Below are positions 1 to 64,000 of a stretch of 64,000 bases of DNA, one piece after another (within the stretch, counting starts at the first letter, position 1; every line of letters begins with the position of its first letter). Under the pieces are notes generated by a model. The model was given only the letters and a program-made list of their open reading frames with translations, ran no database searches and was not told the DNA's origin. The position numbers and the translations under genes were made by a program. This DNA comes from Bacteroidales bacterium (GTDB taxonomy: Bacteria > Bacteroidota > Bacteroidia > Bacteroidales > P3): contig WQWA01000004.1 of NCBI GenBank assembly GCA_009785505.1, positions 1 to 64,000 on the forward strand, read 5' to 3'.

Positions 1-492
1 ATGATAGAGTTTTGGTATTTTGTTTTGCCGGCATTATATCCTCACGAACGAAAGCCTGCGCTTAAAGGTGCGGTTTCGTTTGTGGTTCTGTTTTTTACCG
101 GCGTTTTGACGGCTTACTTTTTGATTTTTCCGTTAGCCCTTAATTTTTTGGGAACCTACCAAATCAGCGAAAGCGTGCCCAATCAAATATCGCTCAACTC
201 GTATATCAGCACGTTTTTAACACTTATTTTTTTGATGGGCTTGGTATTTGAAATGCCTGTTGTTGCTTATTTTCTCGCAAAAATTGGACTTCTGAGGAGT
301 GAGTTTTTCAAAAAATACAGAAAATATTCTGTTGTTGTTATTCTCATTTTGTCTGCTTTTATCACGCCAAGTCCGGATGTGTTTACGATGTTTATGGTTG
401 CGCTTCCCTTGCAACTTCTTTTTGAATTGAGCAGATTGGTGGTGAAAAAGGTTGAGAGTAAATCGCTGTTGCGAGTGTATAATAAGGCGTAA
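1..492 (+). CDS. tatC: TatC, Sec-independent translocase subunit (3' part only)
   Basis: The C-terminal 163 residues of TatC, the multi-spanning membrane subunit of the twin-arginine translocase that binds RR signal peptides. The gene enters from the left edge, so the Met at position 1 is probably internal; complete family members are about 250-280 aa. Visible are the PALYPHERK stretch after an early helix, typical of TatC, and further hydrophobic segments ending in the conserved SAFITPSPD segment. It converges on the gldE-like gene with only 5 nt between stop codons. A possible client, a ferredoxin with an RRKFL motif, lies at 54544-55098. Confidence 0.9.
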   Translation: MIEFWYFVLPALYPHERKPALKGAVSFVVLFFTGVLTAYFLIFPLALNFLGTYQISESVPNQISLNSYISTFLTLIFLMGLVFEMPVVAYFLAKIGLLRSEFFKKYRKYSVVVILILSAFITPSPDVFTMFMVALPLQLLFELSRLVVKKVESKSLLRVYNKA

Positions 493-497
493 ACAAT

Positions 498-1793
498 TTA
501 TTTTTTCGTTACTCGAATTTTCTTAATCCGTCGTTGATCAACGGCTTCGACATGGAACGTAAACGGAGGAATCTTGATTTCTCGCAAACGCTGAGGGATT
601 TCGCCGGTTTGCTCCAAAATCAAGCCTGCCAAACTTTCGGATTCGCTCTTCAAATTATCGAAAAAATCGCCGTCGATTTGAACAACTTTACAAAAATCAT
701 TCAACGAAATTTTGCCTTCAAACATCCAACTATGTTCATTGATTTGATGATACATTTTTTCGTCGGATTCGATGTCGAATTCATCACTAATATCGCCAAC
801 GACTTCTTCTAAAATATCCTCTAGTGTGATAATTCCGGATGTTCCGCCGTATTCATCAACTACAATTGCAAAATGTTGTTTTCTACTCTTAAATTCGGTT
901 AGCAACGTGTCGATTTTTTTATTTTCCGGAACGAAAAAAGCCTGTCGTACCAACGAGTTCCAATCGAAAGAGTCATTCTCGGACAAGTACGGTAAAAGAT
1001 CTTTGATGTGCAAAATTCCTACCACAGTGTCCATGGTTTCGCTGTACACCGGAACACGTGAATACTCCGTTTCTCTGATGACTTTCATTACTTCAGAAAA
1101 CTTCGATTGTCGTTCAACAGCCGTTACATCCACACGCGACTTCATGATTTCGCAAACTTCTATATCACCGAATTTCACAATGCTTTTGAGAAAATTTTTC
1201 TCGTTGGTTTCGGCACTTCCTTTAACCGCAATATCGATCACATCTTCCAATTCCTCAATCGACATATTTCGATGTTGTTTTTCCAAACGCTTATCTAAAA
1301 TCGCTGTAGAGCGCACTAAAATTCCCGATAACGGAGATAAAATCTTCAGCAAAATCCGCAACGGACGCGTCATGAACATTGCCATTTTCAACGAATTCGC
1401 ATTGGCATAAACCTTTGGAATAATTTCGCCGAAAAGCAGTAGTACTGCAGTAATCACAACCACTTGCAAGATAAATCCCAGCGTCGGCATGGTCGAGAAA
1501 TCGAACATTTGACTGATCAATACTGTCGAAGAAATAATAACCGCAACGCTCAAAAAATTATTTGCAATAATAATTGTGGCAAGTAATCTTTTTGGCTTTT
1601 CAATGAGTTTCAAAAGTCCGGCATACTTCAGACTTTTATCGGTTTTTATGGTGTTGATGTCCTTTGGCGACAGCGAAAAGATTGCCGTTTCGGAAGCCGA
1701 AACCAATGCTCCGAGCAGTATCAAAAATGCAATACCAAACAGAGCAAACAAGTGTGTTAGCGAAAATCCTATGAAAATCGACAGTAAAATCAT
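498..1793 (-). CDS. gldE: CNNM/CBS-domain membrane protein, GldE-like
   Basis: A 431-aa protein with the hemolysin C/CorC layout: an N-terminal DUF21/CNNM membrane domain with hydrophobic helices (about 1-190), a pair of CBS domains (about 215-340) and a CorC_HlyC C-terminal domain (about 352-428, around FAIVVDEYGGTSGIITLED). The family includes ion-efflux proteins and, in Bacteroidota, GldE, linked to gliding and type IX secretion. It is the last gene of rplY-pth-gldE, with one base between pth and this start. The family is certain; the GldE name rests on phylum and on GldH elsewhere in the window, since other CorC-like paralogues share the layout. Confidence 0.75.
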   Translation of the reverse strand: MILLSIFIGFSLTHLFALFGIAFLILLGALVSASETAIFSLSPKDINTIKTDKSLKYAGLLKLIEKPKRLLATIIIANNFLSVAVIISSTVLISQMFDFSTMPTLGFILQVVVITAVLLLFGEIIPKVYANANSLKMAMFMTRPLRILLKILSPLSGILVRSTAILDKRLEKQHRNMSIEELEDVIDIAVKGSAETNEKNFLKSIVKFGDIEVCEIMKSRVDVTAVERQSKFSEVMKVIRETEYSRVPVYSETMDTVVGILHIKDLLPYLSENDSFDWNSLVRQAFFVPENKKIDTLLTEFKSRKQHFAIVVDEYGGTSGIITLEDILEEVVGDISDEFDIESDEKMYHQINEHSWMFEGKISLNDFCKVVQIDGDFFDNLKSESESLAGLILEQTGEIPQRLREIKIPPFTFHVEAVDQRRIKKIRVTKK

Positions 1794-1794
1794 G

Positions 1795-2358
1795 TTATTT
1801 ATTATTGAACAAAGTCATCGTTCTATCCGCACCCATCGTTACAAAGCTTTTTATTAGTTCTGTGGCTTGTTTGAGTTTCGGTTCAACAATCTCGTTTTCC
1901 AACGAAGTAAACCGACTCAACACGTACTCCGATTGAAATCCCTTTGCAAAATCCGCACCAATTCCAAATCTCAGACGATTGAAGTTTTGTGTGTCTAATT
2001 TCAAAGTGATGTCAATAAGTCCGTTGTGTCCGCCGTCGCCACCCGATTTTTTCAAGCGAAGTTGTCCCACATCAAGCGCCAAATCATCTACAACAACCAA
2101 CATATTCTCGACCGGAATATTCTCCTGCTGCATCCAGTATCGAACGGCTTTCCCGCTAAGGTTCATATAGGTTGTAGGTTTAATCAATACCAGCGTACGA
2201 CCTTTCACACGAACTTCCGCACGATAAGCGTAACGTTCCGTCTTAAAGTCCGTCTTGGCATCAGCGGCGAGTTGATCCAACACCATAAACCCAATGTTAT
2301 GGCGGGTATTGGCGTATTCTGCACCGATGTTACCAAGACCGACAATCAAGAATTTCAC
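1795..2358 (-). CDS. pth: Peptidyl-tRNA hydrolase
   Basis: A 187-aa cytoplasmic enzyme that releases peptides from peptidyl-tRNA dropped by stalled ribosomes. The N-terminal FLIVGLGNIGAEYANTRHN carries the catalytic His; YMNLSGKAV and GGHNGLIDI hold the conserved Asn residues that bind the tRNA 3' end. Length matches bacterial Pth. It lies 13 nt downstream of rplY, the common rplY-pth pairing, and is followed at once by the gldE-like gene, so all three are probably co-transcribed from the rplY promoter. Confidence 0.95.
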   Translation of the reverse strand: MKFLIVGLGNIGAEYANTRHNIGFMVLDQLAADAKTDFKTERYAYRAEVRVKGRTLVLIKPTTYMNLSGKAVRYWMQQENIPVENMLVVVDDLALDVGQLRLKKSGGDGGHNGLIDITLKLDTQNFNRLRFGIGADFAKGFQSEYVLSRFTSLENEIVEPKLKQATELIKSFVTMGADRTMTLFNNK

Positions 2359-2371
2359 GGCAATTTATTTT

Positions 2372-2968
2372 TTATTCTGCCTCTTCGGTTGCTCCTTCTG
2401 CTGCCGCTGTTTCAACTGCCGCAACATTACGTGTGGTTTTCACGATACAAACCGTTGTACTCGGATGCTCAACAATCGTAAAATTGTCAACTTCGAGTGC
2501 TGCAACCTTTACCATATCACCGATTTGGAGAGGGCTAAGGTCGATAGTTATCGTTTGCGGCATATCTTTCGGAAGTGCTTTTATTCTGATTTTTCGAGTA
2601 GATTTCACAAGTTTACCACCTTGCAAAACTCCGGGAGAACTGCCTACATACACAACCGGAATAGGTAACGTAATTTGCTTATCTTCATGCAACTCAAATA
2701 AATCGGCATGCAATATGCGATCATTTACTTTGTGATACTGAATGTCTTGCAGAATGGTCAAATACTTCTTACCGTTCAAGTCTACTTCGATAAAACATAC
2801 ATCAGGCGTAAACACGATGTTTTTGAATGAAGTTTCCGGCGTAGAAAAGTGAATTTGTTCTTCTCCGCCATAGATTACGCATGGCACAAGACCTGCGTTG
2901 CGCAAGGCTTTTGCATCTTTTTTCCCTACGTTCGCACGTGGCGAACCGCTCATAGATACTGTTTTCAT
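2372..2968 (-). CDS. rplY: 50S ribosomal protein L25/Ctc
   Basis: A 198-aa long-form L25 (TL5/CTC type), the 5S rRNA-binding ribosomal protein. The N-terminal half (about 1-95) is the 5S-binding domain, with ALRNAGLVPCVIYGG; the second half is the beta-rich CTC domain, with LPIPVVYVGSSPGV, followed by an Ala/Glu-rich tail. The open frame reaches 3025, but the Met at 2968 (MKTVSMSGSPR) matches the family start and lies 26 nt after the TATCTTTG box at 2995-3002, which would fall inside any longer version. Confidence 0.93.
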   Translation of the reverse strand: MKTVSMSGSPRANVGKKDAKALRNAGLVPCVIYGGEEQIHFSTPETSFKNIVFTPDVCFIEVDLNGKKYLTILQDIQYHKVNDRILHADLFELHEDKQITLPIPVVYVGSSPGVLQGGKLVKSTRKIRIKALPKDMPQTITIDLSPLQIGDMVKVAALEVDNFTIVEHPSTTVCIVKTTRNVAAVETAAAEGATEEAE

Positions 2969-2994
2969 TGTTTTGATTTTTTTAAAATGGATTG

Positions 2995-3002
2995 CAAAGA
3001 TA
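2995..3002 (-). promoter_or_regulatory. Promoter -7 box of rplY-pth-gldE
   Basis: TATCTTTG on the minus strand. It decides the rplY start at 2968. Confidence 0.75.
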
Positions 3003-3046
3003 CGATTTTTTGGGGAAATAAGCAAATTATTTTGGAAATTTGGAAA

Positions 3047-3078
3047 TTTGGTTATTTCGAAAATTATTTGTAACTTTG
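3047..3078 (+). promoter_or_regulatory. Promoter of ncRNA copy A
   Basis: TTTG at 3047-3050, a 20-nt spacer, then TAACTTTG at 3071-3078: both halves of the Bacteroidota vegetative promoter. The predicted +1, five bases after the box, is 3083, exactly the first base of the RNA's closing stem. The same TTTG-N20-TAACTTTG arrangement precedes copy B. Confidence 0.8.
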
Positions 3079-3082
3079 CAAT

Positions 3083-3229
3083 GTGAAAGAAACTTGCTTA
3101 GGTTCGATCGCTGATTAGCACAGACTACGGACTTCACTGGGGACTATGACCGCCACAACTGCCAAGACGTAGAAATTGGCACAAAGGAGTGCGATACCTT
3201 TGCTAAACAAGTTTCTTTCACTTTTTTTT
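3083..3229 (+). ncRNA. Structured ncRNA, copy A, paired with a convergent BECR-like gene
   Basis: A predicted RNA of about 147 nt. The closing stem pairs 3083-3096 with 3208-3221 (14 perfect pairs), then one mismatch and four more pairs (3098-3101 with 3203-3206). Inside are three hairpins: P1 (3119-3123 with 3137-3141, one mismatch), P2 (GCCAA 3161-3165 with TTGGC 3176-3180) and P3 (CAAAGG 3182-3187 with CCTTTG 3197-3202). The P1 loop carries CTACG (3125-3129) and the P2 loop CGTAG (3168-3172), allowing a kissing contact. A run of eight T (3222-3229) follows the closing stem as a terminator. The second copy at 63153-63301 keeps every element with compensatory changes. No Rfam family was recognised by eye; a 6S-like RNA is a weaker alternative because the hairpins and loop contact do not fit a single long rod. 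Confidence 0.8.
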
Positions 3230-3619
3230 CCACAGCAATGTTTTCTTGTCAAAAAAATCTTTCCGCATAACGGTTGCCGTTTTTATTTCGTAAAATCCTT
3301 TTTGCAGTGCATAATTCATTTCTATTGCAGTAGTTTTGGGTTTGCCGTTCCAAAGCACCAACAAAAGGGAATTTCCGACTCCTTTGTAAATTCTGTTGAA
3401 ATTAATTACGACCAAATCAACAAACATCTGTGGAGTCAGTCCAACTGACGCTAACTCTGCCTCGTGTCGATTAAAAATGTGTTTGAGGTGACTTTCGCAA
3501 ACATAGATATCGGCTGTTTCTCTGCCAATTTGGTCGGCAATTGTTTTTTTCAGTTTACCGATTTTTTTGTAGTGCTTTTGGTCTTCAATCCGAGGACGAT
3601 TTGTTGGTGTTTTTTTCAT
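3218..3619 (-). CDS. Small BECR/PBECR-like predicted nuclease, copy A
   Basis: A 133-aa basic protein. Its start (MKKTPTNRP) is set by the paralogue at 63290-63691, which has exactly the same length. Conserved blocks: NRPxIEDQKHYK at the N-terminus, the central HLKHIxNRH, then FVDxVVxNFNRIYxG, and LLWKKK at the end. From memory these resemble PBECR domains (phage Barnase-EndoU-ColicinE5/D-RelE-like nucleases); activity is not shown. The final Lys codons are the complement of the ncRNA's T-tract and the stop codon lies in the ncRNA closing stem, so gene and RNA transcripts overlap at their 3' ends. Upstream sequence is shared with copy B and with dprA. Confidence 0.75.
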   Translation of the reverse strand: MKKTPTNRPRIEDQKHYKKIGKLKKTIADQIGRETADIYVCESHLKHIFNRHEAELASVGLTPQMFVDLVVINFNRIYKGVGNSLLLVLWNGKPKTTAIEMNYALQKGFYEIKTATVMRKDFFDKKTLLWKKK

Positions 3620-3671
3620 GACTTTTGTGTTTTTTATGAATAATTTTGTTACGAACGAAACCCAGTTCATG

Positions 3672-3755
3672 TATATAACGCAGAAAACTCGATTTTCGTA
3701 TAAAAAAAAACTTAAAAAATGTTAAAATGTTGATAACTTTTAGGAATTGTTAATA
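3672..3755 (-). promoter_or_regulatory. Shared upstream control region of the BECR-like gene, copy A
   Basis: In gene orientation: TTATTAACA and TTATCAACA direct repeats offset by 20 bp (about 3729-3755), an AT-rich stretch, then a core at 3672-3706 containing TATACGAAAATCGA and ending in TGCGTTATATA. The same arrangement precedes the gene at 63290-63691 and dprA at 25548. The core has rough dyad symmetry around TCGA, so it could be an operator, an unusual promoter, or both. No TAnnTTTG box was seen for this gene. Confidence 0.6.
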
Positions 3756-3782
3756 AGCTTGCCGAGATTTCAAAAAAAATCG

Positions 3783-3790
3783 TATCTTTG
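3783..3790 (+). promoter_or_regulatory. Promoter -7 box of the PdxA-like gene and murF-alr
   Basis: TATCTTTG; the ATG follows at 3812, giving a leader of about 17 nt. Confidence 0.75.
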
Positions 3791-3811
3791 TAGATTATTT
3801 TACGCAAAATC

Positions 3812-4648
3812 ATGGATACACAAAAACGAAAAATAGCGGTTGCAGTTGGAAATGCGGATAAATCGGCACTCGAAGCGGTTTATAAAAATTTACAAGACCA
3901 TCAAGTGTTGGATCAGGTTCAAATTACTTTTTTTCCGGGTGGAATGGAAGGACTTGAAGAGGCTTTAGACAAAGCATCTTCGGGATTTGATGCAATGATT
4001 GCCATGCCTTTGGAAGGCGTTGATATTGCTAAATTTTGGAGAGAGAAATGGACGGCTCTCAAAGACACTTTACAGCTTTTTGTTTGTGAAGATTTTCATT
4101 ACATCACGCTGATTACCGAAAACACAAACGACATCGGCTTTTTGCCCGATACGGAAAAGAATGTGATGCGTATAGAAAAATTTTCGGAAGCATTGAAATC
4201 CATGTTTCGTCTGCCTTTGCCGAGATTAGCTGTGATGTCAACATCGAAAAACACCGACGGGAAAGCCACAAAAGAAGACAAGGAAATTCTGATGCCGGCA
4301 GTTCAAAAAGCATTTGAAAAATTAATTCCTGTTTTCGGCACCTTCTCCGGTGAAGTTTTTTTTGCTTCGGAAAGTTTTTTGCGGTTCGACGGGTTTTGCT
4401 TTGTGAATCGTGAGCAAGCCAATGACATGCTCGCCAAATACGCCGGAATCAACATTTTATTTGAAGCCGAAGCGCCGATAGTTTTGGCAACGCCGATCAC
4501 AGATGCAACAGACGTGGAGGAAATTTTCAGAGAAACGCTTTACAAAGTGAATGATGTGTTGCGACACCAAAAAGAATATGCCGAAATGAGTAAAAATCCG
4601 TTGAAATTTGAGTTAGAACGTAAGAATAGTGAATTTCAAGCATTTTAA
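3812..4648 (+). CDS. Degenerate PdxA-like protein, probably not a dehydrogenase
   Basis: A 278-aa protein that can be aligned by eye along most of PdxA (4-hydroxythreonine-4-phosphate dehydrogenase, pyridoxal phosphate synthesis): IAVAVGNADKSALEAV against the family IGITxGDPAGIGPE, PRLAVMSTSKNTDG against PRIAVLGLNPHAGE, and the KEDKEILMPAVQKA helix. All three metal-ligand histidine sites look lost: the TTH site reads TEN, NPHAGE reads SKNTDG, and YHDQG is replaced. The protein is also shorter than PdxA (about 330 aa). It is therefore probably a repurposed paralogue. Its last 20 nt overlap the GTG start of murF-alr, implying translational coupling with cell-wall synthesis; alanine racemase needs PLP, but no regulatory link is shown. 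Confidence 0.6.
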   Translation: MDTQKRKIAVAVGNADKSALEAVYKNLQDHQVLDQVQITFFPGGMEGLEEALDKASSGFDAMIAMPLEGVDIAKFWREKWTALKDTLQLFVCEDFHYITLITENTNDIGFLPDTEKNVMRIEKFSEALKSMFRLPLPRLAVMSTSKNTDGKATKEDKEILMPAVQKAFEKLIPVFGTFSGEVFFASESFLRFDGFCFVNREQANDMLAKYAGINILFEAEAPIVLATPITDATDVEEIFRETLYKVNDVLRHQKEYAEMSKNPLKFELERKNSEFQAF

Positions 4649-7214
4649 TATCGCCGAAATTATTCAAATTTTGAAGGCCGAGCCGTTTCCGAAAATTTTT
4701 CAAGATTCGGAAATAACGGATATTTGTATTGATAGCCGAAAAATTTCGACCGTTCAAAACACATTATTTTTTGCATTGAAAACGGCAAAAAACGATGGTC
4801 ATAAATACATTCCGAATCTTCTTGAAAAGGGTGTAAAATATTTTGTGGTTGAGCGTTTGCCGGATTTCGAAATACCAAGCGATGCGGTGTTTTTAGTTGT
4901 AAAAAATTCTTTGGATGCATTGCAAAAATTAGCCATGCACCACCGTCAAAAATTCCAAATTCCCGTTATCGGAATCACAGGAAGCAATGGTAAAACGATG
5001 GTTAAAGAGTGGTTGTCGATTTTGCTTGATCCGTTTTTTAGCGTGGTTCGAAATCCGAAGAGTTACAACAGTCAAATCGGTGTCCCGCTTTCTGTTTGGA
5101 AGATAAATGAAACGCACGAAATTGGAATTTTTGAAGCCGGAATCTCCCAACCGGGCGAAATGGAGAACTTACAAAAAATTATTCAGCCAACCATCGGAAT
5201 TTTCACGATGATTGGAAGCGCTCACGATGAAGGTTTTTCTAACCGAGCAGAAAAAATTTCGGAAAAATTAAAATTGTTTACTGAAGTCGAACAGCTCGTT
5301 TATTGTGCTGACCATGCTGAAATTGAGGAGCAAATTTCAAAACGTCACTGCGAGGCACAACGTGCCGAAGCAATCCGGGCTTCGACAGGCTCAGCCTCCG
5401 CTGGATTGCTTCGCGGAGTTTATCCCGAGCGAAATCGAGGGGCTCGCAATGACGACCGCATTAAGTTTCTCACGTGGGGGAGAAAAAATCAAGAAGTAGA
5501 TTTATATATTCAGTCCGAAGAAAAAATTGGCTCCGAAACCTTGCTCACGGCGATTTATAAAGACGAAACTATTCGAATTTTAATTCCGTTTCAAGATTCA
5601 GCATCGGTTGAAAACCTCATTCATTGCTGGGCTTGTGCGTTGCTATTAGAAATTCCAAACGAGAAAATTGCGATGCACATGAAAAATCTGTCGCCACTCG
5701 AAATGCGTTTGGAATTGCAGGAAGGCATCAATCATTGTTCGATTATCAATGATAGTTACAACTCAGATTTCAATTCGCTAATGATTGCTTTAGATTTTTT
5801 ATCACAGCAAAAACAACATAAAAAACACACTGTTATTTTGTCGGATATGTTGCAAAGCGGACGCAATGAATCCGAGTTGTATCAAGACATTGCGAAACTT
5901 CTTGAGCAAAAAAAAGTCGATAGACTCATCGGAATTGGCCCTGCCCTATCCGCACAAGCCAAGCATTTTGCAATCGAAAAAGATTTTTTTCCGGATACTG
6001 CAACATTTTTGCAAAATTTTGACTTTTCATCGTTGAATCATGAAACGATTTTGCTGAAAGGTGCACGCATATTTGAATTTGAAAAAATCAACAATTTCTT
6101 GAAGCAAAAATCACACGAGACAAGGTTAGAAATCGACCTGAATGCAATGCAGCACAATCTGAATTATTTTCGTTCGAAAATCAAACCGACAACGAAAATT
6201 ATGTCGATGGTGAAGGCATTTTCGTATGGAAGCGGAAGTTTTGAAATCTCAAATTTTTTACAGTTCAATAATGTAGACTATCTCACGGTTGCTTACGCAG
6301 ATGAGGGTGTCGAACTTCGGAACTTCGGAATAACTTTGCCGATAATGGTCATGAATCCCGAAAAAATCGCCATGGAAAAAATGTTGCGATATAATTTGGA
6401 GCCTGAAATTTACAACTTTCGAACATTGGATTTTTTGATTGAAGAACTTGCCGAAAATCCGGATGTTTCACAGGTTTACATTCATTTGGAAATAGACACC
6501 GGCATGCACCGATTAGGTTTTTTAGAAAGTGATTTGCCCGAATTAATTCAGGTTTTGAAAACAGAAAAACGCATCAAAGTGCGTTCCGTTTTTTCGCATT
6601 TGGCAGGCTCGGAAGACCCGAATTTAGATGATTTTACACGTTTGCAGATTGAAAAATTCACAAAAATGAGTGAGTTTTTGATGCAAAAATTGGACTATCC
6701 GATTTTGCGACATATTCTCAATTCGGCAGGCGTTTCAAGGTTTCCCGAAGCACAGTTTGATATGGTGCGAGTTGGAGTCGGATTGTATGGCGTGGGCTTT
6801 GACCAAAACGAACAAAAATTGTTGCAAAATGTGAGTACGCTGAAATCCACAATTTCTCAAATCAAAACAATTTCGCCGAACGAAACTGTTGGTTACAATC
6901 GAAAATTCAAAGCGGAAACTATGACAAAAGTCGGCGTGGTCGCCATTGGTTATGCCGACGGATTAAGCCGAAAATTAGGAAACGGAAATGGTTCGGTTTG
7001 GGTTGGCAAACATCAAGTTCCGATTATCGGAAACGTATGTATGGACATGTGTATGATAGATTTAACAGGCGTTCCGGCACAAGAAGGCGACGAAGTAGAA
7101 GTATTCGGAAACAAAACCCCGATTCAAGAAGTCGCCCAAAAATGCGATACAATTCCTTACGAAGTTCTCACAGGGATTTCGAGGCGTGTGAAACGTGTTT
7201 ACTATCAGGAGTAG
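4629..7214 (+). CDS. murF-alr: MurF-alanine racemase fusion
   Basis: An 861-aa fusion known across Bacteroidota. The N-terminal ~490 residues are MurF, which adds D-Ala-D-Ala to the UDP-MurNAc tripeptide; the ATP loop GITGSNGKT lies near residue 115. The C-terminal ~365 residues are alanine racemase: the PLP lysine is in MSMVKAFSYG and the catalytic Tyr in VGYNRKF. Together they make D-Ala and consume its dipeptide. The start is GTG, inside the preceding gene. An extra ~37 residues (about 240-276) are encoded by a palindromic repeat at 5343-5454; without it the length would be about 824 aa, close to what I recall for the family. The 3' end overlaps the convergent helicase by 47 nt. Confidence 0.93.
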   Translation: MNFKHFNIAEIIQILKAEPFPKIFQDSEITDICIDSRKISTVQNTLFFALKTAKNDGHKYIPNLLEKGVKYFVVERLPDFEIPSDAVFLVVKNSLDALQKLAMHHRQKFQIPVIGITGSNGKTMVKEWLSILLDPFFSVVRNPKSYNSQIGVPLSVWKINETHEIGIFEAGISQPGEMENLQKIIQPTIGIFTMIGSAHDEGFSNRAEKISEKLKLFTEVEQLVYCADHAEIEEQISKRHCEAQRAEAIRASTGSASAGLLRGVYPERNRGARNDDRIKFLTWGRKNQEVDLYIQSEEKIGSETLLTAIYKDETIRILIPFQDSASVENLIHCWACALLLEIPNEKIAMHMKNLSPLEMRLELQEGINHCSIINDSYNSDFNSLMIALDFLSQQKQHKKHTVILSDMLQSGRNESELYQDIAKLLEQKKVDRLIGIGPALSAQAKHFAIEKDFFPDTATFLQNFDFSSLNHETILLKGARIFEFEKINNFLKQKSHETRLEIDLNAMQHNLNYFRSKIKPTTKIMSMVKAFSYGSGSFEISNFLQFNNVDYLTVAYADEGVELRNFGITLPIMVMNPEKIAMEKMLRYNLEPEIYNFRTLDFLIEELAENPDVSQVYIHLEIDTGMHRLGFLESDLPELIQVLKTEKRIKVRSVFSHLAGSEDPNLDDFTRLQIEKFTKMSEFLMQKLDYPILRHILNSAGVSRFPEAQFDMVRVGVGLYGVGFDQNEQKLLQNVSTLKSTISQIKTISPNETVGYNRKFKAETMTKVGVVAIGYADGLSRKLGNGNGSVWVGKHQVPIIGNVCMDMCMIDLTGVPAQEGDEVEVFGNKTPIQEVAQKCDTIPYEVLTGISRRVKRVYYQE
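5343..5454 (+). repeat. Palindromic repeat inserted in frame in murF-alr
   Basis: Imperfect inverted repeat of about 112 bp: it opens with CGTCACTGCGAGGC and closes with GGGGCTCGCAATGACG, with inner arms GAAGCAATCC and GGATTGCTTC. The frame stays open across it, giving an Arg/Ala/Glu-rich insert unlike the flanking protein. Its GC content is higher than the flanks. It is the type of mobile palindromic repeat usually seen between genes. Confidence 0.8.
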
Positions 7215-9294
7215 AGGATTGCTCCAGTATTTCCAGAATCTCCGCCCCAAAAGATTTGATTTTAGTCTTTCCAAAACCTTTGATTTTGGCTAATTCCTCA
7301 AGAGTTTGAGGCTTTAGGTTGACAATTGAAACCAGGGTTTTTGTGTGCAAAATGCAGTAAGCCGGGAGGTCTAGTTCTTCGGCTCTGACTTTTCGCCATA
7401 AACGCAATTCTTCAAACAGTTCGGGGTTTTCAACATCGTCTGTTGATGTTATTTTTTCCGTTTTTGGTGCTTTGGGGAGTTTGGGCTCAACCAGCGTGGC
7501 TTTGGCACGATTATCAACAAAAGTTGATAGAAAAAATCCGTCTTTACAAGCGTTGAAACATGCTAATTTGTAGAAAAATTCATTATTGATTTGCTCTAAC
7601 AAATTTTTGATTTGCGATTTAACTTCTTTATTGTCGGATGTGAAATTTATTTTTCCGAAATACTCCTCTTTGAGATAGTTCAAGATGTCTGAAAAATAGG
7701 TTTGCGATGATTTTATTTTCGTCTGAAACTCTTGATTTCCCTCTAAAATCTGCGGTTGTGAAAGATAAAAATTCAGATGATTCTGAAATTTCTGCGTTAC
7801 CGGAATCAATTCGTTTGCCACGCAATTGGTGATTTCCGAAAGCATCGTTTTTAAATTTCCTACAACGCTATTGGGATGTTCGTAGTAAAGTTTCAACGTG
7901 CGTCTGCAAAGACGAAGCAGCTGTGACAAGTCGTAAAGTTCAAACAGTAATTCCCGCTGATAGTCTAACTTTGCTCGTTGCAAGCAGTTTTCGTTGGGCT
8001 GATTTTGCTCAATTTCATCCGTGTATTGTCGAATTTGTTGATCGTTGTGCAAACAATTTACATCAATTTTTGAGGTCAGCACTACACCTTCCAAAGTTTT
8101 GCAACGGCTCAACGCCACATATACCTGCCCGTGTGCGAACGCGGCACGTGCATCAATTGCCACTTTATCAAATGTCAGACCTTGGCTTTTGTGAATAGTC
8201 ATCGCCCACGCCAAACGCAGTGGGTGCTGGGTAAATGTACCGACAACATGTTCACGAATGGCTTTGGTTTCGTCGTCGATTTCATAGCGAATGGTTTTCC
8301 ATTCCGCGCGTGGAACTGTGATTTCAAAGTCATCGCCCGGGCATTTTACTACAATCTTATATTCTGAAATATCAATAATTTCACCGATTTTTCCGTTGTA
8401 AAATTGTTTCGATGCTTCTGTGTCTGTCTTGGCAAACATGACTTGTGCGCCAAGCTTCAGTTTCAAATCTTTTTCAACAGGGTAGGTCCACTCGGGAAAA
8501 TCGCCGTCAATTTGGGCTTCAAAAACGTATTCCTTATCGGGGATTGCGTTTAATTTTTGTTGATTGATATCTTGGGCTTGATAACGGTGAGTTGTTAGCT
8601 GAATAATTCGTTCGTCAGACTTTTTCTGAAAATCCGGAACATGGCGTAAATTAAGCATCTCCAAAGTTTTCAAATCAAGTTGATTGTTTCGAATGCGGTT
8701 CAAAATATCAATGAAATTTTCGTCACGCTGGCGGAAAATTTGTTTAAGTTCAATCGTTACATAATCCGTTTTATTCAAGGCTTGACTACTGAAAAAATAA
8801 GGTGTTTGATAGGCGGTTTTCAAGATATTCCACTCCTCATCTTTTACGACCGGCGGAAGCTGTTGCAAGTCGCCAATCATCAGCAGCTGTACGCCCCCAA
8901 AGGGCTTTGAATTTCGTCTAAATCGTCGTAAAACCGCGTCCACAGCATCAAGCACATCTGCCCGAACCATGCTGACTTCGTCAATCACGATTAGGTCCAG
9001 ACTTTTGATGATATTGATTTTTTCCTTCCGAAACATTTTGTTGAAATTTTCGGGCGGATGTGTCGGCAAAAACGGTGCCAACGGCAGCTGAAAAAATGAG
9101 TGAATCGTTACACCACCTGCGTTGATTGCCGCCACACCCGTAGGTGCGACAACAATCATACGTTTGGGCGAATGTGCTTTAAGTTGGTGCAAAAACGTCG
9201 TTTTTCCCGTTCCGGCACGACCGGTGAGAAAAATATTTTTGGACGAAAACGCCACAAAATCGTTGGCTAATTGCAGTTCGGGTGTTGTTTGCAC
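7168..9294 (-). CDS. Pif1/RecD-type DNA helicase with C-terminal HRDC domain
   Basis: A superfamily 1 helicase of about 708 aa. Walker A GRAGTGKTTF is near the N-terminus, followed by Walker B VIDEVSM, GDLQQLPP and the late motif TIHKSQGLTFDKV. The last ~60 residues, with LAKIKGFGKTKIKSFG, form an HRDC-type nucleic-acid-binding domain. The open frame reaches 9336, but a TATTTTTG box (9314-9321, minus strand) lies inside that extension, so the GTG at 9294 (VQTTPELQLAND) is the better start. Pif1-type enzymes unwind replication barriers such as G-quadruplexes and R-loops; the exact substrate is not predictable here. It converges on and overlaps murF-alr. Confidence 0.85.
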   Translation of the reverse strand: MQTTPELQLANDFVAFSSKNIFLTGRAGTGKTTFLHQLKAHSPKRMIVVAPTGVAAINAGGVTIHSFFQLPLAPFLPTHPPENFNKMFRKEKINIIKSLDLIVIDEVSMVRADVLDAVDAVLRRFRRNSKPFGGVQLLMIGDLQQLPPVVKDEEWNILKTAYQTPYFFSSQALNKTDYVTIELKQIFRQRDENFIDILNRIRNNQLDLKTLEMLNLRHVPDFQKKSDERIIQLTTHRYQAQDINQQKLNAIPDKEYVFEAQIDGDFPEWTYPVEKDLKLKLGAQVMFAKTDTEASKQFYNGKIGEIIDISEYKIVVKCPGDDFEITVPRAEWKTIRYEIDDETKAIREHVVGTFTQHPLRLAWAMTIHKSQGLTFDKVAIDARAAFAHGQVYVALSRCKTLEGVVLTSKIDVNCLHNDQQIRQYTDEIEQNQPNENCLQRAKLDYQRELLFELYDLSQLLRLCRRTLKLYYEHPNSVVGNLKTMLSEITNCVANELIPVTQKFQNHLNFYLSQPQILEGNQEFQTKIKSSQTYFSDILNYLKEEYFGKINFTSDNKEVKSQIKNLLEQINNEFFYKLACFNACKDGFFLSTFVDNRAKATLVEPKLPKAPKTEKITSTDDVENPELFEELRLWRKVRAEELDLPAYCILHTKTLVSIVNLKPQTLEELAKIKGFGKTKIKSFGAEILEILEQSSTPDSKHVSHASKSL

Positions 9295-9313
9295 ATTTTT
9301 TGCTTTGAGTTTG

Positions 9314-9321
9314 CAAAAATA
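9314..9321 (-). promoter_or_regulatory. Promoter -7 box of the helicase
   Basis: TATTTTTG on the minus strand, 19 nt before the GTG at 9294. Confidence 0.55.
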
Positions 9322-9391
9322 CAACAAATTTTCCAAAGAAAAAACCTAAAAAGTGTTAAAATATCATCGAACAAGCAAAAATAAGCGAAAA

Positions 9392-9423
9392 TTTGGAAAA
9401 ATGAGATGTTTTTTATATCTTTG
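9392..9423 (+). promoter_or_regulatory. Promoter of the TlpA-like/M48 pair
   Basis: TTTG at 9392-9395, 20-nt spacer, TATCTTTG at 9416-9423. It lies past the upstream end of the open frame (9406), ruling out that longer start. Confidence 0.8.
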
Positions 9424-9453
9424 CAAAAAAAAATAACCAAAACTCAAAGCATC

Positions 9454-10551
9454 ATGAAAAAAACACTAATCGCAGCCCTTGCTGCACTGATATTCTTTGC
9501 TTGCGGGCGAGAAACTACATTCACAATCACCGGTACGGTGGCAGACACCGAAATGGAAGGAAAATTTGTTAGGCTTGAAAAAATTGAAGACCGAACATTT
9601 GTCGTAGTGGACTCTGCCCAAATTATTGACGGAACATATTCCTTTACAGGTTCTGTAGAAACACCGTTTATGGCAACATTATCCGTAGGCACCCGAAGTT
9701 TGAGGAGCATAGTTCTTGAAAATGCAAAAATCAAAGTAACGACAGATGCCGATTGGAGAAGCACCGTAACAGGAACGAGAAACAACGACCTTCTTCAAAC
9801 GTTTTCGGATTCAGAGCGTGTTATCCAAGAAAAAGTAACTGAAATTGTTCAGGCTTTTCGTGAAGCGCAACAAGCCGGTGATACAGAACTTGTTGCCTCT
9901 CTCACCGAAAAACACCGTGAGTATTCTGAGCAAATGCATAAAAACAGATTGGAGTTTATTAAAAACAACATTAACAATTTTGTAGGACATGGTCAACTGA
10001 GCATGACGTATAGGAGGCTGTCACTCGAAGAATTACAAGAAGTTTTCGCAAATGCAACCCGCCAGACATTGCAATCGCCCAAGGTGGCAAATGCTGTTGA
10101 CCGTATGCATATTTTAGAAAGAACTCAGGTTGGTCAGCCGTTTACCGATCTTCGTATGCCTGATCCTGACGGAAATTACATTGCTCTTTCGGATTTTGTC
10201 GGAAAGGGTTATGTGATGATTGATTTCACAGCAACTTGGTGTGGTCCATGCCGTGTTGGAAAACCGGCAATGATCGCCACTTTCAACAGATTTAAAGATA
10301 GAGGTTTTAATATTGTTGGTGTTTGGTTTGACAGAGATCATGACACATGGATCAATGGTATGAACGCGTTAAACATGCCGGATTGGCCCCAAATGTCGGA
10401 TCTGAGATTCTGGGAAAGCGAAGGTGCAAGACTTTATGCAATCAGCAGTATTCCTCATTCTGTGTTGATCGATCCGAATGGCATCATTATTGCCAGAGGT
10501 TTACGTGGTGATGATTTGGACAAAAAATTGGAAGAACTTCTCGGAAAATAA
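9454..10551 (+). CDS. TlpA-like thioredoxin-fold lipoprotein with DUF4369
   Basis: A 365-aa predicted lipoprotein: the N-terminal signal ends at LIFFAC. Residues about 22-115 look like DUF4369, a beta-rich domain found before thioredoxin folds in Bacteroidota; a helical linker follows; the last ~135 residues are an AhpC/TSA-TlpA thioredoxin domain with the redox motif TWCGPCR and the cis-Pro segment SSIPHSVLID. It probably acts as a periplasmic thiol-disulfide oxidoreductase; its partner is not evident. It is separated by 9 nt from the M48 lipoprotein protease, and the two probably form an operon. Confidence 0.88.
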   Translation: MKKTLIAALAALIFFACGRETTFTITGTVADTEMEGKFVRLEKIEDRTFVVVDSAQIIDGTYSFTGSVETPFMATLSVGTRSLRSIVLENAKIKVTTDADWRSTVTGTRNNDLLQTFSDSERVIQEKVTEIVQAFREAQQAGDTELVASLTEKHREYSEQMHKNRLEFIKNNINNFVGHGQLSMTYRRLSLEELQEVFANATRQTLQSPKVANAVDRMHILERTQVGQPFTDLRMPDPDGNYIALSDFVGKGYVMIDFTATWCGPCRVGKPAMIATFNRFKDRGFNIVGVWFDRDHDTWINGMNALNMPDWPQMSDLRFWESEGARLYAISSIPHSVLIDPNGIIIARGLRGDDLDKKLEELLGK

Positions 10552-10560
10552 CAAAAACAA

Positions 10561-11412
10561 ATGAAAAAAATTATCCTTCTCGTCACTCTCTTTGCGGTAA
10601 TATCAACCATTGCTGCGGTAGCGACCGGTTGTAGAACTGTGCCTATAACCGGACGTAGGCAGTTTATAGCAATACCTGCATTTTACATGAATTCGCTAGC
10701 TGCCTCATCGTTCACACAAATGACTCAAACGCATCGGCTTTCAACAAATATTGAGCAAAACGAAATGATTGAACGTGTCGGTAATCGCATCCGTGTGGCA
10801 GTAGAAGATTTTTTGGCACAAGAAAATATGTCGCACCTAACTCAAGATTTTGTTTGGGAATTTATTTTGATCGACGACCCGGCCATAAATGCGTGGGTTA
10901 TGCCCGGTGCCAGAGTTGCCTTCTATACGGGGATTCTGCCTGTACTACAAAATGAAGATGGTGTGGCTGTAGTCATGGGACACGAAATTGCACACGCAGT
11001 TGCAAATCATGCCGCCGAACGAATGAGCCGAGCTCTGCTCACACAGCTGGGTGGTGTAGCACTTGCTGTTGCCGTGAACGAACAACCGGAAATGACTCAA
11101 GCATTGGCTTTGTCAGTTTTTGGAGTAAGTACGACAATGTTTAGTGCTTTACCTCACAGTCGCAGAAACGAATTGGAAGCCGACAGATTAGGCTTGATTT
11201 TTATGGCAATGGCCGGATTTGATGTACATGAAGCACCCAGATTTTGGGAAAGAATGATGGCACTCTCCGGAAATCCGTCTGCATCTGATTTTCTTTCGAC
11301 TCATCCTTCGAATGCGAGGCGTATTGCCGAAATCAACAAGCATATTCCGGAAGCCTTGACATTTTACAGACCATACAGCAGTACCCATCCACCGACACAA
11401 TCACAGCAATAA
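10561..11412 (+). CDS. M48-family metalloprotease lipoprotein (LoiP/BepA-like)
   Basis: A 283-aa protein with a lipoprotein-type signal (Cys in VATGCRTV). The zinc motif HEIAHAVANH (HExxH) lies near residue 141 and the third ligand Glu in RRNELEADRLG, as in M48C peptidases that act in envelope quality control. C-terminal helices end with LSTHPSNARRI, a conserved family segment. The gene is second in an operon with the TlpA-like lipoprotein and ends at a strong hairpin terminator. Confidence 0.9.
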   Translation: MKKIILLVTLFAVISTIAAVATGCRTVPITGRRQFIAIPAFYMNSLAASSFTQMTQTHRLSTNIEQNEMIERVGNRIRVAVEDFLAQENMSHLTQDFVWEFILIDDPAINAWVMPGARVAFYTGILPVLQNEDGVAVVMGHEIAHAVANHAAERMSRALLTQLGGVALAVAVNEQPEMTQALALSVFGVSTTMFSALPHSRRNELEADRLGLIFMAMAGFDVHEAPRFWERMMALSGNPSASDFLSTHPSNARRIAEINKHIPEALTFYRPYSSTHPPTQSQQ

Positions 11413-11414
11413 TA

Positions 11415-11446
11415 AAAAATGGCGTTGTTTTCAACGCCATTTTTTA
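11415..11446. terminator. Bidirectional terminator
   Basis: GGCGTTG and CAACGCC arms around a T4 loop, flanked by A6 and T6; serves the M48 gene and the convergent DUF1015 gene. Confidence 0.9.
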
Positions 11447-12700
11447 TTACACCAACTCGTGAATCACAAGTCCCGAGCGAAGCTTCGGCTCAAACCATGT
11501 GGTTTTCGGAGGCATGATATTGTTCGTATCGGAAATGTCGATGAGCTGTTTCATTGTGACAGGATAAAGAGCGAAAGCAACTTTCATTTCGCCATTATCT
11601 ACACGACGCATGAGTTCACCCAAACCACGAAGTCCACCAACAAAGTCAATACGTTTGTCGGTACGCAAATCTTTGATGCCTAGAATTTCGTCCAACACCA
11701 AATTCGACAAAATCGTTACATCTAAAACACCGATTGGGTCGTTGTCGTTGTAAGTGCCCGGTTTTGCAACCATCGAATACCATTTTCCGCCTAAATACAT
11801 GCTAAATTCGTGTAATCTGGAAGGTTTGTAAATTTCTGTACCTTCTTCTTTTACATCAAACGATTTGTTCAATTTTTCAAGTAACTCCGCTTCTGTCAAG
11901 CCGTTCAAATCTTTTACAACACGGTTGTAGTCGATAATTTGAAGTTGGTTATCCGGAAAAATTACCGACATAAAGTAATTATATTCTTCGTGTCCGGTGT
12001 GATTTGGATTATTCGCTTTCTTTTCTTTTCCAACCAAAGCAGCGGCAGCCGTGCGATGGTGTCCGTCGGCAACATACAGCGCAGGAATTTCTTTTTCAAA
12101 AATTTCTACGATACGTGAGATCGTTGCTTTGTCTTCAATCACCCAGAAATGATGTCCGAAACCGTCTAAATCAGCAACAAAGTCATAAATAGGCTTCTCA
12201 TTTTTCACAATCTTCTCAACGATTTCGTCGATTTCCTTGTGAGCAGGATACGAGAAAAACACAGGCTCAACATTCGCATTGGTAATACGTACGTGAATCA
12301 TACGATCTTCTTCTTTATCCGGACGAGTGAGTTCGTGTTTTTTAATCACATTGTTGAAATAATCGTCAACGTGCGTGCAACCTACAATGCCGTACTGTGT
12401 GCGTCCGTTCATGGTTTGCGCATAGATGTAAAGTTTGTCTTCATCATCTTTCACTAACCAACCGTTGTCACGGAATAACTTGAAATTTTCCACAACTTTG
12501 TCATAAACCTCTTGACTATGCTCGTCAATGCCCACAGGACAGTCGATTTCAGCTTTAGTAATACGAAGAAGCGAATGCGGATTGCCTTTTGCTTCTTCAC
12601 GTGCTTCTTCAGAGTTGAGAACATCATAAGGACGCGAAGCGAGGTCTTTCACAATGTTTTGTGGCGGGCGGATGCCCTTGAAAGGTTTTAGAATTGCCAT
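11447..12700 (-). CDS. DUF1015 family protein
   Basis: A 417-aa cytoplasmic protein of the conserved DUF1015 family, known in older annotation as often lying near serA; its biochemical role is not established. Recognisable segments are the N-terminal FKGIRPPQNIV with SRPYDVLNSEEAR, the central LYVADGHHRTAAAA and the C-terminal MPPKTTWFEPKLRSGLVIH. Full length for the family. It has its own TATCTTTG promoter; neighbours give no functional clue. Confidence 0.85.
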   Translation of the reverse strand: MAILKPFKGIRPPQNIVKDLASRPYDVLNSEEAREEAKGNPHSLLRITKAEIDCPVGIDEHSQEVYDKVVENFKLFRDNGWLVKDDEDKLYIYAQTMNGRTQYGIVGCTHVDDYFNNVIKKHELTRPDKEEDRMIHVRITNANVEPVFFSYPAHKEIDEIVEKIVKNEKPIYDFVADLDGFGHHFWVIEDKATISRIVEIFEKEIPALYVADGHHRTAAAALVGKEKKANNPNHTGHEEYNYFMSVIFPDNQLQIIDYNRVVKDLNGLTEAELLEKLNKSFDVKEEGTEIYKPSRLHEFSMYLGGKWYSMVAKPGTYNDNDPIGVLDVTILSNLVLDEILGIKDLRTDKRIDFVGGLRGLGELMRRVDNGEMKVAFALYPVTMKQLIDISDTNNIMPPKTTWFEPKLRSGLVIHELV

Positions 12701-12722
12701 GTTTTTTGGTTTTAATTTTGTG

Positions 12723-12730
12723 CAAAGATA
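12723..12730 (-). promoter_or_regulatory. Promoter -7 box of the DUF1015 gene
   Basis: TATCTTTG on the minus strand, 22 nt before the ATG at 12700. Confidence 0.75.
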
Positions 12731-12762
12731 CTAAAAAAAAACGGAACAACCAAATAGTAAGG

Positions 12763-12792
12763 AGATGTCTCGCTCCGCTCGACATGACGGCG
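12763..12792. repeat. Palindromic repeat remnant
   Basis: AGATGTCTCGCTCCGCTCGACATGAC, a hairpin of the TCTCG..CTCCGCTCGA type seen at other places in the window. The non-coding stretch 12701-12960 holds this, the terminator at 12813-12847 and a second repeat; no gene is apparent. Confidence 0.55.
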
Positions 12793-12812
12793 GTGCGGAT
12801 AGTGGAAAAGAG

Positions 12813-12847
12813 AAAAAAATGGAGCGGCTTCACCGCTCCATTTTTTT
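12813..12847. terminator. Terminator of the rpsF-rpsR-rplI operon
   Basis: TGGAGCGG / CCGCTCCA arms with A7 and T7 on either side, downstream of rplI on the minus strand. Confidence 0.8.
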
Positions 12848-12868
12848 CTCTCACTTTCTTAAAACGCT

Positions 12869-12926
12869 TGTCATTCCGAACTCCTTCGACTACGCTCAGG
12901 ACAAGCTCCGGCGAGGAATCCACTTG
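12869..12926. repeat. Palindromic repeat
   Basis: Begins GTCATTCCGAACTCC and continues TTCGACTACGCTCAGG to GGCGAGGAATCC. It matches the same general repeat class as the segments inside pcrA (17234-17299) and dprA (26431-26464). Confidence 0.6.
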
Positions 12927-12960
12927 CTACTTATCTTTCGCTATACAGATAGGGCAAAAT

Positions 12961-13404
12961 TTATTCTGCAACAACTTCAACTGTAAATTCAGCTTTCACA
13001 TCGCGGTGCAAGTTCGCAATCGCTTTGTAAGTGCCGATTTCTTTGATGTCGTCAACCGTGAGTTTTTTACGATCCACATCAACATCGTGTTGTGCTTTCA
13101 ATGCCTCAGCAACTTGAATAGCATTTACAGAACCGAAAATCTTTCCGGATGTACCAGCTTTTGCACCAACCGTAACCGTGAGTGCAGAAATAGTTGCTCC
13201 TAATTTTTCAGCTTCGAGTTTAAGTTTTTCCTCTTTGAATGCGCGTTGTTTCAAGTTTTCAGCGTGAATTTTACGCATGGAGGCAGTTGCCATAACAGCC
13301 ATTCCTTTCGGGAACAAAAAATTGTTCGCATAGCCGTTTTTTACCTTAACGATATCGTCTTTGTAGCCTAATTTTGCTACGTCTTGGGTTAAAATCACTT
13401 CCAT
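12961..13404 (-). CDS. rplI: 50S ribosomal protein L9
   Basis: A 147-aa L9. The N-terminal rRNA-binding domain begins MEVILTQDVAKLG and includes VKNGYANNFLFPKGMA; a connecting helix (about 40-80) leads to the C-terminal domain. Full length. It is last in rpsF-rpsR-rplI, 12 nt after rpsR, the usual gene order. Confidence 0.97.
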   Translation of the reverse strand: MEVILTQDVAKLGYKDDIVKVKNGYANNFLFPKGMAVMATASMRKIHAENLKQRAFKEEKLKLEAEKLGATISALTVTVGAKAGTSGKIFGSVNAIQVAEALKAQHDVDVDRKKLTVDDIKEIGTYKAIANLHRDVKAEFTVEVVAE

Positions 13405-13416
13405 TTTTCTGTCCTC

Positions 13417-13683
13417 CTATTTTAATAAATCCGCAACGTAAGGCAACAAACCGATGTGGCGGGCACGTTTCACGGCTTGAGCCACTTTCTTTTGATATTT
13501 TTGCGAAGTACCGGTGAGGCGTCTCGGCAAAAGTTTACCTTGCTCGTTAATAAATTTCAACAAAAAATCCGCATCTTTATAGTCGATGTACTTGATACCG
13601 CTTTTCTTGAAACGGCAATATTTTTTCTTCTTTGTATCCACCGCGATCGGTGTCAAATACTTTAAGTCTTTATCTTGTGCCAT
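13417..13683 (-). CDS. rpsR: 30S ribosomal protein S18
   Basis: An 88-aa S18, the partner of S6 on the 30S platform. Identified by the core [18 protein letters not shown] and [20 protein letters not shown]. The N-terminal extension is short. It lies 11 nt downstream of rpsF in the same operon. Confidence 0.97.
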
Positions 13684-13694
13684 GGTGTTTTCGG

Positions 13695-14027
13695 TTAATT
13701 TTGGTTTTTACTTCTACGTTTTTCGCTGTACGCTTTAGCAAATTTGTCTAATTTGACAGTCAAAAAGCGGAGCATACGTTCATCGCGACGGTAAGCGGTT
13801 TCGAGTGCGTCAACTACATTTCCTTCGGCTTTGAATTCCATAAGATAGTAAAATCCGCTGACTTTTTTCTGAATGGGGTAAGCCAATTTCTTCAAACCCC
13901 AATTTTCTTCATGAATGATCTCTGCACCTTGACTTTTCAGCAAGTCTTGGTACTTTTTTACCGCTTCCTTCATCTGATCATCAGACAAAACGGGAGTCAT
14001 AATGAAAACGGTTTCATAGTGATTCAT
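13695..14027 (-). CDS. rpsF: 30S ribosomal protein S6
   Basis: A 110-aa S6 with [18 protein letters not shown] at the start, [20 protein letters not shown] in the middle and a basic tail. First gene of the rpsF-rpsR-rplI operon. Its leader (14028-14073) contains the palindrome CCCTAAATTAGGG near the predicted transcript start; the S6:S18 autoregulatory RNA known in other phyla was not recognised. Confidence 0.97.
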
Positions 14028-14078
14028 AATCTACTTGTTTTTAATGAATTATTTATTTTATCCCTAATTTAGGGAGTG

Positions 14079-14086
14079 CAAAGATA
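14079..14086 (-). promoter_or_regulatory. Promoter -7 box of rpsF-rpsR-rplI
   Basis: TATCTTTG on the minus strand; leader of about 47 nt, long for this window. Confidence 0.75.
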
Positions 14087-14123
14087 CGGAAAATAATTGA
14101 ATTATACAAATTTTTGACTGTAA

Positions 14124-15038
14124 TTATTTCCAAATCGGTGTAGGATAAATTCCTTTTTCAGTTAACTCCGCTAAACGTTGTTTGGCTTCCGCAACATCTT
14201 CTTTGTAAGTGATTCCAAACCATTGGGCATTCGAAGACAATACATCGCAAGGTGCGCCTTTCTGCATCAACAAAGACGCCAATGTTGGAATGTAATATTC
14301 GGATTTCAATTCTTTGGAGCGCTCATTCAAAAAATCCTTAAAACCTTGCTCCAAAACGTCGAAATGTTGTTTTTGAAATCCCCAAAAATTCATTGAAACC
14401 TTCGAATCTTCAGGCAATTCGTGTGCTCCTGTTTCGTCGGAATATTCTATTTTATCATTTACACGTTGAATGGAAATGCGCTCTGTGATTGATTTCAAAC
14501 GCTGATTTTCGTCCAATTCACAAACGCCTCGCGACACTGTTCCGAAATCGGACAACGTTTTGTTTAGCGCATAACCAACCATGCAAAAATTGCCTGTAGA
14601 GACGCAATGCATTGCGTCTCTACGATCGTCCATACGGAAATATTTCACAATATCCTCAAATGCCTCACGACCATAAAAATCATCACCATTGATCACCACA
14701 AAAGGGCCTTCCACAGCATCTTTCGCCATTAGAACGGCGTGTCCAGTGCCCCAAGGTTTTTCGCGTTCGGGAAGATATTCAAAGCCATTTGGAATTTTAT
14801 GTAATTCTTGATCAACAAATTCCAGCTTGATCTTATTACCGTATTTTTCTGTAAATGTTTTTGCAAAATGATCGTGTGTGGCTTCACGAATGACAAGAAC
14901 GATTTTGCTAAAACCCGCATGAATCGCGTCATAAATAGAATAATCGATGATGGTTTCTCCCGAAGGTCCGAGTCCTTCGATTTGCTTCAAACTTCCGAAA
15001 CGGCTTGCCATTCCGGCTGCTAAGATTACTAAAGTCAT
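14124..15038 (-). CDS. Sugar-nucleotide-type nucleotidyltransferase
   Basis: A 304-aa enzyme of the NTP_transferase superfamily: LAAGMASRFGSLKQ is the nucleotide-binding signature and GPFVVINGDDFYG the metal/sugar-binding segment. It resembles glucose-1-phosphate uridylyl/thymidylyltransferases, but the substrate cannot be assigned. The frame extends to 15065; the Met at 15038 is chosen because the promoter box at 15055-15062 lies in the extension. A perfect 28-bp palindrome (14596-14623) is carried in frame and encodes part of DAMHCVSTGN; the neighbouring residues read normally. Divergent from pcrA. Confidence 0.85.
   Translation of the reverse strand: MTLVILAAGMASRFGSLKQIEGLGPSGETIIDYSIYDAIHAGFSKIVLVIREATHDHFAKTFTEKYGNKIKLEFVDQELHKIPNGFEYLPEREKPWGTGHAVLMAKDAVEGPFVVINGDDFYGREAFEDIVKYFRMDDRRDAMHCVSTGNFCMVGYALNKTLSDFGTVSRGVCELDENQRLKSITERISIQRVNDKIEYSDETGAHELPEDSKVSMNFWGFQKQHFDVLEQGFKDFLNERSKELKSEYYIPTLASLLMQKGAPCDVLSSNAQWFGITYKEDVAEAKQRLAELTEKGIYPTPIWK
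14596..14623. repeat. Perfect 28-bp palindrome inside a reading frame
   Basis: Arms GTAGAGACGCAATG / CATTGCGTCTCTAC. Same family as 16449-16476 and the intergenic 55119-55146 and 61118-61146 copies, all with GTAGRGRCG ends. Confidence 0.9.
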
Positions 15039-15054
15039 GGATTGATATTTTTTG

Positions 15055-15062
15055 CAAAGATA
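15055..15062 (-). promoter_or_regulatory. Promoter -7 box of the nucleotidyltransferase
   Basis: TATCTTTG, minus strand; only 12 bp from the divergent pcrA box, so the two promoters overlap and may compete. Confidence 0.75.
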
Positions 15063-15074
15063 CAAAAAAAATCG

Positions 15075-15082
15075 TATCTTTG
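15075..15082 (+). promoter_or_regulatory. Promoter -7 box of pcrA
   Basis: TATCTTTG; ATG at 15102. The upstream -33 region overlaps the divergent transcript start. Confidence 0.75.
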
Positions 15083-15101
15083 CAGTCTATTCTTTTTTCA
15101 T

Positions 15102-17528
15102 ATGTCGAATAATATTCTCTCCGGATTAAACCCAGAACAAGCCCAAGCCGCCGCACATATCGACGGCCCGCTGATGATTATTGCCGGTGCGGGATCAGGA
15201 AAAACACGTACACTCACCTATCGCATTGCAAATTTACTGCAACATCAAGTTGACCCGTTTAATATTTTGGCATTGACATTTACAAACAAAGCCGCTCGTG
15301 AAATGAAAGAGCGAATTTCAAACCTTATCGGAACGGAAGCCAAAAGCGTGTGGATGGGTACGTTTCACTCGATTTTTGCACGGGTTTTGCGTGTGGATGG
15401 CGAAGTTTTGGGATACCCGAAAGATTTTACGATTTATGATACGGACGACTGCAAAAGTTTGTTGAGAAGCATCGTCAAAGAACAAAACTTAGACCCGAAA
15501 ACTTATCCTGCAAGTCAAATTTTAAGCCGAATTTCAAGCGCAAAAAGTAGTTTGATGTCACCTGAAGAATATTTGCAAAATATAGAAATTCGTGCACAGG
15601 ACGCTGCCGCTAAAAAGCCCATGATTGGAGAGATTTACGCGATTTACAACAAACGACTGAAACGTTCATCGGCAATGGACTTCGATGATTTATTATTCAA
15701 CATGAATTTGCTTTTGCGAGATTTTCCGGATATCTTAGCAAAGTATCAATGGCGGTTCAAATACATTTTGGTCGATGAGTATCAAGATACGAATTATGCA
15801 CAATATCTGATTGTGAAAAAATTGGCAGCAGCATATCAAAATATCTGCGTAGTCGGCGATGACGCGCAAAGTATTTACGCATTTCGTGGTGCAAATATTC
15901 AAAATATTCTCAATTTTAAATCCGATTATCCAACGTTTGAAACGTTCAAATTGGAACAAAATTATCGATCGACAAAAAACATTGTAGCCGGTGCAAATTC
16001 TGTGATTTCAAAAAATCGTGAGCAAATCCACAAAGAAATTTGGACAGAAAATAGTGCCGGTGAAAAGATTCACCTTTCGAAATGCGATACAGATAAAGCC
16101 GAAGGTCTATTGGTGGCTCGACAAATTTTTGATACCAAAATGAACGAACATCTGCAAAACAGCGATTTTGCAGTGCTTTACAGAACCAATAATCAATCAC
16201 GTTCGATTGAAGATGCGTTGCGACAACTCAACATTCCGTATCGCATTTACGGCGGACAAAGTTTTTATCAACGTAAGGAAATCAAAGATGTCTTGGCGTA
16301 TTTCAGATTGGCGGTAAATCCGCACGATCAGGAGGCATTGCTGCGTGTGATCAACTATCCTGCCCGTGGAATCGGACAAACCACGATTGAACGTTTGCGT
16401 GTTTTGGCGGATCAACACAAGGTATCGTTGTGGGATGTGGTTTCGAACGTAGAGACGCATAATTATGCGTCTCTACAACAACAACCATTAATCAGCGCCG
16501 GAACACGTGCAAAATTAGACGCATTCGCCGTAAAAATAAAAAGCCTGAACGTGGGAATTAAAACCACCGAAGCCTTCGAGATGGCAACTCAAATTTGGTT
16601 AGCATCGGGCATCAAATCCGTATTCGACGAGGAAGACACGCTTGAAGCAGAAATGCGTTTGCGAAATGTGGAAGAACTGCTGAATGCCGTAAAAGACTTT
16701 ACACTTACCGAACAACAAATCGTGAACGAAGAAACGGGCGAAATTTCTTTTGTGAACAACGAATTTCGAACGCTGGACGAATTTATGTCGGATATTGCAC
16801 TCATTACTGATGCCGACATGGACAAAGATGACGATAAAAATAAAGTTGCTCTGATGACGATCCACGCTGCCAAAGGACTCGAATTTCCTTGCGTTTTCGT
16901 GGTTGGCATGGAAGAAAATTTATTTCCTTCACCAAGATCGGTAAACACACGAACCGAACTTGAAGAAGAGCGCCGCTTATTTTATGTCGCCATAACGAGA
17001 GCCGAGAAAAAATTATTTTTATCGTTTGCCGAGAACCGTTTCATTTGGGGACAATACACGTTTTGCGAGCCAAGTCGATTTTTAGAAGAAATTGATCCAA
17101 TGTATTTGGAAAATCCCGAAGTTTTGGAAAAAACAAGTATGTTTGAACGTGTTGAGGCTTATCAAACATACAACAAACCTAAACAATTTTTGGGTTCAAA
17201 TTTCCGAAAAATTGACACAGGTACTTCGGCTGTGGCTTCGACTTCGCTCAGCCACCGTGCAACTCGGTCATTGAGCGGAGTCGAAATGACCGGCTCAGCG
17301 AAACCCAAAAATCTGATGTCGATGAGTGAGGCCAAATATACACCAACTCCCCCATCAGCAGGTGTTCCATCAGGCGACTTACGAGAAAGTCAAAAAGTTT
17401 ATCACGAAAAATTCGGCACAGGAACAGTTAAATCCGTAGAACAAAACGGCGAAAAAATCGTCGTACTTTTCGATACCGTAGGCGAAAAAACTTTGCTCAC
17501 AAAATTTGCAAAACTAAAACTGTTGTGA
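15102..17528 (+). CDS. pcrA: ATP-dependent DNA helicase PcrA/UvrD
   Basis: An 808-aa superfamily 1A helicase for repair and removal of RecA filaments. Motifs in order: LNPEQAQAA (Q motif), AGAGSGKTRTLTYR (Walker A, near residue 25), TFTNKAAREMK, VDEYQDTN (motif II), GDDAQSIYAFRGA, LEQNYRST and TIHAAKGLEFPCVFVVGM. The start at 15102 follows from the promoter; the open frame reaches 15042. Two palindromic repeats are read through in frame: one at 16449-16476 (NVETHNYASLQ) and one at 17234-17299 in the C-terminal linker, where a Ser/Thr/Arg-rich stretch of about 22 residues appears. Confidence 0.95.
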   Translation: MSNNILSGLNPEQAQAAAHIDGPLMIIAGAGSGKTRTLTYRIANLLQHQVDPFNILALTFTNKAAREMKERISNLIGTEAKSVWMGTFHSIFARVLRVDGEVLGYPKDFTIYDTDDCKSLLRSIVKEQNLDPKTYPASQILSRISSAKSSLMSPEEYLQNIEIRAQDAAAKKPMIGEIYAIYNKRLKRSSAMDFDDLLFNMNLLLRDFPDILAKYQWRFKYILVDEYQDTNYAQYLIVKKLAAAYQNICVVGDDAQSIYAFRGANIQNILNFKSDYPTFETFKLEQNYRSTKNIVAGANSVISKNREQIHKEIWTENSAGEKIHLSKCDTDKAEGLLVARQIFDTKMNEHLQNSDFAVLYRTNNQSRSIEDALRQLNIPYRIYGGQSFYQRKEIKDVLAYFRLAVNPHDQEALLRVINYPARGIGQTTIERLRVLADQHKVSLWDVVSNVETHNYASLQQQPLISAGTRAKLDAFAVKIKSLNVGIKTTEAFEMATQIWLASGIKSVFDEEDTLEAEMRLRNVEELLNAVKDFTLTEQQIVNEETGEISFVNNEFRTLDEFMSDIALITDADMDKDDDKNKVALMTIHAAKGLEFPCVFVVGMEENLFPSPRSVNTRTELEEERRLFYVAITRAEKKLFLSFAENRFIWGQYTFCEPSRFLEEIDPMYLENPEVLEKTSMFERVEAYQTYNKPKQFLGSNFRKIDTGTSAVASTSLSHRATRSLSGVEMTGSAKPKNLMSMSEAKYTPTPPSAGVPSGDLRESQKVYHEKFGTGTVKSVEQNGEKIVVLFDTVGEKTLLTKFAKLKLL
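16449..16476. repeat. Perfect 28-bp palindrome inside pcrA
   Basis: Arms GTAGAGACGCATAA / TTATGCGTCTCTAC. It differs from the 14596-14623 copy only at the centre, and symmetrically on both arms. Confidence 0.9.
17234..17299. repeat. Palindromic repeat in the pcrA C-terminal linker
   Basis: Opens GGCTTCGACTTCGCTCAGCC and contains GGTCATTGAGCGGAGTCGAA, ending CGGCTCAGCG. It sits in the variable linker between the helicase core and the C-terminal domain, in frame. Confidence 0.75.
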
Positions 17529-17556
17529 TTTTTTTGCACAGTTCAACTCTTTTACG

Positions 17557-17564
17557 TATCTTTG
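17557..17564 (+). promoter_or_regulatory. Promoter -7 box of aqpZ
   Basis: TATCTTTG; ATG at 17592. Confidence 0.75.
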
Positions 17565-17591
17565 CATTATAAATCTTAAAAAATAATCATT

Positions 17592-18281
17592 ATGAAACGA
17601 AATTTAGCAGAATTTTTAGGCACATTTTGGCTTGTATTCGCAGGTTGTGGAAGTGCATTGTTAGCCGCAGGATTTCCGGGCTTTGGCATTGGATTCTTGG
17701 GCGTCTCTCTCGCCTTTGGTTTGGCGGTTTTAACTATGGCTTATGCCGTAGGACACATTTCCGGTGCTCATTTTAACCCCGCTGTAACCATTGGTTTATG
17801 GGCAAACGGACGTGTTAACGGCAAAGATATTTTGCCTTACATTTGTTCTCAACTTTTGGGCGCTATTGCCGCCGCCGCCGTTCTTTTCGTTATTGTGAAA
17901 GGTAACGGTTCTGAAGTCGGCAGCTTTGCTGCCAACGGCTTTGGCGAGCTTTCCCCGGGCGGCTACGGTGTGGTTGCCGCTATGGTTACCGAATTTGTGA
18001 TGACATTTATGTTTTTGATTGTCATCTTAGGTGCAACTGACAGAGCGGCATCTCCGGGTTTCGCAGGTTTAGCGATTGGTTTTGCACTCACGCTTATTCA
18101 CTTGGTGAGTATTCCTGTAACTAACACTTCCGTGAATCCGGCAAGAAGTATCAGTCAGGCGTTGTTTGCAGACGGTTGGGCTCATGCTGGACAGTTGTGG
18201 TTGTTTATTCTAGTTCCTATTACTGCTGCAATTTGCGCAGGGATTGTTTACAAGTATATGAAATCTGAGCCAATAAAATAA
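17592..18281 (+). CDS. aqpZ: Aquaporin Z
   Basis: A 229-aa six-helix water channel of the MIP family. Both half-helix motifs are present: HFNPAVTIG after helix 2 and SVNPARS before the last helix; the conserved Arg after the second NPA forms the selectivity filter. It starts [20 protein letters not shown], as in AqpZ. Single-gene unit with its own promoter and a strong terminator shared with dnaK. Confidence 0.95.
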
Positions 18282-18304
18282 TTTTGACGGATTATACAGT
18301 TTAA

Positions 18305-18342
18305 CAAAAAAACGGCAACTCAAACAAGTTGCCGTTTTTTGT
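18305..18342. terminator. Bidirectional terminator between aqpZ and dnaK
   Basis: AACGGCAACT and AGTTGCCGTT arms (18311-18336) between A and T runs. Confidence 0.9.
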
Positions 18343-18359
18343 TTTAGATGGTTTGGGGA

Positions 18360-20285
18360 TTATTTTACCTCCTCAAACTCTGCGTCAGTCACTTCTCCGC
18401 CACCATCTTGTGTAGGAGCATCCGCTGTGTGGGTTGTGTTTCCTTCGAACGGATTTTGTGTGTCAGCGCCTTGTTGTGCGTCTTGCATCGCTTTGTAAAG
18501 TTCTTCAGAAGCGGCTGTCCATGCGGCATTCAACTTCTCGAGGGCTGGTTCGATTTTTGTCAAATCTTTTGTACCCTCGGCTTCTTTCAGCTCGTTCAAA
18601 GCCTCTTCGATTGGCGTGCGTTTTTCTTCCGAAATCTTCTCGCCATATTCTTTGAGTTGCTTTTCCGTTTGGAAAATCATCGTGCTTGCGGCGTTCAATT
18701 TGTCGGCTTCTTCTTTCGCTTTTTGGTCAGCTTCAGCATTAGCTTCGGCTTCCTCTTTCATACGTTTGATTTCTTCATCCGAAAGTCCGGACGACGCTTC
18801 GATACGAATTTGCTGTGATTTTCCGGTTCCCTTATCCAATGCAGAAACACTCAAAATTCCATTTGCATCAATATCGAACGTAACTTCGATTTGTGGCATT
18901 CCACGCGGTGCGGAAGGAATTCCATCCAAGTGGAAACGTCCAATCGTTTTATTGTTCGCTGCCATCGGACGCTCGCCTTGCAGTACGTGAATTTCAACAG
19001 AAGGTTGATTGTCTGCTGCGGTCGAAAATGTCTCCGATTTTTTGGTTGGAATGGTCGTATTTGAATCTATGAGCTTTGTCATCACACCGCCCATAGTCTC
19101 GATTCCCAACGAAAGTGGAGTTACATCCAATAACAATACATCTTTTACCTCTCCGGTCAAAACCGCACCTTGAATTGCTGCACCCAAAGCCACAACCTCG
19201 TCCGGATTCACACCTTTTGACGGTGTTTTTCCAAAGATTTTTTCAACCAGTGCTTGGATTGCAGGAATACGTGTCGTACCTCCAACCAAAATCACTTCGT
19301 CAATATCCGATGCTTTCAGCCCTGCATCCGACAAGGCTTTTTCACAGGGTGCAGCACAACGCTGAATCAAGCTGTCGTTAATTTTTTCAAACTCGGCACG
19401 CGTTAATGTTTTGACCAAGTGCTGCGGAATTCCATCTACCGGCATGATGTACGGCAGGTTTATTTCCGTAGATGTTGAACTTGACAATTCTACTTTCGCT
19501 TTTTCTGCCGCTTCTTTCAAGCGCTGCAAAGCCATTGGGTCTTTACGCAGGTCGATACCTTTGTCTTTTAGGAAATCGTCTGCCAGCCAATTGATGATAT
19601 TTTGGTCGAAATCGTCACCGCCCAAATGTGTGTCGCCATTGGTTGATTTTACTTCAAATACACCGTCTCCAAGCTCGAGAATCGAGATGTCAAAAGTTCC
19701 GCCGCCAAAATCGAACACAGCTATTTTACTGTCCTTATGTTTTTTGTCGATACCATAAGCCAAAGCTGCGGCAGTTGGCTCGTTGATGATACGCTCTACT
19801 TTCAAACCGGCAATTTCTCCGGCTTCTTTGGTTGCTTGACGCTCTGCATCGTTGAAATACGCAGGCACAGTGATTACCGCTCTAGACACGGTTTGTCCGA
19901 GATAATCCTCGGCAGTTTTCTTCATTTTTTGAAGAATCATTGCCGAAATTTCTTGCGGAGTGTAATTTTTCCCGTCAATGACTATAGTTGCCATATTGTT
20001 TTTTCCGCCTTCTACGGTATAAGGGACACGCGAAATTTCCTCTTTCACTTGATCCATAGCGTCACCCATGAAACGCTTGATTGAAAAAACGGTTTTGTTA
20101 GGATTTGTGATTGCCTGACGTTTGGCAGGATCACCAACTTTGCGTTCGCCGCCATCAACGAACGCCACCACTGAGGGTGTTGTTCTGCGACCTTCGTTGT
20201 TTGTGATTACAACAGGTTCGTTACCTTCCATCACTGCTACGCAGGAGTTCGAAGTTCCGAGGTCGATTCCAATAATTTTTGACAT
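18360..20285 (-). CDS. dnaK: Chaperone DnaK (Hsp70)
   Basis: A 641-aa Hsp70. The ATPase domain (about 1-380) starts [18 protein letters not shown] and has [17 protein letters not shown] and [10 protein letters not shown]; the substrate-binding domain carries [17 protein letters not shown]; the helical lid ends in the conserved tail [11 protein letters not shown]. No grpE or dnaJ is adjacent, common in this phylum. No clear TAnnTTTG box was seen upstream (20286-20406), so a different sigma factor or heat-shock control is possible; I saw no CIRCE element. Confidence 0.98.
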
Positions 20286-20406
20286 AATATTTTTGTCCTT
20301 TCTTTTTGTGTTTTGATAAATGAATTTATTCTCACTTCACATTAGACAAAAGTTGTTCCAAACGAAAAATTATGACAAAATGACATATTTATTTACCTGG
20401 TGTTTG

Positions 20407-22626
20407 TTAAAAAATATCATCAAATTCGTCTTCCCCATCGTCTTGATAGACTTCCTCACAGTTGAAGTTATAGTTGATTCCCGGAGGAGTTGCAAAAGGA
20501 CCTTGGTAAAGATTGATTGATTGGTTGCGGTATACCCTTTGCATAAATCGTGCCCAAATCGGCATAGCCATTCTTGCACCTTGTCCATACGTTAGATTTG
20601 GAAAATGAATCGAGCGTACTTCTCCACCAACCCACACGCCTGTAACCAAGTTTGGTGTTAAGCCCATCCACCAGCCGTCCGAATGGTTTTGAGTTGTTCC
20701 TGTTTTTCCGGCGATAGGCATCCTTAAACCGTATCCGGATCGCAAGCGCATTCCTGTTCCAAACTCTGTAACGCCTTGCATGAGTCTTAAAGTCAGATAA
20801 GCCGTTCGTTCGCTCATAGCCTCATTTTGTCTCGGAATAGATTGATAGATAACCACACCATTACGGTCTTCAATCCTTGTGATGAATGTTGGTTGTATAA
20901 AAATACCTCTATTGGCATAGGTCGCCATTGCTCCGGTCATCTCAAAAACGGAAATATCCGAAACTCCCAAGGCAAGTGACGGCACTGCTTCTAACGGTGC
21001 TTCAATTCCCATTTTTCTGACTAAATTGATTACCGATTGCGGTGGGAATCGTCGGATCAAATAAGCCGAAACAAAATTTACAGAACGTGCCAAAGCCCAT
21101 TGCAGAGTAACCATTTCTCCTTCTCTTGCAGTAGTGGCATTTCTTGGGCACCAATCTTCCTGACCTCTGGGCATTTCGATACATACCTGAACATTCGGAA
21201 CCATATCGCAAGGCAAATAGCCGTCTGCCATAGCCATTGTGTAAATAAACGGTTTAAATATCGAGCCGACTTGTCTGCGGCCTCCGGTTACATTATCGAA
21301 CTGGAAAAAATCGTAATTAATCCCGCCAACATAAGCCTTTATATGTCCGGTTTGAGGTTCAACAGCCATCAGTCCTGCATGTAAGAAGTGTTTGTAATAT
21401 ATCAGCGAATCCCACGGAGACATCGTAGTATCCCTCATACCTTGCCACGACCAAACCCGCATATTTACAGGAGTTCTAAAGGCTTCTTCGATTTCGGCCT
21501 CTGATGCTCCGTTGTTTCTCATCAGACGAAAACGATCCGAACGCCGCATGGCTTGAGTTAAAATTCGATCAACATCATTTCTTGTGAGATTGTTACTAAA
21601 CGGTGGATTTCTCAACCTTCTTGAGTGTCTGAGAAATGCCGGTTGAAGAGTATTTCCCATATGCTCTGCGACGGCTTCCTCAGCATAACGCTGCATTCGA
21701 GAATCTATCGTAACGAAAATTCTCAATCCGTCTCTATAAAGATTGTATCGTGTTCCATCCGGCCTCCGATTGTTATCGAGTATTTCTCTCATTTGTAAAC
21801 GCAAAAATTCGCGGAAATACGGTGCTAAACCAGCTCTATGATCTTGCTGTCTGAACCTCGACATATCCAACGGAATTTGACGAATGCTGTCGTAGTCATC
21901 TCTCGTGAGAAATCCGGCTACCCGCATTTGGTTTAGCACAACCTCTCGGCGGTGGGTTGCACGTTGAGGATGCCTAATCGGACTAAAAAATGTAGGAGCT
22001 TGCAGCATTCCAACCAACAATGCGGCTTGTTCTATTGTTAAGTCTTCTTGATTCACGCCAAAGTACGTGTTAGCCGCCGTTTGAACACCAAATGAATTGT
22101 TGCCGAAATCCATTGTATTGAAATACATTGCAATAATTTCTTCTTTGGTATAGTTGCGTTCGAGTCTTACGGCAATAACCCACTCTCTAAATTTTTGCAT
22201 CACCAAGCCGAGAACATTTCTATGTTGTCTCGGGAATAAATTTTTCGCCAACTGCTGTGTGATTGTGCTACCGCCTCCTTGTCCACGTTGTCGTCCGATT
22301 ATGGTTCTTGTGACTACACGCACCAACGCACGAAAATCTATGCCCGAATGACTGTAAAATCGGATGTCCTCTGTGGCAATCAAAGCTTGAACCAAATATG
22401 GCGAAAGTTGCGAATATTGAACATTAATACGATTTTCAACAAAAAACGTCCCCAACAATTGTCCATCGGAGGAAATGATTTCCGTTGCTAAATTATTTTG
22501 CGGATTTTCCAATTCTTCAAACGTAGGCATAAATCCGAACCAACCCAGCGAAATACCAACAAAAAGCATAATTACAGAAGCCCAAAGTCCTGCAAAAATC
22601 AGCCATAATTTTTTTGTTAAACTCAT
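20407..22626 (-). CDS. mrcA: Class A penicillin-binding protein (PBP1A)
   Basis: A 739-aa bifunctional peptidoglycan synthase. After an N-terminal membrane anchor comes the glycosyltransferase GT51 domain (about 50-230), with IATEDIRFYSHSGIDFRA and GGGSTITQQLAKN. The transpeptidase domain (about 400-690) has the active-site SIFK in RQVGSIFKPF, SVN and AGKTGTTQNHSDGW. An acidic tail (QDDGEDEFDDIF) ends the protein. It lies 47 nt downstream of gldH, so it may be transcribed with ricT-gldH; a weak palindrome at 22643-22664 occupies the gap. Confidence 0.95.
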   Translation of the reverse strand: MSLTKKLWLIFAGLWASVIMLFVGISLGWFGFMPTFEELENPQNNLATEIISSDGQLLGTFFVENRINVQYSQLSPYLVQALIATEDIRFYSHSGIDFRALVRVVTRTIIGRQRGQGGGSTITQQLAKNLFPRQHRNVLGLVMQKFREWVIAVRLERNYTKEEIIAMYFNTMDFGNNSFGVQTAANTYFGVNQEDLTIEQAALLVGMLQAPTFFSPIRHPQRATHRREVVLNQMRVAGFLTRDDYDSIRQIPLDMSRFRQQDHRAGLAPYFREFLRLQMREILDNNRRPDGTRYNLYRDGLRIFVTIDSRMQRYAEEAVAEHMGNTLQPAFLRHSRRLRNPPFSNNLTRNDVDRILTQAMRRSDRFRLMRNNGASEAEIEEAFRTPVNMRVWSWQGMRDTTMSPWDSLIYYKHFLHAGLMAVEPQTGHIKAYVGGINYDFFQFDNVTGGRRQVGSIFKPFIYTMAMADGYLPCDMVPNVQVCIEMPRGQEDWCPRNATTAREGEMVTLQWALARSVNFVSAYLIRRFPPQSVINLVRKMGIEAPLEAVPSLALGVSDISVFEMTGAMATYANRGIFIQPTFITRIEDRNGVVIYQSIPRQNEAMSERTAYLTLRLMQGVTEFGTGMRLRSGYGLRMPIAGKTGTTQNHSDGWWMGLTPNLVTGVWVGGEVRSIHFPNLTYGQGARMAMPIWARFMQRVYRNQSINLYQGPFATPPGINYNFNCEEVYQDDGEDEFDDIF

Positions 22627-22642
22627 ATTTTCTTTCTTTCTT

Positions 22643-22664
22643 GGGCGACCCTTGCGGGCTGCCC
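22643..22664. repeat. Short palindrome between gldH and PBP1A
   Basis: GGGCGACCC / GGGCTGCCC around TTGC; imperfect. Confidence 0.4.
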
Positions 22665-22673
22665 TTACATTAA

Positions 22674-23138
22674 TTATCTTGACGGCACAATTTTCATACC
22701 CAAATCCATGATATTTCGTAGGTTTTCTGCACGCATACCATGAACAAATTCAAACTGATAGCGTCCTTTTTGTGGAAATCTCACATTTCTTTGAAGAAGC
22801 ATAACATGGTCTCTCACCGAAGAACTTCCTCTGCCAAACCAACGTCCGGTCTCGTCCGCTAAGAAACACTCCAATGTGTCACGCGAAAATTCCAAATCGG
22901 GATAATATGTCTTCATAAATAAAAACAAATTCATCCATTCGTAATCCGTGTTGTGCCGCACTGTGATATAAATATCGTAAAGTCGGTTTGTGTCTGTAAT
23001 TTCCACAGCAAACCTTACCGGATTGTCAATAGCCCAGCCCGTTTCCGGAATTGCTACAGATTCATGCAAAATGGCATTACTCGACGGCGAACAGGAAATC
23101 AAATACACACAAAACAATAAAAAAATCAAGTTACGCAT
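22674..23138 (-). CDS. gldH: Gliding motility lipoprotein GldH
   Basis: A 154-aa lipoprotein: signal peptide ending LISCSPSS, with Cys at about residue 16. Matches GldH in size, in the N-terminal SVAIPETGW and in the C-terminal segment QFEFVHGMRAENLRNIMDLG. GldH belongs to the envelope machinery for gliding/type IX secretion in Bacteroidota, though its exact role is unclear. Its start overlaps the end of ricT by 8 nt, the typical ricT-gldH pair. Confidence 0.9.
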   Translation of the reverse strand: MRNLIFLLFCVYLISCSPSSNAILHESVAIPETGWAIDNPVRFAVEITDTNRLYDIYITVRHNTDYEWMNLFLFMKTYYPDLEFSRDTLECFLADETGRWFGRGSSSVRDHVMLLQRNVRFPQKGRYQFEFVHGMRAENLRNIMDLGMKIVPSR

Positions 23139-24525
23139 CAGGATTGGTTTTGGGTTTCAAAATTGGTTTTTGAATTTCACGAACAGGTCGCTGAATAGGC
23201 TTCTCGGAACGTTGTTTTGCTTCGTTGGATTCGCCTTTCGTGTTTCGACGATGTTCTCGCGAAGGACGTGGCGGACGCGACGTTTGCGAATGCTGAGGAC
23301 GGTTTTTTTTCTTGTCGAAACGTGTCAAATCATCTTGGCCGACAACATTGTCAAAGAATTCAGCACTTTCACTCGGCATCGTTTTTACCTTACCTTTTTT
23401 AGTAAACTGCTCCATACTTTCCGGAAAATCCTTCTCTTGATTAAGTTTGATAATTTCATGAACAGATTCAACCGGAAGTCCCATCAATTCACCTTGATTG
23501 TTGGCATAAGCATAAAACATCGTTCGTGCAAACACATCCGTTTTTTGCCAAACCGCCTTTCCCTTTCTGAAAAACAGCGGAATCTCCGGATCAGGAAAAT
23601 CTTTGGCCGCCTCTTTGTACATCTCGTATTCGTAGTTCAAACAGCATTTCAGTTTACCACACTGCCCTGCTAATTTTTGAGGATTTAGCGACAATTGCTG
23701 TACACGTGCCGTATGCGTCGAAACGGTGTGGAAATTACTCAAAAACGTCACACAGCACAGCTCTCTTCCACACGATCCAATCCCGCCAAGGTGCATCGCT
23801 TCTTGACGTGCACCGATTTGCCGCATTTCAATTCTAACACGAAATTCCTCAGCATAAACTTTGATCAATTGCCGAAAATCCACGCGATCGTCAGCTGTAT
23901 AGAAAAACGTCGCTTTACTACCGTCGCCTTGATATTCGACATCGTTGATCTTCATTTTCAAGCCCATGTCGTTGGCAATTTTTCGAGCTCTGATTTGAGT
24001 TTCTTTTTCCAAATCAATAGTTTTGTTCCACTTGTCAACATCATTCTGACGAGCTTTTCGAAGTACTTTTCGCAATTCTTCAACAGGCAGAGCATTCTGA
24101 CGTTTGCGGTATTGCAGATGTGCTGCAGGACCCGTCAGCGTGATAATTCCAACATCGTGTCCGGTCGGTGCTTCCACAACAACAATATCACCGACTGCCA
24201 AAACCGTTGTTGTTTCAACATTTCGATAAAAATCTTTGTGAGAGTTTTTGAAGCGGACTTCAATTACACTATATTTGGAGATGTCATCAGTTTTGGTCAG
24301 TCCTTTCGTCCAGTCAAACGTAGCCAACTTTGCACAACAACACATTTGTTGTTCGCGAGTACCGTCTTCCAATGTAGGTTTTCGGCAACAACCGCGTGTG
24401 TTGTATTTGTTGTCCTCTTTGATAATCGGGCGTTCGTTGAGAATGTTATCTTCGGGCTGTTCAGTGTCTTGGATGATATCTGTATCTTGGGTAGTATTTG
24501 TGTTATCCGTCATGTCAGGGTACAT
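23131..24525 (-). CDS. ricT: RicT/YaaT-like PSP1-domain protein
   Basis: A 464-aa protein with a PSP1 C-terminal domain (about 165-255; QIGARQEAMHLGGIGSCGREL). Conserved Cys clusters (RGCCRKPTL, REQQMCCCAKL, CGRELCCVTF, CGKLKCCLNYEYEMY) fit RicT of the Fe-S RicAFT complex, which in Bacillus controls RNA maturation by RNase Y. The last ~100 residues are basic and low complexity, probably disordered. Starts at 24525 or, four codons in, at 24513 (MTDNTN); the promoter box at 24533-24540 allows both. Confidence 0.85.
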   Translation of the reverse strand: MYPDMTDNTNTTQDTDIIQDTEQPEDNILNERPIIKEDNKYNTRGCCRKPTLEDGTREQQMCCCAKLATFDWTKGLTKTDDISKYSVIEVRFKNSHKDFYRNVETTTVLAVGDIVVVEAPTGHDVGIITLTGPAAHLQYRKRQNALPVEELRKVLRKARQNDVDKWNKTIDLEKETQIRARKIANDMGLKMKINDVEYQGDGSKATFFYTADDRVDFRQLIKVYAEEFRVRIEMRQIGARQEAMHLGGIGSCGRELCCVTFLSNFHTVSTHTARVQQLSLNPQKLAGQCGKLKCCLNYEYEMYKEAAKDFPDPEIPLFFRKGKAVWQKTDVFARTMFYAYANNQGELMGLPVESVHEIIKLNQEKDFPESMEQFTKKGKVKTMPSESAEFFDNVVGQDDLTRFDKKKNRPQHSQTSRPPRPSREHRRNTKGESNEAKQRSEKPIQRPVREIQKPILKPKTNPDA

Positions 24526-24532
24526 TTTTTTG

Positions 24533-24540
24533 CAAAGATA
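24533..24540 (-). promoter_or_regulatory. Promoter -7 box of ricT-gldH
   Basis: TATCTTTG on the minus strand. Confidence 0.75.
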
Positions 24541-24607
24541 CGAAAAAAAAATGACATTTATCCGTTTTTTCTCCGCAAAATCTCATAGCTACGTAGAGGT
24601 CTGTCAG

Positions 24608-25372
24608 CTATTGTACACAACGCAGGGCTGATCCGATTGACTTACTCATGCTGGTCTGAGGTCGAATGTTACCATTCATGCTGAACTCCAAGATACGTCC
24701 GCTCCTATCGGTTCCTTCTGACTGAGACCAGTAGTGTCCCCAAGAACCCTGACTGAGCAATCTACCGCCAAAAATGCCACTATCATTACTACCAAAAACA
24801 TCATCATCAAGTACGAAGCTACCTCCCGAAAGGCTACTACCACCGAAATTACCTCCCCAGCGGTAGATGTAGTTACTCGTCACAAATTCAGGTGTAGCAA
24901 GGTCAGAGGTTCCTACACGCCTATTATTTCCGCTACCGCCCAAAGCGATATCTAAATTGATAAAATCTTGCATTGTGGGAACACGCCAAGGATACGGACA
25001 CAACTGGTCAGCAAATCTTACAACAGCACACCAAGTGAACAAGTCGCCCGGGAAATCGGGATTGGAACGACAATCGGCATTAAAGTTCCCCCTACTTCCA
25101 CCTTCAAAAGTCACCTTTTGGCAGTTGGTAGCCGATACCGCATCAGACCAAACTTGAGAAATTCCATTGCCCTCTATCGTCCATCTTTCACTCGTATAAA
25201 CAGTTATAAAGCCCAAACTTTCGCCCCAACCGGGTGTGTTCATATTGCAATGTTGAGATGCGAGAGTGCATGCTATATCAGCATGACCTCCATCTTCAGC
25301 GGTTACAGTGATAAGCGGTGTGAACACAAGCACTAAAGTGGCGATAGAGATACGTATGGCATTTTTTTTCAT
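24608..25372 (-). CDS. Exported FISUMP-type protein
   Basis: A 254-aa secreted protein with a classical signal peptide (TLVLVFTPLITVTA). The body resembles the Fibrobacter succinogenes major paralogous (FISUMP) domain: CPYPWRVPTMQDFINL early, a Gly/Ser-rich middle, SQGSWGHYWSQSEG, and the C-terminal ALRCVQ. Such domains are surface-associated and of unknown function. The frame extends to 25420, but MKKNAIRIS at 25372 gives the signal peptide and follows the promoter. Confidence 0.7.
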   Translation of the reverse strand: MKKNAIRISIATLVLVFTPLITVTAEDGGHADIACTLASQHCNMNTPGWGESLGFITVYTSERWTIEGNGISQVWSDAVSATNCQKVTFEGGSRGNFNADCRSNPDFPGDLFTWCAVVRFADQLCPYPWRVPTMQDFINLDIALGGSGNNRRVGTSDLATPEFVTSNYIYRWGGNFGGSSLSGGSFVLDDDVFGSNDSGIFGGRLLSQGSWGHYWSQSEGTDRSGRILEFSMNGNIRPQTSMSKSIGSALRCVQ

Positions 25373-25409
25373 TGTTATTTTTTTTTGTATCGTTTGGTGT
25401 ATTTGAATA

Positions 25410-25417
25410 CAAAGATA
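25410..25417 (-). promoter_or_regulatory. Promoter -7 box of the FISUMP gene
   Basis: TATCTTTG on the minus strand, within the upstream extension of the open frame. Confidence 0.7.
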
Positions 25418-25479
25418 CAAGAAATTTTGGAAATGGAAAATAGGGAAAGATCTCTTAAAACAGCGTTTTCAAAAAAAAG

Positions 25480-25543
25480 TTATCAACAAAAACGGAATTT
25501 ATCAACAATTTTTATACAAAAATCGACTTTTTTGCGTTATATA
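25480..25543 (+). promoter_or_regulatory. dprA upstream control region shared with the BECR-like genes
   Basis: Two TTATCAACA direct repeats (about 25480-25488 and 25499-25507, offset 19 bp) followed by a core at 25509-25543 containing TATACAAAAATCGA and ending in TGCGTTATATA. The core ends 4 nt before the dprA ATG. It is nearly identical to the cores at 3672-3706 and 63723-63758, in the same orientation relative to the gene. No TAnnTTTG box was seen. Confidence 0.65.
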
Positions 25544-25547
25544 GGGT

Positions 25548-26669
25548 ATGGAAACATTATACAACATCGGATTAACACTTTTACCCGGAATTGGCGATAA
25601 GCTCGGGAAAAATCTTATAGAATTCTGCGGAAGTGCTGAAGCCGTTTTTAAAGAAAAAAAACGCAACTTGGAGAAAATCCCTGACATCGGACGGATTACC
25701 GCACAAAAAATTGTGTCGCAAAACGTATTGAAACGTGCAGAAGAAGAGCTTTTATTCATCGAAAAACATCGCATTCAAACGTTTTTTTTCAAGGATAAAA
25801 ATTATCCGCAACGACTTTTGCATTGTCCGGATAGCCCGTTAATGCTCTACTTTAAAGGGCATGTAGATTTGAATGCCGAAAAAATTGTGAGTATCGTCGG
25901 TACCCGAAAATGTACGGATTACGGACGGCAAATGATAGCCGAACTACTCTCCGATTTGAAAACCGACAACGTTTTAGTGATTAGCGGGTTGGCGTATGGG
26001 ATTGATACGTTGGCACATCAAATTGCTTTAGAAAACCGGTTGGCAACTGTGGGTGTTTTAGGTCATGGTTTGGATCGAATCTATCCGCATCAAAATCGAA
26101 ATTTAGCCCAAAAAATGCTTGAAAACGGCGGTCTGTTGACTGATTTTTTATCCAAAACCAATCCCGATGCGGTAAATTTTCCTTCGAGAAACCGCATTAT
26201 TGCAGGGCTTTCCGATGCGACCATTGTTGTTGAAGCCGCACGACACGGCGGAGCACTCATCACGGCAGAAATTGCTAACAGTTACAGTCGTGATGTGTTT
26301 GCCGTTCCCGGACGACTGAACGATGAGCGTTCGGCAGGTTGTAATTTGCTCATCAAAACTAACCGAGCCGCATTGATTGAAAATGCACAAGACATTCGGT
26401 ATTTGCTCAACTGGGATTTGGAGAAGAAGCAAGGAGATTCCTCGACTTCGCTCGGAATGACGAGGCAAATTCAGAAAAAACTATTTATCGAACTCCCCGA
26501 TGATCAACGTGTTGTTTTTGACGCTCTTCAAAATAATCCCGAAGCCATTGTTGATGAGCTCTGTGATTTGCTGAAACTACCATTACCCAAGCTTTCTGCG
26601 ATTTTATTACAATTAGAAATTGCAGGAATTGTTGAGGTTTTACCGGGAAAACGTTGGCGGATTTTGTGA
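25548..26669 (+). CDS. dprA: DNA-processing protein DprA
   Basis: A 373-aa DprA/Smf, which loads RecA on incoming single-stranded DNA in natural transformation. The N-terminal helix-hairpin-helix region (LTLLPGIGDKLGKNLI) leads to the Rossmann-like core with SIVGTRKCTDYGRQM, VISGLAYGIDTLAHQIA and FPSRNRIIAGLS; a C-terminal winged helix begins near residue 305 and ends LPGKRWRIL. A short palindromic repeat (26431-26464) encodes KQGDSSTSLGMTRQ between core and winged helix, an insertion-tolerant linker. It converges on murB. Confidence 0.95.
   Translation: METLYNIGLTLLPGIGDKLGKNLIEFCGSAEAVFKEKKRNLEKIPDIGRITAQKIVSQNVLKRAEEELLFIEKHRIQTFFFKDKNYPQRLLHCPDSPLMLYFKGHVDLNAEKIVSIVGTRKCTDYGRQMIAELLSDLKTDNVLVISGLAYGIDTLAHQIALENRLATVGVLGHGLDRIYPHQNRNLAQKMLENGGLLTDFLSKTNPDAVNFPSRNRIIAGLSDATIVVEAARHGGALITAEIANSYSRDVFAVPGRLNDERSAGCNLLIKTNRAALIENAQDIRYLLNWDLEKKQGDSSTSLGMTRQIQKKLFIELPDDQRVVFDALQNNPEAIVDELCDLLKLPLPKLSAILLQLEIAGIVEVLPGKRWRIL
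26431..26464. repeat. Palindromic repeat in the dprA linker
   Basis: AGATTCCTCGACTTCGCTCG followed by GAATGACGAGG. Same class as the sequence at 42612-42650. Confidence 0.7.
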
Positions 26670-26670
26670 G

Positions 26671-27689
26671 TTAAAGGATATTCACCTCCGGTGTTAATTC
26701 TATGCCAAATTTTTGTTTAACGGAATCTATGATTCGACGAGCAAGGTTTAGAATCTCGACGCCTGTTGCATTTCCGTAGTTGACAAGTACTAAGGCTTGT
26801 TGTGTGTGTACACCTGCATCGCCTTCGCGAAATCCTTTCCAGCCGGCTTGTTCGATAAGCCAACCTGCTGCTAACTTCATACCGGAATCTGCTTGATATG
26901 CAACAATATCCGAAAATTGTGTTTTCAGCGATTGAAAAAATCTTGCGACACCGTGGGATTTTTGAAAAAACTTCCTGCACTACCGATTTCAGAAGTTTCC
27001 GGAAGTTTAGACTTGCGGATATTTGTGATCGCTCCGGCAATCGCTTTTGCAGATAATTCAGGTACGTTCATGTGTTTCAACTCATCGTTTACTGCTGTAT
27101 AATTTGTGTTAAATCCGAGTAATTTCGATAAACGAAATGTTACTGAGCAAATCACATATTTTCCTTTGTATTCATGCTTAAAAACGCTTTCTCGATAAGC
27201 GAATTTACAGTCTAAATTTTGAAAAATTTCTATCTGTTTTGCTTCAAGATTAAACGCTTCGAGCGAATCTAACACATTTTTAATTTCAACGCCATAAGCG
27301 CCAATATTTTGGATGGGCGATGCACCAACACTGCCCGGAATATAAGCCAAATTCTCAAGTCCGTTCCAATTTTTTTCGCAACAATGCATCACAAAATCAT
27401 CCCAAATTTCGCCGGAATAGGCTTTGATAAAAATTTCGCTTTCTGTTTCGCTAACAGTTTCAACCCCCTTAAAAACAGGCTTTATTACCAATCCATCAAA
27501 ATCTTTTGTGAACAAGATATTTGAACCTCCGCCCAAAATCAAATGAGAATTATTTCGAAAAATATCGGAAAGAACAAGCGTTTGAAGTTCTTGTACTGTC
27601 GATATTTCCACGAAATATCTAGCGTTTACATCAATGTCAAACGTGTTGTATTTTTTTAATGATATATTTTCTACAATTTTCAATGGCAA
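26671..27689 (-). CDS. murB: UDP-N-acetylenolpyruvoylglucosamine reductase MurB, with a 1-nt frameshift
   Basis: MurB reduces UDP-GlcNAc-enolpyruvate to UDP-MurNAc using FAD and NADPH. The first frame (27689 to 26915) has LGGGSNILFTKDFDG, IPGSVGASPIQNIGAYG and the catalytic Ser region GSAGSFFKNP, then stops after SQDFFNR. A second frame continues to 26671 with QSLKTQFSDIVAYQADSGMK, AGWLIEQAGWKGF and a normal C-terminus. The break lies at a run of six T (minus strand; A6 at 26935-26940); a seventh T would restore a complete ~339-aa MurB. Everything else is intact, so this is a sequencing/assembly error, a recent mutation or slippage. Three nt separate it from the upstream DUF4837 gene. Confidence 0.88.
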
Positions 27690-27692
27690 AAT

Positions 27693-28673
27693 CTAATTTT
27701 CGATTCTATCTATCGAATATATAATCGCCTCTAACTGCAACAACAAATCACGTTTTCCACGTCCCGGAGCATACACAAAGCCATCAATCATGACCATTTG
27801 ATTTCGTTCTTCATCAAAAAACACATAATTGACAAAAGGACCTCCCATAAAATCCCCAATCAATCTCCACAATCCGCGAGTTTCAATGGCAAATCGTCCA
27901 TTCAAATTTACCTCTCTGCTTATCGGAGGTACTCGGTATTCGGTAGTCATAAATGAGCCTTCAAGCGGTCCGAAAATATAACGTTGCGAAATCTCATTAC
28001 GAACACGAATGATGTCTTCTTGTGTGAAACTGCTGGCTGTGAAAGGGTAAGAGTGAACCATGATATTTTGCCCAAAATGTCTTGTTTCTCTATTGATCGA
28101 AACAAAATTCGGATTACTCGTACGAATTCTAAATTGGTCCGGAGCAATGAGCCTAAAACCGAATGTGCCTCGCAAGCGGTCTGTAATCACGAAACTTTCC
28201 GTAGCTCGAAATGTGCTGATCATGCGTGCATGCTCTCTGTTGAAGAATGCTTGCTCCATCAATTCTTGGTGTTCTCTGAATAACGCGAAAAAAGTTTCTC
28301 TATCCGGAACGTTGAACTGAAACACGACTTGATTATTTGCCCAAACATCTCGTCTGGCTGCAAATTGCCGCATATTTTCCTGAGTAAAATTAATGATGAT
28401 GATACTCCGCATGCGCTGAAACATTTCTGCTCTTTCGAATGCACTCATAGTGACATTCGACAGCGTAAACATCGGTTCGGCTTGATTTAACGACGGATTG
28501 GGTCTCATAAGAGCTGCACGTAATGTGTCGCCCAGCTCACCTTCGAAATCGCTTCTGCTGCAAACCACTAAAACTTCAAGAGTTCTACCACCCGAATTTG
28601 GTTGAACATTTCTTTCGATGCTGCATGCTGTCAGCGAAAGTGCAAGGATTAAAATTAAGAATAGCGGTCTCAT
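27693..28673 (-). CDS. DUF4837 lipoprotein
   Basis: A 326-aa lipoprotein: MRPLFLILILALSLTACS gives a clean lipobox. The body matches the Bacteroidota DUF4837 family as I recall it, with SGGRTLEVLVVCSR after the signal, a middle rich in Arg/Phe and FVYAPGRGKRDLLLQLEAI near the end. Function unknown. The start is moved from 28736 to 28673 because of the signal peptide and the promoter box at 28685-28692. Probably co-transcribed with murB. Confidence 0.8.
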   Translation of the reverse strand: MRPLFLILILALSLTACSIERNVQPNSGGRTLEVLVVCSRSDFEGELGDTLRAALMRPNPSLNQAEPMFTLSNVTMSAFERAEMFQRMRSIIIINFTQENMRQFAARRDVWANNQVVFQFNVPDRETFFALFREHQELMEQAFFNREHARMISTFRATESFVITDRLRGTFGFRLIAPDQFRIRTSNPNFVSINRETRHFGQNIMVHSYPFTASSFTQEDIIRVRNEISQRYIFGPLEGSFMTTEYRVPPISREVNLNGRFAIETRGLWRLIGDFMGGPFVNYVFFDEERNQMVMIDGFVYAPGRGKRDLLLQLEAIIYSIDRIEN

Positions 28674-28684
28674 GTTTTTTTCCG

Positions 28685-28692
28685 CAAAGATA
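28685..28692 (-). promoter_or_regulatory. Promoter -7 box of DUF4837-murB
   Basis: TATCTTTG on the minus strand, back to back with the V-ATPase promoter. Confidence 0.75.
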
Positions 28693-28701
28693 CTAAAAAA
28701 A

Positions 28702-28733
28702 TTTGACATTTTAATTTTTTTTTCGTATTTTTG
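28702..28733 (+). promoter_or_regulatory. Promoter of the V-ATPase operon
   Basis: TTTG at 28702-28705, 20-nt spacer, TATTTTTG at 28726-28733; leader of about 28 nt. Confidence 0.7.
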
Positions 28734-28765
28734 CATGGCAGGAAATCTATATACTCAACTATCAT

Positions 28766-29371
28766 ATGGAAAATAAACTTCAACAACTTACGGAAAAGCT
28801 TTACAACGAGGGGCTTTCAAAAGGTAAATTCGAAGCTGAGCACTTGGTTCAACATGCACATCATCAAGCTGAAAAAATTATCGAAGATGCCAAAAAGCAG
28901 GCTATAGAAATCATAGAAAAAGCGGAAAAATCAGCCATTGAAGCCAAACGAAACGCTGAAGCGGAAATTGATTTGGCATCGCGCCAAACTATTGCGCGTG
29001 TGAAGCAGACGGTAGAAAATTTGATTGTTGCTAAAACCATTGAAGCGCCAGTTGCAAAAGCATTCGACGATGCAGCATTTGTCAAAGATCTGATTCAAAT
29101 CGTGATTAAAAATATGCAAAAAACAGACGATTTAACGGTGATTTTGCCAGCAAACAAAGAAACAGAACTTTTGAATATGGTTCAAAACAGTATGCAAAAC
29201 GCATTCGGGCAAGGTGTAGATGTAAAATTCGAACGCAATATAAAATCAGGATTCCGCATCAGCACAGGAAATGGTGGTTATCAATTGACTTTCACGGATA
29301 CCGATTTTGCGGAACTTTTCAAAACACATATTCGTTCGAAATTGGTTGAACTTTTGTTTGGAAAACAATAG
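28766..29371 (+). CDS. ntpE: V/A-type ATPase subunit E
   Basis: A 201-aa peripheral-stalk subunit. The N-terminal half (about 1-90) is a charged heptad-like coiled coil rich in Ala/Glu/Lys (EKIIEDAKKQAIEIIEKAEK); the C-terminal half is the globular head that contacts A/B. It opens the E-DUF2764-A-B cluster typical of Bacteroidota; 2 nt precede the next gene. Confidence 0.85.
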   Translation: MENKLQQLTEKLYNEGLSKGKFEAEHLVQHAHHQAEKIIEDAKKQAIEIIEKAEKSAIEAKRNAEAEIDLASRQTIARVKQTVENLIVAKTIEAPVAKAFDDAAFVKDLIQIVIKNMQKTDDLTVILPANKETELLNMVQNSMQNAFGQGVDVKFERNIKSGFRISTGNGGYQLTFTDTDFAELFKTHIRSKLVELLFGKQ

Positions 29372-29373
29372 CC

Positions 29374-30207
29374 ATGTTTAAGCGAGAGTACTATTGTTTG
29401 GTAGCCGGATTGCCCGATTTGGTGTTTGAACAAAATGTGAAGAAATTCGACTTCAAAACTCTTGTTGAAGAAGTTTACGAGCAGACGAAAGAACAAGATC
29501 AAGAGCTTATCCGAGAACTTTTTCATCCTTACGATCATCAAAATCTTCACTATTTACTGCGGGATCGAAAAGATTTGTTCAACGATAAGGGTTTTTTCAG
29601 TTTGGATTTTCTAAAAGAACATTTAGATATTCCCGAAGAGATGCCGCAATATCTGATTGATATCGTTCGAAAATTCCGATTGGGACACGAATTGGGCGAT
29701 CAAAGCGATGATTATTACAATATGTCACACTATATTTGGTCGCGATTTTATCAAGAAGTTACAGAAAAATCAAAGAACAGGTTTATTCGTTCGTGGTTTG
29801 GGTTTGACCAAATTTTACGCAACATTCAAAGTGCTTGGATGTGTCGGAAATTAGATATACCCATGGAAGAACAACTGATTGGCTGGGACGAAACTATCAA
29901 TCATTTTGTTAAAAATAATTTGCCGGATTTTGGATTACGGCGTGAGATCTCGTTTGGAGAACAGATTTTCAATTTGCTTGATGAGGATATTGACCTTTTG
30001 GAACGTGAATTTCGTTTCGACCAAATCCGTTGGCAAATGGCAGATGAATTGACAACGTTTAATTATTTCGACATTGACAAAGTACTCGCTTTTTTAGCAA
30101 AAGCAGACATTTTAGATCGCTGGTTGAAGTTGGATAACGAACGCGGAGCCGTGCTATTCGACGGCTTTGTGAAAGCATTGGTAGAACAAAAAAATATAAA
30201 CGTATGA
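29374..30207 (+). CDS. DUF2764, V-ATPase-associated subunit
   Basis: A 277-aa protein of the DUF2764 family, found between subunits E and A in Bacteroidota V/A-ATPase operons, where it probably fills the place of subunit C/d. It opens FKREYYCLVAGLPDLVFEQ and is acidic and helical throughout. Its stop overlaps the ATG of subunit A by 4 nt, so the genes are probably translationally coupled. Confidence 0.8.
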   Translation: MFKREYYCLVAGLPDLVFEQNVKKFDFKTLVEEVYEQTKEQDQELIRELFHPYDHQNLHYLLRDRKDLFNDKGFFSLDFLKEHLDIPEEMPQYLIDIVRKFRLGHELGDQSDDYYNMSHYIWSRFYQEVTEKSKNRFIRSWFGFDQILRNIQSAWMCRKLDIPMEEQLIGWDETINHFVKNNLPDFGLRREISFGEQIFNLLDEDIDLLEREFRFDQIRWQMADELTTFNYFDIDKVLAFLAKADILDRWLKLDNERGAVLFDGFVKALVEQKNINV

Positions 30208-31961
30208 ATACAACAGGCAAAGTAACGAGTATCATTTCCAACCTTGTGGCGGTTCAAGTGGACGGTTCTGTAGCACAAAACGAGATTTGTATGATCGAAT
30301 GCGAAGGCACCAAATTGATGGCAGAGGTTATCAAAATCGTTGGAAACAAAGCCTACACACAAGTTTTTGAAAGTACACGCGGCATGAAAATCGGCAGTCA
30401 TGTTGAATTTCAAGGGCACATGCTTGAATTAACTTTAGGGCCGGGTTTGCTTTCGCGAAATTTTGATGGGTTACAAAACGATCTCGAAAAAATGGACGGT
30501 GTTTTTCTCAAACGTGGTGAATATACGCAACCATTAGATACAGAAAAAAAGTGGTATTTCAGACCGACAGCAAAAGAAGGCGACATTGTGGAAGCTGCAT
30601 CATGGCTCGGCGAAGTAAAAGAAGGTTGGCTGCCTCACCGTATCATGGTTCCGTTCAAATGCAAAGGCAATTATACACTTAAGTGGCTTGCAAAAGAAGG
30701 AGAATACACCATTAACGAGCATATCGCAACCATTGCAGATTCGGATGGAAACGAAGAGAAGCTGACTATGACCCAAAAATGGCCTGTGAAAATTGCTGTT
30801 ACAGCTTACGACAACAAACCGCGTCCGTTCAAAATTATGGAAACAGGTGTTCGTGCAATTGACACATTTAATCCAATTGCAGAAGGCGGTACAGGTTTTA
30901 TTCCGGGTCCGTTCGGCGCAGGAAAAACGGTATTGCAACATGGAATTTCCAAACAAGCTGAGGCCGATGTAATCATTATCGCTGCTTGCGGAGAGCGTGC
31001 TAACGAAGTTGTGGAAATCTTTACAGAATTTCCGCATTTGGAAGATCCTCGAAGCGGTCGTAAATTGATGGAACGTACGACAATCATTTGTAACACGTCG
31101 AATATGCCTGTTGCGGCTCGTGAAGCATCGGTCTACACCGGAATGACGATTGCGGAGTACTATCGTTCGATGGGCCTGAAAGTTTTGTTGCTGGCAGATT
31201 CTACATCACGATGGGCGCAGGCTTTGCGTGAAATGTCGAACCGTTTGGAAGAGCTTCCGGGAGCAGATGCTTTCCCGATGGATTTGCCGGCGATTATCTC
31301 GAATTACTACGCACGTGCAGGCTTCGTGTATTTGAACAACGGGCAAACCGGTTCGATTACATTTTTGGGAACGGTTTCGCCGGCAGGAGGAAACTTGAAA
31401 GAACCTGTAACGGAAGCGACTAAAAAAACCGCACGTTGTTTTTACGCCCTTGCACAGTCGCGTGCAGACAGCAAACGCTATCCGGCGATTGATCCGGTGG
31501 ATAGTTATTCGAAATATCTGGAATATCCCGAAATTGTGGAATATTTAGACAATAAAATTGAAAAAGGCTGGGTTGGAAAAGTGTATAAAGGCAAAACCAT
31601 TGTACAACGTGGAAAAGAAGTGAACGACCAAATCAACATTTTAGGAGATGACGGCGTTCCTGTGGAATTTCACGACAGATTTTGGAAGTCGGAATTGATA
31701 GATTTTGTAATTTTGCAGCAAGATGCGTTTGACAAAATTGACGCAAACTGCCCGCTTGAGCGACAAAAATTTATGTACAACAAAATTCTTGATATTTGCG
31801 ACATGACTTTCGATTTCAAGAATTTCGAGGAATGTGCCACATTCTACAAACGCATTATCAATATTTGTAAACAGATGAATTATTCGGAGTATCAAAGTGC
31901 GATGTATGATCGCTATGTGCGGGAATTGGCGGAAATTATTGAAGAAAGGAGAACAAACTAA
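30204..31961 (+). CDS. ntpA: V/A-type ATPase catalytic subunit A
   Basis: A 585-aa catalytic subunit. The P-loop GPFGAGKTVLQ lies near residue 233, with the catalytic Glu region ACGERANEV after it and LADSTSRWAQALREMS further on. The non-homologous region typical of A subunits (about 120-200) is present. Full length. Stop and next ATG overlap by one base (TAATG). Confidence 0.97.
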   Translation: MNTTGKVTSIISNLVAVQVDGSVAQNEICMIECEGTKLMAEVIKIVGNKAYTQVFESTRGMKIGSHVEFQGHMLELTLGPGLLSRNFDGLQNDLEKMDGVFLKRGEYTQPLDTEKKWYFRPTAKEGDIVEAASWLGEVKEGWLPHRIMVPFKCKGNYTLKWLAKEGEYTINEHIATIADSDGNEEKLTMTQKWPVKIAVTAYDNKPRPFKIMETGVRAIDTFNPIAEGGTGFIPGPFGAGKTVLQHGISKQAEADVIIIAACGERANEVVEIFTEFPHLEDPRSGRKLMERTTIICNTSNMPVAAREASVYTGMTIAEYYRSMGLKVLLLADSTSRWAQALREMSNRLEELPGADAFPMDLPAIISNYYARAGFVYLNNGQTGSITFLGTVSPAGGNLKEPVTEATKKTARCFYALAQSRADSKRYPAIDPVDSYSKYLEYPEIVEYLDNKIEKGWVGKVYKGKTIVQRGKEVNDQINILGDDGVPVEFHDRFWKSELIDFVILQQDAFDKIDANCPLERQKFMYNKILDICDMTFDFKNFEECATFYKRIINICKQMNYSEYQSAMYDRYVRELAEIIEERRTN

Positions 31962-33277
31962 TGAATACAAAACCCTTCCAAAAAATCTACACCAAGTTAG
32001 AAGGTGTAACCAAAGCCACCGTTACAATTAAAGCGGAAAATATCATGAATGATGAACTTGCTATGGTTGGCGACCGCTTGGCACAAGTCGTGAAAATTAA
32101 CGGCGATCAAGTCGTTTTGCAGATATTTGCAGGAACAGAAGGCATCAATACCGCTACGGAAGTAACTTTTTTGGGCGAATCGCCAACGCTGAACGTGAGC
32201 GATGACCTTTCCGGACGATTTTTCAATGCCTACGGACAACCTATCGACGGCGGACCGAAAGTTGATGGCGAAAAGCGCGAAATCGGCGGACCGTCGGTAA
32301 ATCCGTTTCGCAGACAACAACCGTCGCAGTTTATTCCCACAGGAGTTGCAGGGATTGATCTAAACAACGCTTTAGTTTCCGGACAAAAAATTCCGTTTTT
32401 TGCCGATCCGGATCAACCTTATAATGAAGTAATGGCAATGGTTGCCCTTCGTGCAAAAGTTGACCGAATTATTCTCGGCGGAATGGGAATGAGTAACGAT
32501 GACTATTTGTACTTCAAGAAAACATTCGAGAGTGCCGGTGCATTAGACAGAATCATCTGTTTTATGAATACCACCGAACAGCCTCCGGTAGAGCGTTTGC
32601 TCATTCCGGATATGGCTCTTGCAGCTGCAGAATATTTTGCGGTTGATAAAAACGAAAGTGTACTCGTTCTCCTCACGGATATGACCCTTTACGCTGATGC
32701 ATTGAGTATTGTTTCCAACCGTATGGATCAAATTCCGTCGAAAGACAGTATGCCCGGCTCGCTTTATTCCGACCTTGCAAAAATTTACGAAAAAGCCGTG
32801 CAATTGCCCGATGGCGGCTCGATTACAATTTTGTCGGTAACCACGTTGAGCGGTGGAGATATCACACACGCTATTCCTGACAACACCGGTTATATCACAG
32901 AAGGACAATTATTTCTACGTGCAGATTCTGATACAGGAAAAGTAATTATCGACCCATTCCGTTCATTGTCACGCTTGAAACAGTTGGTAATTGGAAAACA
33001 AACCCGCGAAGATCACCCGCAAGTGATGAATGCTTGTGTGCGTCTTTATGCCGATGCTGCAAACGCAAAAACTAAGTTGGAAAATGGTTTCGACCTTTCC
33101 GATTACGACAACCGCACACTCGCTTTTGCGAAAGATTACGCCGAAGATTTGCTCGCAATCGACGTAAATATCGACACAACCGAAATGCTAGATACGGCTT
33201 GGAGACTCTTTGCAAGATACTTCTCGAAAGAGGAAGTTTCGATTAAGCAAGAATTTGTGGACACATACTGGAAGTAA
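31961..33277 (+). CDS. ntpB: V/A-type ATPase regulatory subunit B
   Basis: A 438-aa non-catalytic subunit. It lacks a P-loop, as expected, and has FIPTGVAGIDLNNALVSGQK, DMTLYADALSIVSNRMDQIP and DPFRSLSRLKQLVIG. It is the last V-ATPase gene here: subunits D, I and K, which usually follow in the phylum, are absent, and the next gene has its own promoter. Confidence 0.96.
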   Translation: MNTKPFQKIYTKLEGVTKATVTIKAENIMNDELAMVGDRLAQVVKINGDQVVLQIFAGTEGINTATEVTFLGESPTLNVSDDLSGRFFNAYGQPIDGGPKVDGEKREIGGPSVNPFRRQQPSQFIPTGVAGIDLNNALVSGQKIPFFADPDQPYNEVMAMVALRAKVDRIILGGMGMSNDDYLYFKKTFESAGALDRIICFMNTTEQPPVERLLIPDMALAAAEYFAVDKNESVLVLLTDMTLYADALSIVSNRMDQIPSKDSMPGSLYSDLAKIYEKAVQLPDGGSITILSVTTLSGGDITHAIPDNTGYITEGQLFLRADSDTGKVIIDPFRSLSRLKQLVIGKQTREDHPQVMNACVRLYADAANAKTKLENGFDLSDYDNRTLAFAKDYAEDLLAIDVNIDTTEMLDTAWRLFARYFSKEEVSIKQEFVDTYWK

Positions 33278-33282
33278 TTATA

Positions 33283-33314
33283 TTTGTATAATCCATCTTT
33301 TTTTCGTACCTTTG
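33283..33314 (+). promoter_or_regulatory. Promoter of the FakA-FakB fusion
   Basis: TTTG at 33283-33286, 20-nt spacer, TACCTTTG at 33307-33314. The ATG follows after exactly 4 nt, implying a leaderless mRNA. Confidence 0.7.
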
Positions 33315-33318
33315 TACG

Positions 33319-35148
33319 ATGTTATTTGAAAAATTCACACAAGACATGATTACACGCATCAGCGGAAAACATCTTTATTACGCATTTTTGGCCGGAGCCA
33401 AGCGTATTTTGGAAGAGCAGCAATACCTCAATAAAATTAATGTTTTTCCCGTTCCGGATGGAGACACAGGAACGAATATGGCTTCGACAGTTCAAGCCAT
33501 TATTGATAATACAAAAATTCACACCGGCTACAAAGAAACAGCAATGTCTGTTGCTGACGCAGCTTTGATAGGAGCACGAGGAAATTCAGGAATTATTTTT
33601 GCACAGTTTTTATTCGGAACGGCTTCCGATTCGCCAAATTCGGAAACTATCTCTATTGAAGAATTTATCGAAAGTGTAAAAGCAGGTGTTAAATCGGCTT
33701 ACGATTCAATTTCAAATCCTGTCGAAGGCACAATTATCACGCTTTTGCGGAGATGGGCAGAAGTTATGGACGAATCAAAAACGAAAGCGAAAGATTTTGT
33801 CGAATTACTGACTCTCGCCTACCCCGCTTTGGAAGAGGCTTTAAAAGACACCAAAAAACTTCTCCCAAAATTGACGAAAGCCAAAGTCGTTGATTCCGGA
33901 GCACAAGCATTCGTGTTTTTTGTTCAAGGTGCATTGGAGTTTTTGACAACAGGCACGTTGAAAGATTTAGCAGGAACACGCTCGCAAACCATTGCAGAAA
34001 TTGAGGAAGCACACATCGACCACGAAGAAATCAAGTTCAGATATTGCACCGAAGGCATGATGACTTTGGTTAATGATGTAGACTTGAAAAATCTGCGTCA
34101 GCAACTTTCCCGATTAGGCGATTCTATTGTTGTTGCGGGAAGTCGTATGCGTATGCGTGTACATATTCACACCGACAGTCCGGCAAAAGTATTTGCCATT
34201 TTGTCTCGCTACGGAAACATCGATTTTCAGAAAGTTGACGACATGGAATTTCAGCACGAATTGTTGACTAAAGGAGCAAAAAGCAAAATTGGTCTGTTGA
34301 TTGATAGTTGTGCAGATATTCCAAGGTCCGTGCGTGAGCAATATCAGATGCATTTGATTTCTTTGAATTTACATATCGGAAAAAGTCAGTACTTAGACCG
34401 TATTTCTATTACACCGAATCAATTTTATCGCCTATTACGTAAAGGCGATGAGAAAGAAAAGATATCCACTTCTCAACCTTCGAAAAAAGATTTTCTCGAT
34501 AAATACAACTTTATGGCATCACTCTACGATTCGGTAATAAGTATGAGCATTTCGTCAAAGTTGAGTGGAACTTACCAAAACAGTGCCGATTCTGCCGGAC
34601 GTGTGGCTATTGCTACCGGAAAGCGTATTTCGGCGATTGACACAAAATTATGTTCCGGCACACAAGGATTGCTTGCATTGCTTGTCGCAGAAGCTGTCCA
34701 AGAAGGATTTTCGCACGAAGAAATTTTAGAAAAAATCAATGTGTGGATTTCTAAATCCAAACTTTTTGTGAATACTAAGACCATAAAAGGCTTTATTCGT
34801 AGCGGTCGTATTTCAAAGAGCAAGAGTATAATTGCAAATTTATTGGGTCTTCGTCCGTTAATTACGATGAATAAAGAAGGTGCCGGCGACAAAATCGGCA
34901 ATTTCAAAGGTCAAAAGAAAATGCTTGAGCATAGTTTGGAGATTTTTCGCAAAGACCACGAAGCATTCGGAATTGACAAATACTGTATACTTTACACCGA
35001 TCAAGCTGAACTACACAAAGCCAAAGAGCTTGCTGAGCGTATGTTTATGATATGCGGAAAAAAAGTAGAATATATTACGCAAGTATCGCCTGTTCTTGGT
35101 TCTATTGGCTATAATGGAGCTATTGAAGTCGCTTATGTGACGAAGTAA
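33319..35148 (+). CDS. DAK2-DegV fusion (FakA-FakB-like fatty acid kinase)
   Basis: A 609-aa fusion. The N-terminal ~205 residues are a DhaL/DAK2 kinase domain (NVFPVPDGDTGTNM, IGARGNSGIIFAQF), followed by a FakA-type C-terminal domain (CTEGMM, VHIHTDSPAK). Residues about 315-605 are DegV (LIDSCADIP, SSKLSGTYQNS), the fatty-acid-binding FakB fold. In Firmicutes these separate proteins phosphorylate free fatty acids for phospholipid synthesis; the fusion would do both. Start 33319 fits the leaderless pattern of sufS and the prolyl oligopeptidase; 33346 (MITRISGKHLYY) is the alternative. Confidence 0.88.
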   Translation: MLFEKFTQDMITRISGKHLYYAFLAGAKRILEEQQYLNKINVFPVPDGDTGTNMASTVQAIIDNTKIHTGYKETAMSVADAALIGARGNSGIIFAQFLFGTASDSPNSETISIEEFIESVKAGVKSAYDSISNPVEGTIITLLRRWAEVMDESKTKAKDFVELLTLAYPALEEALKDTKKLLPKLTKAKVVDSGAQAFVFFVQGALEFLTTGTLKDLAGTRSQTIAEIEEAHIDHEEIKFRYCTEGMMTLVNDVDLKNLRQQLSRLGDSIVVAGSRMRMRVHIHTDSPAKVFAILSRYGNIDFQKVDDMEFQHELLTKGAKSKIGLLIDSCADIPRSVREQYQMHLISLNLHIGKSQYLDRISITPNQFYRLLRKGDEKEKISTSQPSKKDFLDKYNFMASLYDSVISMSISSKLSGTYQNSADSAGRVAIATGKRISAIDTKLCSGTQGLLALLVAEAVQEGFSHEEILEKINVWISKSKLFVNTKTIKGFIRSGRISKSKSIIANLLGLRPLITMNKEGAGDKIGNFKGQKKMLEHSLEIFRKDHEAFGIDKYCILYTDQAELHKAKELAERMFMICGKKVEYITQVSPVLGSIGYNGAIEVAYVTK

Positions 35149-35189
35149 AAGAGCAACAAATATGCGATGTATTTGCTGCTCTATCATTG

Positions 35190-35260
35190 TTGACCTACCA
35201 GGATTCGAACCTAGACGAACAGAACCAAAATCTGTCGTGCTGCCATTACACCATAGGTCA
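35190..35260 (-). tRNA. tRNA-Gln (TTG)
   Basis: Acceptor arms TGACCTA / TAGGTCA, anticodon stem ACAGA/TCTGT with loop TTTTGGT (anticodon TTG), T-arm with GGTTCGAATCC. CCA is not encoded. Confidence 0.95.
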
Positions 35261-35269
35261 ATCGGGGTG

Positions 35270-35277
35270 CAAAGATA
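35270..35277 (-). promoter_or_regulatory. Promoter -7 box of tRNA-Gln
   Basis: TATCTTTG on the minus strand, 9 nt before the mature 5' end. Confidence 0.7.
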
Positions 35278-35315
35278 CAATTTTTTTCTGAAATAACAAA
35301 ATTTTTTTACATTTT

Positions 35316-35346
35316 TTTGTTGTTTGTGTTTTTTTTCGTATCTTTG
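35316..35346 (+). promoter_or_regulatory. Promoter of the DUF2723 gene
   Basis: TTTG at 35316-35319 and TATCTTTG at 35339-35346, 19-nt spacer. Confidence 0.7.
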
Positions 35347-35368
35347 TGGGTTAAATCATTTCAAAATT

Positions 35369-38300
35369 ATGAAGAACTATAAACGTCTTAACCTCATCAT
35401 CGGCTTAATCATTGGAGTCGTTGCATGCACCATTTACATCATGACCGCCGAACGCAGTGCCAGTTGGTGGGATTGCGGACAATTCCTCGCCACAGCATTC
35501 AAACTTCAAGTCGGACATCCGCCCGGAGCACCAACATTCCAGCTTTTGGGAAATCTTTTTACCTTGCTCGTCGGACGAGACCCAATGCTCGCAGGCTTTA
35601 TGGTCAACGTGATGTCGGCTGTTGCAAGCGGACTCGCAGTCATGTTTTTGTTTTGGACAATTACGATACTTGGCAAAAAATTAGCTTCAAAGTATGGTGA
35701 AATTACAGACGCAAAAATGTGGGCGATTTTTGGTAGCGGATTGGTTGGGGCTATGGCTTTTTGTTTTTCAGATGCTTTTTGGTTCTCGGCAGTAGAAGGC
35801 GAAGTTTACGCACTCTCAGTGTTTTTCACAGCCGTAACGTTTTGGGCGATTTTGAAATGGGACGAAGAGGCAGACAGTCCTTATAGCTTGAGATGGATTA
35901 TTTTGATCGCCTATTTAGTTGGTTTATCTATTGGTGTCCACCTCTTGAATTTACTAGTAGTTCCGGCAATTGTATTCATCGTTTATTACAGAAAATTTCA
36001 GCACTCTCGCAAGCGTTTTTGGGGAGCCCTTATATTTTCGGGTGTTTTACTTGGCGCAATTTTGTGGGGAGTAATTCCCTACATCGTTCACATTGCCGGA
36101 CGATTCGAACTGCTTTTTGTAAATGGCTTGGGCTTGCCGTTCAACTCCGGAGCTATTTTTTGGTTTGCGCTGCTTATTGGTGGGATCACTTGGGGAATTC
36201 GTTATTCTATCCGAAAAGGCAAAGTAATTTTGAATACCGCCTTACTTTGTTTGGCGTTTCTTTTGGTTGGATATTCAACATATTTTATTGTTATTATTCG
36301 TGCGACTGCAGAAACTCCACTCAATTTTGGGGCACCAAAAAATACATTTGCTTTGTTGGACTATTTGAATCGCGAACAGTATGGCAGTCGTCCATTGATC
36401 TACGGAAGTCAATTTACCGGAAGAGCCACTGATTTTACAGAGCGTTCGCCAAGATATATGCGTTGTGACGAAACTCGAAGATACCTAAGAATCCAGCGTC
36501 ATCCAGAGCCTGTTTGGGATCCGAATCATACCGGACTTTTCCCGCGTATGCACAGTATGGTTGGTGATCGTGCACCAGAGCACGCCGACTACTACCATTT
36601 CTTTGGAAGAATAACACCGAGGTTTTATACTTGTCGAATAACCGGGGAACAAAGACAAATGAAGCCAACATTTGTAGAAAATATGCGTTTTTTCATTCGC
36701 TACCACCTCGGTTGGCAGTACATGCGATACTTTATGTGGAATTTTGTCGGACGACAAAATGATATACCGGGAAGGGGCTACGATAGGCAGGGAAATAGAG
36801 ATGTGTTCCATGGAAACTGGATTAGTGGAATCCGATTTATCGATGAGGCTCGCCTCGGACCACAAACCAATCTACCGGATTTTCTAAAATACAATCAAGG
36901 ACGAAACACTTACTTTTTCTTGCCTCTAATTTTAGGATTGATTGGATTATTCTATCAATATCGAAAAGACAAAAATAATTCGTTTGTTACGTTTTTGCTG
37001 TTTTTTATGACCGGAATAGCGATTGTTATCTATCTCAACCAACCTTCAACAGAGCCTCGTGAGCGAGACTACTCTGTTGTCGGCTCGTTCTATGCTTTCG
37101 CAATATGGATCGGACTTGGCGTGATGGCGATAGCCGATTTTCTACAAAGAAGAACCAAAATAAGTGGAAAGCTTGCCGCCGGAATTGCTACAATAGTAAC
37201 ATTTTTGGCAGTTCCAACGCTAATGGCTCAACAAAATTGGGATGACCACGACCGTTCTCAATTATTCGCCGCACGAGATATGGCTCGAAATATGCTGAAA
37301 TCCACCGAACCGAATGCGATTATAATCTGCAACGGAGATAATGATACATTTCCACTTTGGTTTGCTCAAAATGTGGAGGGATTACGGCCTGATGTGCGGA
37401 TTATCAACTCTGCTTTAGCAAATTCTTATTGGGCTATTCTGCCGTTGTTCAACCGAATTTACGAGTCCGATCCGATACCTCTTACACTGACAAGAAATGA
37501 CTATCGACAAGGATTTAACCAAAGCGTTTTCATTCAGGATAGAAATGTTGGTCGTCGAGAATTGATCGAACTGATTAGGTTCGTTGGCAACGACAATCCA
37601 AACACGCAAGTTCAGTTGCGTGGCGGCGGAGTGGCAAATTTTTTGCCGACAACTCAATATGTGCTGACTATCGACCGCGACGACCTTCTGGCAAGAGGCA
37701 TCATCACTGAGGAGCAACACATGTTTACAGTCCCACAGATGGAACATGATATTCAGGCACGAGGAGCGCAAATTCACACGGCAGATTTAGTATTTTTGGA
37801 TATTTTAGCTACTAACGACTGGGAGCGCCCGATTTATGTAACTAGTCCGTGGGCGCAACGCCACATCTGGCCTATTCAACAGTTTGCCCAAATGGAAGGC
37901 ATTTTACATCGTCTTGTGCCGTTTCACAATCCAAATAGAGGCCTCACGTCCGCAGGTTTCAATGGTATTGCAACAGACAGAACCTACAATTTGTTTATGA
38001 ACGAATTCACATCATGGGGAAATGTCAACCATCCAAGAGCAAGAATTTGTCATGATACTCGTCGTACCGCACAAAATTGGCGACAACAATTTGTTTTTCT
38101 TGCACAAGCCTTGATTGCAGACGGAAGAATGGAGGATGCTGTTCAAGTTTTGGACCGTGGTCTATATCTTTTCCCGCATCGCAATATCGATTTTGACCTT
38201 TCGGTAATTCTTTATGTTCAAGCCTATGCTAGAACCGGAAAAATCGAAAAAGCCTTAGACTTGGCAAGTAAAATGGTAGATATTTATGAAAGAAACCTGC

Positions 38301-38476
38301 TTTATTTCGAGAGTTTTCCACCTAGACATCGCCGATTTTTAGAGACTCATATACAAGAAGCGCTTTCAGTACTTATGAACTTGCGTCACAGCATGTTGCA
38401 AGGATTTGAGAGGGAAAGCGAAGAGTTGTTCGAGCGTTTAGACAATCTTTTGGCAATTCGTGGATTTCATGAATAA
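35369..38476 (+). CDS. DUF2723 multi-spanning membrane protein (TMEM260-like)
   Basis: A 1035-aa membrane protein. The N-terminal ~340 residues hold about nine hydrophobic helices and the conserved luminal motif ASWWDCGQFLATAFKLQVGH with HPPGAPTFQL, the DUF2723 signature shared with eukaryotic TMEM260, a protein O-mannosyltransferase. More helices follow near residues 500-620; the rest is soluble, with a TPR-like helical C-terminus. A glycosyltransferase acting on exported proteins is plausible, not shown. Start moved from 35324 to 35369 by the promoter position. Confidence 0.85.
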   Translation: MKNYKRLNLIIGLIIGVVACTIYIMTAERSASWWDCGQFLATAFKLQVGHPPGAPTFQLLGNLFTLLVGRDPMLAGFMVNVMSAVASGLAVMFLFWTITILGKKLASKYGEITDAKMWAIFGSGLVGAMAFCFSDAFWFSAVEGEVYALSVFFTAVTFWAILKWDEEADSPYSLRWIILIAYLVGLSIGVHLLNLLVVPAIVFIVYYRKFQHSRKRFWGALIFSGVLLGAILWGVIPYIVHIAGRFELLFVNGLGLPFNSGAIFWFALLIGGITWGIRYSIRKGKVILNTALLCLAFLLVGYSTYFIVIIRATAETPLNFGAPKNTFALLDYLNREQYGSRPLIYGSQFTGRATDFTERSPRYMRCDETRRYLRIQRHPEPVWDPNHTGLFPRMHSMVGDRAPEHADYYHFFGRITPRFYTCRITGEQRQMKPTFVENMRFFIRYHLGWQYMRYFMWNFVGRQNDIPGRGYDRQGNRDVFHGNWISGIRFIDEARLGPQTNLPDFLKYNQGRNTYFFLPLILGLIGLFYQYRKDKNNSFVTFLLFFMTGIAIVIYLNQPSTEPRERDYSVVGSFYAFAIWIGLGVMAIADFLQRRTKISGKLAAGIATIVTFLAVPTLMAQQNWDDHDRSQLFAARDMARNMLKSTEPNAIIICNGDNDTFPLWFAQNVEGLRPDVRIINSALANSYWAILPLFNRIYESDPIPLTLTRNDYRQGFNQSVFIQDRNVGRRELIELIRFVGNDNPNTQVQLRGGGVANFLPTTQYVLTIDRDDLLARGIITEEQHMFTVPQMEHDIQARGAQIHTADLVFLDILATNDWERPIYVTSPWAQRHIWPIQQFAQMEGILHRLVPFHNPNRGLTSAGFNGIATDRTYNLFMNEFTSWGNVNHPRARICHDTRRTAQNWRQQFVFLAQALIADGRMEDAVQVLDRGLYLFPHRNIDFDLSVILYVQAYARTGKIEKALDLASKMVDIYERNLLYFESFPPRHRRFLETHIQEALSVLMNLRHSMLQGFERESEELFERLDNLLAIRGFHE

Positions 38477-38512
38477 TGTGCGATGGTTTTACGCTCAACT
38501 ACACACAATAAA

Positions 38513-38540
38513 AAACTCGCATTGATAATGCGAGTTTTTT
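38513..38540. terminator. Bidirectional terminator
   Basis: AAACTCGCATT and AATGCGAGTTT arms with a short loop and T run; between the DUF2723 gene and the convergent decarboxylase. Confidence 0.9.
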
Positions 38541-38544
38541 TGTC

Positions 38545-39936
38545 TTAATATCCCAAAATCTTCAACATAGATTTATGACTCTGTTCTTTAGCGAAAAGTT
38601 TTGTAAAATATTCACCATCCTCGTCCACATCAATGAGAATATGTTTCGGTGCAGGTGTCAAACAGTGCTGAATGCCGCCATAGCCACCTACAGATTCTTG
38701 GTAGGCTCCCGTGTGGAAAAAGCCGATGTATTGAGGTTTTTCCGATTGTAATTTCGGCAAAAACACAGCGTTTGAATGTCGTTCGGAGTTGTAAAAATCT
38801 TGTCCGTCGCAAGTCAAACCACCGAGAAATACACGTTGATATTCTTGATCCCAATTGTTGATTGCTAACATGATAAAACGCTGGCTTATTCCCCAAACAT
38901 CCGGTAAAGTAGTGATAAACGAACTATCAATCATGTACCATAATTCGCGATCGTTTTGTTGTTTCTGATTCACGATGGAGTATAAAACTGCACCGGATTC
39001 ACTCACTGTAAACGATCCGAATTCGCTAAAAATATCCGGTTCAACTACACCGTGTGAGTTGCAAATTTGCTGAATCTGTGCAATAATCTCTTCAGCGATG
39101 TATTCATAATCATAGTTAAATGCTAATGAATTCTTGAATGGGAAACCTCCTCCGATGTTTAAAGAAGTTAAAGACGGACACACTTTCTTCAGCTCACAAT
39201 AGACATTTACAGCCTTGGAGAGTTCGTTCCAGTAGTGTGCAGTATCTTTAATCCCGGTATTGATAAAGAAGTGCAACATCTTAACCTCAAATCGGCTTCG
39301 TTTGATGCGTTTGATATAAAAATCAACAATATCGTTGATTCTCAGACCCAAACGTGATGTGTAAAATTCAAATACAGGCTCTTCTTCTGTCGCAATGCGA
39401 ATGCCGATTTGACATTTACCTTCAACATTGGCTTCCAACAAATCCATTTCTTCCTTGTTGTCAATGATAGGAATAGTATTATGAAATCCCTTATTGATAA
39501 GTTCTGCGATATTCTCAATGTACTGAGGGCGTTTAAAACCATTACAAATGATATAGATATCCTTGTTTGTGATTTTTCCTTGTTCGTAAAGTTCGTTGAT
39601 CAAATTGATATCGAATGCGGACGAAGTTTCGATATGAGCATCATTTTTCAACACTTCCTCTAATACAAACGAAAAATGCGAGCTCTTTGTACAGTAACAA
39701 TAATTATAGTCGCCTTGATAGTCTACCTTTGCCATAGCCACATTAAACAAACGTTTAGCACGCTGGATTTGTGTGGTTATTTTGGGTAGATAGCTAATTT
39801 TTAAAGGTGTTCCGTATTGTTTAATAATGTCCATTAAAGGCACATCATGAAAGTATAGTTCGGAATCAACAACCTTAAATTCATCTTGTGGAAATTCGAA
39901 TGACTGTTCGATTAAGTCAACGTATTTGTTTTTCAT
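38545..39936 (-). CDS. speA: Arginine decarboxylase-like PLP enzyme (fold III)
   Basis: A 463-aa alanine-racemase-fold decarboxylase. The PLP lysine is in YNYCYCTKSSHFSFV; glycine-rich SLNIGGGFPF binds the cofactor phosphate; CDGQDF near the C-terminus holds the active-site Cys. It matches the short Bacteroidota arginine decarboxylase that makes agmatine for polyamines; diaminopimelate-type or carboxynorspermidine-type substrates are less likely because of the long acidic C-terminal region. Single gene with its own promoter. Confidence 0.75.
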   Translation of the reverse strand: MKNKYVDLIEQSFEFPQDEFKVVDSELYFHDVPLMDIIKQYGTPLKISYLPKITTQIQRAKRLFNVAMAKVDYQGDYNYCYCTKSSHFSFVLEEVLKNDAHIETSSAFDINLINELYEQGKITNKDIYIICNGFKRPQYIENIAELINKGFHNTIPIIDNKEEMDLLEANVEGKCQIGIRIATEEEPVFEFYTSRLGLRINDIVDFYIKRIKRSRFEVKMLHFFINTGIKDTAHYWNELSKAVNVYCELKKVCPSLTSLNIGGGFPFKNSLAFNYDYEYIAEEIIAQIQQICNSHGVVEPDIFSEFGSFTVSESGAVLYSIVNQKQQNDRELWYMIDSSFITTLPDVWGISQRFIMLAINNWDQEYQRVFLGGLTCDGQDFYNSERHSNAVFLPKLQSEKPQYIGFFHTGAYQESVGGYGGIQHCLTPAPKHILIDVDEDGEYFTKLFAKEQSHKSMLKILGY

Positions 39937-40007
39937 TTTCTTGATTTAACTGAGTTAGACTTGGTATTTTTCTTTGATCCGACTCATTCGGATTTGAATT
40001 CTAATTG

Positions 40008-40015
40008 CAAAATTA
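40008..40015 (-). promoter_or_regulatory. Promoter -7 box of the arginine decarboxylase
   Basis: TAATTTTG on the minus strand; a leader of about 67 nt, with nothing else evident in it. Confidence 0.5.
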
Positions 40016-40055
40016 CAAAAAAAAAATGAAAAAACAAAGTGGACTTGCAAGAAAA

Positions 40056-40087
40056 TTTGCATTTTTCAAAAAAAAATCGTAACTTTG
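40056..40087 (+). promoter_or_regulatory. Promoter of the Cys-rich lipoprotein
   Basis: TTTG at 40056-40059, 20-nt spacer, TAACTTTG at 40080-40087: a consensus promoter, the same -7 box as both ncRNAs. Confidence 0.75.
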
Positions 40088-40121
40088 CACCGTTATTAAC
40101 TAAATTAAAACCAATAAAATC

Positions 40122-40442
40122 ATGAAAAAAGTATTGTTAGTACTTGCTGTTGCTGCTTTTGCAGTTGCTTGTGGAAACACGGGGCAACAAGGTGCAGCTC
40201 AAGGTCAAGCTACCGGAATTCACGCAGCAGGATGTTGCTCTGATGGTCCTACATGTTGTTCTGAAGGCTTAACTCAAGAACAGTGTGCCGAAAGAAAAGC
40301 TAGACTGGCTGGCCCTCAATGTTGCTCTGAAGGCTTAACTCAAGAACAGTGTGCCGAAAGAAAAGCTAGAGCTGCACAAGGCTGTAGTAGAGCCGCCGGA
40401 GAAGGCTGCAAAAGAGGAGACGAAGGTTGCGGCAGGTCTTAA
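40122..40442 (+). CDS. Small Cys-rich lipoprotein with tandem repeats
   Basis: A 106-aa predicted lipoprotein (signal ending AVACGNTG). The mature part has many Cys, mainly as CC pairs: GCCSDGPTCCSEG, then two copies of CCSEGLTQEQCAERKAR 22 residues apart, then single Cys in a Gly/Arg tail. The DNA repeats are 51 nt with one mismatch (40254-40304 and 40320-40370), so the duplication is recent. Paired Cys suggest metal binding or disulfide cross-linking in the envelope. Not recognised as a known family. Strong promoter and terminator make it a stand-alone, probably highly expressed unit. Confidence 0.8.
   Translation: MKKVLLVLAVAAFAVACGNTGQQGAAQGQATGIHAAGCCSDGPTCCSEGLTQEQCAERKARLAGPQCCSEGLTQEQCAERKARAAQGCSRAAGEGCKRGDEGCGRS
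40254..40370 (+). repeat. Two 51-nt tandem repeats inside the Cys-rich gene
   Basis: Copies at 40254-40304 and 40320-40370 differ at one base and are offset by 66 nt, keeping frame. Confidence 0.9.
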
Positions 40443-40462
40443 TCTTGCCTTTACAATCATCT

Positions 40463-40489
40463 AAAACCCCGCAAAAGGCGGGGTTTTTA
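40463..40489. terminator. Terminator after the Cys-rich gene
   Basis: CCCCGC AAAAG GCGGGG hairpin followed by T5. Confidence 0.9.
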
Positions 40490-40509
40490 GTTTCAAAAAC
40501 AAATTTATT

Positions 40510-41310
40510 ATGACACTAAGCTTAACCAAACCAATTTGTTTCTTCGATCTAGAAACAACCGGAATAAACATAAACCGAGACCGTATCGTTGAAATCTGCG
40601 TGCACAAAATCAATCCGGACCAATCCTCACAAACCAAGACGTACCGCCTCAATCCGACTATCCCAATTCCTGTGGAAGCTAGCATGGTTCACGGAATTTA
40701 CGATAAGGATGTGGCTGATTGCTCAACATTCAAAGATGTTGCCGGCGAACTCAATGCGTTCTTTGGAAACAGCGATTTAGCCGGATATAACTCTAATAAG
40801 TTCGATGTGCCGATTTTGGTTGAAGAATTTTTGCGTGCCGAAGTCGATTTTGATATGAAAAACCGCCGGTTGGTTGATGTGCAAAACATTTTTCATCAAA
40901 TGGAGCCACGCACGCTTTCAGCGGCATACAAGTTTTATTGCAATAAAAAATTAGATGGTGCACACAGTGCTGAAGCAGACACTTTGGCAACATACGAGAT
41001 TTTGCTCGCACAGTTGGACCGCTACAAAGACATGCCTTTCGAAGATAAAAAGGGACAGATTTCGTTTCCGGTTGTGAACGATATCGAAGCCTTATCAACA
41101 TTCACAACAACAAAGAAATTTGTGGATTATGCAGGAACGATGGTCTACAACGACAAAGGTCAGGAAGTGTTCAATATCGGCAAACACAAAGGGCGTTTGG
41201 TTTCGGAAGTCTTCCAATATGAGCCGTCGTACTACGCATGGATGATGGACGCGGATTTTTCGCTTTCGACCAAACGGAAATTAACGGAAATTCGGTTGCG
41301 AAATCGTTAG
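40510..41310 (+). CDS. DnaQ/ExoX-type 3'-5' exonuclease
   Basis: A 266-aa DEDDh exonuclease. ExoI CFFDLETTGININ holds the first Asp/Glu, GYNSNKFDVPIL the second Asp, and HSAEADT the His/Asp pair. The last ~45 residues (FNIGKHKGRLVSEVF, YAWMMDADFS) are the small C-terminal domain typical of ExoX-like enzymes of this phylum. A DNA repair/proofreading role is likely; no polymerase is adjacent. It follows the Cys-rich gene after a terminator; its own promoter was not seen. Confidence 0.88.
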   Translation: MTLSLTKPICFFDLETTGININRDRIVEICVHKINPDQSSQTKTYRLNPTIPIPVEASMVHGIYDKDVADCSTFKDVAGELNAFFGNSDLAGYNSNKFDVPILVEEFLRAEVDFDMKNRRLVDVQNIFHQMEPRTLSAAYKFYCNKKLDGAHSAEADTLATYEILLAQLDRYKDMPFEDKKGQISFPVVNDIEALSTFTTTKKFVDYAGTMVYNDKGQEVFNIGKHKGRLVSEVFQYEPSYYAWMMDADFSLSTKRKLTEIRLRNR

Positions 41311-41342
41311 GGTCGTCATTCCCGCGCAGGCGGGAATCCCCC
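41311..41342. repeat. Palindromic repeat between exonuclease and sufS
   Basis: GTCATTCCCGCGCAGGCGGG AATCCC: a widespread type of intergenic palindrome, here just downstream of two convergent genes. Confidence 0.6.
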
Positions 41343-41346
41343 CCGA

Positions 41347-42561
41347 TTATTGCAACATTTTTTTCGCTGTTTTCACACCTTCAATAAACACATCAATTTC
41401 CTCTTTCGTGTTGTAAAATGCGAAACTCGCACGCACCGTTCCGGAAATGCCTAAAATTCTCATGAGAGGCTGTGCACAATGATCCCCTGTTCTTACGGCA
41501 ATACCTAATTGATCGAGGATTACACCCACATCAGAATGGTGAACATCTTTTAGGTTAAAACTTAAAACAGCGATTTTATTCTTTGCGGTGCCGTGAAAAA
41601 TAATATCATCGATTTCGTTTAATTTTTCCGTGGCATAAGTCAGCAATTTGTGTTCATAGTCCGCAATTTGTTTCAACCCGATTTTTTGCATGTATTGTAT
41701 TGCGGTTTCAATCGCTAAAATCCCATCAACATTGGGCGTTCCGGTTTCGAACTTGTACGGCAATTCATTAAACGTGCTTTCTTCAAAACGCACTTCCGAA
41801 ATCATTTCTCCGCCAAATTGGTAGGGCGGAAGTTTGTTGAGCCACTCGCTTTTTCCGTAAAGCACGCCGATTCCCATAGGTGCGTACATTTTATGTGCGG
41901 AAAATACCAAAAAATCGCAATCCATTTTTTGCACGTCAATCGTTTCGTGTGCCACGCTTTGTGCGGCGTCAATCAAAACAGGAATGTTTTTTGCGTGTGC
42001 TTTTTCAATCAATAATTCAATTGGATTGATGGTGCCTAGAACGTTTGAAATATGCGTAACAGCAAGCATTTTCACGTTTTTTGAGAACAATTCATCAATA
42101 TTTGACAAATCTAAGTCGCCGGTTTCCAAGACTGGAATCACCAACAGATTCGCTTTTTTCTGCTTACACATTTGTTGCCATGGCACAATATTGGCATGGT
42201 GTTCCATTGCTGAAATCAGCACGCTATCACCTTCGTTGAGAAACTGTTGTGCAAACGTTTGAGCCACTAAGTTTATGCCTTCTGTAGTGCCTTTTGTGAA
42301 AATAATTTCGTGCTGTTCTTTGGCATTGATAAACTTTTGAACGGTTGTTCTTGCGCTTTCCAGCTTTTCTGTTGCTATTCGACCGAGTGTGTGCGTGCCA
42401 CGATGTGCATTGCTGTTAATCGTTTCGTAGTAATCCGAAATACGGTCGATTACCACCTGTGGTTTTTGCGTTGTAGCGGTATTATCTAAATATACCAAGG
42501 GTTTTCCGTTTACATTTTGATGTAAAATCGGAAAATCGTTTCGAATGAGAGTTGTGTCCAT
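41347..42561 (-). CDS. sufS: Cysteine desulfurase SufS
   Basis: A 404-aa group II (SufS/CsdA-type) desulfurase that supplies persulfide sulfur for Fe-S assembly. PLP lysine in FSAHKMYAPMGIG, catalytic Cys in RTGDHCAQPLMR. Starts MDTTLIRNDFPILHQ. Other suf genes are not in the window. The TATCTTTG box (42566-42573, minus strand) ends 4 nt before the ATG, so the mRNA should be leaderless. Confidence 0.95.
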   Translation of the reverse strand: MDTTLIRNDFPILHQNVNGKPLVYLDNTATTQKPQVVIDRISDYYETINSNAHRGTHTLGRIATEKLESARTTVQKFINAKEQHEIIFTKGTTEGINLVAQTFAQQFLNEGDSVLISAMEHHANIVPWQQMCKQKKANLLVIPVLETGDLDLSNIDELFSKNVKMLAVTHISNVLGTINPIELLIEKAHAKNIPVLIDAAQSVAHETIDVQKMDCDFLVFSAHKMYAPMGIGVLYGKSEWLNKLPPYQFGGEMISEVRFEESTFNELPYKFETGTPNVDGILAIETAIQYMQKIGLKQIADYEHKLLTYATEKLNEIDDIIFHGTAKNKIAVLSFNLKDVHHSDVGVILDQLGIAVRTGDHCAQPLMRILGISGTVRASFAFYNTKEEIDVFIEGVKTAKKMLQ

Positions 42562-42565
42562 AGTG

Positions 42566-42573
42566 CAAAGATA
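42566..42573 (-). promoter_or_regulatory. Promoter -7 box of sufS
   Basis: TATCTTTG, minus strand, with a 4-nt gap to the ATG. Confidence 0.75.
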
Positions 42574-42611
42574 CGAAATTAAATTGAGAATGGAAAATAG
42601 AAAATTAAGAT

Positions 42612-42650
42612 CGTCATTTCGAGCGTAGCGAAGCGAAGTCGAGAAATCCC
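42612..42650. repeat. Palindromic repeat upstream of the prolyl oligopeptidase
   Basis: GTCATTTCGAGCGTAGCG followed by AAGCGAAGTCGAGAAATC; hairpin ends flank the divergent promoters of sufS and the peptidase. Confidence 0.75.
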
Positions 42651-42705
42651 CTTGCTATTGTTAATAACTTATAGCGAAATTTGTAAAAATGATGGCTTTT
42701 TTTCG

Positions 42706-42713
42706 TATTTTTG
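42706..42713 (+). promoter_or_regulatory. Promoter -7 box of the prolyl oligopeptidase
   Basis: TATTTTTG with a 4-nt gap to the ATG at 42718. Confidence 0.65.
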
Positions 42714-42717
42714 CATT

Positions 42718-44760
42718 ATGATAAATGCACCGATAGCAAAGAAAGAAACAAAATTGCTGACGACACACGATGTTGTTCGGCAGGACGATTATTTTTGGAT
42801 GAATCAACGTGATACGTCAGAAGTTTTGGATTATTTGAAGTCCGAAAATGCGTATTGCGATGCGATGATGAAAGATACGGAAAGCTTACAGAAACAACTG
42901 TTTGACGAAATAAAATCTCGTATCAAAGAGGACGATCAAAGTGTTCCGTTTTTTCGCAAAGAATACTGGTATTACACACGTTACGAAACGGGCAAAGAAT
43001 ATCCGATTTATTGTCGAAAATTCCAAACGCAGGACAATCCGGAAGAGATTATTTTAGACGTGAATAAACTTGCAGAAGGTCACGCTTTTTGTGCTATTGG
43101 CGAGATTGCGATTAGTGACGATAACAACATGTTGGCGTTTGCTGTGGATTTTGTGAGCAGAAGAATTTATGATATTTGGTTCAAAAATTTGGAAACCGGT
43201 GAAATTTTGAACGAAAAAATCGAAAAAACAGCAGGAAACTTTACGTGGACAGCCGATAATAAAACGCTGTTTTATGTCAAGCAAAACCGCCAACTTCGCT
43301 CGTGTCGTGTGATTAGATACGAACTTGGAAATCCCGAAAAAGAACAAGAAGTTTTTTTTGAAAAAGATGCGAAATTTAATGTTGGCGTTGGACGAACGAA
43401 ATCGGAAAGTTATGTATTTTTGTTTTCAGGAAGCTCTACATCAGCGGAATACCGTGTTATTCCGGCAAATAATCCCGAGGCGAAGTTTCAAATTTTTCAA
43501 CGCAGAGAAAAAGATTTGGAATATTCAATCGAACATTTTGAAAATCATTTTTTCGTGATGACGAATTGGAAGGCCACCAATTTCAAATTGATGAAAACGC
43601 CTTTAAATTCTACTGAAAAAGAGAATTGGAAAGACATTATTCCGCATCGTGACGATGTGAAGTTGGAAGATTTCGAAATTTTTTCGGATTATTTAGTTTT
43701 GCAAGAACGAAAAAATGCACTCAATCATATTCGAATTATTAGTTTGAAAAATGGCGAGGATTATTATCTCGAAATGTCTGAAGAGGTCTATAACACAGGA
43801 ATTGGCTACAATCCCGATTTTTATGCCACGAAATTGAGATACGGCTATACGTCAATGACCACGCCCCGAACGTCATACGAATATAATCTGAAAACTCGTG
43901 AAACCGTTGTGCTGAAACAACAACCGGTTTTAGATGAAAATTTCAGATCCGAAAACTACGAAAGCAAGCGTTTGTGGGCTGTTTCGCACGATGGCGAACG
44001 TGTGCCGATTTCGATGGTTTATAGAAAAGGTTTGAAAAAAAACGGACAAAACCCAACCTTGCTCTACGGTTATGGTTCGTATGGAATTTCGCTCGACCCG
44101 AATTTCAGTTCGGCACGATTGAGCCTTTTAGATAGAGGCTTTGTGTATGCGATTGCACACATTCGCGGAGGCGAAGAGATGGGTAGAAAATGGTATGAAA
44201 ATGCGAAATTTTTAAAGAAAAAAAATACATTTTTGGACTTCATCGCTTGTGCGGAAACATTGATAAAAGAAGGCTTTACGGCATCAGAAAAACTTGCCGG
44301 AATGGGCGGAAGTGCAGGCGGATTACTGATTGGTGCAGTTGCAAATATGCAACCCAATTTGTTTCACACACTCATTGCACAAGTACCGTTTGTAGATGTG
44401 GTTACAACAATGCTCGACGATGAGATTCCGCTAACGGTAGGCGAATACGAAGAATGGGGAAATCCCAACGAAAAAGAATTTTTCGACTATATGTTATCCT
44501 ATTCGCCTTACGATAACGTGAAAGCACAAAACTACCCAAATATGTTGATAACAACGGGCTACCACGATTCGCAAGTGCAATACTGGGAGCCTGCGAAATG
44601 GGTTGCAAAATTGCGTGCCACAAAAACGAACAGCAATTTACTGCTGTTCAAAACAGAACTGAACTTCGGACACGGCGGTGCTTCGGGACGGTTTGAGGCG
44701 TTGAAAGAAACGGCGTTGGAATATGCTTTTTTGCTAAAAACTGTTGGGAAATCAAAGTAA
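42718..44760 (+). CDS. ptrB: Prolyl oligopeptidase family protease (oligopeptidase B-like, S9A)
   Basis: A 680-aa two-domain serine peptidase: beta-propeller (about 70-400) and C-terminal hydrolase. Catalytic Ser in GGSAGGLL (near 531), Asp in TGYHDSQVQYW (near 615), His in FGHGGASGRF (near 650). The N-terminal motifs DDYFWMNQRDTSEVLDYL and FFRKEYWYYTRYETGKEYP match oligopeptidase B, which cleaves peptides after basic residues. No signal peptide, so cytoplasmic. Start 42718 is set by the MINAPIAKKE family start; the -7 box lies only 4 nt before it. Confidence 0.9.
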   Translation: MINAPIAKKETKLLTTHDVVRQDDYFWMNQRDTSEVLDYLKSENAYCDAMMKDTESLQKQLFDEIKSRIKEDDQSVPFFRKEYWYYTRYETGKEYPIYCRKFQTQDNPEEIILDVNKLAEGHAFCAIGEIAISDDNNMLAFAVDFVSRRIYDIWFKNLETGEILNEKIEKTAGNFTWTADNKTLFYVKQNRQLRSCRVIRYELGNPEKEQEVFFEKDAKFNVGVGRTKSESYVFLFSGSSTSAEYRVIPANNPEAKFQIFQRREKDLEYSIEHFENHFFVMTNWKATNFKLMKTPLNSTEKENWKDIIPHRDDVKLEDFEIFSDYLVLQERKNALNHIRIISLKNGEDYYLEMSEEVYNTGIGYNPDFYATKLRYGYTSMTTPRTSYEYNLKTRETVVLKQQPVLDENFRSENYESKRLWAVSHDGERVPISMVYRKGLKKNGQNPTLLYGYGSYGISLDPNFSSARLSLLDRGFVYAIAHIRGGEEMGRKWYENAKFLKKKNTFLDFIACAETLIKEGFTASEKLAGMGGSAGGLLIGAVANMQPNLFHTLIAQVPFVDVVTTMLDDEIPLTVGEYEEWGNPNEKEFFDYMLSYSPYDNVKAQNYPNMLITTGYHDSQVQYWEPAKWVAKLRATKTNSNLLLFKTELNFGHGGASGRFEALKETALEYAFLLKTVGKSK

Positions 44761-44768
44761 AGAATACT

Positions 44769-45374
44769 ATGAGAACAGAAAAAACATTTGGAATTATAGC
44801 CCTAATCGGACTTTTCTTTTTGCTTATGGATTTTCCGGGAGGCTATATACTTCTTATAAAATCATTGTCAGGCCTGGCTTTCTTGTACTTCCCTTTTGGG
44901 TTTTATTTTTTATGCGATAAAAACATAAAGCGACAAAATTTGATTTTGTCAGTTCTATCAGGGTGGTGGGGGCTTTCAGTAGTTCCGCTTGGGATATTAT
45001 TTAAGCTTATGCATTGGCCAGGTGGGCAAAATATGCTATTTATTGGGGTAATATCAGCCCCAATACTTTTGATCGTTATTTTTTTATTGAAAAGAAAGGC
45101 AAAAGAAGAATTGACCACGTACTACAGAAACATGTTTATTAGAACATCTATTTGGGTAGTATTGGCTATCTTTTTCTGTTTCACCCCCAACACAACATTG
45201 TGGAAAATCCAACACAGAAACGACCCTGAACTTTTAGATGTAAGAATAAAGTACCACGAAGGTCGTAGCAATGAAAATCATATAGATTTTAGACGAAGGC
45301 GGGACTCTTTGCGTTTTGAAGAGTGGAGACTACAAAGATTGGAACAGCAACAAACAGAAAATGAAATCGAATGA
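44769..45374 (+). CDS. Membrane protein with GldL-like motif
   Basis: A 201-aa protein with about four to five hydrophobic segments in the first 150 residues, including a FKLMHWPGGQNMLFIG loop. The FKxMHWPG motif is known from GldL, the inner-membrane type IX secretion motor component, and from uncharacterised Bacteroidota membrane proteins. The C-terminal ~50 residues are charged and soluble. It is not GldL itself: no partner gldM/K/N is near. It follows the prolyl oligopeptidase by 8 nt and probably shares its transcript. Confidence 0.6.
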   Translation: MRTEKTFGIIALIGLFFLLMDFPGGYILLIKSLSGLAFLYFPFGFYFLCDKNIKRQNLILSVLSGWWGLSVVPLGILFKLMHWPGGQNMLFIGVISAPILLIVIFLLKRKAKEELTTYYRNMFIRTSIWVVLAIFFCFTPNTTLWKIQHRNDPELLDVRIKYHEGRSNENHIDFRRRRDSLRFEEWRLQRLEQQQTENEIE

Positions 45375-45383
45375 AAATACGCA

Positions 45384-45640
45384 TTAAATTCGCCCTGAAA
45401 GGGCATAATAAAAATGATATCGCCCTTACAGGGCTCAACAAATCGGGGTGAACACATAAACCATAGGGCGTTGCCCTATGCTAATGATAACAAGGCCTTC
45501 AGCCTTGAGTTGAAAACAAAAAACAATCAAACAAATAGCAAACAGATTGCTTCGTTATGCTCGCAATGGCGCAACAAAATAAACGCCCCGAAGGGGCATA
45601 ATATCAATAACACAGGGCAACGCCCTGTGAACAAAAAATA
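45384..45640. repeat. Cluster of at least six distinct short hairpin repeats
   Basis: The gene-free stretch 45375-45645 holds successive small palindromes: GCCCTGAAAGGGC, GCCCTTACAGGGC, CATAGGGCGTTGCCCTATG, AAGGCCTTCAGCCTT, CGCCCCGAAGGGGC and CAGGGCAACGCCCTG, plus part of a GATTGCTTCG..CTCGCAATGGC element. They are not equally spaced and do not form a CRISPR-like array. Confidence 0.75.
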
Positions 45641-45645
45641 AAACT

Positions 45646-46521
45646 ATGATACAAGCATCAGAATTCCCGCAAAACGCAGATGGTAGTGTATATCACTTGC
45701 ATCTGCATCCCGAGCAACTTGCCGGCACTGTTATTTTACTTGGCGATCCGGGACGTGTTCCGATATTTTCAAAGTATATGGAACGCATCGATCACAAACA
45801 AATGAATCGTGAGATTGTTACGCACACGGGCATTTACAAAGGAAAGCCGCTGACCATTATGTCAACAGGAATGGGGACAGACAATTTAGACATCGTTGTA
45901 AATGAGTTGGACGCATTGGTAAACATCGACCTGAAAACTCGTGAAATCAAATCCGAAAAAACTTCGCTAAACCTTGTGAGAATAGGCACTTGCGGCTCGT
46001 TACAAGAAGACATCGAAGTGAACAAATTTATTGCTTCGGCGTATGGATTCGGAATTGACGGATTAATGAATTTCTACAACGTTGAGCCCGATGTGTGCGA
46101 CCGTGCGATGGAAAACGCATTTATGGATCACTCGAACTGGCTGAAAACACTGCCAAGACCGTACTTCGTAAAAGCATCAGACAAGCTGATCGAGCGTATC
46201 GCAAAAAACGATATGTATCGTGGAATTACAGCAACGGCACAGGGATTTTACGGTCCGCAAGGCAGAGTTTTACGTTTGCCGTTGGCGTTTCCACAAATGC
46301 ACGATGTAATGAAATCGTTTGAATACAATGACCTGAAAATCACCAACCTCGAAATGGAAACTTCGGCACTGTACGGACTGGGACAATCTCTCGGACATAA
46401 AACGATGACCGCCTGTTTGGTTGTAGCAAACCGAGTTACCGGAAAATTCTCAGAGAACTACAAACAAACGATGGAAGACAGCATCGAAACGTTGATTGAT
46501 AGAATTTTGAATATTGCGTAA
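45646..46521 (+). CDS. udp: Uridine phosphorylase-like nucleoside phosphorylase
   Basis: A 291-aa PNP/UDP family enzyme that splits nucleosides with phosphate. LLGDPGRVPIFSKYM near the N-terminus, VTHTGIYKGKPLTIMSTGMG (phosphate binding) and the C-terminal ITNLEMETSALYGLGQSLG (ribose-binding Glu/Met-Glu) identify the family. Uridine is the likely substrate, others cannot be excluded. Preceded by a repeat cluster, followed by a short repeat and the SirB1-like gene. Confidence 0.88.
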   Translation: MIQASEFPQNADGSVYHLHLHPEQLAGTVILLGDPGRVPIFSKYMERIDHKQMNREIVTHTGIYKGKPLTIMSTGMGTDNLDIVVNELDALVNIDLKTREIKSEKTSLNLVRIGTCGSLQEDIEVNKFIASAYGFGIDGLMNFYNVEPDVCDRAMENAFMDHSNWLKTLPRPYFVKASDKLIERIAKNDMYRGITATAQGFYGPQGRVLRLPLAFPQMHDVMKSFEYNDLKITNLEMETSALYGLGQSLGHKTMTACLVVANRVTGKFSENYKQTMEDSIETLIDRILNIA

Positions 46522-46527
46522 CGCTTT

Positions 46528-46554
46528 GGCACGGACGGGACGTCCGCGCCAGCG
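46528..46554. repeat. Palindromic repeat downstream of udp
   Basis: GGCACGGACGGGACGTCCGCGCC, the same element as the one read in frame in aroC (51073-51095). Broken here as GGCACGGACG / CGTCCGCGCC arms. Confidence 0.7.
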
Positions 46555-46567
46555 ACCAAAAAACAAC

Positions 46568-47449
46568 ATGGAAACCACGAGCAAAATTTCCGCATTAATC
46601 AAGTTGATTGACGACCCTGACGAGCAAGTTTTTTGGCAAATCAAAAACGAAATTTTGTCGATGGGCTCAATTGTTATTCCAAGTCTGGAAAGTGCTCTGA
46701 TTTCAGCATCAGACGGGAATTTTATCGAACGCGTTAATGAAATTTTAAGCGAAATTCAAAACGAAAGTCTATATCAAAATTTCGAGAATTGGCTAAAAAG
46801 CGAAGAGCAGGATTTGCTTGAGTTGATGATTTTGGTTGAACAAATTCGTGATTTCAATTTTTCAAGGCAGAGTATCATTGAGCCTGTTGCTCAAATCAAA
46901 ATGGATATTTGGCTTGAGTTGAATGAAAATCAAACTATTTTAGAACAAATCAAGATTGTTGACCGGATTTTTTACACCAAACATAACTTTGAAGCTGACG
47001 AGCGAGAACCTTACGAACTACCAAATTACTTCATTTCAAATCTTTTGAAAAACAAAAAAGGAAATGACACGACACTCGGGTTGTTGTATTTATATTTGGT
47101 TCGATCTCAAAACATCTCGTTTTGGGGCGTGAAATTGTTGTCGAACTTCATTTTAGCTTACACTAATTCTTTGGAAAACAAAACTATCGACGATGTTTTG
47201 TTTTATCTAAATCCGTACAAAGTTCACGAAGTTCCTTACAAGAATGCAGCGAAATTTTCACGTCCGAATTTACAAGATTTTTTTGCAAATGCAGGCGTAG
47301 AGTTGAATATCGCTGACATAACACCTTGTTCAAATGTGGATATCGCACGCCGTTGGTTGTGGTTTATTCAACAAGCCTATATTCGCAAAAATAACGAGGA
47401 AAAAACGGATTTGTTAAACAAATTGTTGAAATTATTTGTTCATGTCTGA
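46568..47449 (+). CDS. SirB1/transglutaminase-like family protein
   Basis: A 293-aa protein. Residues about 15-75 resemble a HEAT-like N-terminal segment; the centre has IFYTKHNFEADE and LKNKKGNDTTLGLLYLYLVRS, which align with the SirB1_N (transglutaminase-like) family, where the classical catalytic residues are usually not conserved. Function unknown. The upstream open-frame extension (46514-46567) runs through the repeat; the Met at 46568 is the likelier start. Confidence 0.65.
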   Translation: METTSKISALIKLIDDPDEQVFWQIKNEILSMGSIVIPSLESALISASDGNFIERVNEILSEIQNESLYQNFENWLKSEEQDLLELMILVEQIRDFNFSRQSIIEPVAQIKMDIWLELNENQTILEQIKIVDRIFYTKHNFEADEREPYELPNYFISNLLKNKKGNDTTLGLLYLYLVRSQNISFWGVKLLSNFILAYTNSLENKTIDDVLFYLNPYKVHEVPYKNAAKFSRPNLQDFFANAGVELNIADITPCSNVDIARRWLWFIQQAYIRKNNEEKTDLLNKLLKLFVHV

Positions 47450-47458
47450 TTTTTTCCG

Positions 47459-47466
47459 TACCTTTG
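47459..47466 (+). promoter_or_regulatory. Promoter -7 box of the DHH phosphoesterase
   Basis: TACCTTTG; the first ATG (47468) follows after 1 nt, too close, so 47480 is used. Confidence 0.65.
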
Positions 47467-47479
47467 CATGACATTTTGC

Positions 47480-48499
47480 ATGAATATTTCCGAGCACATA
47501 CCAAAGTTTAAAGAACTGATTGAAAAATCGCAGAACATTGTGGTTTTGGCACACTACAATCCCGATGGAGATGCGATTGGCTCGTGTGCAGCATGGCATG
47601 ATTATTTGCTGAATTTGGGGAAAAATTCGCAAATTGTATTTCCCAATGATTTTCCGCAAAATCTCAAATGGATCAAAGGCTCGGAAACAGCAACAATTGC
47701 TACCAAAGAACTGAAAAAAGCCCAAGCATTAATTGCTTATGCGGATTTGATAATTTGTAACGATTTTCAGTCGTTTTCGAGAGTAGGAGTATTGCAAGAA
47801 ATATCTCTGAAATCGAGAGCAAAAAAAATTCTGGTTGATCATCATGTTGATCCGGAAGTAGAGCAGTTTGACTTAATTTTTTCAAACGTAGAAAGTTCGT
47901 CAACGTCAGAATTAGTTTTCGAAATAATTACGCTACTAAACCCCGAAGAGCCCGTAAGCAAAACTATTGCTGAGGCTATCTACGTGGGAATTATGACGGA
48001 TACAGGATCGTTCAGTTACTCGAGTGGTCACAAAAGAACGTTTGAAATTGTTGCAGAGTTGATTGGTTTGGGAGTTGACACGTGTCAAATTTTTCAAGAC
48101 GTTTACAGCACATTTTCAGAAAATAGAATGAGAATGTTGGGGCATTGTTTGACGAATCGATTGAAGGTTTTACCTGAATTTTCAACCGCCTACATGTACC
48201 TCACCAAGGAAGATTTACGCGAATTTCGTGAAATTCCGGGCGACACGGAAGGTATTGTTAACTACGCACTTGCCATAAAAGGAATAAAATTTGCCGTATT
48301 CTTCACAGAACGAGAAAAACGCATCCGAATTTCATTTCGCTCGAAAGGCGAAGTTGATTGCAATGAATTTGCCAAAACCTTTTTCAACGGTGGAGGACAT
48401 CATAATGCTTCCGGAGGAGATTCGTTCGAAACGATGCAAGAGACTATTCAAAAATTTGAGAAATTATTACCTGAACTTAAACAAAAAAGCAACTTATAA
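47480..48499 (+). CDS. nrnA: DHH/DHHA1 phosphoesterase (NrnA-like)
   Basis: A 339-aa RecJ-superfamily enzyme: AHYNPDGDAIGS (the HxNPDGDAIGS variant of the DHH site), ICNDFQSFSR, VDHHVDPE, TDTGSF and the C-terminal GGGHHNASGG (DHHA1). NrnA proteins degrade nano-RNA and also act as pAp phosphatase; the assignment follows size and motifs. Start at 47480 (MNISEHIPK) since the first ATG lies before the predicted transcript start. Confidence 0.9.
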   Translation: MNISEHIPKFKELIEKSQNIVVLAHYNPDGDAIGSCAAWHDYLLNLGKNSQIVFPNDFPQNLKWIKGSETATIATKELKKAQALIAYADLIICNDFQSFSRVGVLQEISLKSRAKKILVDHHVDPEVEQFDLIFSNVESSSTSELVFEIITLLNPEEPVSKTIAEAIYVGIMTDTGSFSYSSGHKRTFEIVAELIGLGVDTCQIFQDVYSTFSENRMRMLGHCLTNRLKVLPEFSTAYMYLTKEDLREFREIPGDTEGIVNYALAIKGIKFAVFFTEREKRIRISFRSKGEVDCNEFAKTFFNGGGHHNASGGDSFETMQETIQKFEKLLPELKQKSNL

Positions 48500-48531
48500 C
48501 CACAATTTAACTCACAAAATCAAAAAAAATT

Positions 48532-49431
48532 ATGAAAAGAATCCTAATTACAGCAGCAGCCTTGCTTTTGGTAGCCGGCATGTTTACTTCTTGCGGAAGA
48601 AGTGAATTGAGAGGTTTTAGCCGAACAGAAACCGGTTTACATTACAAATTTTACGTAAAGACCGATAGTCCGAGGGCTCAAGTTGGCGAAATTATTGTGG
48701 GCGAGATTTGGATGTATCAAGACGATGAGCTATTGTTTAGCAATGAAGGCAACCCCATGCCCTTGTTTCAGGTTGGCGCCCCTGTATATGATGCAGGTTT
48801 GAAAGATGCTCTTTTGGAGGAGGCTCTTTTAATGATTGGTGCAGGTGACAGTGTAAAGTTTGCGTATAGGCTTGAAATGTTCCCTCACATTTGGGACGAA
48901 CAAGAGGTAGATTTTCTATTCCACACAATCAAAGTTCACGGCGTTTACACCGAAGAAGAATTTGAAATGAGAATGCAGATGGAGCAAATGATTGGAGAAG
49001 CCATCGAAGCCGAGATATTGGCTGAATTTCTCGCCGAAGAAGGTATTACCGCACGACCTAATGATGACGGTGTTTATGTGATTGTTACAAGAAGAGGGTC
49101 AGGTGCCGTGGCAAGCAGAGGACGAAATATTCAAATGCATTATGTTGGTCGTTTGATTGATGGAACCGTTTTTGATACAAGTCGTGAAGATGTTGCGAGA
49201 GAGTACGGTCTTTTTACGCCGATGCGCGACTGGGTTCCGCTTCCGTTTCAAGCAGGTATGGGACAAATGATTCCCGGTTTGGATAATGCTGTTATTGGTA
49301 TGAATGTCGGGACAAGGGCAACCTTGATTATCCCATCAAATATGGCTTATGGAACGCATGGTATGCCACAAGCCGGAATTCCCGGATTTTCAACGCTAGT
49401 TTTCGATATCGAAATAGTTGCTGTGAATTAA
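48532..49431 (+). CDS. FKBP-type peptidyl-prolyl isomerase lipoprotein
   Basis: A 299-aa lipoprotein: signal MKRILITAAALLLVAGMFTS then CGRSE. The C-terminal ~105 residues are an FKBP domain (VGRLIDGTVFDTS, PFQAGMGQMIPGLDNAVIGM, PSNMAYGTHGMPQAGIPGFS). The N-terminal half (about 30-150) looks like a second, degenerate FKBP-like domain. Envelope isomerases of this kind (GldI) support gliding in flavobacteria; equivalence is not shown. 6 nt separate it from ftsX. Confidence 0.85.
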   Translation: MKRILITAAALLLVAGMFTSCGRSELRGFSRTETGLHYKFYVKTDSPRAQVGEIIVGEIWMYQDDELLFSNEGNPMPLFQVGAPVYDAGLKDALLEEALLMIGAGDSVKFAYRLEMFPHIWDEQEVDFLFHTIKVHGVYTEEEFEMRMQMEQMIGEAIEAEILAEFLAEEGITARPNDDGVYVIVTRRGSGAVASRGRNIQMHYVGRLIDGTVFDTSREDVAREYGLFTPMRDWVPLPFQAGMGQMIPGLDNAVIGMNVGTRATLIIPSNMAYGTHGMPQAGIPGFSTLVFDIEIVAVN

Positions 49432-49437
49432 AAAACA

Positions 49438-50316
49438 ATGAGCTCGTACGAAGAAAAATATCAAAAAAGACGACTGCGCAATTCATACATCACATCGGTG
49501 ATTAGTATCACGCTTGTTCTGTTTTTGTTGGGCATACAAGGTGTAATCCTCATACATGCACACAAGTTATCGCGTTATGTTCTCGAAAATATCATAGTTA
49601 CAGCTGTTTTGAGTGACAATGCCACAGAAGCCGATATAACTCGACTACAGAGGCAGCTGGAGTTCACGCCTGCCGTAAAAAACAATGTGTTCATATCCAA
49701 AGATGAAGCGGCCAGACTACTTACAGAAGAGTTGGGCGAGGATTTTGTTGCGTTTATAGGACATAATCCGCTGTCGGCATCCATTGAAATACGCCTGAGA
49801 GCAGAGTATGCAAATCCTGAAAGTATAGCAAATTTGGCAGATCAATTGTTGGAAATCAACGAGATTCAGGAAGTGTTTTATCAAACGAATTTGGTGCAAT
49901 TGATCAGTGATAATGTCCGTCGGATTAGTTTCATTTTGCTCAGCATTAGTGCGGTTATTTTGTTTATTGCGATTGCATTAATCAACAATACAATTCGTTT
50001 GGCTGTTTATTCGAAACGTCTACTGATTAAGAGTATGCAGTTGGTTGGTGCTACGCAGGGATTTATTCGAAAGCCGTTTATTCGACGTGGAATTTGGCAA
50101 GGGATTATTGGCGCATTTTTGTCATCGGTTATGCTCGGAGTTTTGGTGTATTACTTGCAATATTACGCACCGGAAATTGTCAGTATCCAAGATATTAGCT
50201 GGTTTTTGATGTTGTTTGGAGGTATTTTTCTTGTCGCTATTATTTTCACTTGGATTTCGTCTTACCTTGCAGTTCGGCGATTCTTGAAAATGAAAAACGA
50301 CTTGGTTCATTATTAG
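49438..50316 (+). CDS. ftsX: Cell division protein FtsX
   Basis: A 292-aa permease-like subunit of FtsEX, which controls septal peptidoglycan hydrolysis. One N-terminal helix, an extracytoplasmic domain (about 45-160) and three C-terminal helices; INNTIRLAVYSKRLLIKSMQLVGAT is the family signature (INNT...VGAT). FtsE is not in the window. In many Bacteroidota ftsX is followed by DUF3098 and uppP; here these lie about 3 kb away on the other strand. Confidence 0.92.
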   Translation: MSSYEEKYQKRRLRNSYITSVISITLVLFLLGIQGVILIHAHKLSRYVLENIIVTAVLSDNATEADITRLQRQLEFTPAVKNNVFISKDEAARLLTEELGEDFVAFIGHNPLSASIEIRLRAEYANPESIANLADQLLEINEIQEVFYQTNLVQLISDNVRRISFILLSISAVILFIAIALINNTIRLAVYSKRLLIKSMQLVGATQGFIRKPFIRRGIWQGIIGAFLSSVMLGVLVYYLQYYAPEIVSIQDISWFLMLFGGIFLVAIIFTWISSYLAVRRFLKMKNDLVHY

Positions 50317-50337
50317 AAAATTGCGTTCGCAAGCCTA

Positions 50338-51354
50338 ATGAACAGTTTCGGCGAACATATCAAACTAACAACTTTTGGTGAATCGCACGGCGTAGCCCTC
50401 GGTGGCGTTATCGAAGGATTTCCGGCAGGTGTTGAAATTGATTTGAATTTCATTCAGTCTGAATTAGATCGTCGAAAACCCTCTCATCACAAAGCAAGCA
50501 CAACGCGCAAAGAAAGTGATCGCGTAGAGGTTTTATCGGGAATTTTTGAAGGAAAAACGCTCGGAACGCCTATCGCTTTCATCATTCGCAACGAAAATCA
50601 ACAACCGGACGATTACGAATATCTGCGTGAAATCTTTCGTCCCGGACATGCCGATTTCACTTACGAAAAGAAATACGGACATTATGATCATCGCAGTGGA
50701 GGTCGTGCCTCTGCACGTGAAACCGCTTCACGTGTTGCTGCCGGAGCATTTGCAAAAACCATTCTTCAAAAAAAAGGCGTAGAAATCACAGCAAGTATCA
50801 AACAAATCGGAACGGCAAAAACTCCCGAAGAAATCGAGCATTTAATCGAACAAACGAAAGCCGAGGGCGACAGTCTTGGCGGAATTATTGAATGTGTGAT
50901 AAAAGGTTGTCCTGCTGGTGTTGGCGAGCCTGTTTTCGGCAAATTGCAAGCCCAACTTGCGGAAGCCATGATGAGCATTCCCGCGGCAAAAGGTTTTGAA
51001 TATGGTGAAGGTTTTGCATCTGCTACGATGAAAGGTAGCGAGCACAATGATGTTTATATTTTAGACGAATACGGCACGGACGAGACGTCCGCGCCAGCGG
51101 GAAACGTAAAACCTGCAACCAATCACAACGGTGGAATTTTAGGCGGAATCAGCACCGGACAAGATATTATTTTTAGGGTGGCTTTCAAGCCGATTGCGAG
51201 TATTTCCAAACCCCAGCAAACCGTTGATAAAAAAGGCAATCCCATAGAACTTGTTAATCAAGGACGGCATGATGTTTGTTGTGTGCCGAGGGTTTTGCCT
51301 GTGGTTGAAGCCATGACGGCGTTAGTGATTCTTGATCGTTCATTTTTTTTGTGA
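50338..51354 (+). CDS. aroC: Chorismate synthase
   Basis: A 338-aa FMN-dependent enzyme, last step of the shikimate pathway: 5-enolpyruvylshikimate-3-phosphate to chorismate. LTTFGESHGVALGGVIEG, HYDHRSGGRASARETAS and GRHDVCCVPR are the three family signatures. A palindromic repeat (51073-51095) is read in frame and encodes GTDETSAPAG near residue 247, just before the conserved ATNHNGGILGGISTG; this is a surface loop in family structures. Probably part of the FKBP-ftsX-aroC transcript. Confidence 0.96.
   Translation: MNSFGEHIKLTTFGESHGVALGGVIEGFPAGVEIDLNFIQSELDRRKPSHHKASTTRKESDRVEVLSGIFEGKTLGTPIAFIIRNENQQPDDYEYLREIFRPGHADFTYEKKYGHYDHRSGGRASARETASRVAAGAFAKTILQKKGVEITASIKQIGTAKTPEEIEHLIEQTKAEGDSLGGIIECVIKGCPAGVGEPVFGKLQAQLAEAMMSIPAAKGFEYGEGFASATMKGSEHNDVYILDEYGTDETSAPAGNVKPATNHNGGILGGISTGQDIIFRVAFKPIASISKPQQTVDKKGNPIELVNQGRHDVCCVPRVLPVVEAMTALVILDRSFFL
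51073..51095. repeat. Palindromic repeat in frame in aroC
   Basis: GGCACGGACG / CGTCCGCGCC arms, the same element as at 46528-46554. Confidence 0.75.
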
Positions 51355-51369
51355 CCAAAAAACGAACGA

Positions 51370-53376
51370 TTAAAGAATCTGAATCTCCGTGCGACGATTT
51401 TGCGCACGGCCTTCTTCAGTGTCATTAGGTGCAACAGGTCGCGACATACCGTAACCTGCAAATTGCAAGCGATCAGAACGAATACCTCTACTTATCAAAA
51501 AGTCATAAACGGATTTAGCACGATTTTCGGAAAGTCGCTGATTAAAACTTATGCTTCCGACATTGTCGGTATGACCGCTGATTTCGATGCGAACACCCGG
51601 ATTTTCATTCATAAATCTTACCAAACGCTCTAATTCTTGCATGGATTCAGGTCTTAAAGCATATTCGGCAGTAGCAAAAAAGATGTTTCGCAACACAATA
51701 CTTTCGCCTTGTTGAATTTGAGCAAGAGGAACATCGATTGTTATGGGTTGAATTTGATTAGCGATATCGCCAAACTCAAAGTGCTCGGAATGGAATAAGT
51801 AACCCTCTCTCGAAATATTCAAGGCATAACTTCCGTCTGACGGCAAAGGTACTAAAAAATCTCCGGAAACTTCGTCGGCTTCTGCTCTCGCGACCACTTG
51901 TCCGGTGCGAAGATTGATAATCTCAAGCCTCGCATCCAAAGGTAGATGGGTTCTTGCATCGAATAAATTTCCACGCAAATAACTTACTGCCAAAGGTCTT
52001 ACATCGCGATGCAGTTCGAAAACATAAATATCTGTTCCACCTTTTCCACCCGGACGATCCGAAGAGATAAAAGCCATGTTTCCAGATGAATTCACAAAGA
52101 AACTACTTTCGTCTCGGTGTGTGTTGATAGGATAGCCCAAATTTACAGGCGTTCCCCAAGTTCCGTCAGGATTTCTTCTGGACACAAAAATATCTTTTCC
52201 GCCCAATCCGGGATGTCCGTCCGACACAAAATAAAGGGTTTGATTATCGTAGTGAATAAACGGAGCGCTTTCGTTACCGCTCGTGTTTATAGGATATCCG
52301 AGATTTTCAGGTTCTGACCACATGCCATCATCTTGAAGCACTGTCATCCAAATATCTGTTCCGCCCATTCCGCCGGGACGGTTACTCGCAAAAAATAATG
52401 TTCTTCCGTCCGGAGCAATAGACGGTTGAGATTCCCAAAATCTTGTGTTGATCGGTGCTCCGAGGTTGAATGGTCGCCCCCAAGTATCCCCTATCCTTCG
52501 ACTCACATAAATATCGCAACTTCCCATGCCGTATCTGCGATTGCATCCGGCAAAAAACAAATATCTGCCATCGGGCGAAATGCTTGGTGCGCCCTCATTA
52601 TCGTCAGTGGTTATGGGATGCGGCATGCGAACAGCATTTGCCCATGTTTGTGTGCTGTCGCAAAATATGCTGAAATAAAAATCTTCACGGCGATGTTCGA
52701 CTTGCCTCGTGACGGTCACCGCATTTGGATGCGAGGCATCTCTTAAAGGTCGTCCGGTTCGCCTATCAACAGAGTATGTTCGCTCCACCTCTATGGTAGT
52801 GCGTCTTGTAAATATCATCATTCTTCCATCTACGGTCAAAACCGGAAAATACTCGTCCATTTCCGAATTGATACTATCACCCAAATTGATTGGCTCAAAT
52901 GGAACAGGATTATTTCTAAACATAATTGCTGTTCGCACTCTTTGTAAATTGGCCTCCGCTCTTGCTCGAACGTCATCGCTACGAATGGGCGTTGCTAAAT
53001 ATCTCAAAAAAGACTGTTCGGCTTCTTCATAAAATCCTTGCGAAAATTCCAAGCTTCCCAAGCGGGACAGGGCGAACGGATGAATGCTTGGGTCTAATTC
53101 GGCAAATCGTCGATAAGCCCAAATCGCGCTATCGGGCATATCGCTTAGTTCGAATGTTTCACCTAACATCAACCACGCTTCGATAAAATTTGAATCTTCG
53201 TTCAATGCTCTTCTAAATAGCGCAATTGCCTCCTGCATGTTGTTTTGATCAAACTCCCTTAATCCTTGACTGTAGAATCTTTCCGCCCTTGACGAACTTG
53301 TGGAAAGCGACCGGGCTTGCGCATAACTCGCAAAAGTTAGTGCACACAGCAAAATAATCAAAACATTTTTTTTCAT
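51370..53376 (-). CDS. TPR-PD40-CRD-OmpA protein, PorE-like
   Basis: A 668-aa exported protein: signal peptide (ALTFASYAQA), TPR region (about 28-125), WD40/PD40-type beta-propeller with repeated PDGRTLFFASNRPGG blades (about 170-440), a carboxypeptidase-regulatory-like domain (about 455-540) and an OmpA peptidoglycan-binding domain (about 555-668; ISGHTDNVGS). This order is that of PorE, a type IX secretion component in Porphyromonas; many paralogues exist, and this one lacks a lipobox, so the name is tentative. Single gene convergent with aroC. Confidence 0.8.
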   Translation of the reverse strand: MKKNVLIILLCALTFASYAQARSLSTSSSRAERFYSQGLREFDQNNMQEAIALFRRALNEDSNFIEAWLMLGETFELSDMPDSAIWAYRRFAELDPSIHPFALSRLGSLEFSQGFYEEAEQSFLRYLATPIRSDDVRARAEANLQRVRTAIMFRNNPVPFEPINLGDSINSEMDEYFPVLTVDGRMMIFTRRTTIEVERTYSVDRRTGRPLRDASHPNAVTVTRQVEHRREDFYFSIFCDSTQTWANAVRMPHPITTDDNEGAPSISPDGRYLFFAGCNRRYGMGSCDIYVSRRIGDTWGRPFNLGAPINTRFWESQPSIAPDGRTLFFASNRPGGMGGTDIWMTVLQDDGMWSEPENLGYPINTSGNESAPFIHYDNQTLYFVSDGHPGLGGKDIFVSRRNPDGTWGTPVNLGYPINTHRDESSFFVNSSGNMAFISSDRPGGKGGTDIYVFELHRDVRPLAVSYLRGNLFDARTHLPLDARLEIINLRTGQVVARAEADEVSGDFLVPLPSDGSYALNISREGYLFHSEHFEFGDIANQIQPITIDVPLAQIQQGESIVLRNIFFATAEYALRPESMQELERLVRFMNENPGVRIEISGHTDNVGSISFNQRLSENRAKSVYDFLISRGIRSDRLQFAGYGMSRPVAPNDTEEGRAQNRRTEIQIL

Positions 53377-53382
53377 AAATAT

Positions 53383-54168
53383 CTACAGCATAAACGCAAC
53401 AATCGCCGCAAACACACAGTAAATCGCAAAATAAATCAACTTGCCTTTTTTGACCAAATTTATCATAAATTTACAGGCAAACAACCCTGCAGCAAATGCC
53501 GCCAAAAAGCCAACGCCCATCACCGCTATAGGAATCCCCCCCAAAGCAGAAGTACCACCTCTCATTATCTCAATGACTTTCAATAAGTTTTCGCCAAGAA
53601 TGGGAATCAACACCATCAAAAATGAAAATTGAGCAATAACCGTACGTTTATTTCCGAGCAAAAGTCCTGTAGCAATCGTTGTTCCCGAGCGTGAAAGTCC
53701 GGGAATCACAGCCACAGCTTGTGCTAATCCAATAATGAATGCATCTTTGAAACTAATATCTCTTTGCCCGTCTTTATTGTAATGTGCAAACGTTAGCAAA
53801 GTTGCCGTCAATAAAAGCGCTCCTCCAACAATCCATAATCTTCCGTCGAACAGACTTTCCACTTGGTCTTTGAAGAAAAATCCGACAATCATAATCGGAA
53901 TCATCGACACCAAAATCATCGAAATATAGCGTGTTTCGGAATTCCATTTGAATTCTAAACCGCCTTTGAATAATTTTGCAATTTCATGCCAAAACACGAC
54001 AATCGTACTCATAACCGTCGCGCCGTGAACGACAACGGTAAAGGTCAAATTTCCTTCTTCAAAACCAAAAAGAGCCTTTGCGATTTCTAAATGTCCGCTA
54101 CTACTTACAGGCAAGAACTCTGTTAATCCCTGAAGTAAGCCTAAAATCAACGCTTCGAACCAAGTCAT
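53383..54168 (-). CDS. uppP: Undecaprenyl-diphosphate phosphatase UppP
   Basis: A 261-aa membrane enzyme that recycles the C55 lipid carrier. [18 protein letters not shown] and [19 protein letters not shown] are the two catalytic signatures; the rest is hydrophobic helices. It lies 4 nt downstream of the DUF3098 gene, the usual pair in the phylum. Confidence 0.96.
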
Positions 54169-54172
54169 GCCA

Positions 54173-54469
54173 CTAATCTTTCGGACGTTTCATAATCGCT
54201 ACAAATGCGATTACAAATCCTGTCAAAAGCACCAACGGTGCAACAACCATACGTTGTGTATTGAACAATTCGTAACTAAATACATTCGGATCATCAGAGC
54301 CTCCGCCGATCAACAGCAAATATCCGATAAGCAAAACACCAAGTGCGACAAGCAGCAGAATATAATTTTGTTTGCCGAAAGGGAAATCAAGTTTTCCTCC
54401 GATATAACCGTATTTACCCGCTTTTTGAGGGGCATCTTTTGGAGTTGATTTTGGGGTATTTTTTGACAT
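54173..54469 (-). CDS. DUF3098 membrane protein
   Basis: A 98-aa protein with two hydrophobic helices (about 33-53 and 70-92) and [16 protein letters not shown] between a basic N-terminus and the first helix. DUF3098 genes lie next to uppP or ftsX in Bacteroidota; function unknown. Start at 54469 (MSKNTPKS) follows the promoter at 54485-54492. Confidence 0.8.
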
Positions 54470-54484
54470 CGTGATATTTTTTTG

Positions 54485-54492
54485 CAAAGATA
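54485..54492 (-). promoter_or_regulatory. Promoter -7 box of DUF3098-uppP
   Basis: TATCTTTG on the minus strand. Confidence 0.75.
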
Positions 54493-54543
54493 CGAAAAAA
54501 AAGCGATATTTTCACTTTTTTTTACTTGTATATCCAAAATCGA

Positions 54544-55098
54544 CTACCTTATGTAGTACGATTGCGACATCGGAACTCGCCGGATAGCATTGGCAGGACA
54601 TATTCTTGCCAATTCACATTCGTTGCAGTTTCTACACAAATCTTGTTGAATTTGTAAATACATCGCCCCATTTCCGAAATCATTACAACCTCTCACACAT
54701 CTTGCACAGGCAATGCAAAGTTCTCGGATTATCGTGTATTCAAAATACGGATCCTCTATAAATCTGCGTTGAATTGCACCTGTAGGACATAATAAATTTT
54801 CCGCAGCAGTCGTCAAATCCATCACATTGGAACGAAAATAACCACCGCACAAATCACAAAAACCGCAAACGGTTTTGATATGAATTGCTCTTACTGCGGA
54901 AGGGTTCAGAACGCAGTCTGTTTCGCAAAGTCCACAAGCAATACACAAACTGGGATCAATCTGCCAAAAAAAATCTGCTTCCATGACTTGAGTTCTCGGA
55001 ATCGCAAAACCGATAATTGTCAATATCGCACCTATTGCGAGAAACCGTCCAAAGGTATGTAAAAATTTTCGGCGTTGTTCGGGAGTTGATTTATTCAT
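54544..55098 (-). CDS. Exported polyferredoxin with Tat-like signal
   Basis: A 184-aa protein with a QRRKFLHTFGRFL N-terminus followed by a hydrophobic stretch, a plausible twin-arginine signal (or anchor). The mature part has several Cys clusters, CIACGLCETDC, CGFCDLCGGYF, CIACARCVRGC and CRNCNECELARICP, fitting about four 4Fe-4S clusters as in NapG-type ferredoxins. It stands alone without a reductase or quinol oxidase partner in the window, so the electron path is unknown. Confidence 0.75.
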   Translation of the reverse strand: MNKSTPEQRRKFLHTFGRFLAIGAILTIIGFAIPRTQVMEADFFWQIDPSLCIACGLCETDCVLNPSAVRAIHIKTVCGFCDLCGGYFRSNVMDLTTAAENLLCPTGAIQRRFIEDPYFEYTIIRELCIACARCVRGCNDFGNGAMYLQIQQDLCRNCNECELARICPANAIRRVPMSQSYYIR

Positions 55099-55118
55099 TT
55101 TTGTGTATTTTTGTTGTT

Positions 55119-55146
55119 GTAGGGGCGAGGCATGCCTCGCCCCTAC
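55119..55146. repeat. Perfect 28-bp palindrome between genes
   Basis: GTAGGGGCGAGGCA / TGCCTCGCCCCTAC. Confidence 0.9.
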
Positions 55147-55150
55147 ATTT

Positions 55151-57229
55151 TTATTTCAACCATTCGTCAAACCAATCGAAAAAGCTACGTTGCCAAAGAA
55201 TTCCATTCTGTGCTGTGAGAATCCAGTGATTTTCATCCGGGAAGTAAAGGAAACGACTCGGAACGCCCATTATTTGTGCGGCATTGAACGCAGCCATACC
55301 TTGCGAAATCGGCACTCTATAATCCAACTCGCAATGAATTACAAAGATTGGCGTGTTCCAATTTTGAACAAATCGGTGTGGCGAAGCAGCGTAAGAGCGG
55401 CGTACTACCGGATTGTCTGTTTCCCAGAACGGGCCGCCAAACTCCCAGTTGATAAACCACATTATCTCGACTTCCAAATAGAATTGTTCGAAATTGAATA
55501 TTCCATTATGAGCCAATAATGCTTTGAAGCGGTTGTTGCAGTTATGTCCGGCTAACCAAAAAGCCGAAAACCCGCCGTAACTCGCACCTGCGGCACCTAA
55601 GCGGTTTTCATCAACAAACCGTTCTTCTGCTACAACATCGATTGCTCTGAGCAAATCTCTTTTATTCATTCCACCCCAATCTCCACTGATTTGCTCGTTC
55701 CACGCTTGTCCGAAACCCGGAAGACCGCGACGATTCGGAGCAACAATGATATAATCATGAGCCGTCATCAACGGGAAATTCCAACGATAACTGAAGTGGT
55801 GTCCAACCATACTTTGAGGGCCTCCTCCGCAGAAAAGAATTGCCGGATATTGATTATTCGGGTCAAAATTGGGTGGGAAAAATACCCACGTCAACATTTG
55901 CTCTCTCGGGCCTCCCGGAATTGTTGGCTCAACTTCAATCCAACGCTCTTCCATTGTGCCCATGTTGAGTTGTGCCAAAAGGTCAGTGTTGACTTGCGAA
56001 AGTTGCTGTATATTGCCATTCAATTCAATCGAAAAAATCTCAATCGGCGCAAAGAAAGATTCTCCGGTAGCAATCAGTTTATCACCCAACCAACGCAAAG
56101 AGGTAAAGCCCTTGTCTTCGTTGGTAATTGGCGTGATTACATTCGTTGCCAAATCAATTTTTCGGATATTTGTGCGACCATGCCAAGGCACTAAAAAGTA
56201 AATCGTTTCGCTATCTCTGCTCCACAATAAATTCTGCACATCAAAGTCGTAATTTGTCGTGTGGATAATGCGTTCGCCCGTGTTGAAATTGTACGTCGCC
56301 AAATTTCTTTGATCAGATTGGTATCCTTCTCTTTCTTGTGTTTCCCATGCAATCATTCTTCCGCAAGGCGAAAAACGTGGATTTCTGTCATAGCCCATCA
56401 TACCTTCCGTGATATTGCGGGTGTTGCCTGTGGCGATGTCAAAAATAAAAATGTCAGCATTTGTTGAAAATGCCCATTCAAGGCCCGTCATCTTCTTTGA
56501 ATTGTAGGCAATTTTCGTTCCGCAAGGCGACCAAGCCGTTTCGCCCATTCCTCCGAAAGGACGCATTGGTGCTTGATACTGCGTGCCCTCCAACAAATTT
56601 ATACCATCACGCATATTTCTGCCAAAATCTGTGAGAAACAACTGCGGATCACGCTTAACCCACTCGTCCCAATGGCGATAGTGCAAATCTTCGATAATAT
56701 GACCTTGACTTTTTGGCAAATTTGCAAACAAATGCGATTGAAGTTGTGGCCTATCAACGGCCATCACGTAGAGTACTTGACTTTGGTCAGGTGAAAGCGA
56801 AAAGCCTTCGATACCTCTCGAAAAATTGGAAAGCTTTCTCGTTCTTCCGTTTCGAACAATAATCTCGTGAATTTGTCCTCTGTACAAATGATAAATTCTT
56901 TGTCCGTCGTTGCTCCAAACTAAATTACGCTCACTTCCGGAAGTACGTGTGAGTTGACGAACGTTGCTTCCGTCTGCATTCATCAAGAAAATTTCCGCAT
57001 TTCCTCTGTTTTCTTCGATGCAGAAATACGTTACGGTGTAAGCAATTGTTTGTCCGTCCGGCGAAACGGCATATTCGCCGATACGTCCGAACGACCACAA
57101 AATTTCCGGCGTCATTCTGCCGTCAATAACTGTAACTTCGGGTTTTCCGATGATTCTTTCGGATACATTTTGTCCGCAGCTGCTCATCAACAAAGCAACA
57201 GCGAAACCGTAGATTAAAATTCTTTTCAT
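55151..57229 (-). CDS. S9-family peptidase lipoprotein (dipeptidyl-peptidase-like)
   Basis: A 692-aa lipoprotein (signal ending LLMSSCGQN) with a PD40 beta-propeller (about 45-400) and an alpha/beta-hydrolase domain. Catalytic Ser in GAAGASYGGFSAF (near 549), Asp in HCELDYRVP (near 634), His in DENHW (near 666). Resembles S9C acylaminoacyl/dipeptidyl peptidases that trim exported peptides. The open frame upstream (to 57388) is only the reverse reading of tRNA-Ser. Confidence 0.88.
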   Translation of the reverse strand: MKRILIYGFAVALLMSSCGQNVSERIIGKPEVTVIDGRMTPEILWSFGRIGEYAVSPDGQTIAYTVTYFCIEENRGNAEIFLMNADGSNVRQLTRTSGSERNLVWSNDGQRIYHLYRGQIHEIIVRNGRTRKLSNFSRGIEGFSLSPDQSQVLYVMAVDRPQLQSHLFANLPKSQGHIIEDLHYRHWDEWVKRDPQLFLTDFGRNMRDGINLLEGTQYQAPMRPFGGMGETAWSPCGTKIAYNSKKMTGLEWAFSTNADIFIFDIATGNTRNITEGMMGYDRNPRFSPCGRMIAWETQEREGYQSDQRNLATYNFNTGERIIHTTNYDFDVQNLLWSRDSETIYFLVPWHGRTNIRKIDLATNVITPITNEDKGFTSLRWLGDKLIATGESFFAPIEIFSIELNGNIQQLSQVNTDLLAQLNMGTMEERWIEVEPTIPGGPREQMLTWVFFPPNFDPNNQYPAILFCGGGPQSMVGHHFSYRWNFPLMTAHDYIIVAPNRRGLPGFGQAWNEQISGDWGGMNKRDLLRAIDVVAEERFVDENRLGAAGASYGGFSAFWLAGHNCNNRFKALLAHNGIFNFEQFYLEVEIMWFINWEFGGPFWETDNPVVRRSYAASPHRFVQNWNTPIFVIHCELDYRVPISQGMAAFNAAQIMGVPSRFLYFPDENHWILTAQNGILWQRSFFDWFDEWLK

Positions 57230-57250
57230 GATATTTGGTGTTTTTTTGTG

Positions 57251-57258
57251 CAAAGATA
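57251..57258 (-). promoter_or_regulatory. Promoter -7 box of the S9 peptidase
   Basis: TATCTTTG on the minus strand. Confidence 0.7.
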
Positions 57259-57309
57259 CAAAAAAAAATGAAATAAAAAAAGAAATGCCTCGAAAATCCG
57301 AAGCATCTG

Positions 57310-57394
57310 CGGAGAGTGAGGGATTCGAACCCCCGGACCTGTTACAGTCAACGGTTTTCAAGACCGCCGCAATCGACCACTCTGCCAACTCTCC
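57310..57394 (-). tRNA. tRNA-Ser (TGA)
   Basis: 85 nt with a long variable arm; acceptor GGAGAGT / ACTCTCC, anticodon loop CTTGAAA (TGA), T-arm GGTTCGAATCC. CCA not encoded. Confidence 0.95.
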
Positions 57395-57398
57395 GGTG

Positions 57399-57406
57399 CA
57401 AAGTTA
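57399..57406 (-). promoter_or_regulatory. Promoter -7 box of tRNA-Ser
   Basis: TAACTTTG on the minus strand, 4 nt before the mature 5' end. Confidence 0.7.
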
Positions 57407-57460
57407 CAACTTTTTTTTCAATTGACAAAATTTTTTTGCGATTAATTTGTATTTTTTTCG

Positions 57461-57468
57461 TATCTTTG
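57461..57468 (+). promoter_or_regulatory. Promoter -7 box of the CHU_C protein
   Basis: TATCTTTG; ATG at 57489. Confidence 0.75.
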
Positions 57469-57488
57469 TAGTTTCGTATCTTTTGAAA

Positions 57489-58940
57489 ATGCTTAGAAAA
57501 TTTTTTATACTCGCCTTTTTATCTGCATCCTTTACCATTTGGGCAACGCCTTGCAGCATTGTATTCCCACAGTTGCAAATTTCGGATTCTGTGATGAAAT
57601 GCAGATTAGACACCCTGCGTTTCGAACCTCAAGCATCCTTGATGTATTTGTGGAGTGACAGTTCAACAAATCCGTATTTTATAGTTCGCGATACAGAAAT
57701 TATTTGGGTTGAAATTTCCGATTCAGTGGGCATCAACACATGTAAAAAGACGATCTCTATTCATCTCTTCCCTATTCCGGAAATAACCACTCCTATTGAC
57801 ATTGATACAATTTTATGTTTCGGCGATACGCTCACTCTAAATGCAGTCGAACCTTCAGATGCAACGTTTGTGAGATGGGAAGTTACTATAGGAACTTCGC
57901 GGGATATTTTTCCGGATTCCACACTGAATATTATTTTTGACTCATCGAATATCCTCATCAATGACTCATCAAGAAATCTCGTCGGACATCCTAATTTTGC
58001 GGCTGTTTTTATGGGATACTGTGCTGTGAATTGGATTGATCCTACTGACACAGTGCGATACACAGTTCGTGACACAGCGCTTGTGTTTTTTGCAAGATCT
58101 CCGGAAGTTAATTTCGACTTTTCTGATACTATTGCCTGCTTCGATTTTGATCTTGGAGGCTTCGAATTAGTACCTACATTTAATATGGCGCATTCTGATG
58201 CCCCACAATACGATTGGATTTGGAACAATCAAAATAAAGGAAACGAAAATACATTCGTAGTTCCATACGAAAATCAAGGTATGCAATTTGTGGAAGTCCG
58301 ACATCGGTTTTGTTACGGTAGAGGAATAGAGGGATATTCTGCCAAAGACAGTGTTGATGTTCGTTTTTGGGATCGAAGATGGATAAGTCCTTATCGGTTA
58401 ATCTCCGACACTTTAGTTTGCAATAGAGGGATACGTGTTTCGCTAAATGCCACAGCAGAAATTCAAAATACCACGTATGAGTGGTCGGGACCGGGCATTA
58501 CAGATACGCTTAATCCTATCCAAACCGTTTACGTTGGAAATTTTACAGGTACCGGAAATTTTACGGTTATTTTGAGAGACAGTGCCGGATGTCAGCGAGA
58601 GGTTTCTGTAGACATACGTACAGAATTTTGTGACCCGTCACTCGAAATGCCCAATGTTTTTACGCCAAACGGCGATGGAGTTAATGATTATTTCAGACCA
58701 ACGCTTTTTCATCGCGTGTATAATTTTCATCTGCGAGTTTACAACCGTTCGGGACGTATAGTTTATGAATTTGAAGCCACAGGCGATTTTCCAAGCGAAC
58801 AAGAATGGCCCGGCTGGAACGGCAGAATTGGCGGAACAGGATCGGAAGCCCCGGAAGGCGTATATTTTTGGGCTGTCAGATACGATGATATCTGGGGTCG
58901 AAGACATCGAGAGCAGGGAACGATAACGCTGTTACGATAG
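57489..58940 (+). CDS. Secreted protein with type-B T9SS C-terminal domain
   Basis: A 483-aa exported protein: signal peptide (LAFLSASFTIWA) and a series of beta-sandwich (PKD/Ig-like) segments, ending in the gliding-motility-associated C-terminal domain, with MPNVFTPNGDGVNDYFRP and WPGWNGRIGG and a C-terminal EGVYFWAVRYDD. That domain directs export through the type IX system and surface attachment in Bacteroidota. Function of the body unknown. Confidence 0.88.
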   Translation: MLRKFFILAFLSASFTIWATPCSIVFPQLQISDSVMKCRLDTLRFEPQASLMYLWSDSSTNPYFIVRDTEIIWVEISDSVGINTCKKTISIHLFPIPEITTPIDIDTILCFGDTLTLNAVEPSDATFVRWEVTIGTSRDIFPDSTLNIIFDSSNILINDSSRNLVGHPNFAAVFMGYCAVNWIDPTDTVRYTVRDTALVFFARSPEVNFDFSDTIACFDFDLGGFELVPTFNMAHSDAPQYDWIWNNQNKGNENTFVVPYENQGMQFVEVRHRFCYGRGIEGYSAKDSVDVRFWDRRWISPYRLISDTLVCNRGIRVSLNATAEIQNTTYEWSGPGITDTLNPIQTVYVGNFTGTGNFTVILRDSAGCQREVSVDIRTEFCDPSLEMPNVFTPNGDGVNDYFRPTLFHRVYNFHLRVYNRSGRIVYEFEATGDFPSEQEWPGWNGRIGGTGSEAPEGVYFWAVRYDDIWGRRHREQGTITLLR

Positions 58941-58981
58941 TGGTTAATCATTAATGATTAATGAAGAAAAACTGTTGACCA

Positions 58982-59620
58982 TTAAGAAAATTTTCCAAAA
59001 GATTGACAATATTTGCTAATCCCGCATTCGTTGCATTTCGGCGAACGGGCCGTGCAAACATAACGTCCGTGCAAAATAATCCAATGATGAAAATCCGGGA
59101 CTTTTTCGAGTGGAACTAGTTTCATTAATTCGCGTTCGGTTTCTAACGGCGTTTTTGCATTCGGTGTAAATCCAAGTCTTGCAGATACACGAAACACGTG
59201 TGTATCCACCGCCAACACAGGCTTATTGTAAATTACGGAAGCCACAACATTCGCAGTTTTTCGTCCTACGCCGGGCATTTTTTGCAATAAATCCACATCA
59301 TCGGGAACAACACTCTTGAATTCGTTGACCAAAACATTCGCCATGCCGATCAAGTTTTTTGCCTTATTATTCGGATACGAAATGGATTTTATCAATAAAA
59401 AAACAGTTTCAAAATCTGCTTTTGCGAGTAATTTTGGAGTCGGAAACTGCTTGAAAAATGCAGGTGTAGTCAAGTTTACACGCTTGTCTGTACATTGTGC
59501 GGAAAGAATTACGGCAACCAATAGTTGATACGGATTTTTATAATTCAATTCCGATTTCGGCAGTGGCTTGTTTTTCTCAAACCATGCAATGATGGCTTTA
59601 CAACGAGCTGATTTTGTCAC
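58982..59620 (-). CDS. nth: Endonuclease III
   Basis: A 212-aa DNA glycosylase/AP lyase for oxidised pyrimidines. LLVAVILSAQCTDKRVN, the HhH KMPGVGRKTANVV with the catalytic Lys, LAVDTHVFRVSARLG with the catalytic Asp, and the Fe-S Cys pattern in CTARSPKCNECGISKYC (C-x6-C-x2-C-x5-C). Its start overlaps the flippase stop by 23 nt. Confidence 0.96.
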   Translation of the reverse strand: MTKSARCKAIIAWFEKNKPLPKSELNYKNPYQLLVAVILSAQCTDKRVNLTTPAFFKQFPTPKLLAKADFETVFLLIKSISYPNNKAKNLIGMANVLVNEFKSVVPDDVDLLQKMPGVGRKTANVVASVIYNKPVLAVDTHVFRVSARLGFTPNAKTPLETERELMKLVPLEKVPDFHHWIILHGRYVCTARSPKCNECGISKYCQSFGKFS

Positions 59621-61097
59621 GGCGGAAAAATGATTTGATGAGAGATGTCATGTCGTCCGACACATTCCAAAAGTATACGGAACAACCTGCTATTAACGCT
59701 AAAATAGAACTGCGATACAAACTATCAACAAGTGGATTTTCTAATGTTGGCAAAATAAAATAGTTCAGCAACAATAAACCTGCAATAACAACTGCGATTT
59801 TCAACATATTTGTCGAAAACGGATGCATGTTTAATTTCCATTTTACAAATATAAGCATCAAAAAACAGTAAACAATATATGTAATTGTTGTGGCTAAAGC
59901 AGCTCCGGATAGTGTATAAATAGGAATAAGCGTAAGGTTTAAACCGATAGTTGAAACCACCAAAAAAACCATAAAAAACAAGATGTAGTAATAGTATTTC
60001 GAATAGGTTACTAATGTGTTCGCAAAATTAGCAATCATGAAGAAAATTCTCGCAATTCCAAGAAATAACACAACGTATTTTCCTCTGCTGAAAACTTCGG
60101 AATTCGGAATATAATGAAAAATCGTGTCAATGTTTATCCAAAGAAAAACAAAAATCAAAGAGCTTACCAGCAGTTGATTTAAACTGACCTTTCGGAATAG
60201 TTCTTGTGATTTTTTGTGGTCGTTTTCTTTAATGGCTTGCGCTGCCACCGGCGAAGAAATCGCTTGCAATTGGCGGTTTGGGATTTCGACAATAACAGCC
60301 ATATACATCGCAATGCTATAGATTGCAGAATACTCTAATCCCTTCATTCCACCAAGCATAAACGTACCTGCCACTAATGAAAATGCACCACCAAGTGAAG
60401 CTAAAACAACAAAACCCGTATAGTTTGCGACCTCTTTTTTTAATGGTTTTTCGATGTAGCTGAAGTCGTGTTTCAACGAAAATCTTCCCATCGCAGCAAT
60501 GTAAATTCCATTCAAAATCATCATGACTCCGTACGTGGAAATCAAAGCAAGAATAAATTGCGGAAGCGTGAAAAACCCGAAAAAATAAAGCAAGATAACG
60601 GCAACACTCATCAACCGCAACAGCACTTCGCGAATAAATCTCGGTATCACAATCCGCATTAAATTCACAGCATACGTTTCAAACGCAATTGTAAACGCCA
60701 TGAATATCGCCAGCGGAATGATATAATAGAAAAATTGGTTGAATAACGGCGATTCCGTTGCAAAGTAATTCGTGATTCCTGTTTTAAAGAACACATACAA
60801 GAGCCCGAAAGCGATTGCTCCGGTAACCGGAAAAAGTAGTAAATAAAACAGAAATCCGTTGTTGTGCGAATTTTTATCAGTCTTGAAAAATGGAAAAAAT
60901 CTCAACCCCGACGAATTTATTCCGAGAGCCATCAAACCTCCCAGAATAGTCGCTGCCTCAATCATCACACGCGTTAACCCAAGTTCTTCCGGCGTTAGAA
61001 ACTTCGTTGAAACAAACATCATGGTGATAAACCCGATGAATGCTCCAACGTAGTTTACTATCGTCGCTTTCAGACTCTGGCGGATGATGATGCCCAT
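59598..61097 (-). CDS. Oligosaccharide flippase (Wzx/MATE-like)
   Basis: A 499-aa polytopic protein with about 14 hydrophobic helices of the polysaccharide-transport (MOP) superfamily. It opens IIIRQSLKATIVNYVGAFIG, typical of Bacteroidota flippases. The lipid-linked sugar substrate is unknown, as no glycosyltransferase cluster surrounds it. A palindromic repeat (61118-61146) lies upstream. Confidence 0.85.
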   Translation of the reverse strand: MGIIIRQSLKATIVNYVGAFIGFITMMFVSTKFLTPEELGLTRVMIEAATILGGLMALGINSSGLRFFPFFKTDKNSHNNGFLFYLLLFPVTGAIAFGLLYVFFKTGITNYFATESPLFNQFFYYIIPLAIFMAFTIAFETYAVNLMRIVIPRFIREVLLRLMSVAVILLYFFGFFTLPQFILALISTYGVMMILNGIYIAAMGRFSLKHDFSYIEKPLKKEVANYTGFVVLASLGGAFSLVAGTFMLGGMKGLEYSAIYSIAMYMAVIVEIPNRQLQAISSPVAAQAIKENDHKKSQELFRKVSLNQLLVSSLIFVFLWINIDTIFHYIPNSEVFSRGKYVVLFLGIARIFFMIANFANTLVTYSKYYYYILFFMVFLVVSTIGLNLTLIPIYTLSGAALATTITYIVYCFLMLIFVKWKLNMHPFSTNMLKIAVVIAGLLLLNYFILPTLENPLVDSLYRSSILALIAGCSVYFWNVSDDMTSLIKSFFRRDKISSL

Positions 61098-61117
61098 GAT
61101 TTTTTCTATTAATTACA

Positions 61118-61146
61118 GTAGGGGCGGGTTTAAAACCCGCCCCTAC
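61118..61146. repeat. Perfect 29-bp palindrome between genes
   Basis: GTAGGGGCGGGTTT / AAACCCGCCCCTAC around a central A/T base. Confidence 0.9.
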
Positions 61147-61153
61147 GACTTTT

Positions 61154-62515
61154 TTACATCGCTGCGAATTCCTCGTAAAAATACGGAATCGTTTCAATGC
61201 CTTTGTAGAAGCGCTCCAAATCGAAACTCTCGTTTGGCGAGTGAATAGCGTCTTCTTCTAAGCCGAAGCCCATTAAAATGGATTTCAACCCAAGCACTTT
61301 TTCAAAGGTTGCAATGATTGGAATACTTCCGCCGCTTCGTACAGGAATTGGTGTCTGTCCGTAAGTTTTTTCGTAAGCTTTTTCTGCAGCTTTGTAAGCC
61401 GGCATGTCGATTGGCGAAACATAAGCCTGTCCCCCCGGCAATACGGTAACCTTTACTTTCACACATTTAGGAGCAACCTCTTCAAAATGTTTTTTGAAAA
61501 GTTCGGCAATTTTCACATTGTCTTGTGCAGGTACCAAACGCATCGAAATTTTGGCATTTGCCACAGACGGCACAATTGTTTTTGAACCTTCGCCGATGTA
61601 GCCCGACCAAATGCCGTTTATGTCCAACGTTGGACGAATACCGGTGCGTTCGTTGGTTGAAAATCCTTTTTCGCCACACTCTTCAGCAATGTCTAATGCT
61701 TTGTTGTATGCCTCTTGCGAGAATGGCGCTTTTGCCATCGCCGCACGCTCTTCGGCGGAAATTTCGATTACATCATCATAGAATCCCGGAATCGTAATAC
61801 GGTTATTTTCATCGAATAAATCGGCAAGCATTTTGGTTAAAATATTCGCCGGGTTAGCCACTGCACCGCCAAATAGACCTGAATGCAAATCTTTGTTTGG
61901 CCCCACTACTTCAACTTCAACTTTGCTCATACCACGCAATCCCGTAGTGATTGCAGGAATATCTTTAGCAATCATACCCGTGTCGGAAACCAAAATCACA
62001 TCGGCTTTCAACATGTCTTTATGCTCGACACACCACGCTTCCAAATTCGGAGAACCAATCTCTTCTTCACCCTCAAGCATGAATTTTACGTTGCACGGAA
62101 GTTGATTAGTTTTAACCATAAACTCAAAAGCTTTGGCATGCATAAACAACTGACCTTTGTCATCGTTTGCACCGCGAGCATAGATTTTTCCGTCTCTAAC
62201 TTCCGGCTCAAACGGTGGAGATTTCCACAAATCAATCGGATCGGCAGGCATCACATCATAATGTCCATAAACCAAAACGGTTTTAAGTTTCGGATCAATG
62301 ATTTTTTCTGCATAAACAACCGGATTGCCTTTTGTCGGCATGACTTCCGCTTTATCAACGCCCGCTTCCAAAAGCGATTTTTTCAAATACTCGGCACAAG
62401 CCGTCATGTCTTCAAATTTTCCTCCCGAACTGATAGAAGGAATACGAATTAGACCGAATAATTCTTGTAAAAAACGGTCTTTGTTGGTTTCGATGTAGTT
62501 TTTTAGATCTTTCAT
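61154..62515 (-). CDS. M20-family dipeptidase
   Basis: A 453-aa metallopeptidase of the M20A/CNDP type. VYGHYDVMPADP has the first metal ligand and catalytic Asp, GANDDKGQLFMH the bridging Asp, EGEEEIGSPNLEAW the catalytic Glu pair, and the C-terminal MGFGLEEDAIHSPNE the last His. It hydrolyses dipeptides such as X-His in the cytoplasm (no signal peptide). Own promoter. Confidence 0.93.
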   Translation of the reverse strand: MKDLKNYIETNKDRFLQELFGLIRIPSISSGGKFEDMTACAEYLKKSLLEAGVDKAEVMPTKGNPVVYAEKIIDPKLKTVLVYGHYDVMPADPIDLWKSPPFEPEVRDGKIYARGANDDKGQLFMHAKAFEFMVKTNQLPCNVKFMLEGEEEIGSPNLEAWCVEHKDMLKADVILVSDTGMIAKDIPAITTGLRGMSKVEVEVVGPNKDLHSGLFGGAVANPANILTKMLADLFDENNRITIPGFYDDVIEISAEERAAMAKAPFSQEAYNKALDIAEECGEKGFSTNERTGIRPTLDINGIWSGYIGEGSKTIVPSVANAKISMRLVPAQDNVKIAELFKKHFEEVAPKCVKVKVTVLPGGQAYVSPIDMPAYKAAEKAYEKTYGQTPIPVRSGGSIPIIATFEKVLGLKSILMGFGLEEDAIHSPNESFDLERFYKGIETIPYFYEEFAAM

Positions 62516-62540
62516 AAGTGATTTTGTTTAATTTTTTGCA

Positions 62541-62548
62541 CAAAGATA
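62541..62548 (-). promoter_or_regulatory. Promoter -7 box of the dipeptidase
   Basis: TATCTTTG on the minus strand. Confidence 0.75.
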
Positions 62549-62587
62549 CGAAAATAAATTGAAATTTTCGAAAAATTTGCCACAATT

Positions 62588-62959
62588 TTAATTTCCGGTA
62601 GGTTGTATCGAGGCAGTTTCAACCATCAGCATCACTGTTTTTTGCGGTGCTCTTGGGCGGTGCATAACACCTTTTGTAATGGTTACGCCTTGATTTGGAT
62701 TCAGTTCTATGGTTTCATCTTCCAAATCAATCAACAGTTTTCCACTCAAAACAAAGAAAAATTCATCATCTTGCTCGTGTTTGTGCCAATGGTATTCACC
62801 TTCAACAATGCCGAGCCGAACAACACTTTCGTTCACTTGTGTCAGCGTTTGATTGAACCATTTGTCTTTGCAGGCTTCCACGAGTTGGGGGATGTCTATT
62901 TTTTCCAAGTGGTTGAACTTGATGTCGAGGTTTGTGGTGTAGGGGAATTGGTTTTGCAT
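62588..62959 (-). CDS. Small cupin-domain protein
   Basis: A 123-aa single-domain cupin: HWHKHEQDDEFFFVLSG supplies the two His and Glu metal ligands of cupin motif 1, and GVMHRPRAPQ the His of motif 2. Function not assignable; such proteins are often isomerases or metal-dependent sensors. Start at 62959 (MQNQFPYTT), in keeping with the promoter. Confidence 0.85.
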   Translation of the reverse strand: MQNQFPYTTNLDIKFNHLEKIDIPQLVEACKDKWFNQTLTQVNESVVRLGIVEGEYHWHKHEQDDEFFFVLSGKLLIDLEDETIELNPNQGVTITKGVMHRPRAPQKTVMLMVETASIQPTGN

Positions 62960-62974
62960 CGTGTGTATTTTTTG

Positions 62975-62982
62975 CAAATTTA
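62975..62982 (-). promoter_or_regulatory. Promoter -7 box of the cupin gene
   Basis: TAAATTTG on the minus strand; weaker than most boxes here. Confidence 0.5.
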
Positions 62983-63116
62983 CAAAAAATTATTAACAAT
63001 TTGACTTTTTTGTGAATAAATCTTATTGTTTTTTGCTATCTCGCATTCCCGTATGTATAGCCGAAATACTAACATTTTGTTGTTGATATTGACATTTTGT
63101 TTTTCCAAAAAATAAA

Positions 63117-63148
63117 TTTGTGAAATTGGAAAAAAAATTGTAACTTTG
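63117..63148 (+). promoter_or_regulatory. Promoter of ncRNA copy B
   Basis: TTTG at 63117-63120, 20-nt spacer, TAACTTTG at 63141-63148; predicted +1 at 63153. Confidence 0.8.
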
Positions 63149-63152
63149 CAGT

Positions 63153-63301
63153 ACTGAAAGGAACTTGATTATCTACACGAAGATTAGCACAGGCGACGAT
63201 TAGAACTGTGGTCTATGAATGAAATAGTTGTCAAAGCGTCGAAGTTGGCACAAAAGAGAGTCGGCTCTTTTGCTCTGATTAAGTTCCTTTCACTTTTTTT
63301 T
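63153..63301 (+). ncRNA. Structured ncRNA, copy B
   Basis: About 149 nt. Closing stem TGAAAGGAACTT (63155-63166) with AAGTTCCTTTCA (63281-63292), then G·U, A-U, U-A, U·G and A-U pairs inward to 63171/63276. P1: CACAG 63188-63192 with CTGTG 63206-63210. P2: GTCAA 63230-63234 with TTGGC 63245-63249. P3: CAAAAGAG 63251-63258 with CTCTTTTG 63265-63272. P1 loop CGACG (63194-63198) can pair with P2 loop CGTCG (63237-63241). Eight T follow (63294-63301). Identical to copy A in the promoter -7 box, in GATTAGCACAG (63182-63192), CTATGA (63213-63218) and the distance between them, elsewhere diverged mostly in paired positions. Confidence 0.8.
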
Positions 63302-63691
63302 CCACAGCAGTTTTTTGCTTTCAAGATGTCTCTTTTCTTTTGTTAGAGCGGTTTTCACTTCGTAAAATTCTTTTTTGAGTGCCGAATTTATTTCGACAAT
63401 GGTTACCTTTGCATTTCCGTTCCAAATGACCAACTGCAAAGCATCTCCGTCTCCTTGATAAATTCGATTGAAATTGCTTACTACCGCATCAACAAACATT
63501 AACGGAGTAAACCCGAATTTTGCTAAATCGGTTTTGTGTCGGTTTAGAATGTGCTTGAGATGATTGTCGTCAATGTAGATGTCTGCCGGAATTTTGCCGA
63601 TCGCGTCAGCAATTGACTTGCGTAAGCGACCGATTCTTTTGTAATGCTTTTGATCCTCAATTTGGGGGCGGTTTGTTGTTCTCTTTTTCAT
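63290..63691 (-). CDS. Small BECR/PBECR-like predicted nuclease, copy B
   Basis: A 133-aa paralogue of the protein at 3218-3619, about 60% identical by eye. Shared: TNRPxIEDQKHYKxIG at the start, HLKHIxNRH, FVDxVVxNFNRIYxG and the final LLWKKK. The same relation to its ncRNA holds: the stop codon lies in the closing stem and the Lys codons cover the terminator T-tract. The upstream control region is shared with copy A and dprA. Divergent from lepA. Confidence 0.75.
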   Translation of the reverse strand: MKKRTTNRPQIEDQKHYKRIGRLRKSIADAIGKIPADIYIDDNHLKHILNRHKTDLAKFGFTPLMFVDAVVSNFNRIYQGDGDALQLVIWNGNAKVTIVEINSALKKEFYEVKTALTKEKRHLESKKLLWKKK

Positions 63692-63722
63692 ACGAATAAA
63701 TTTTTAGTTTTTTATTCACATC

Positions 63723-63815
63723 TATATAAACGCAAAAAAGTCATTTTTCGTATAAAAATTTCCTTAAAAAGTGTTAAAATGTTAATAACTTTCCGAAATT
63801 GTTAATAAGCCTGCC
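63723..63815 (-). promoter_or_regulatory. Shared upstream control region of the BECR-like gene, copy B
   Basis: In gene orientation two TTATTAACA repeats offset 20 bp, then the core at 63723-63758 with TATACGAAAAATGA and a final TGCGTTTATATA; one base longer than the other two copies. Confidence 0.6.
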
Positions 63816-63860
63816 TCGCATTTTCAATTAATTTCATGACAATAATTCATTTTTTTTTCG

Positions 63861-63868
63861 TATCTTTG
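63861..63868 (+). promoter_or_regulatory. Promoter -7 box of lepA
   Basis: TATCTTTG with a 9-nt gap to the ATG. Confidence 0.7.
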
Positions 63869-63877
63869 CAATCCTTT

Positions 63878-64000
63878 ATGAAAAATATACGAAATTTTTG
63901 CATCATCGCACACATTGATCACGGGAAAAGCACGCTGGCAGACCGTTTGCTCGAATATACCGGTACGCTTTCGGAACGTGATATGAAGTCGCAAGTGCTC
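63878..64000 (+). CDS. lepA: Elongation factor 4 LepA (5' part)
   Basis: The first 41 codons of LepA, a ribosome-associated GTPase that remodels ribosomes. The P-loop reads [16 protein letters not shown], followed by the typical [13 protein letters not shown]. It leaves the window at the right edge. Confidence 0.92.

Follow-up and report, generated by a model that had tools for sequence, protein, structure and literature searches.

The locus raises the question of whether a structured RNA and a small protein gene that run head-on into each other belong together, and what each of them might do. The window, the whole stretch of 64,000 nucleotides that was analyzed, contains two such arrangements, modules A and B, each described in an earlier note as a TTTG-N20-TAACTTTG promoter followed by a structured RNA and a convergent gene for a protein of 133 amino acids. 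The coordinates are borne out at both loci, and the elements are as follows.

3047 to 3078, forward strand: Bacteroidota-type promoter of RNA A (TTTG at 3047-3050, N20, TAACTTTG at 3071-3078)
3083 to 3229, forward strand: RNA A, about 147 nucleotides (fold z -5.05, covariation, match to model R1)
3218 to 3619, reverse strand: gene A, 133 amino acids, predicted PBECR3-like BECR-fold RNase (PF18812, 18.5 bits; aligned with the folded protein B)
3665 to 3770, reverse strand: promoter/control region of gene A, not module-specific (pattern match at 3673-3702)
63117 to 63148, forward strand: promoter of RNA B (TTTG at 63117-63120, N20, TAACTTTG at 63141-63148)
63153 to 63301, forward strand: RNA B, about 149 nucleotides, with the architecture of RNA A (fold z -3.08)
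63290 to 63691, reverse strand: gene B, 133 amino acids, predicted PBECR3-like BECR-fold RNase (PF18812, 21.1 bits; AF2 model)
63720 to 63815, reverse strand: promoter/control region of gene B, not module-specific (pattern match at 63725-63754)

Proteins A and B are 62% identical, and each gene is solitary on its strand. The overlap between RNA and gene amounts to only ~12 nucleotides in both modules and lies mostly in the U-tract of the RNA, which is the antisense of the last lysine codons of the gene, with the stop codon touching the terminal stem. The 3' end of the gene is therefore part of the terminator, and the proposal that it is built into the 3' end of the RNA holds in both copies. 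Other copies in the genus have the RNA-promoter element at a similar distance.

RNA A is composed of a terminal stem, hairpin 1 (CAG..CTG), hairpin 2 (GCCAA..TTGGC), hairpin 3 (CAAAGG..CCTTTG) and the U-tract, and the loops of hairpins 1 and 2 are joined by CUACG/CGUAG, a kissing helix that in RNA B reads CGACG/CGUCG. The calculated folding energies are -44.8 kcal/mol for RNA A and -43.1 kcal/mol for RNA B, and no shuffled sequence was equally stable. In alignment A3 of the 10 genus copies, 90.1% of the cells pair compared with 34-51% in slid controls, and 18 pairs are changed on both sides compared with 7.5 in shuffles; because MAFFT misplaced part of hairpin 1, the counts for this hairpin are probably underestimates. 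The kissing helix is paired in all 10 copies, as CUACG/CGUAG in most and as CGACG/CGUCG in B, L011 and L014, and it is kept in distant homologues outside this alignment, L007 (CUACG/CGUAG) and L016 (CCACG/CGUGG). Compensatory changes in the aligned sequences support the fold including the kissing-loop helix, the evidence for the latter being confined to the PBECR3-like family. An Rfam search of the RNAs gave no family at gathering score, with weak matches all far below threshold, in agreement with the earlier impression that the RNA lies outside the known families. The RNA has no conserved open reading frame, for which reason a peptide antitoxin encoded in it was rejected; no direct repeats of at least 12 nucleotides occur in four RNAs, and the RNA alignments show no variable guide segment. 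The CGUN of several families prompted a reading of hairpin 2 as a mimic of a tRNA anticodon loop, which does not hold for other families and was abandoned.

Both protein scores against the Pfam family PBECR3 (PF18812) are below the gathering cut-off of 30, and the proteins are accordingly named PBECR3-like; the related L008 reaches 30.2 bits. The AF2 model of protein B has a pLDDT of 86, and its structural matches after realignment include CdiA-CT (7m5f, Z 6.7), BrnT (3u97, Z 6.4), a sequence-specific (colicin-type) RNase (3ao9, Z 5.7), RelE, YoeB and HigB. The Z scores of 4-6.7 are middling, and the weight rests on the coherence of the matches. The solved structures among the matches listed for protein B are BECR RNases; ToxN is not one of them, and its absence from these matches still leaves room for a ToxN-type fold. 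In an alignment of 14 homologues (alignment A2) residues G21, I38, H47, H52, N75 and L87 are invariant, H47 and H52 being helix histidines, and a Thr/Ser is present in the C-terminal strand. A helix histidine combined with a Ser/Thr in the C-terminal strand is a feature of the PBECR RNase active site according to Iyer et al. 2017 (PMC5512222). The proteins thus combine the N-terminal helix and sheet fold of the BECR superfamily with its helix His and C-terminal Ser/Thr, and A and B are predicted to be BECR-fold RNases distantly related to PBECR3. The suggestion that the protein is BECR-like accordingly gains support from the quality of the model and from BECR RNases as its top structural matches. 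A search of solved structures by sequence gave no meaningful match to the protein, and PADLOC gave none. For A/B-like proteins tblastn against phages and plasmids returned nothing, and no relative was found in the viral contigs scanned, alignment A2 being too divergent to serve as a query for these contigs. With tblastn, PBECR1 does have phage relatives in other phyla, where the Bacteroidota promoter rule does not apply.

In the genus, ten copies of the protein are located at dispersed positions in four genomes; both protein and RNA are absent from a fifth, G003. All 10 copies have a convergent RNA with TAnnTTTG located 128-161 nucleotides past the stop codon. The covariance model R1 gave 12 matches below 1e-8 in 120 genomes, 11 of them adjoining the protein, among these a match in G156, from another family and not used in building R1, with an E value of 1.7e-9. 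The twelfth match (L073) lies where the toxin gene is deleted and the toxin control region remains, and the kissing helix of this orphan RNA is no longer complementary. G004 has no insert at either site, neither at rplY, where module A sits and where the neighboring genes are still present, nor at lepA, the site of module B. At lepA, G003 carries an ORF6N-type gene and G001 one of KilA-N type, both domain names being taken from the sequence and the homologues that were scanned. Modules that are present or replaced by cleanly empty sites show that the module is gained or lost as a unit. Separately, the site upstream of lepA (L079-L082) is a hot spot, occupied by a PBECR3-like module, an ORF6N-type or a KilA-N-type gene depending on the genome, with one genome empty.

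RNA and protein identities agree in pairing A with L004, L003 with L005, L011 with L014 and L012 with L013 (dN 0.137 and dS 0.951 for the last pair). The divergence of the RNA follows that of the protein (Mantel r 0.68, 0 of 5000 permutations), so the two have diverged together as claimed, although linkage alone could produce this correlation and it is expected for any linked sequences. Every test of the pair gave the result expected of a unit (the empty site in G004, the convergent homologues), and the predicted convergent RNA is found beside protein homologues in the genus and in distant families. The two copies described as a duplicated module are real, but they are not a local duplication, since the module exists in many copies that are dispersed and move horizontally.

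The upstream control region that the two genes were said to share also exists, and for gene A it contains TTATTAACA and TTATCAACA elements (TATACGAAAA..GCGTTATATA). It is not module-specific, however, because the pattern upstream of A and B has 22 sites in the same genome (G000), many before unrelated genes; each relative has 17-30 sites and reversed controls have none. The genus-wide promoter/operator pattern is TATACGAAA-N8..16-GCGTT-AT-rich with a species-specific spacer, and it precedes comF-like, comM-like (ChlI), ssb, KilA-N, ORF6N, toxin-like and other genes; a competence-type regulon is our guess from the gene names. Because comM-like, ssb and other housekeeping genes follow it too, we rejected the idea that the region belongs to the module or marks the end of a transposon. 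Among the 22 downstream genes, a convergent -33/-7 element within 150 nucleotides is found at A, B, a PBECR3, an LPD13-like, two LPD3-like and a CdiA_C-like gene and is missing from the rest, so that of the genes under the control-region promoter it is the toxin-like ones that face a convergent RNA promoter. In the same genome, a CdiA_C-like, an LPD13-like and two LPD3-like genes (L119, L123, L126 and L132) have a convergent -33/-7 promoter 25-74 nucleotides past the stop codon, which makes them candidates for further modules of this type. For LPD3 we propose no BECR fold, as its predicted structure has a pLDDT of 45.

The convergent layout is constant across BECR families. Homologues from distant families and from the same genome, of the PBECR1 and canonical PBECR3 types, again have a convergent promoter with different RNA sequences. 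A convergent TAnnTTTG 55-170 nucleotides past the stop codon occurs at 32 of 35 BECR loci, not all of which are independent, compared with 7 of 48 control open reading frames in the window (Fisher p ~1e-12) and 17 of 92 at the same loci as the BECR genes. Nor do genomes from a single genus count independently of one another. An open reading frame of the window at 40122-40442 that fits the promoter rule was set aside as a chance control match. The same genome contains two canonical PBECR3 genes, L055 (G000:C12:26572-26946) and L057 (G000:C7:20640-20939), each with a convergent promoter to itself and an RNA that differs in sequence. In another genome a PBECR3-like gene is arrayed in tandem with two PBECR1 genes (L045/L051, G156:C266), and the promoter spacers separating them are nearly identical.

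In one other genus, 51 of 99 genomes have PBECR1, with 66 matches. A convergent -7 element accompanies 65 of 65 intact PBECR1 genes and one N-terminally shortened gene, nearly always 3 to 150 nucleotides from the stop codon, and no intact PBECR1 gene without it was found in these genomes. In a subset the element is so near the stop codon that the RNA would extend into the end of the coding sequence. PBECR1 RNAs have a covarying fold of their own, in which pairing reaches 95.8% and 9 of 17 pairs are changed on both sides compared with 2.1 in shuffles. Model R2 identified 39 RNAs in the 99 genomes, of which 29 adjoin PBECR1, all 29 convergent. Ten matches lie away from PBECR1, among them L190, L228, L229 and L231, which are weak or decayed, and L183 (G835:C3), where a PBECR1-type RNA adjoins an LPD3-like gene, and a PBECR1 gene with an RNA to itself lies nearby; related RNAs may there serve different toxins. 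At L178, L180, L186, L191 and L230 the promoter and RNA are kept beside a truncated or internally deleted PBECR1 gene, and the orphan L073 adds a similar case from the genus of the window. The RNA persists after toxin loss and not the reverse, as predicted for an antitoxin, and this asymmetry of decay suggests that the RNA has that role. The RNA sequences differ strongly between BECR subfamilies, so a single binding mode would be an assumption.

Taken from the sequences and the model, each locus is probably a toxin-antitoxin-like module of a BECR RNase and a convergent RNA antitoxin. The product of gene A or B would be a BECR-fold endoribonuclease, and the structured RNA, transcribed from a housekeeping-type promoter, would be compacted by its two kissing hairpins and would bind and block the nuclease. 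Both transcripts would run head-on into a common terminator region, so that independent promoters would set the levels of RNA and mRNA, that of the RNA presumably steady and that of the toxin probably conditional in this genus. A drop in the RNA, for example when a phage takes over, transcription stops or the module is lost, would free the nuclease. We infer in this scheme the transcription of the RNA, the RNase activity and toxicity of the protein, their direct binding and the trigger.

It is unlikely that the RNA acts in cis, as an antisense or terminator element that lowers the toxin mRNA by collision or 3'-end pairing in a type I-like way with no protein binding. RNA and gene do overlap at their 3' ends, and the PBECR1 RNAs L193-L198 and L201 seem largely antisense to the C-terminal coding region, but the overlap in A and B is confined to the few nucleotides described above while the non-overlapping RNA keeps a covarying fold, and the RNA is retained where the toxin is truncated. 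Somewhat less likely again is a role as a nuclease cofactor, the RNA serving as guide, scaffold or specificity RNA in a complex active against phage or host RNA. RNA-requiring nucleases exist elsewhere, and the consistent association of one type of RNA with one type of protein and the mobile distribution would fit, but RNAs that persist without an intact nuclease gene are odd for a cofactor, the alignments contain no variable guide segment and, given the fold match here, it also counts against a cofactor that to our knowledge the solved BECR RNases work without an RNA partner. It is improbable that the protein, rather than being a toxin, binds or processes a regulatory small RNA that acts on other genes; the multi-copy RNA with distinct loops would suit this and the toxin role of the protein is a prediction, against which stand the BECR fold with conserved catalytic-type His and Thr/Ser residues, the same domain families in phage polyvalent effectors (PMC5512222) and a patchy, mobile, decaying distribution typical of conflict genes. 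That the downstream element is the promoter of an unrelated neighboring small RNA, or chance, can be dismissed as very improbable, since it is already contradicted by co-occurrence (32/35 versus 7/48) and by the blind covariance-model searches, even though Bacteroidota genomes are rich in TAnnTTTG and 15-18% of control genes have one in range.

The preferred reading, an RNase toxin held by a convergent RNA antitoxin, invites comparison with known systems. In type III toxin-antitoxin systems the RNA lies upstream on the transcript of the toxin, with a single promoter, tandem repeats and ToxN-type toxins (PMC5086642). Shared with type III systems (ToxIN, CptIN, TenpIN, AbiQ) are a predicted RNase toxin with a small structured, pseudoknot-like noncoding RNA that has no conserved open reading frame, the co-divergence of RNA and toxin and the mobile distribution. 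The RNA here differs in being convergent, downstream and single copy with its own promoter and no tandem repeats, and the toxin model matches BECR RNases. With no upstream RNA, no repeats and no shared promoter the modules are by definition not type III, as the earlier note had argued for the convergent pair. In AbiF/RCd22 of Clostridioides difficile, RCd22 is upstream with a shared promoter and two motif copies (PMC12373285); a toxic protein held in trans by a structured noncoding RNA of ~100-130 nucleotides is a feature of that system and is proposed here, whereas AbiF is not among the BECR families found. PBECR1 and PBECR3 (PF18809, PF18812) are domains of phage polyvalent proteins and also occur as solo versions in phages (PMC5512222). 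The protein domain is thus shared with these phage proteins, whereas no RNA partner is described in the available part of PMC5512222, in whose text the terms "small RNA" and "noncoding" are absent. RelE/ParE and other BECR type II toxins share the fold, but a type II antitoxin is an adjacent protein of the same operon and the partner here is an RNA on the other strand; type II is rejected, as the RNA has no conserved open reading frame and genes A and B are solitary. Type I, an antisense RNA on the mRNA of a small hydrophobic toxin, does not describe a 133-amino-acid BECR-fold protein with so short an overlap. The conserved RNA-protein module is real, belongs to a large family of Bacteroidota (gut-type bacteria and their mobile elements) and is apparently undescribed: the RNA is not described in the literature found, and as preprints and most subscription journals lie outside that search a description elsewhere is possible.

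The evidence tilts slightly toward a new widespread class of toxin-antitoxin systems in Bacteroidota, in which several BECR nuclease families each have their own single-copy convergent structured RNA; the proposed class has PBECR1 and PBECR3 and possibly also the LPD3, LPD13 and CdiA_C-like proteins. If true, this would be a gene layout absent from every recognized toxin-antitoxin type, and it would add RNA antitoxins to the BECR/RelE fold, which is known mainly for protein antitoxins. Phages and conjugative elements often carry PBECR and similar domains, and the literature found is silent on how solo versions are tolerated; a convergent guard RNA would explain this tolerance. The search rule that follows is a small BECR gene with a convergent TTTG-N20-TAnnTTTG promoter within ~170 nucleotides past its stop codon, and with this class many small genes of Bacteroidota would be explained as parts of toxin modules.

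Follow-up and report, generated by a model that had tools for sequence, protein, structure and literature searches.

PBECR3-like protein genes faced by structured RNAs in Bacteroidales as a candidate RNA-protein toxin-antitoxin cassette

RNA-controlled toxins and the PBECR3-like cassettes

Type III toxin-antitoxin systems (ToxIN, CptIN and TenpIN) combine an RNase toxin with a small, structured, pseudoknot-like RNA and are mostly chromosomal or plasmid-borne (PMC5086642). Their RNA, an array of short repeats, lies upstream in the toxin operon and is separated from the toxin gene by a terminator, and their toxins adopt a MazF/Kid-like fold. The AbiF-RCd22 system of Clostridioides difficile has a toxic Abi_2 protein, AbiF, with links to Cas13 ancestors, which is neutralised when its structured RNA binds it directly. 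This RNA lies upstream, is co-transcribed and contains two abiF motifs (Rfam accession RF03085) (PMC12373285).

PBECR domains are widespread predicted RNases of phages and mobile elements whose targets and control have merely been guessed. PBECR proteins share a His plus Ser/Thr arrangement, and solo versions are reported from phages and mobile elements with an RNA partner unmentioned in the part of the source that is available (PMC5512222). Titles and abstracts of the open-licence literature likewise name no RNA partner of PBECR proteins, a scope that stops short of supplementary tables (e.g. PMC8040213). PBECR1 and PBECR3 also occur within polyvalent proteins of phages and conjugative elements.

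We identified two cassettes in the window (the whole 64,000-nucleotide stretch of Bacteroidales DNA that was analysed), each consisting of a PBECR3-like protein gene and a structured RNA that faces it (Table 1). These cassettes resemble type III systems in the pairing of a predicted RNase with a small structured RNA. They differ in that the RNA is convergent and has its own promoter, is a single unit without repeats, and accompanies a protein whose model is BECR-like. The design works like that of an RNA-protein toxin-antitoxin system, yet two type III hallmarks that were tested are absent from it. Direct binding of the protein by the RNA, which we consider probable here, would be shared with AbiF-RCd22, but the predicted toxin is PBECR3-like and the RNA has no Rfam match above chance. 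The polyvalent PBECR proteins contain the same predicted domain, and in one relative (L008) it ends an ArdC-metallopeptidase polyvalent protein, whereas the window genes are solo, chromosomal and accompanied by an RNA. Finally, the solved structures nearest to the protein model include RelE, HigB, BrnT and CdiA toxins. These toxins are neutralised by proteins, whereas no antitoxin or immunity open reading frame was seen within the cassette. No transposase was seen in the cassette either.

Table 1. Cassette components, promoter features and related sites. Positions refer to the window unless a locus or contig is named.
Feature	Position	Strand	Remarks
PBECR3-like protein gene copy 1	3218..3619	-	133 aa, stop included; open frame, ATG 3619
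PBECR3-like protein gene copy 2	63290..63691	-	133 aa, stop included
Structured RNA 1	3080..3229	+	terminal stem, hairpins P2 and P4 (kissing loops), hairpin P5, T-run terminator; ends inferred
Structured RNA 2	63150..63301	+	kissing helix CGACG/CGUCG in place of CUACG/CGUAG of RNA 1
RNA 1 promoter element TAACTTTG	3071..3078	+	
RNA 2 promoter element TAACTTTG	63141..63148	+	
Protein gene 1 promoter block	3672..3702	-	common to dprA and comF-like gene
Protein gene 2 promoter block	63724..63754	-	7 mismatches to reference motif, ungapped count
TTATYAACA box pair upstream of protein gene 1	3728..3756	-	20 nt apart
TTATYAACA box pair upstream of protein gene 2	63780..63808	-	
dprA upstream promoter block	25513..25543	+	1 mismatch; TTATYAACA pair at 25480, 25499
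dprA (DNA recombination-mediator protein A)	25548..26669	+	Pfam E 1e-76
Block site, comF-like gene	L174:16708	+	
Block site, secreted lamin-tail/T9SS protein	L178:6694	+	
L007 cassette array	G096:C266, 1-1900		tandem; promoter repeated

Elsewhere in the window, positions 5305-5499 lie within an 861-residue gene (4629-7214; MurF-Alr-like by eye), and their translation (RHCEAQRAEAIRASTGSASA...) resembles an inserted repeat. A similar peptide, RHCELQSSEAIQDT, occurs in L174:17477-18268.

Protein family, predicted fold and key residues

The first-pass annotation had described a stand-alone 133-residue protein with two conserved motifs, and we confirmed the reading frame and both motifs in both copies (HLKHIFNRH and FVDLVVINFNRIYKG in copy 1, HLKHILNRH and FVDAVVSNFNRIYQG in copy 2). 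The copies are 62% identical over 133 residues (E 2e-54, tblastn within the window). The host genome (1.83 Mb, 50 contigs) encodes these two copies only, a third row at E 0.04 being taken as noise. Copy 1 has an alternative, longer frame of 150 residues from ATG 3670; the 133-residue start is preferred because a likely promoter occupies 3672-3702 on the minus strand and copy 2 begins at the equivalent of residue 1.

PBECR3 (Pfam accession PF18812) is the only or best family for both copies, with scores of 18.3 bits (copy 1) and 21.1 bits (copy 2) that lie below the curated cut-off of 30 bits and thus leave both outside formal membership. The best-scoring relative, L008, also stays under this cut-off (25.8 bits). 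A profile search of 393 genomes of the order returned matches in 18, weak PBECR1 rows among them. The PBECR1 profile can be aligned with the PBECR3-like one across the His block (31 columns, probability 79, E 1.6e-5). PADLOC, NCBIfam, PHROGs and Rfam provided no usable name, the NCBIfam row scoring 16.8 bits against a cut-off of 190.

An AlphaFold2 model built from a 12-row alignment (pLDDT 85.5, pTM 0.77) contains a helix at residues 42-59 and strands at 76-79, 85-89, 95-104 and 109-119. A Foldseek search with this model gave no PDB match below E 0.001. Structure alignment with VIA-align placed it nearest to RNase toxins of the BECR type: the top 16 rows all hold toxins or domains of this type (CdiA toxins, BrnT, RelE, HigB and Cami1, which we take to share this fold). 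The best Z is 7.5 over 99 residues and all Z are below 8, hence the support is moderate. No ToxN/MazF relative appears in this listing, an absence that proves nothing. We therefore take the protein as a remote, predicted BECR-fold nuclease and not as a formal PBECR3 member. The PBECR-type nuclease proposed in the first-pass annotation survives as a remote relationship, based on the best Pfam family and the BECR-like model, but not as a family assignment, given the score below the PBECR3 cut-off.

The earlier proposal that His and Arg residues are catalytic candidates holds for the histidines. The only residues of the HLKHIxNRH block unchanged in 18 of 18 aligned homologues are His47 and His52; Arg51 and Arg76 vary among these homologues. 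Position 114 is Ser or Thr in 16 of the 17 rows of this alignment that have a residue there; in L005 the candidate active-site Thr is replaced by Ala. The homologue set thus displays the feature of the PBECR clade, a helix His with a late-strand Ser/Thr. Metal-independent RNA cleavage is another defining property of RNases of this clade.

Viral contigs, phages and plasmids yielded no relatives when searched with copy 1 or copy 2, and a draw across the phylum recovered the window protein solely in its own genome (1/395). A PBECR1 protein query matched 106 phage records, and no plasmid or viral contig.

Facing RNAs in the genus and across Bacteroidales

Both window RNAs are about 150 nt long and have a long terminal stem and a T-run, and the terminator overlaps the last codons of the facing protein gene. 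With the T-run counted, the overlap of the two transcripts at the stop codon is about 9-12 nt. The TAACTTTG sequence before each RNA is presumably a promoter element of the Bacteroidetes type. A scan with sigma-70-type promoter and terminator consensus sequences, which are not of the Bacteroidetes type, yielded nothing clearly beyond chance; such a scan is expected to fail for Bacteroidetes promoters. RNA 1 and RNA 2 can be aligned with each other, and their fold z-scores are -3.63 and -2.17, respectively. Neither contains direct repeats; the sole tandem array near copy 1 (3031-3062) precedes RNA 1. With a gathering score, or E below 1 in a lax search, as the criterion, Rfam 15 identified only two tRNAs in the window, none in 3020-3820, and merely two miRNA rows, far under gathering scores, in 14 related loci.

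A DNA search with RNA 1 in five genomes of the genus, followed by reading of the loci, showed that 10 of 10 protein copies have the RNA next to them; the protein is present in four of the five genomes. We built a covariance model (R1) from these ten RNAs. Over 61 relatives, R1 identified 11 strong places, all within the genus (the ten training RNAs and one RNA-only locus), and a further weak row on the opposite strand of RNA 1. R1 also finds an RNA in the facing position at L007 (47.3 bits, E 5.7e-8), which was absent from the training set and whose protein is a 30%-identical homologue from another family.

In 12 aligned RNAs, a structure that includes the kissing helix is paired in 93.9% of 424 cells, versus 84.6 +/- 0.9 after shuffling, and 16 of 36 pairs show two-sided change versus 8.6 in shuffles (0 of 500 as high). 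Sliding the pairing partners lowers the paired cells to 35-49%. The kissing helix, which was left out of R1, is 98.3% paired, and its second pair is UA in eight RNAs and GC in four. Wobble bias (21 GU versus 6 AC) indicates that the strand that folds is not that of the protein gene but its opposite. For eight RNA types, with hairpins picked by eye and L008 and L040 left out, loops pair better with the partner from the same RNA than with permuted partners (a score as high in 3 of 40,320 permutations). A blind search of single sequences for two kissing hairpins was mostly not significant against shuffles, and we therefore limit the firm kissing claim to the genus and L007. RNA and protein similarity correlate among the ten genus copies (r 0.34, p 0.022), as linkage alone would also produce.

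The convergent layout recurs elsewhere in Bacteroidales. The L007 locus is an array of three cassettes, two with PBECR1 genes and one with a PBECR3-like gene; in every cassette, a promoter and an RNA-like stretch face the gene. PBECR3-like genes of other families have the same layout at L039, L040, L041, L042/L123, L044/L122, L121, L124 and L128. By eye, most of their RNAs offer kissing loops of different sequence (for example CUUGC/GCAAG versus CUCGC/GCGAG within one genus, and CCUGC/GCAGG in L121). At L008 (G093:C124), an RNA-like stretch faces the 3' end of the polyvalent ArdC-metallopeptidase-PBECR3 gene, with 12 nt of possible loop-loop pairing.

We identified PBECR1 (Pfam accession PF18809) in 10 of 295 genomes of the order, and in 51 of 99 genomes of one genus, at 66 places. 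The PBECR1 loci that were read comprise the best 30 of these 66 places plus G343:C7 (L082). Their facing RNAs form kinds separate from those of PBECR3-like genes. Fourteen PBECR1 RNAs of one kind are paired in 95.0% of 221 cells with two-sided change in 10 of 16 pairs (0 of 500 shuffles); their kissing helix is 94.6% paired, without two-sided change. Several unrelated-looking kinds of PBECR1 RNA occur inside this one genus. At three of its loci (L117, L118 and L120) the promoter is much closer to the stop codon, so that the RNA would extend into the coding region.

A TAnnTTTG sequence lies on the opposite strand 45-165 nt past the stop codon, an interval chosen post hoc after the first examples, at 43 of 48 PBECR loci versus 34 of 209 control genes (Fisher p 3.5e-22). 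TAnnTTTG together with a TTG element is found at 31 of the 48 loci and at 15 of the 209 controls. The misses are L043, with a short frame; L081, which is truncated and has its motif at 180 nt; L118, at 44 nt; L126, with internal stops; and L127, a fragment with RNA-like sequence present. Before this count we dropped weak or cut hits (L045, L046, L048/L077, L049/L079, L052 and L053), phage-size proteins (L075 and L078), and 13 loci whose last 40 residues are identical to those of another row. Repeat fetches of the same places were also dropped (L042, L044, L047, L051, L055, L056, L058 and others), and L008, whose domain lies within a 625-residue frame, was retained. The convergent RNA beside a free-standing protein had initially been regarded as unusual. 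The association itself is real, but across the Bacteroidales genomes examined small PBECR proteins usually have this layout.

Some loci retain the RNA only. In the window's genus, L070 has lost the protein gene and its kissing pairing has decayed. In the PBECR1 genus, 5 of 29 strong R2 places (four more rows fall at E 2e-4 to 6e-3) have no neighbouring PBECR1 row: L144, L146 and L151 keep the RNA beside remains of a protein gene that is truncated or has internal deletions, and L149 and L156 show no protein remnant. Among the loci read (for PBECR1, the best 30 of 66 places), no intact protein gene is clearly without an RNA. Loci with only the RNA, and none with only the protein, would be expected if a cell can lose a toxin without harm but not its antitoxin; neutral decay could also produce RNA-only loci. 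Neighbouring genes, named by eye from translated starts, differ between cassettes (rplY, lepA, rbfA and a uvrD-like helicase), and genome G004 has the rplY site of copy 1 but no cassette there. These differences and the empty site suggest that copies are gained and lost.

Promoter sharing, alternative explanations and implications

Upstream of the protein genes we identified a promoter block (TATACGAAAATCGA..GCGTTATATA, plus two TTATYAACA boxes). With up to 3 mismatches, the block occurs in the window solely at cassette 1 and upstream of dprA, with no occurrence expected by chance. Allowing as many as 7 mismatches across the window and a further 400 kb of its genome, together about a quarter of the total, gives five occurrences: both cassettes, dprA, a comF-like gene with zinc-ribbon and phosphoribosyltransferase domains, and a gene for a secreted lamin-tail/T9SS protein. 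Twenty Markov simulations gave zero occurrences. The dprA gene of G004 also has the block, and none was seen by eye at PBECR genes of other genera.

The toxin gene is thus presumably expressed together with competence-type genes. The promoter shared with dprA and the comF-like gene hints at competence control of the toxin, and the block sites in this genus are a candidate competence regulon. DprA and ComF alone do not prove natural transformation. Transformation is able to cure genomes of mobile elements (PMC4795794), and a role of the cassette against such curing is a speculation.

We favour an explanation, with a probability of roughly 0.6, in which each unit is a toxin-antitoxin cassette whose predicted BECR-fold endoribonuclease toxin is bound and blocked by the facing folded RNA. 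The minus-strand gene would encode the small PBECR3-like toxin, and the facing gene would produce an RNA of about 150 nt with a long terminal stem, locked by the kissing of two hairpin loops. This RNA, made constitutively, would bind and block the toxin in the manner of type III systems; a shortage of RNA or a surge of toxin would free the RNase, and competence-type signals may raise the toxin. We infer that the RNA is made and abundant and that the protein cuts RNA, is toxic and is neutralised by direct RNA binding. Direct binding is suggested by the conserved tertiary fold of the RNA, by RNA kinds that track protein families, and by analogy with type III systems and AbiF-RCd22.

A type I-like mechanism, in which the RNA acts by antisense pairing with the toxin mRNA, stopping translation or triggering decay of the mRNA, and does not bind the protein, would be compatible with the overlap of 9-12 nt at the stop codon, and a read-through mRNA would contain the full complement of the RNA. 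Pairing with the start region is also slightly stronger for cognate than for non-cognate RNAs (-23.4 versus -21.5 kcal/mol, p 0.062). We nevertheless consider this mechanism improbable: the 3' overlap is terminator only, the layout is constant across PBECR families that have different RNA kinds, and the conserved internal fold, the covarying kissing helix and the one-strand wobble bias exceed what antisense pairing needs. The constant association of protein and RNA, the dispersed copies and their presence or absence among genomes would also suit a ribonucleoprotein effector in which the RNA guides or scaffolds the nuclease to targets, much like TnpB-omegaRNA or Cas systems. The 10 genus RNAs show no variable guide segment, and we therefore rate RNA-guided action low; the fold is predicted to be that of a small RNase, and RNA-only loci persist once the protein gene is broken. 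Such an effector is, in our view, very improbable.

Long terminal stems with T-runs are able to act as terminators, and R1 weakly scores the opposite strand as well (26.7 bits), as might be seen if the RNA served a housekeeping or regulatory role of its own, or were a bidirectional terminator, and were associated with the protein gene by mere linkage. This is highly unlikely in our view, since the association persists across differing neighbours, protein families and two PBECR families, and the internal covariation goes beyond the terminator stem. We give a similarly low standing to a protein that is a catalytically inactive RNA-binding BECR domain with the RNA as its regulated partner and no toxin involved. 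An inactive PBECR domain is described for MuF of phage Mu (PMC5512222) and L005 has no Ser/Thr, but His47 and His52 are invariant and Ser/Thr is retained in 16 of 17 rows.

Beyond the toxin-antitoxin reading of the single cassette, a tentative extension, which we hold to be possible but doubtful, is a new class of module in which Bacteroidales hold two or more families of BECR-fold RNase, the PBECR3-like and the PBECR1 proteins among them, in check with cognate convergent RNAs, each consisting of a terminal stem and two hairpins whose loops kiss. In this extension, the toxin of the window's genus would be wired to the dprA/comF competence promoter and act at DNA uptake, for example by punishing replacement by an empty allele. 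The promoter common to dprA and the comF-like gene makes the link between the module and DNA uptake directly testable. If small chromosomal PBECR proteins are indeed controlled by folded RNAs of their own, the cassettes would add a toxin fold and a gene layout to RNA-protein toxin-antitoxin systems. They would also add RNA families absent from Rfam 15, together with a search recipe for more: a small BECR gene with a facing promoter.
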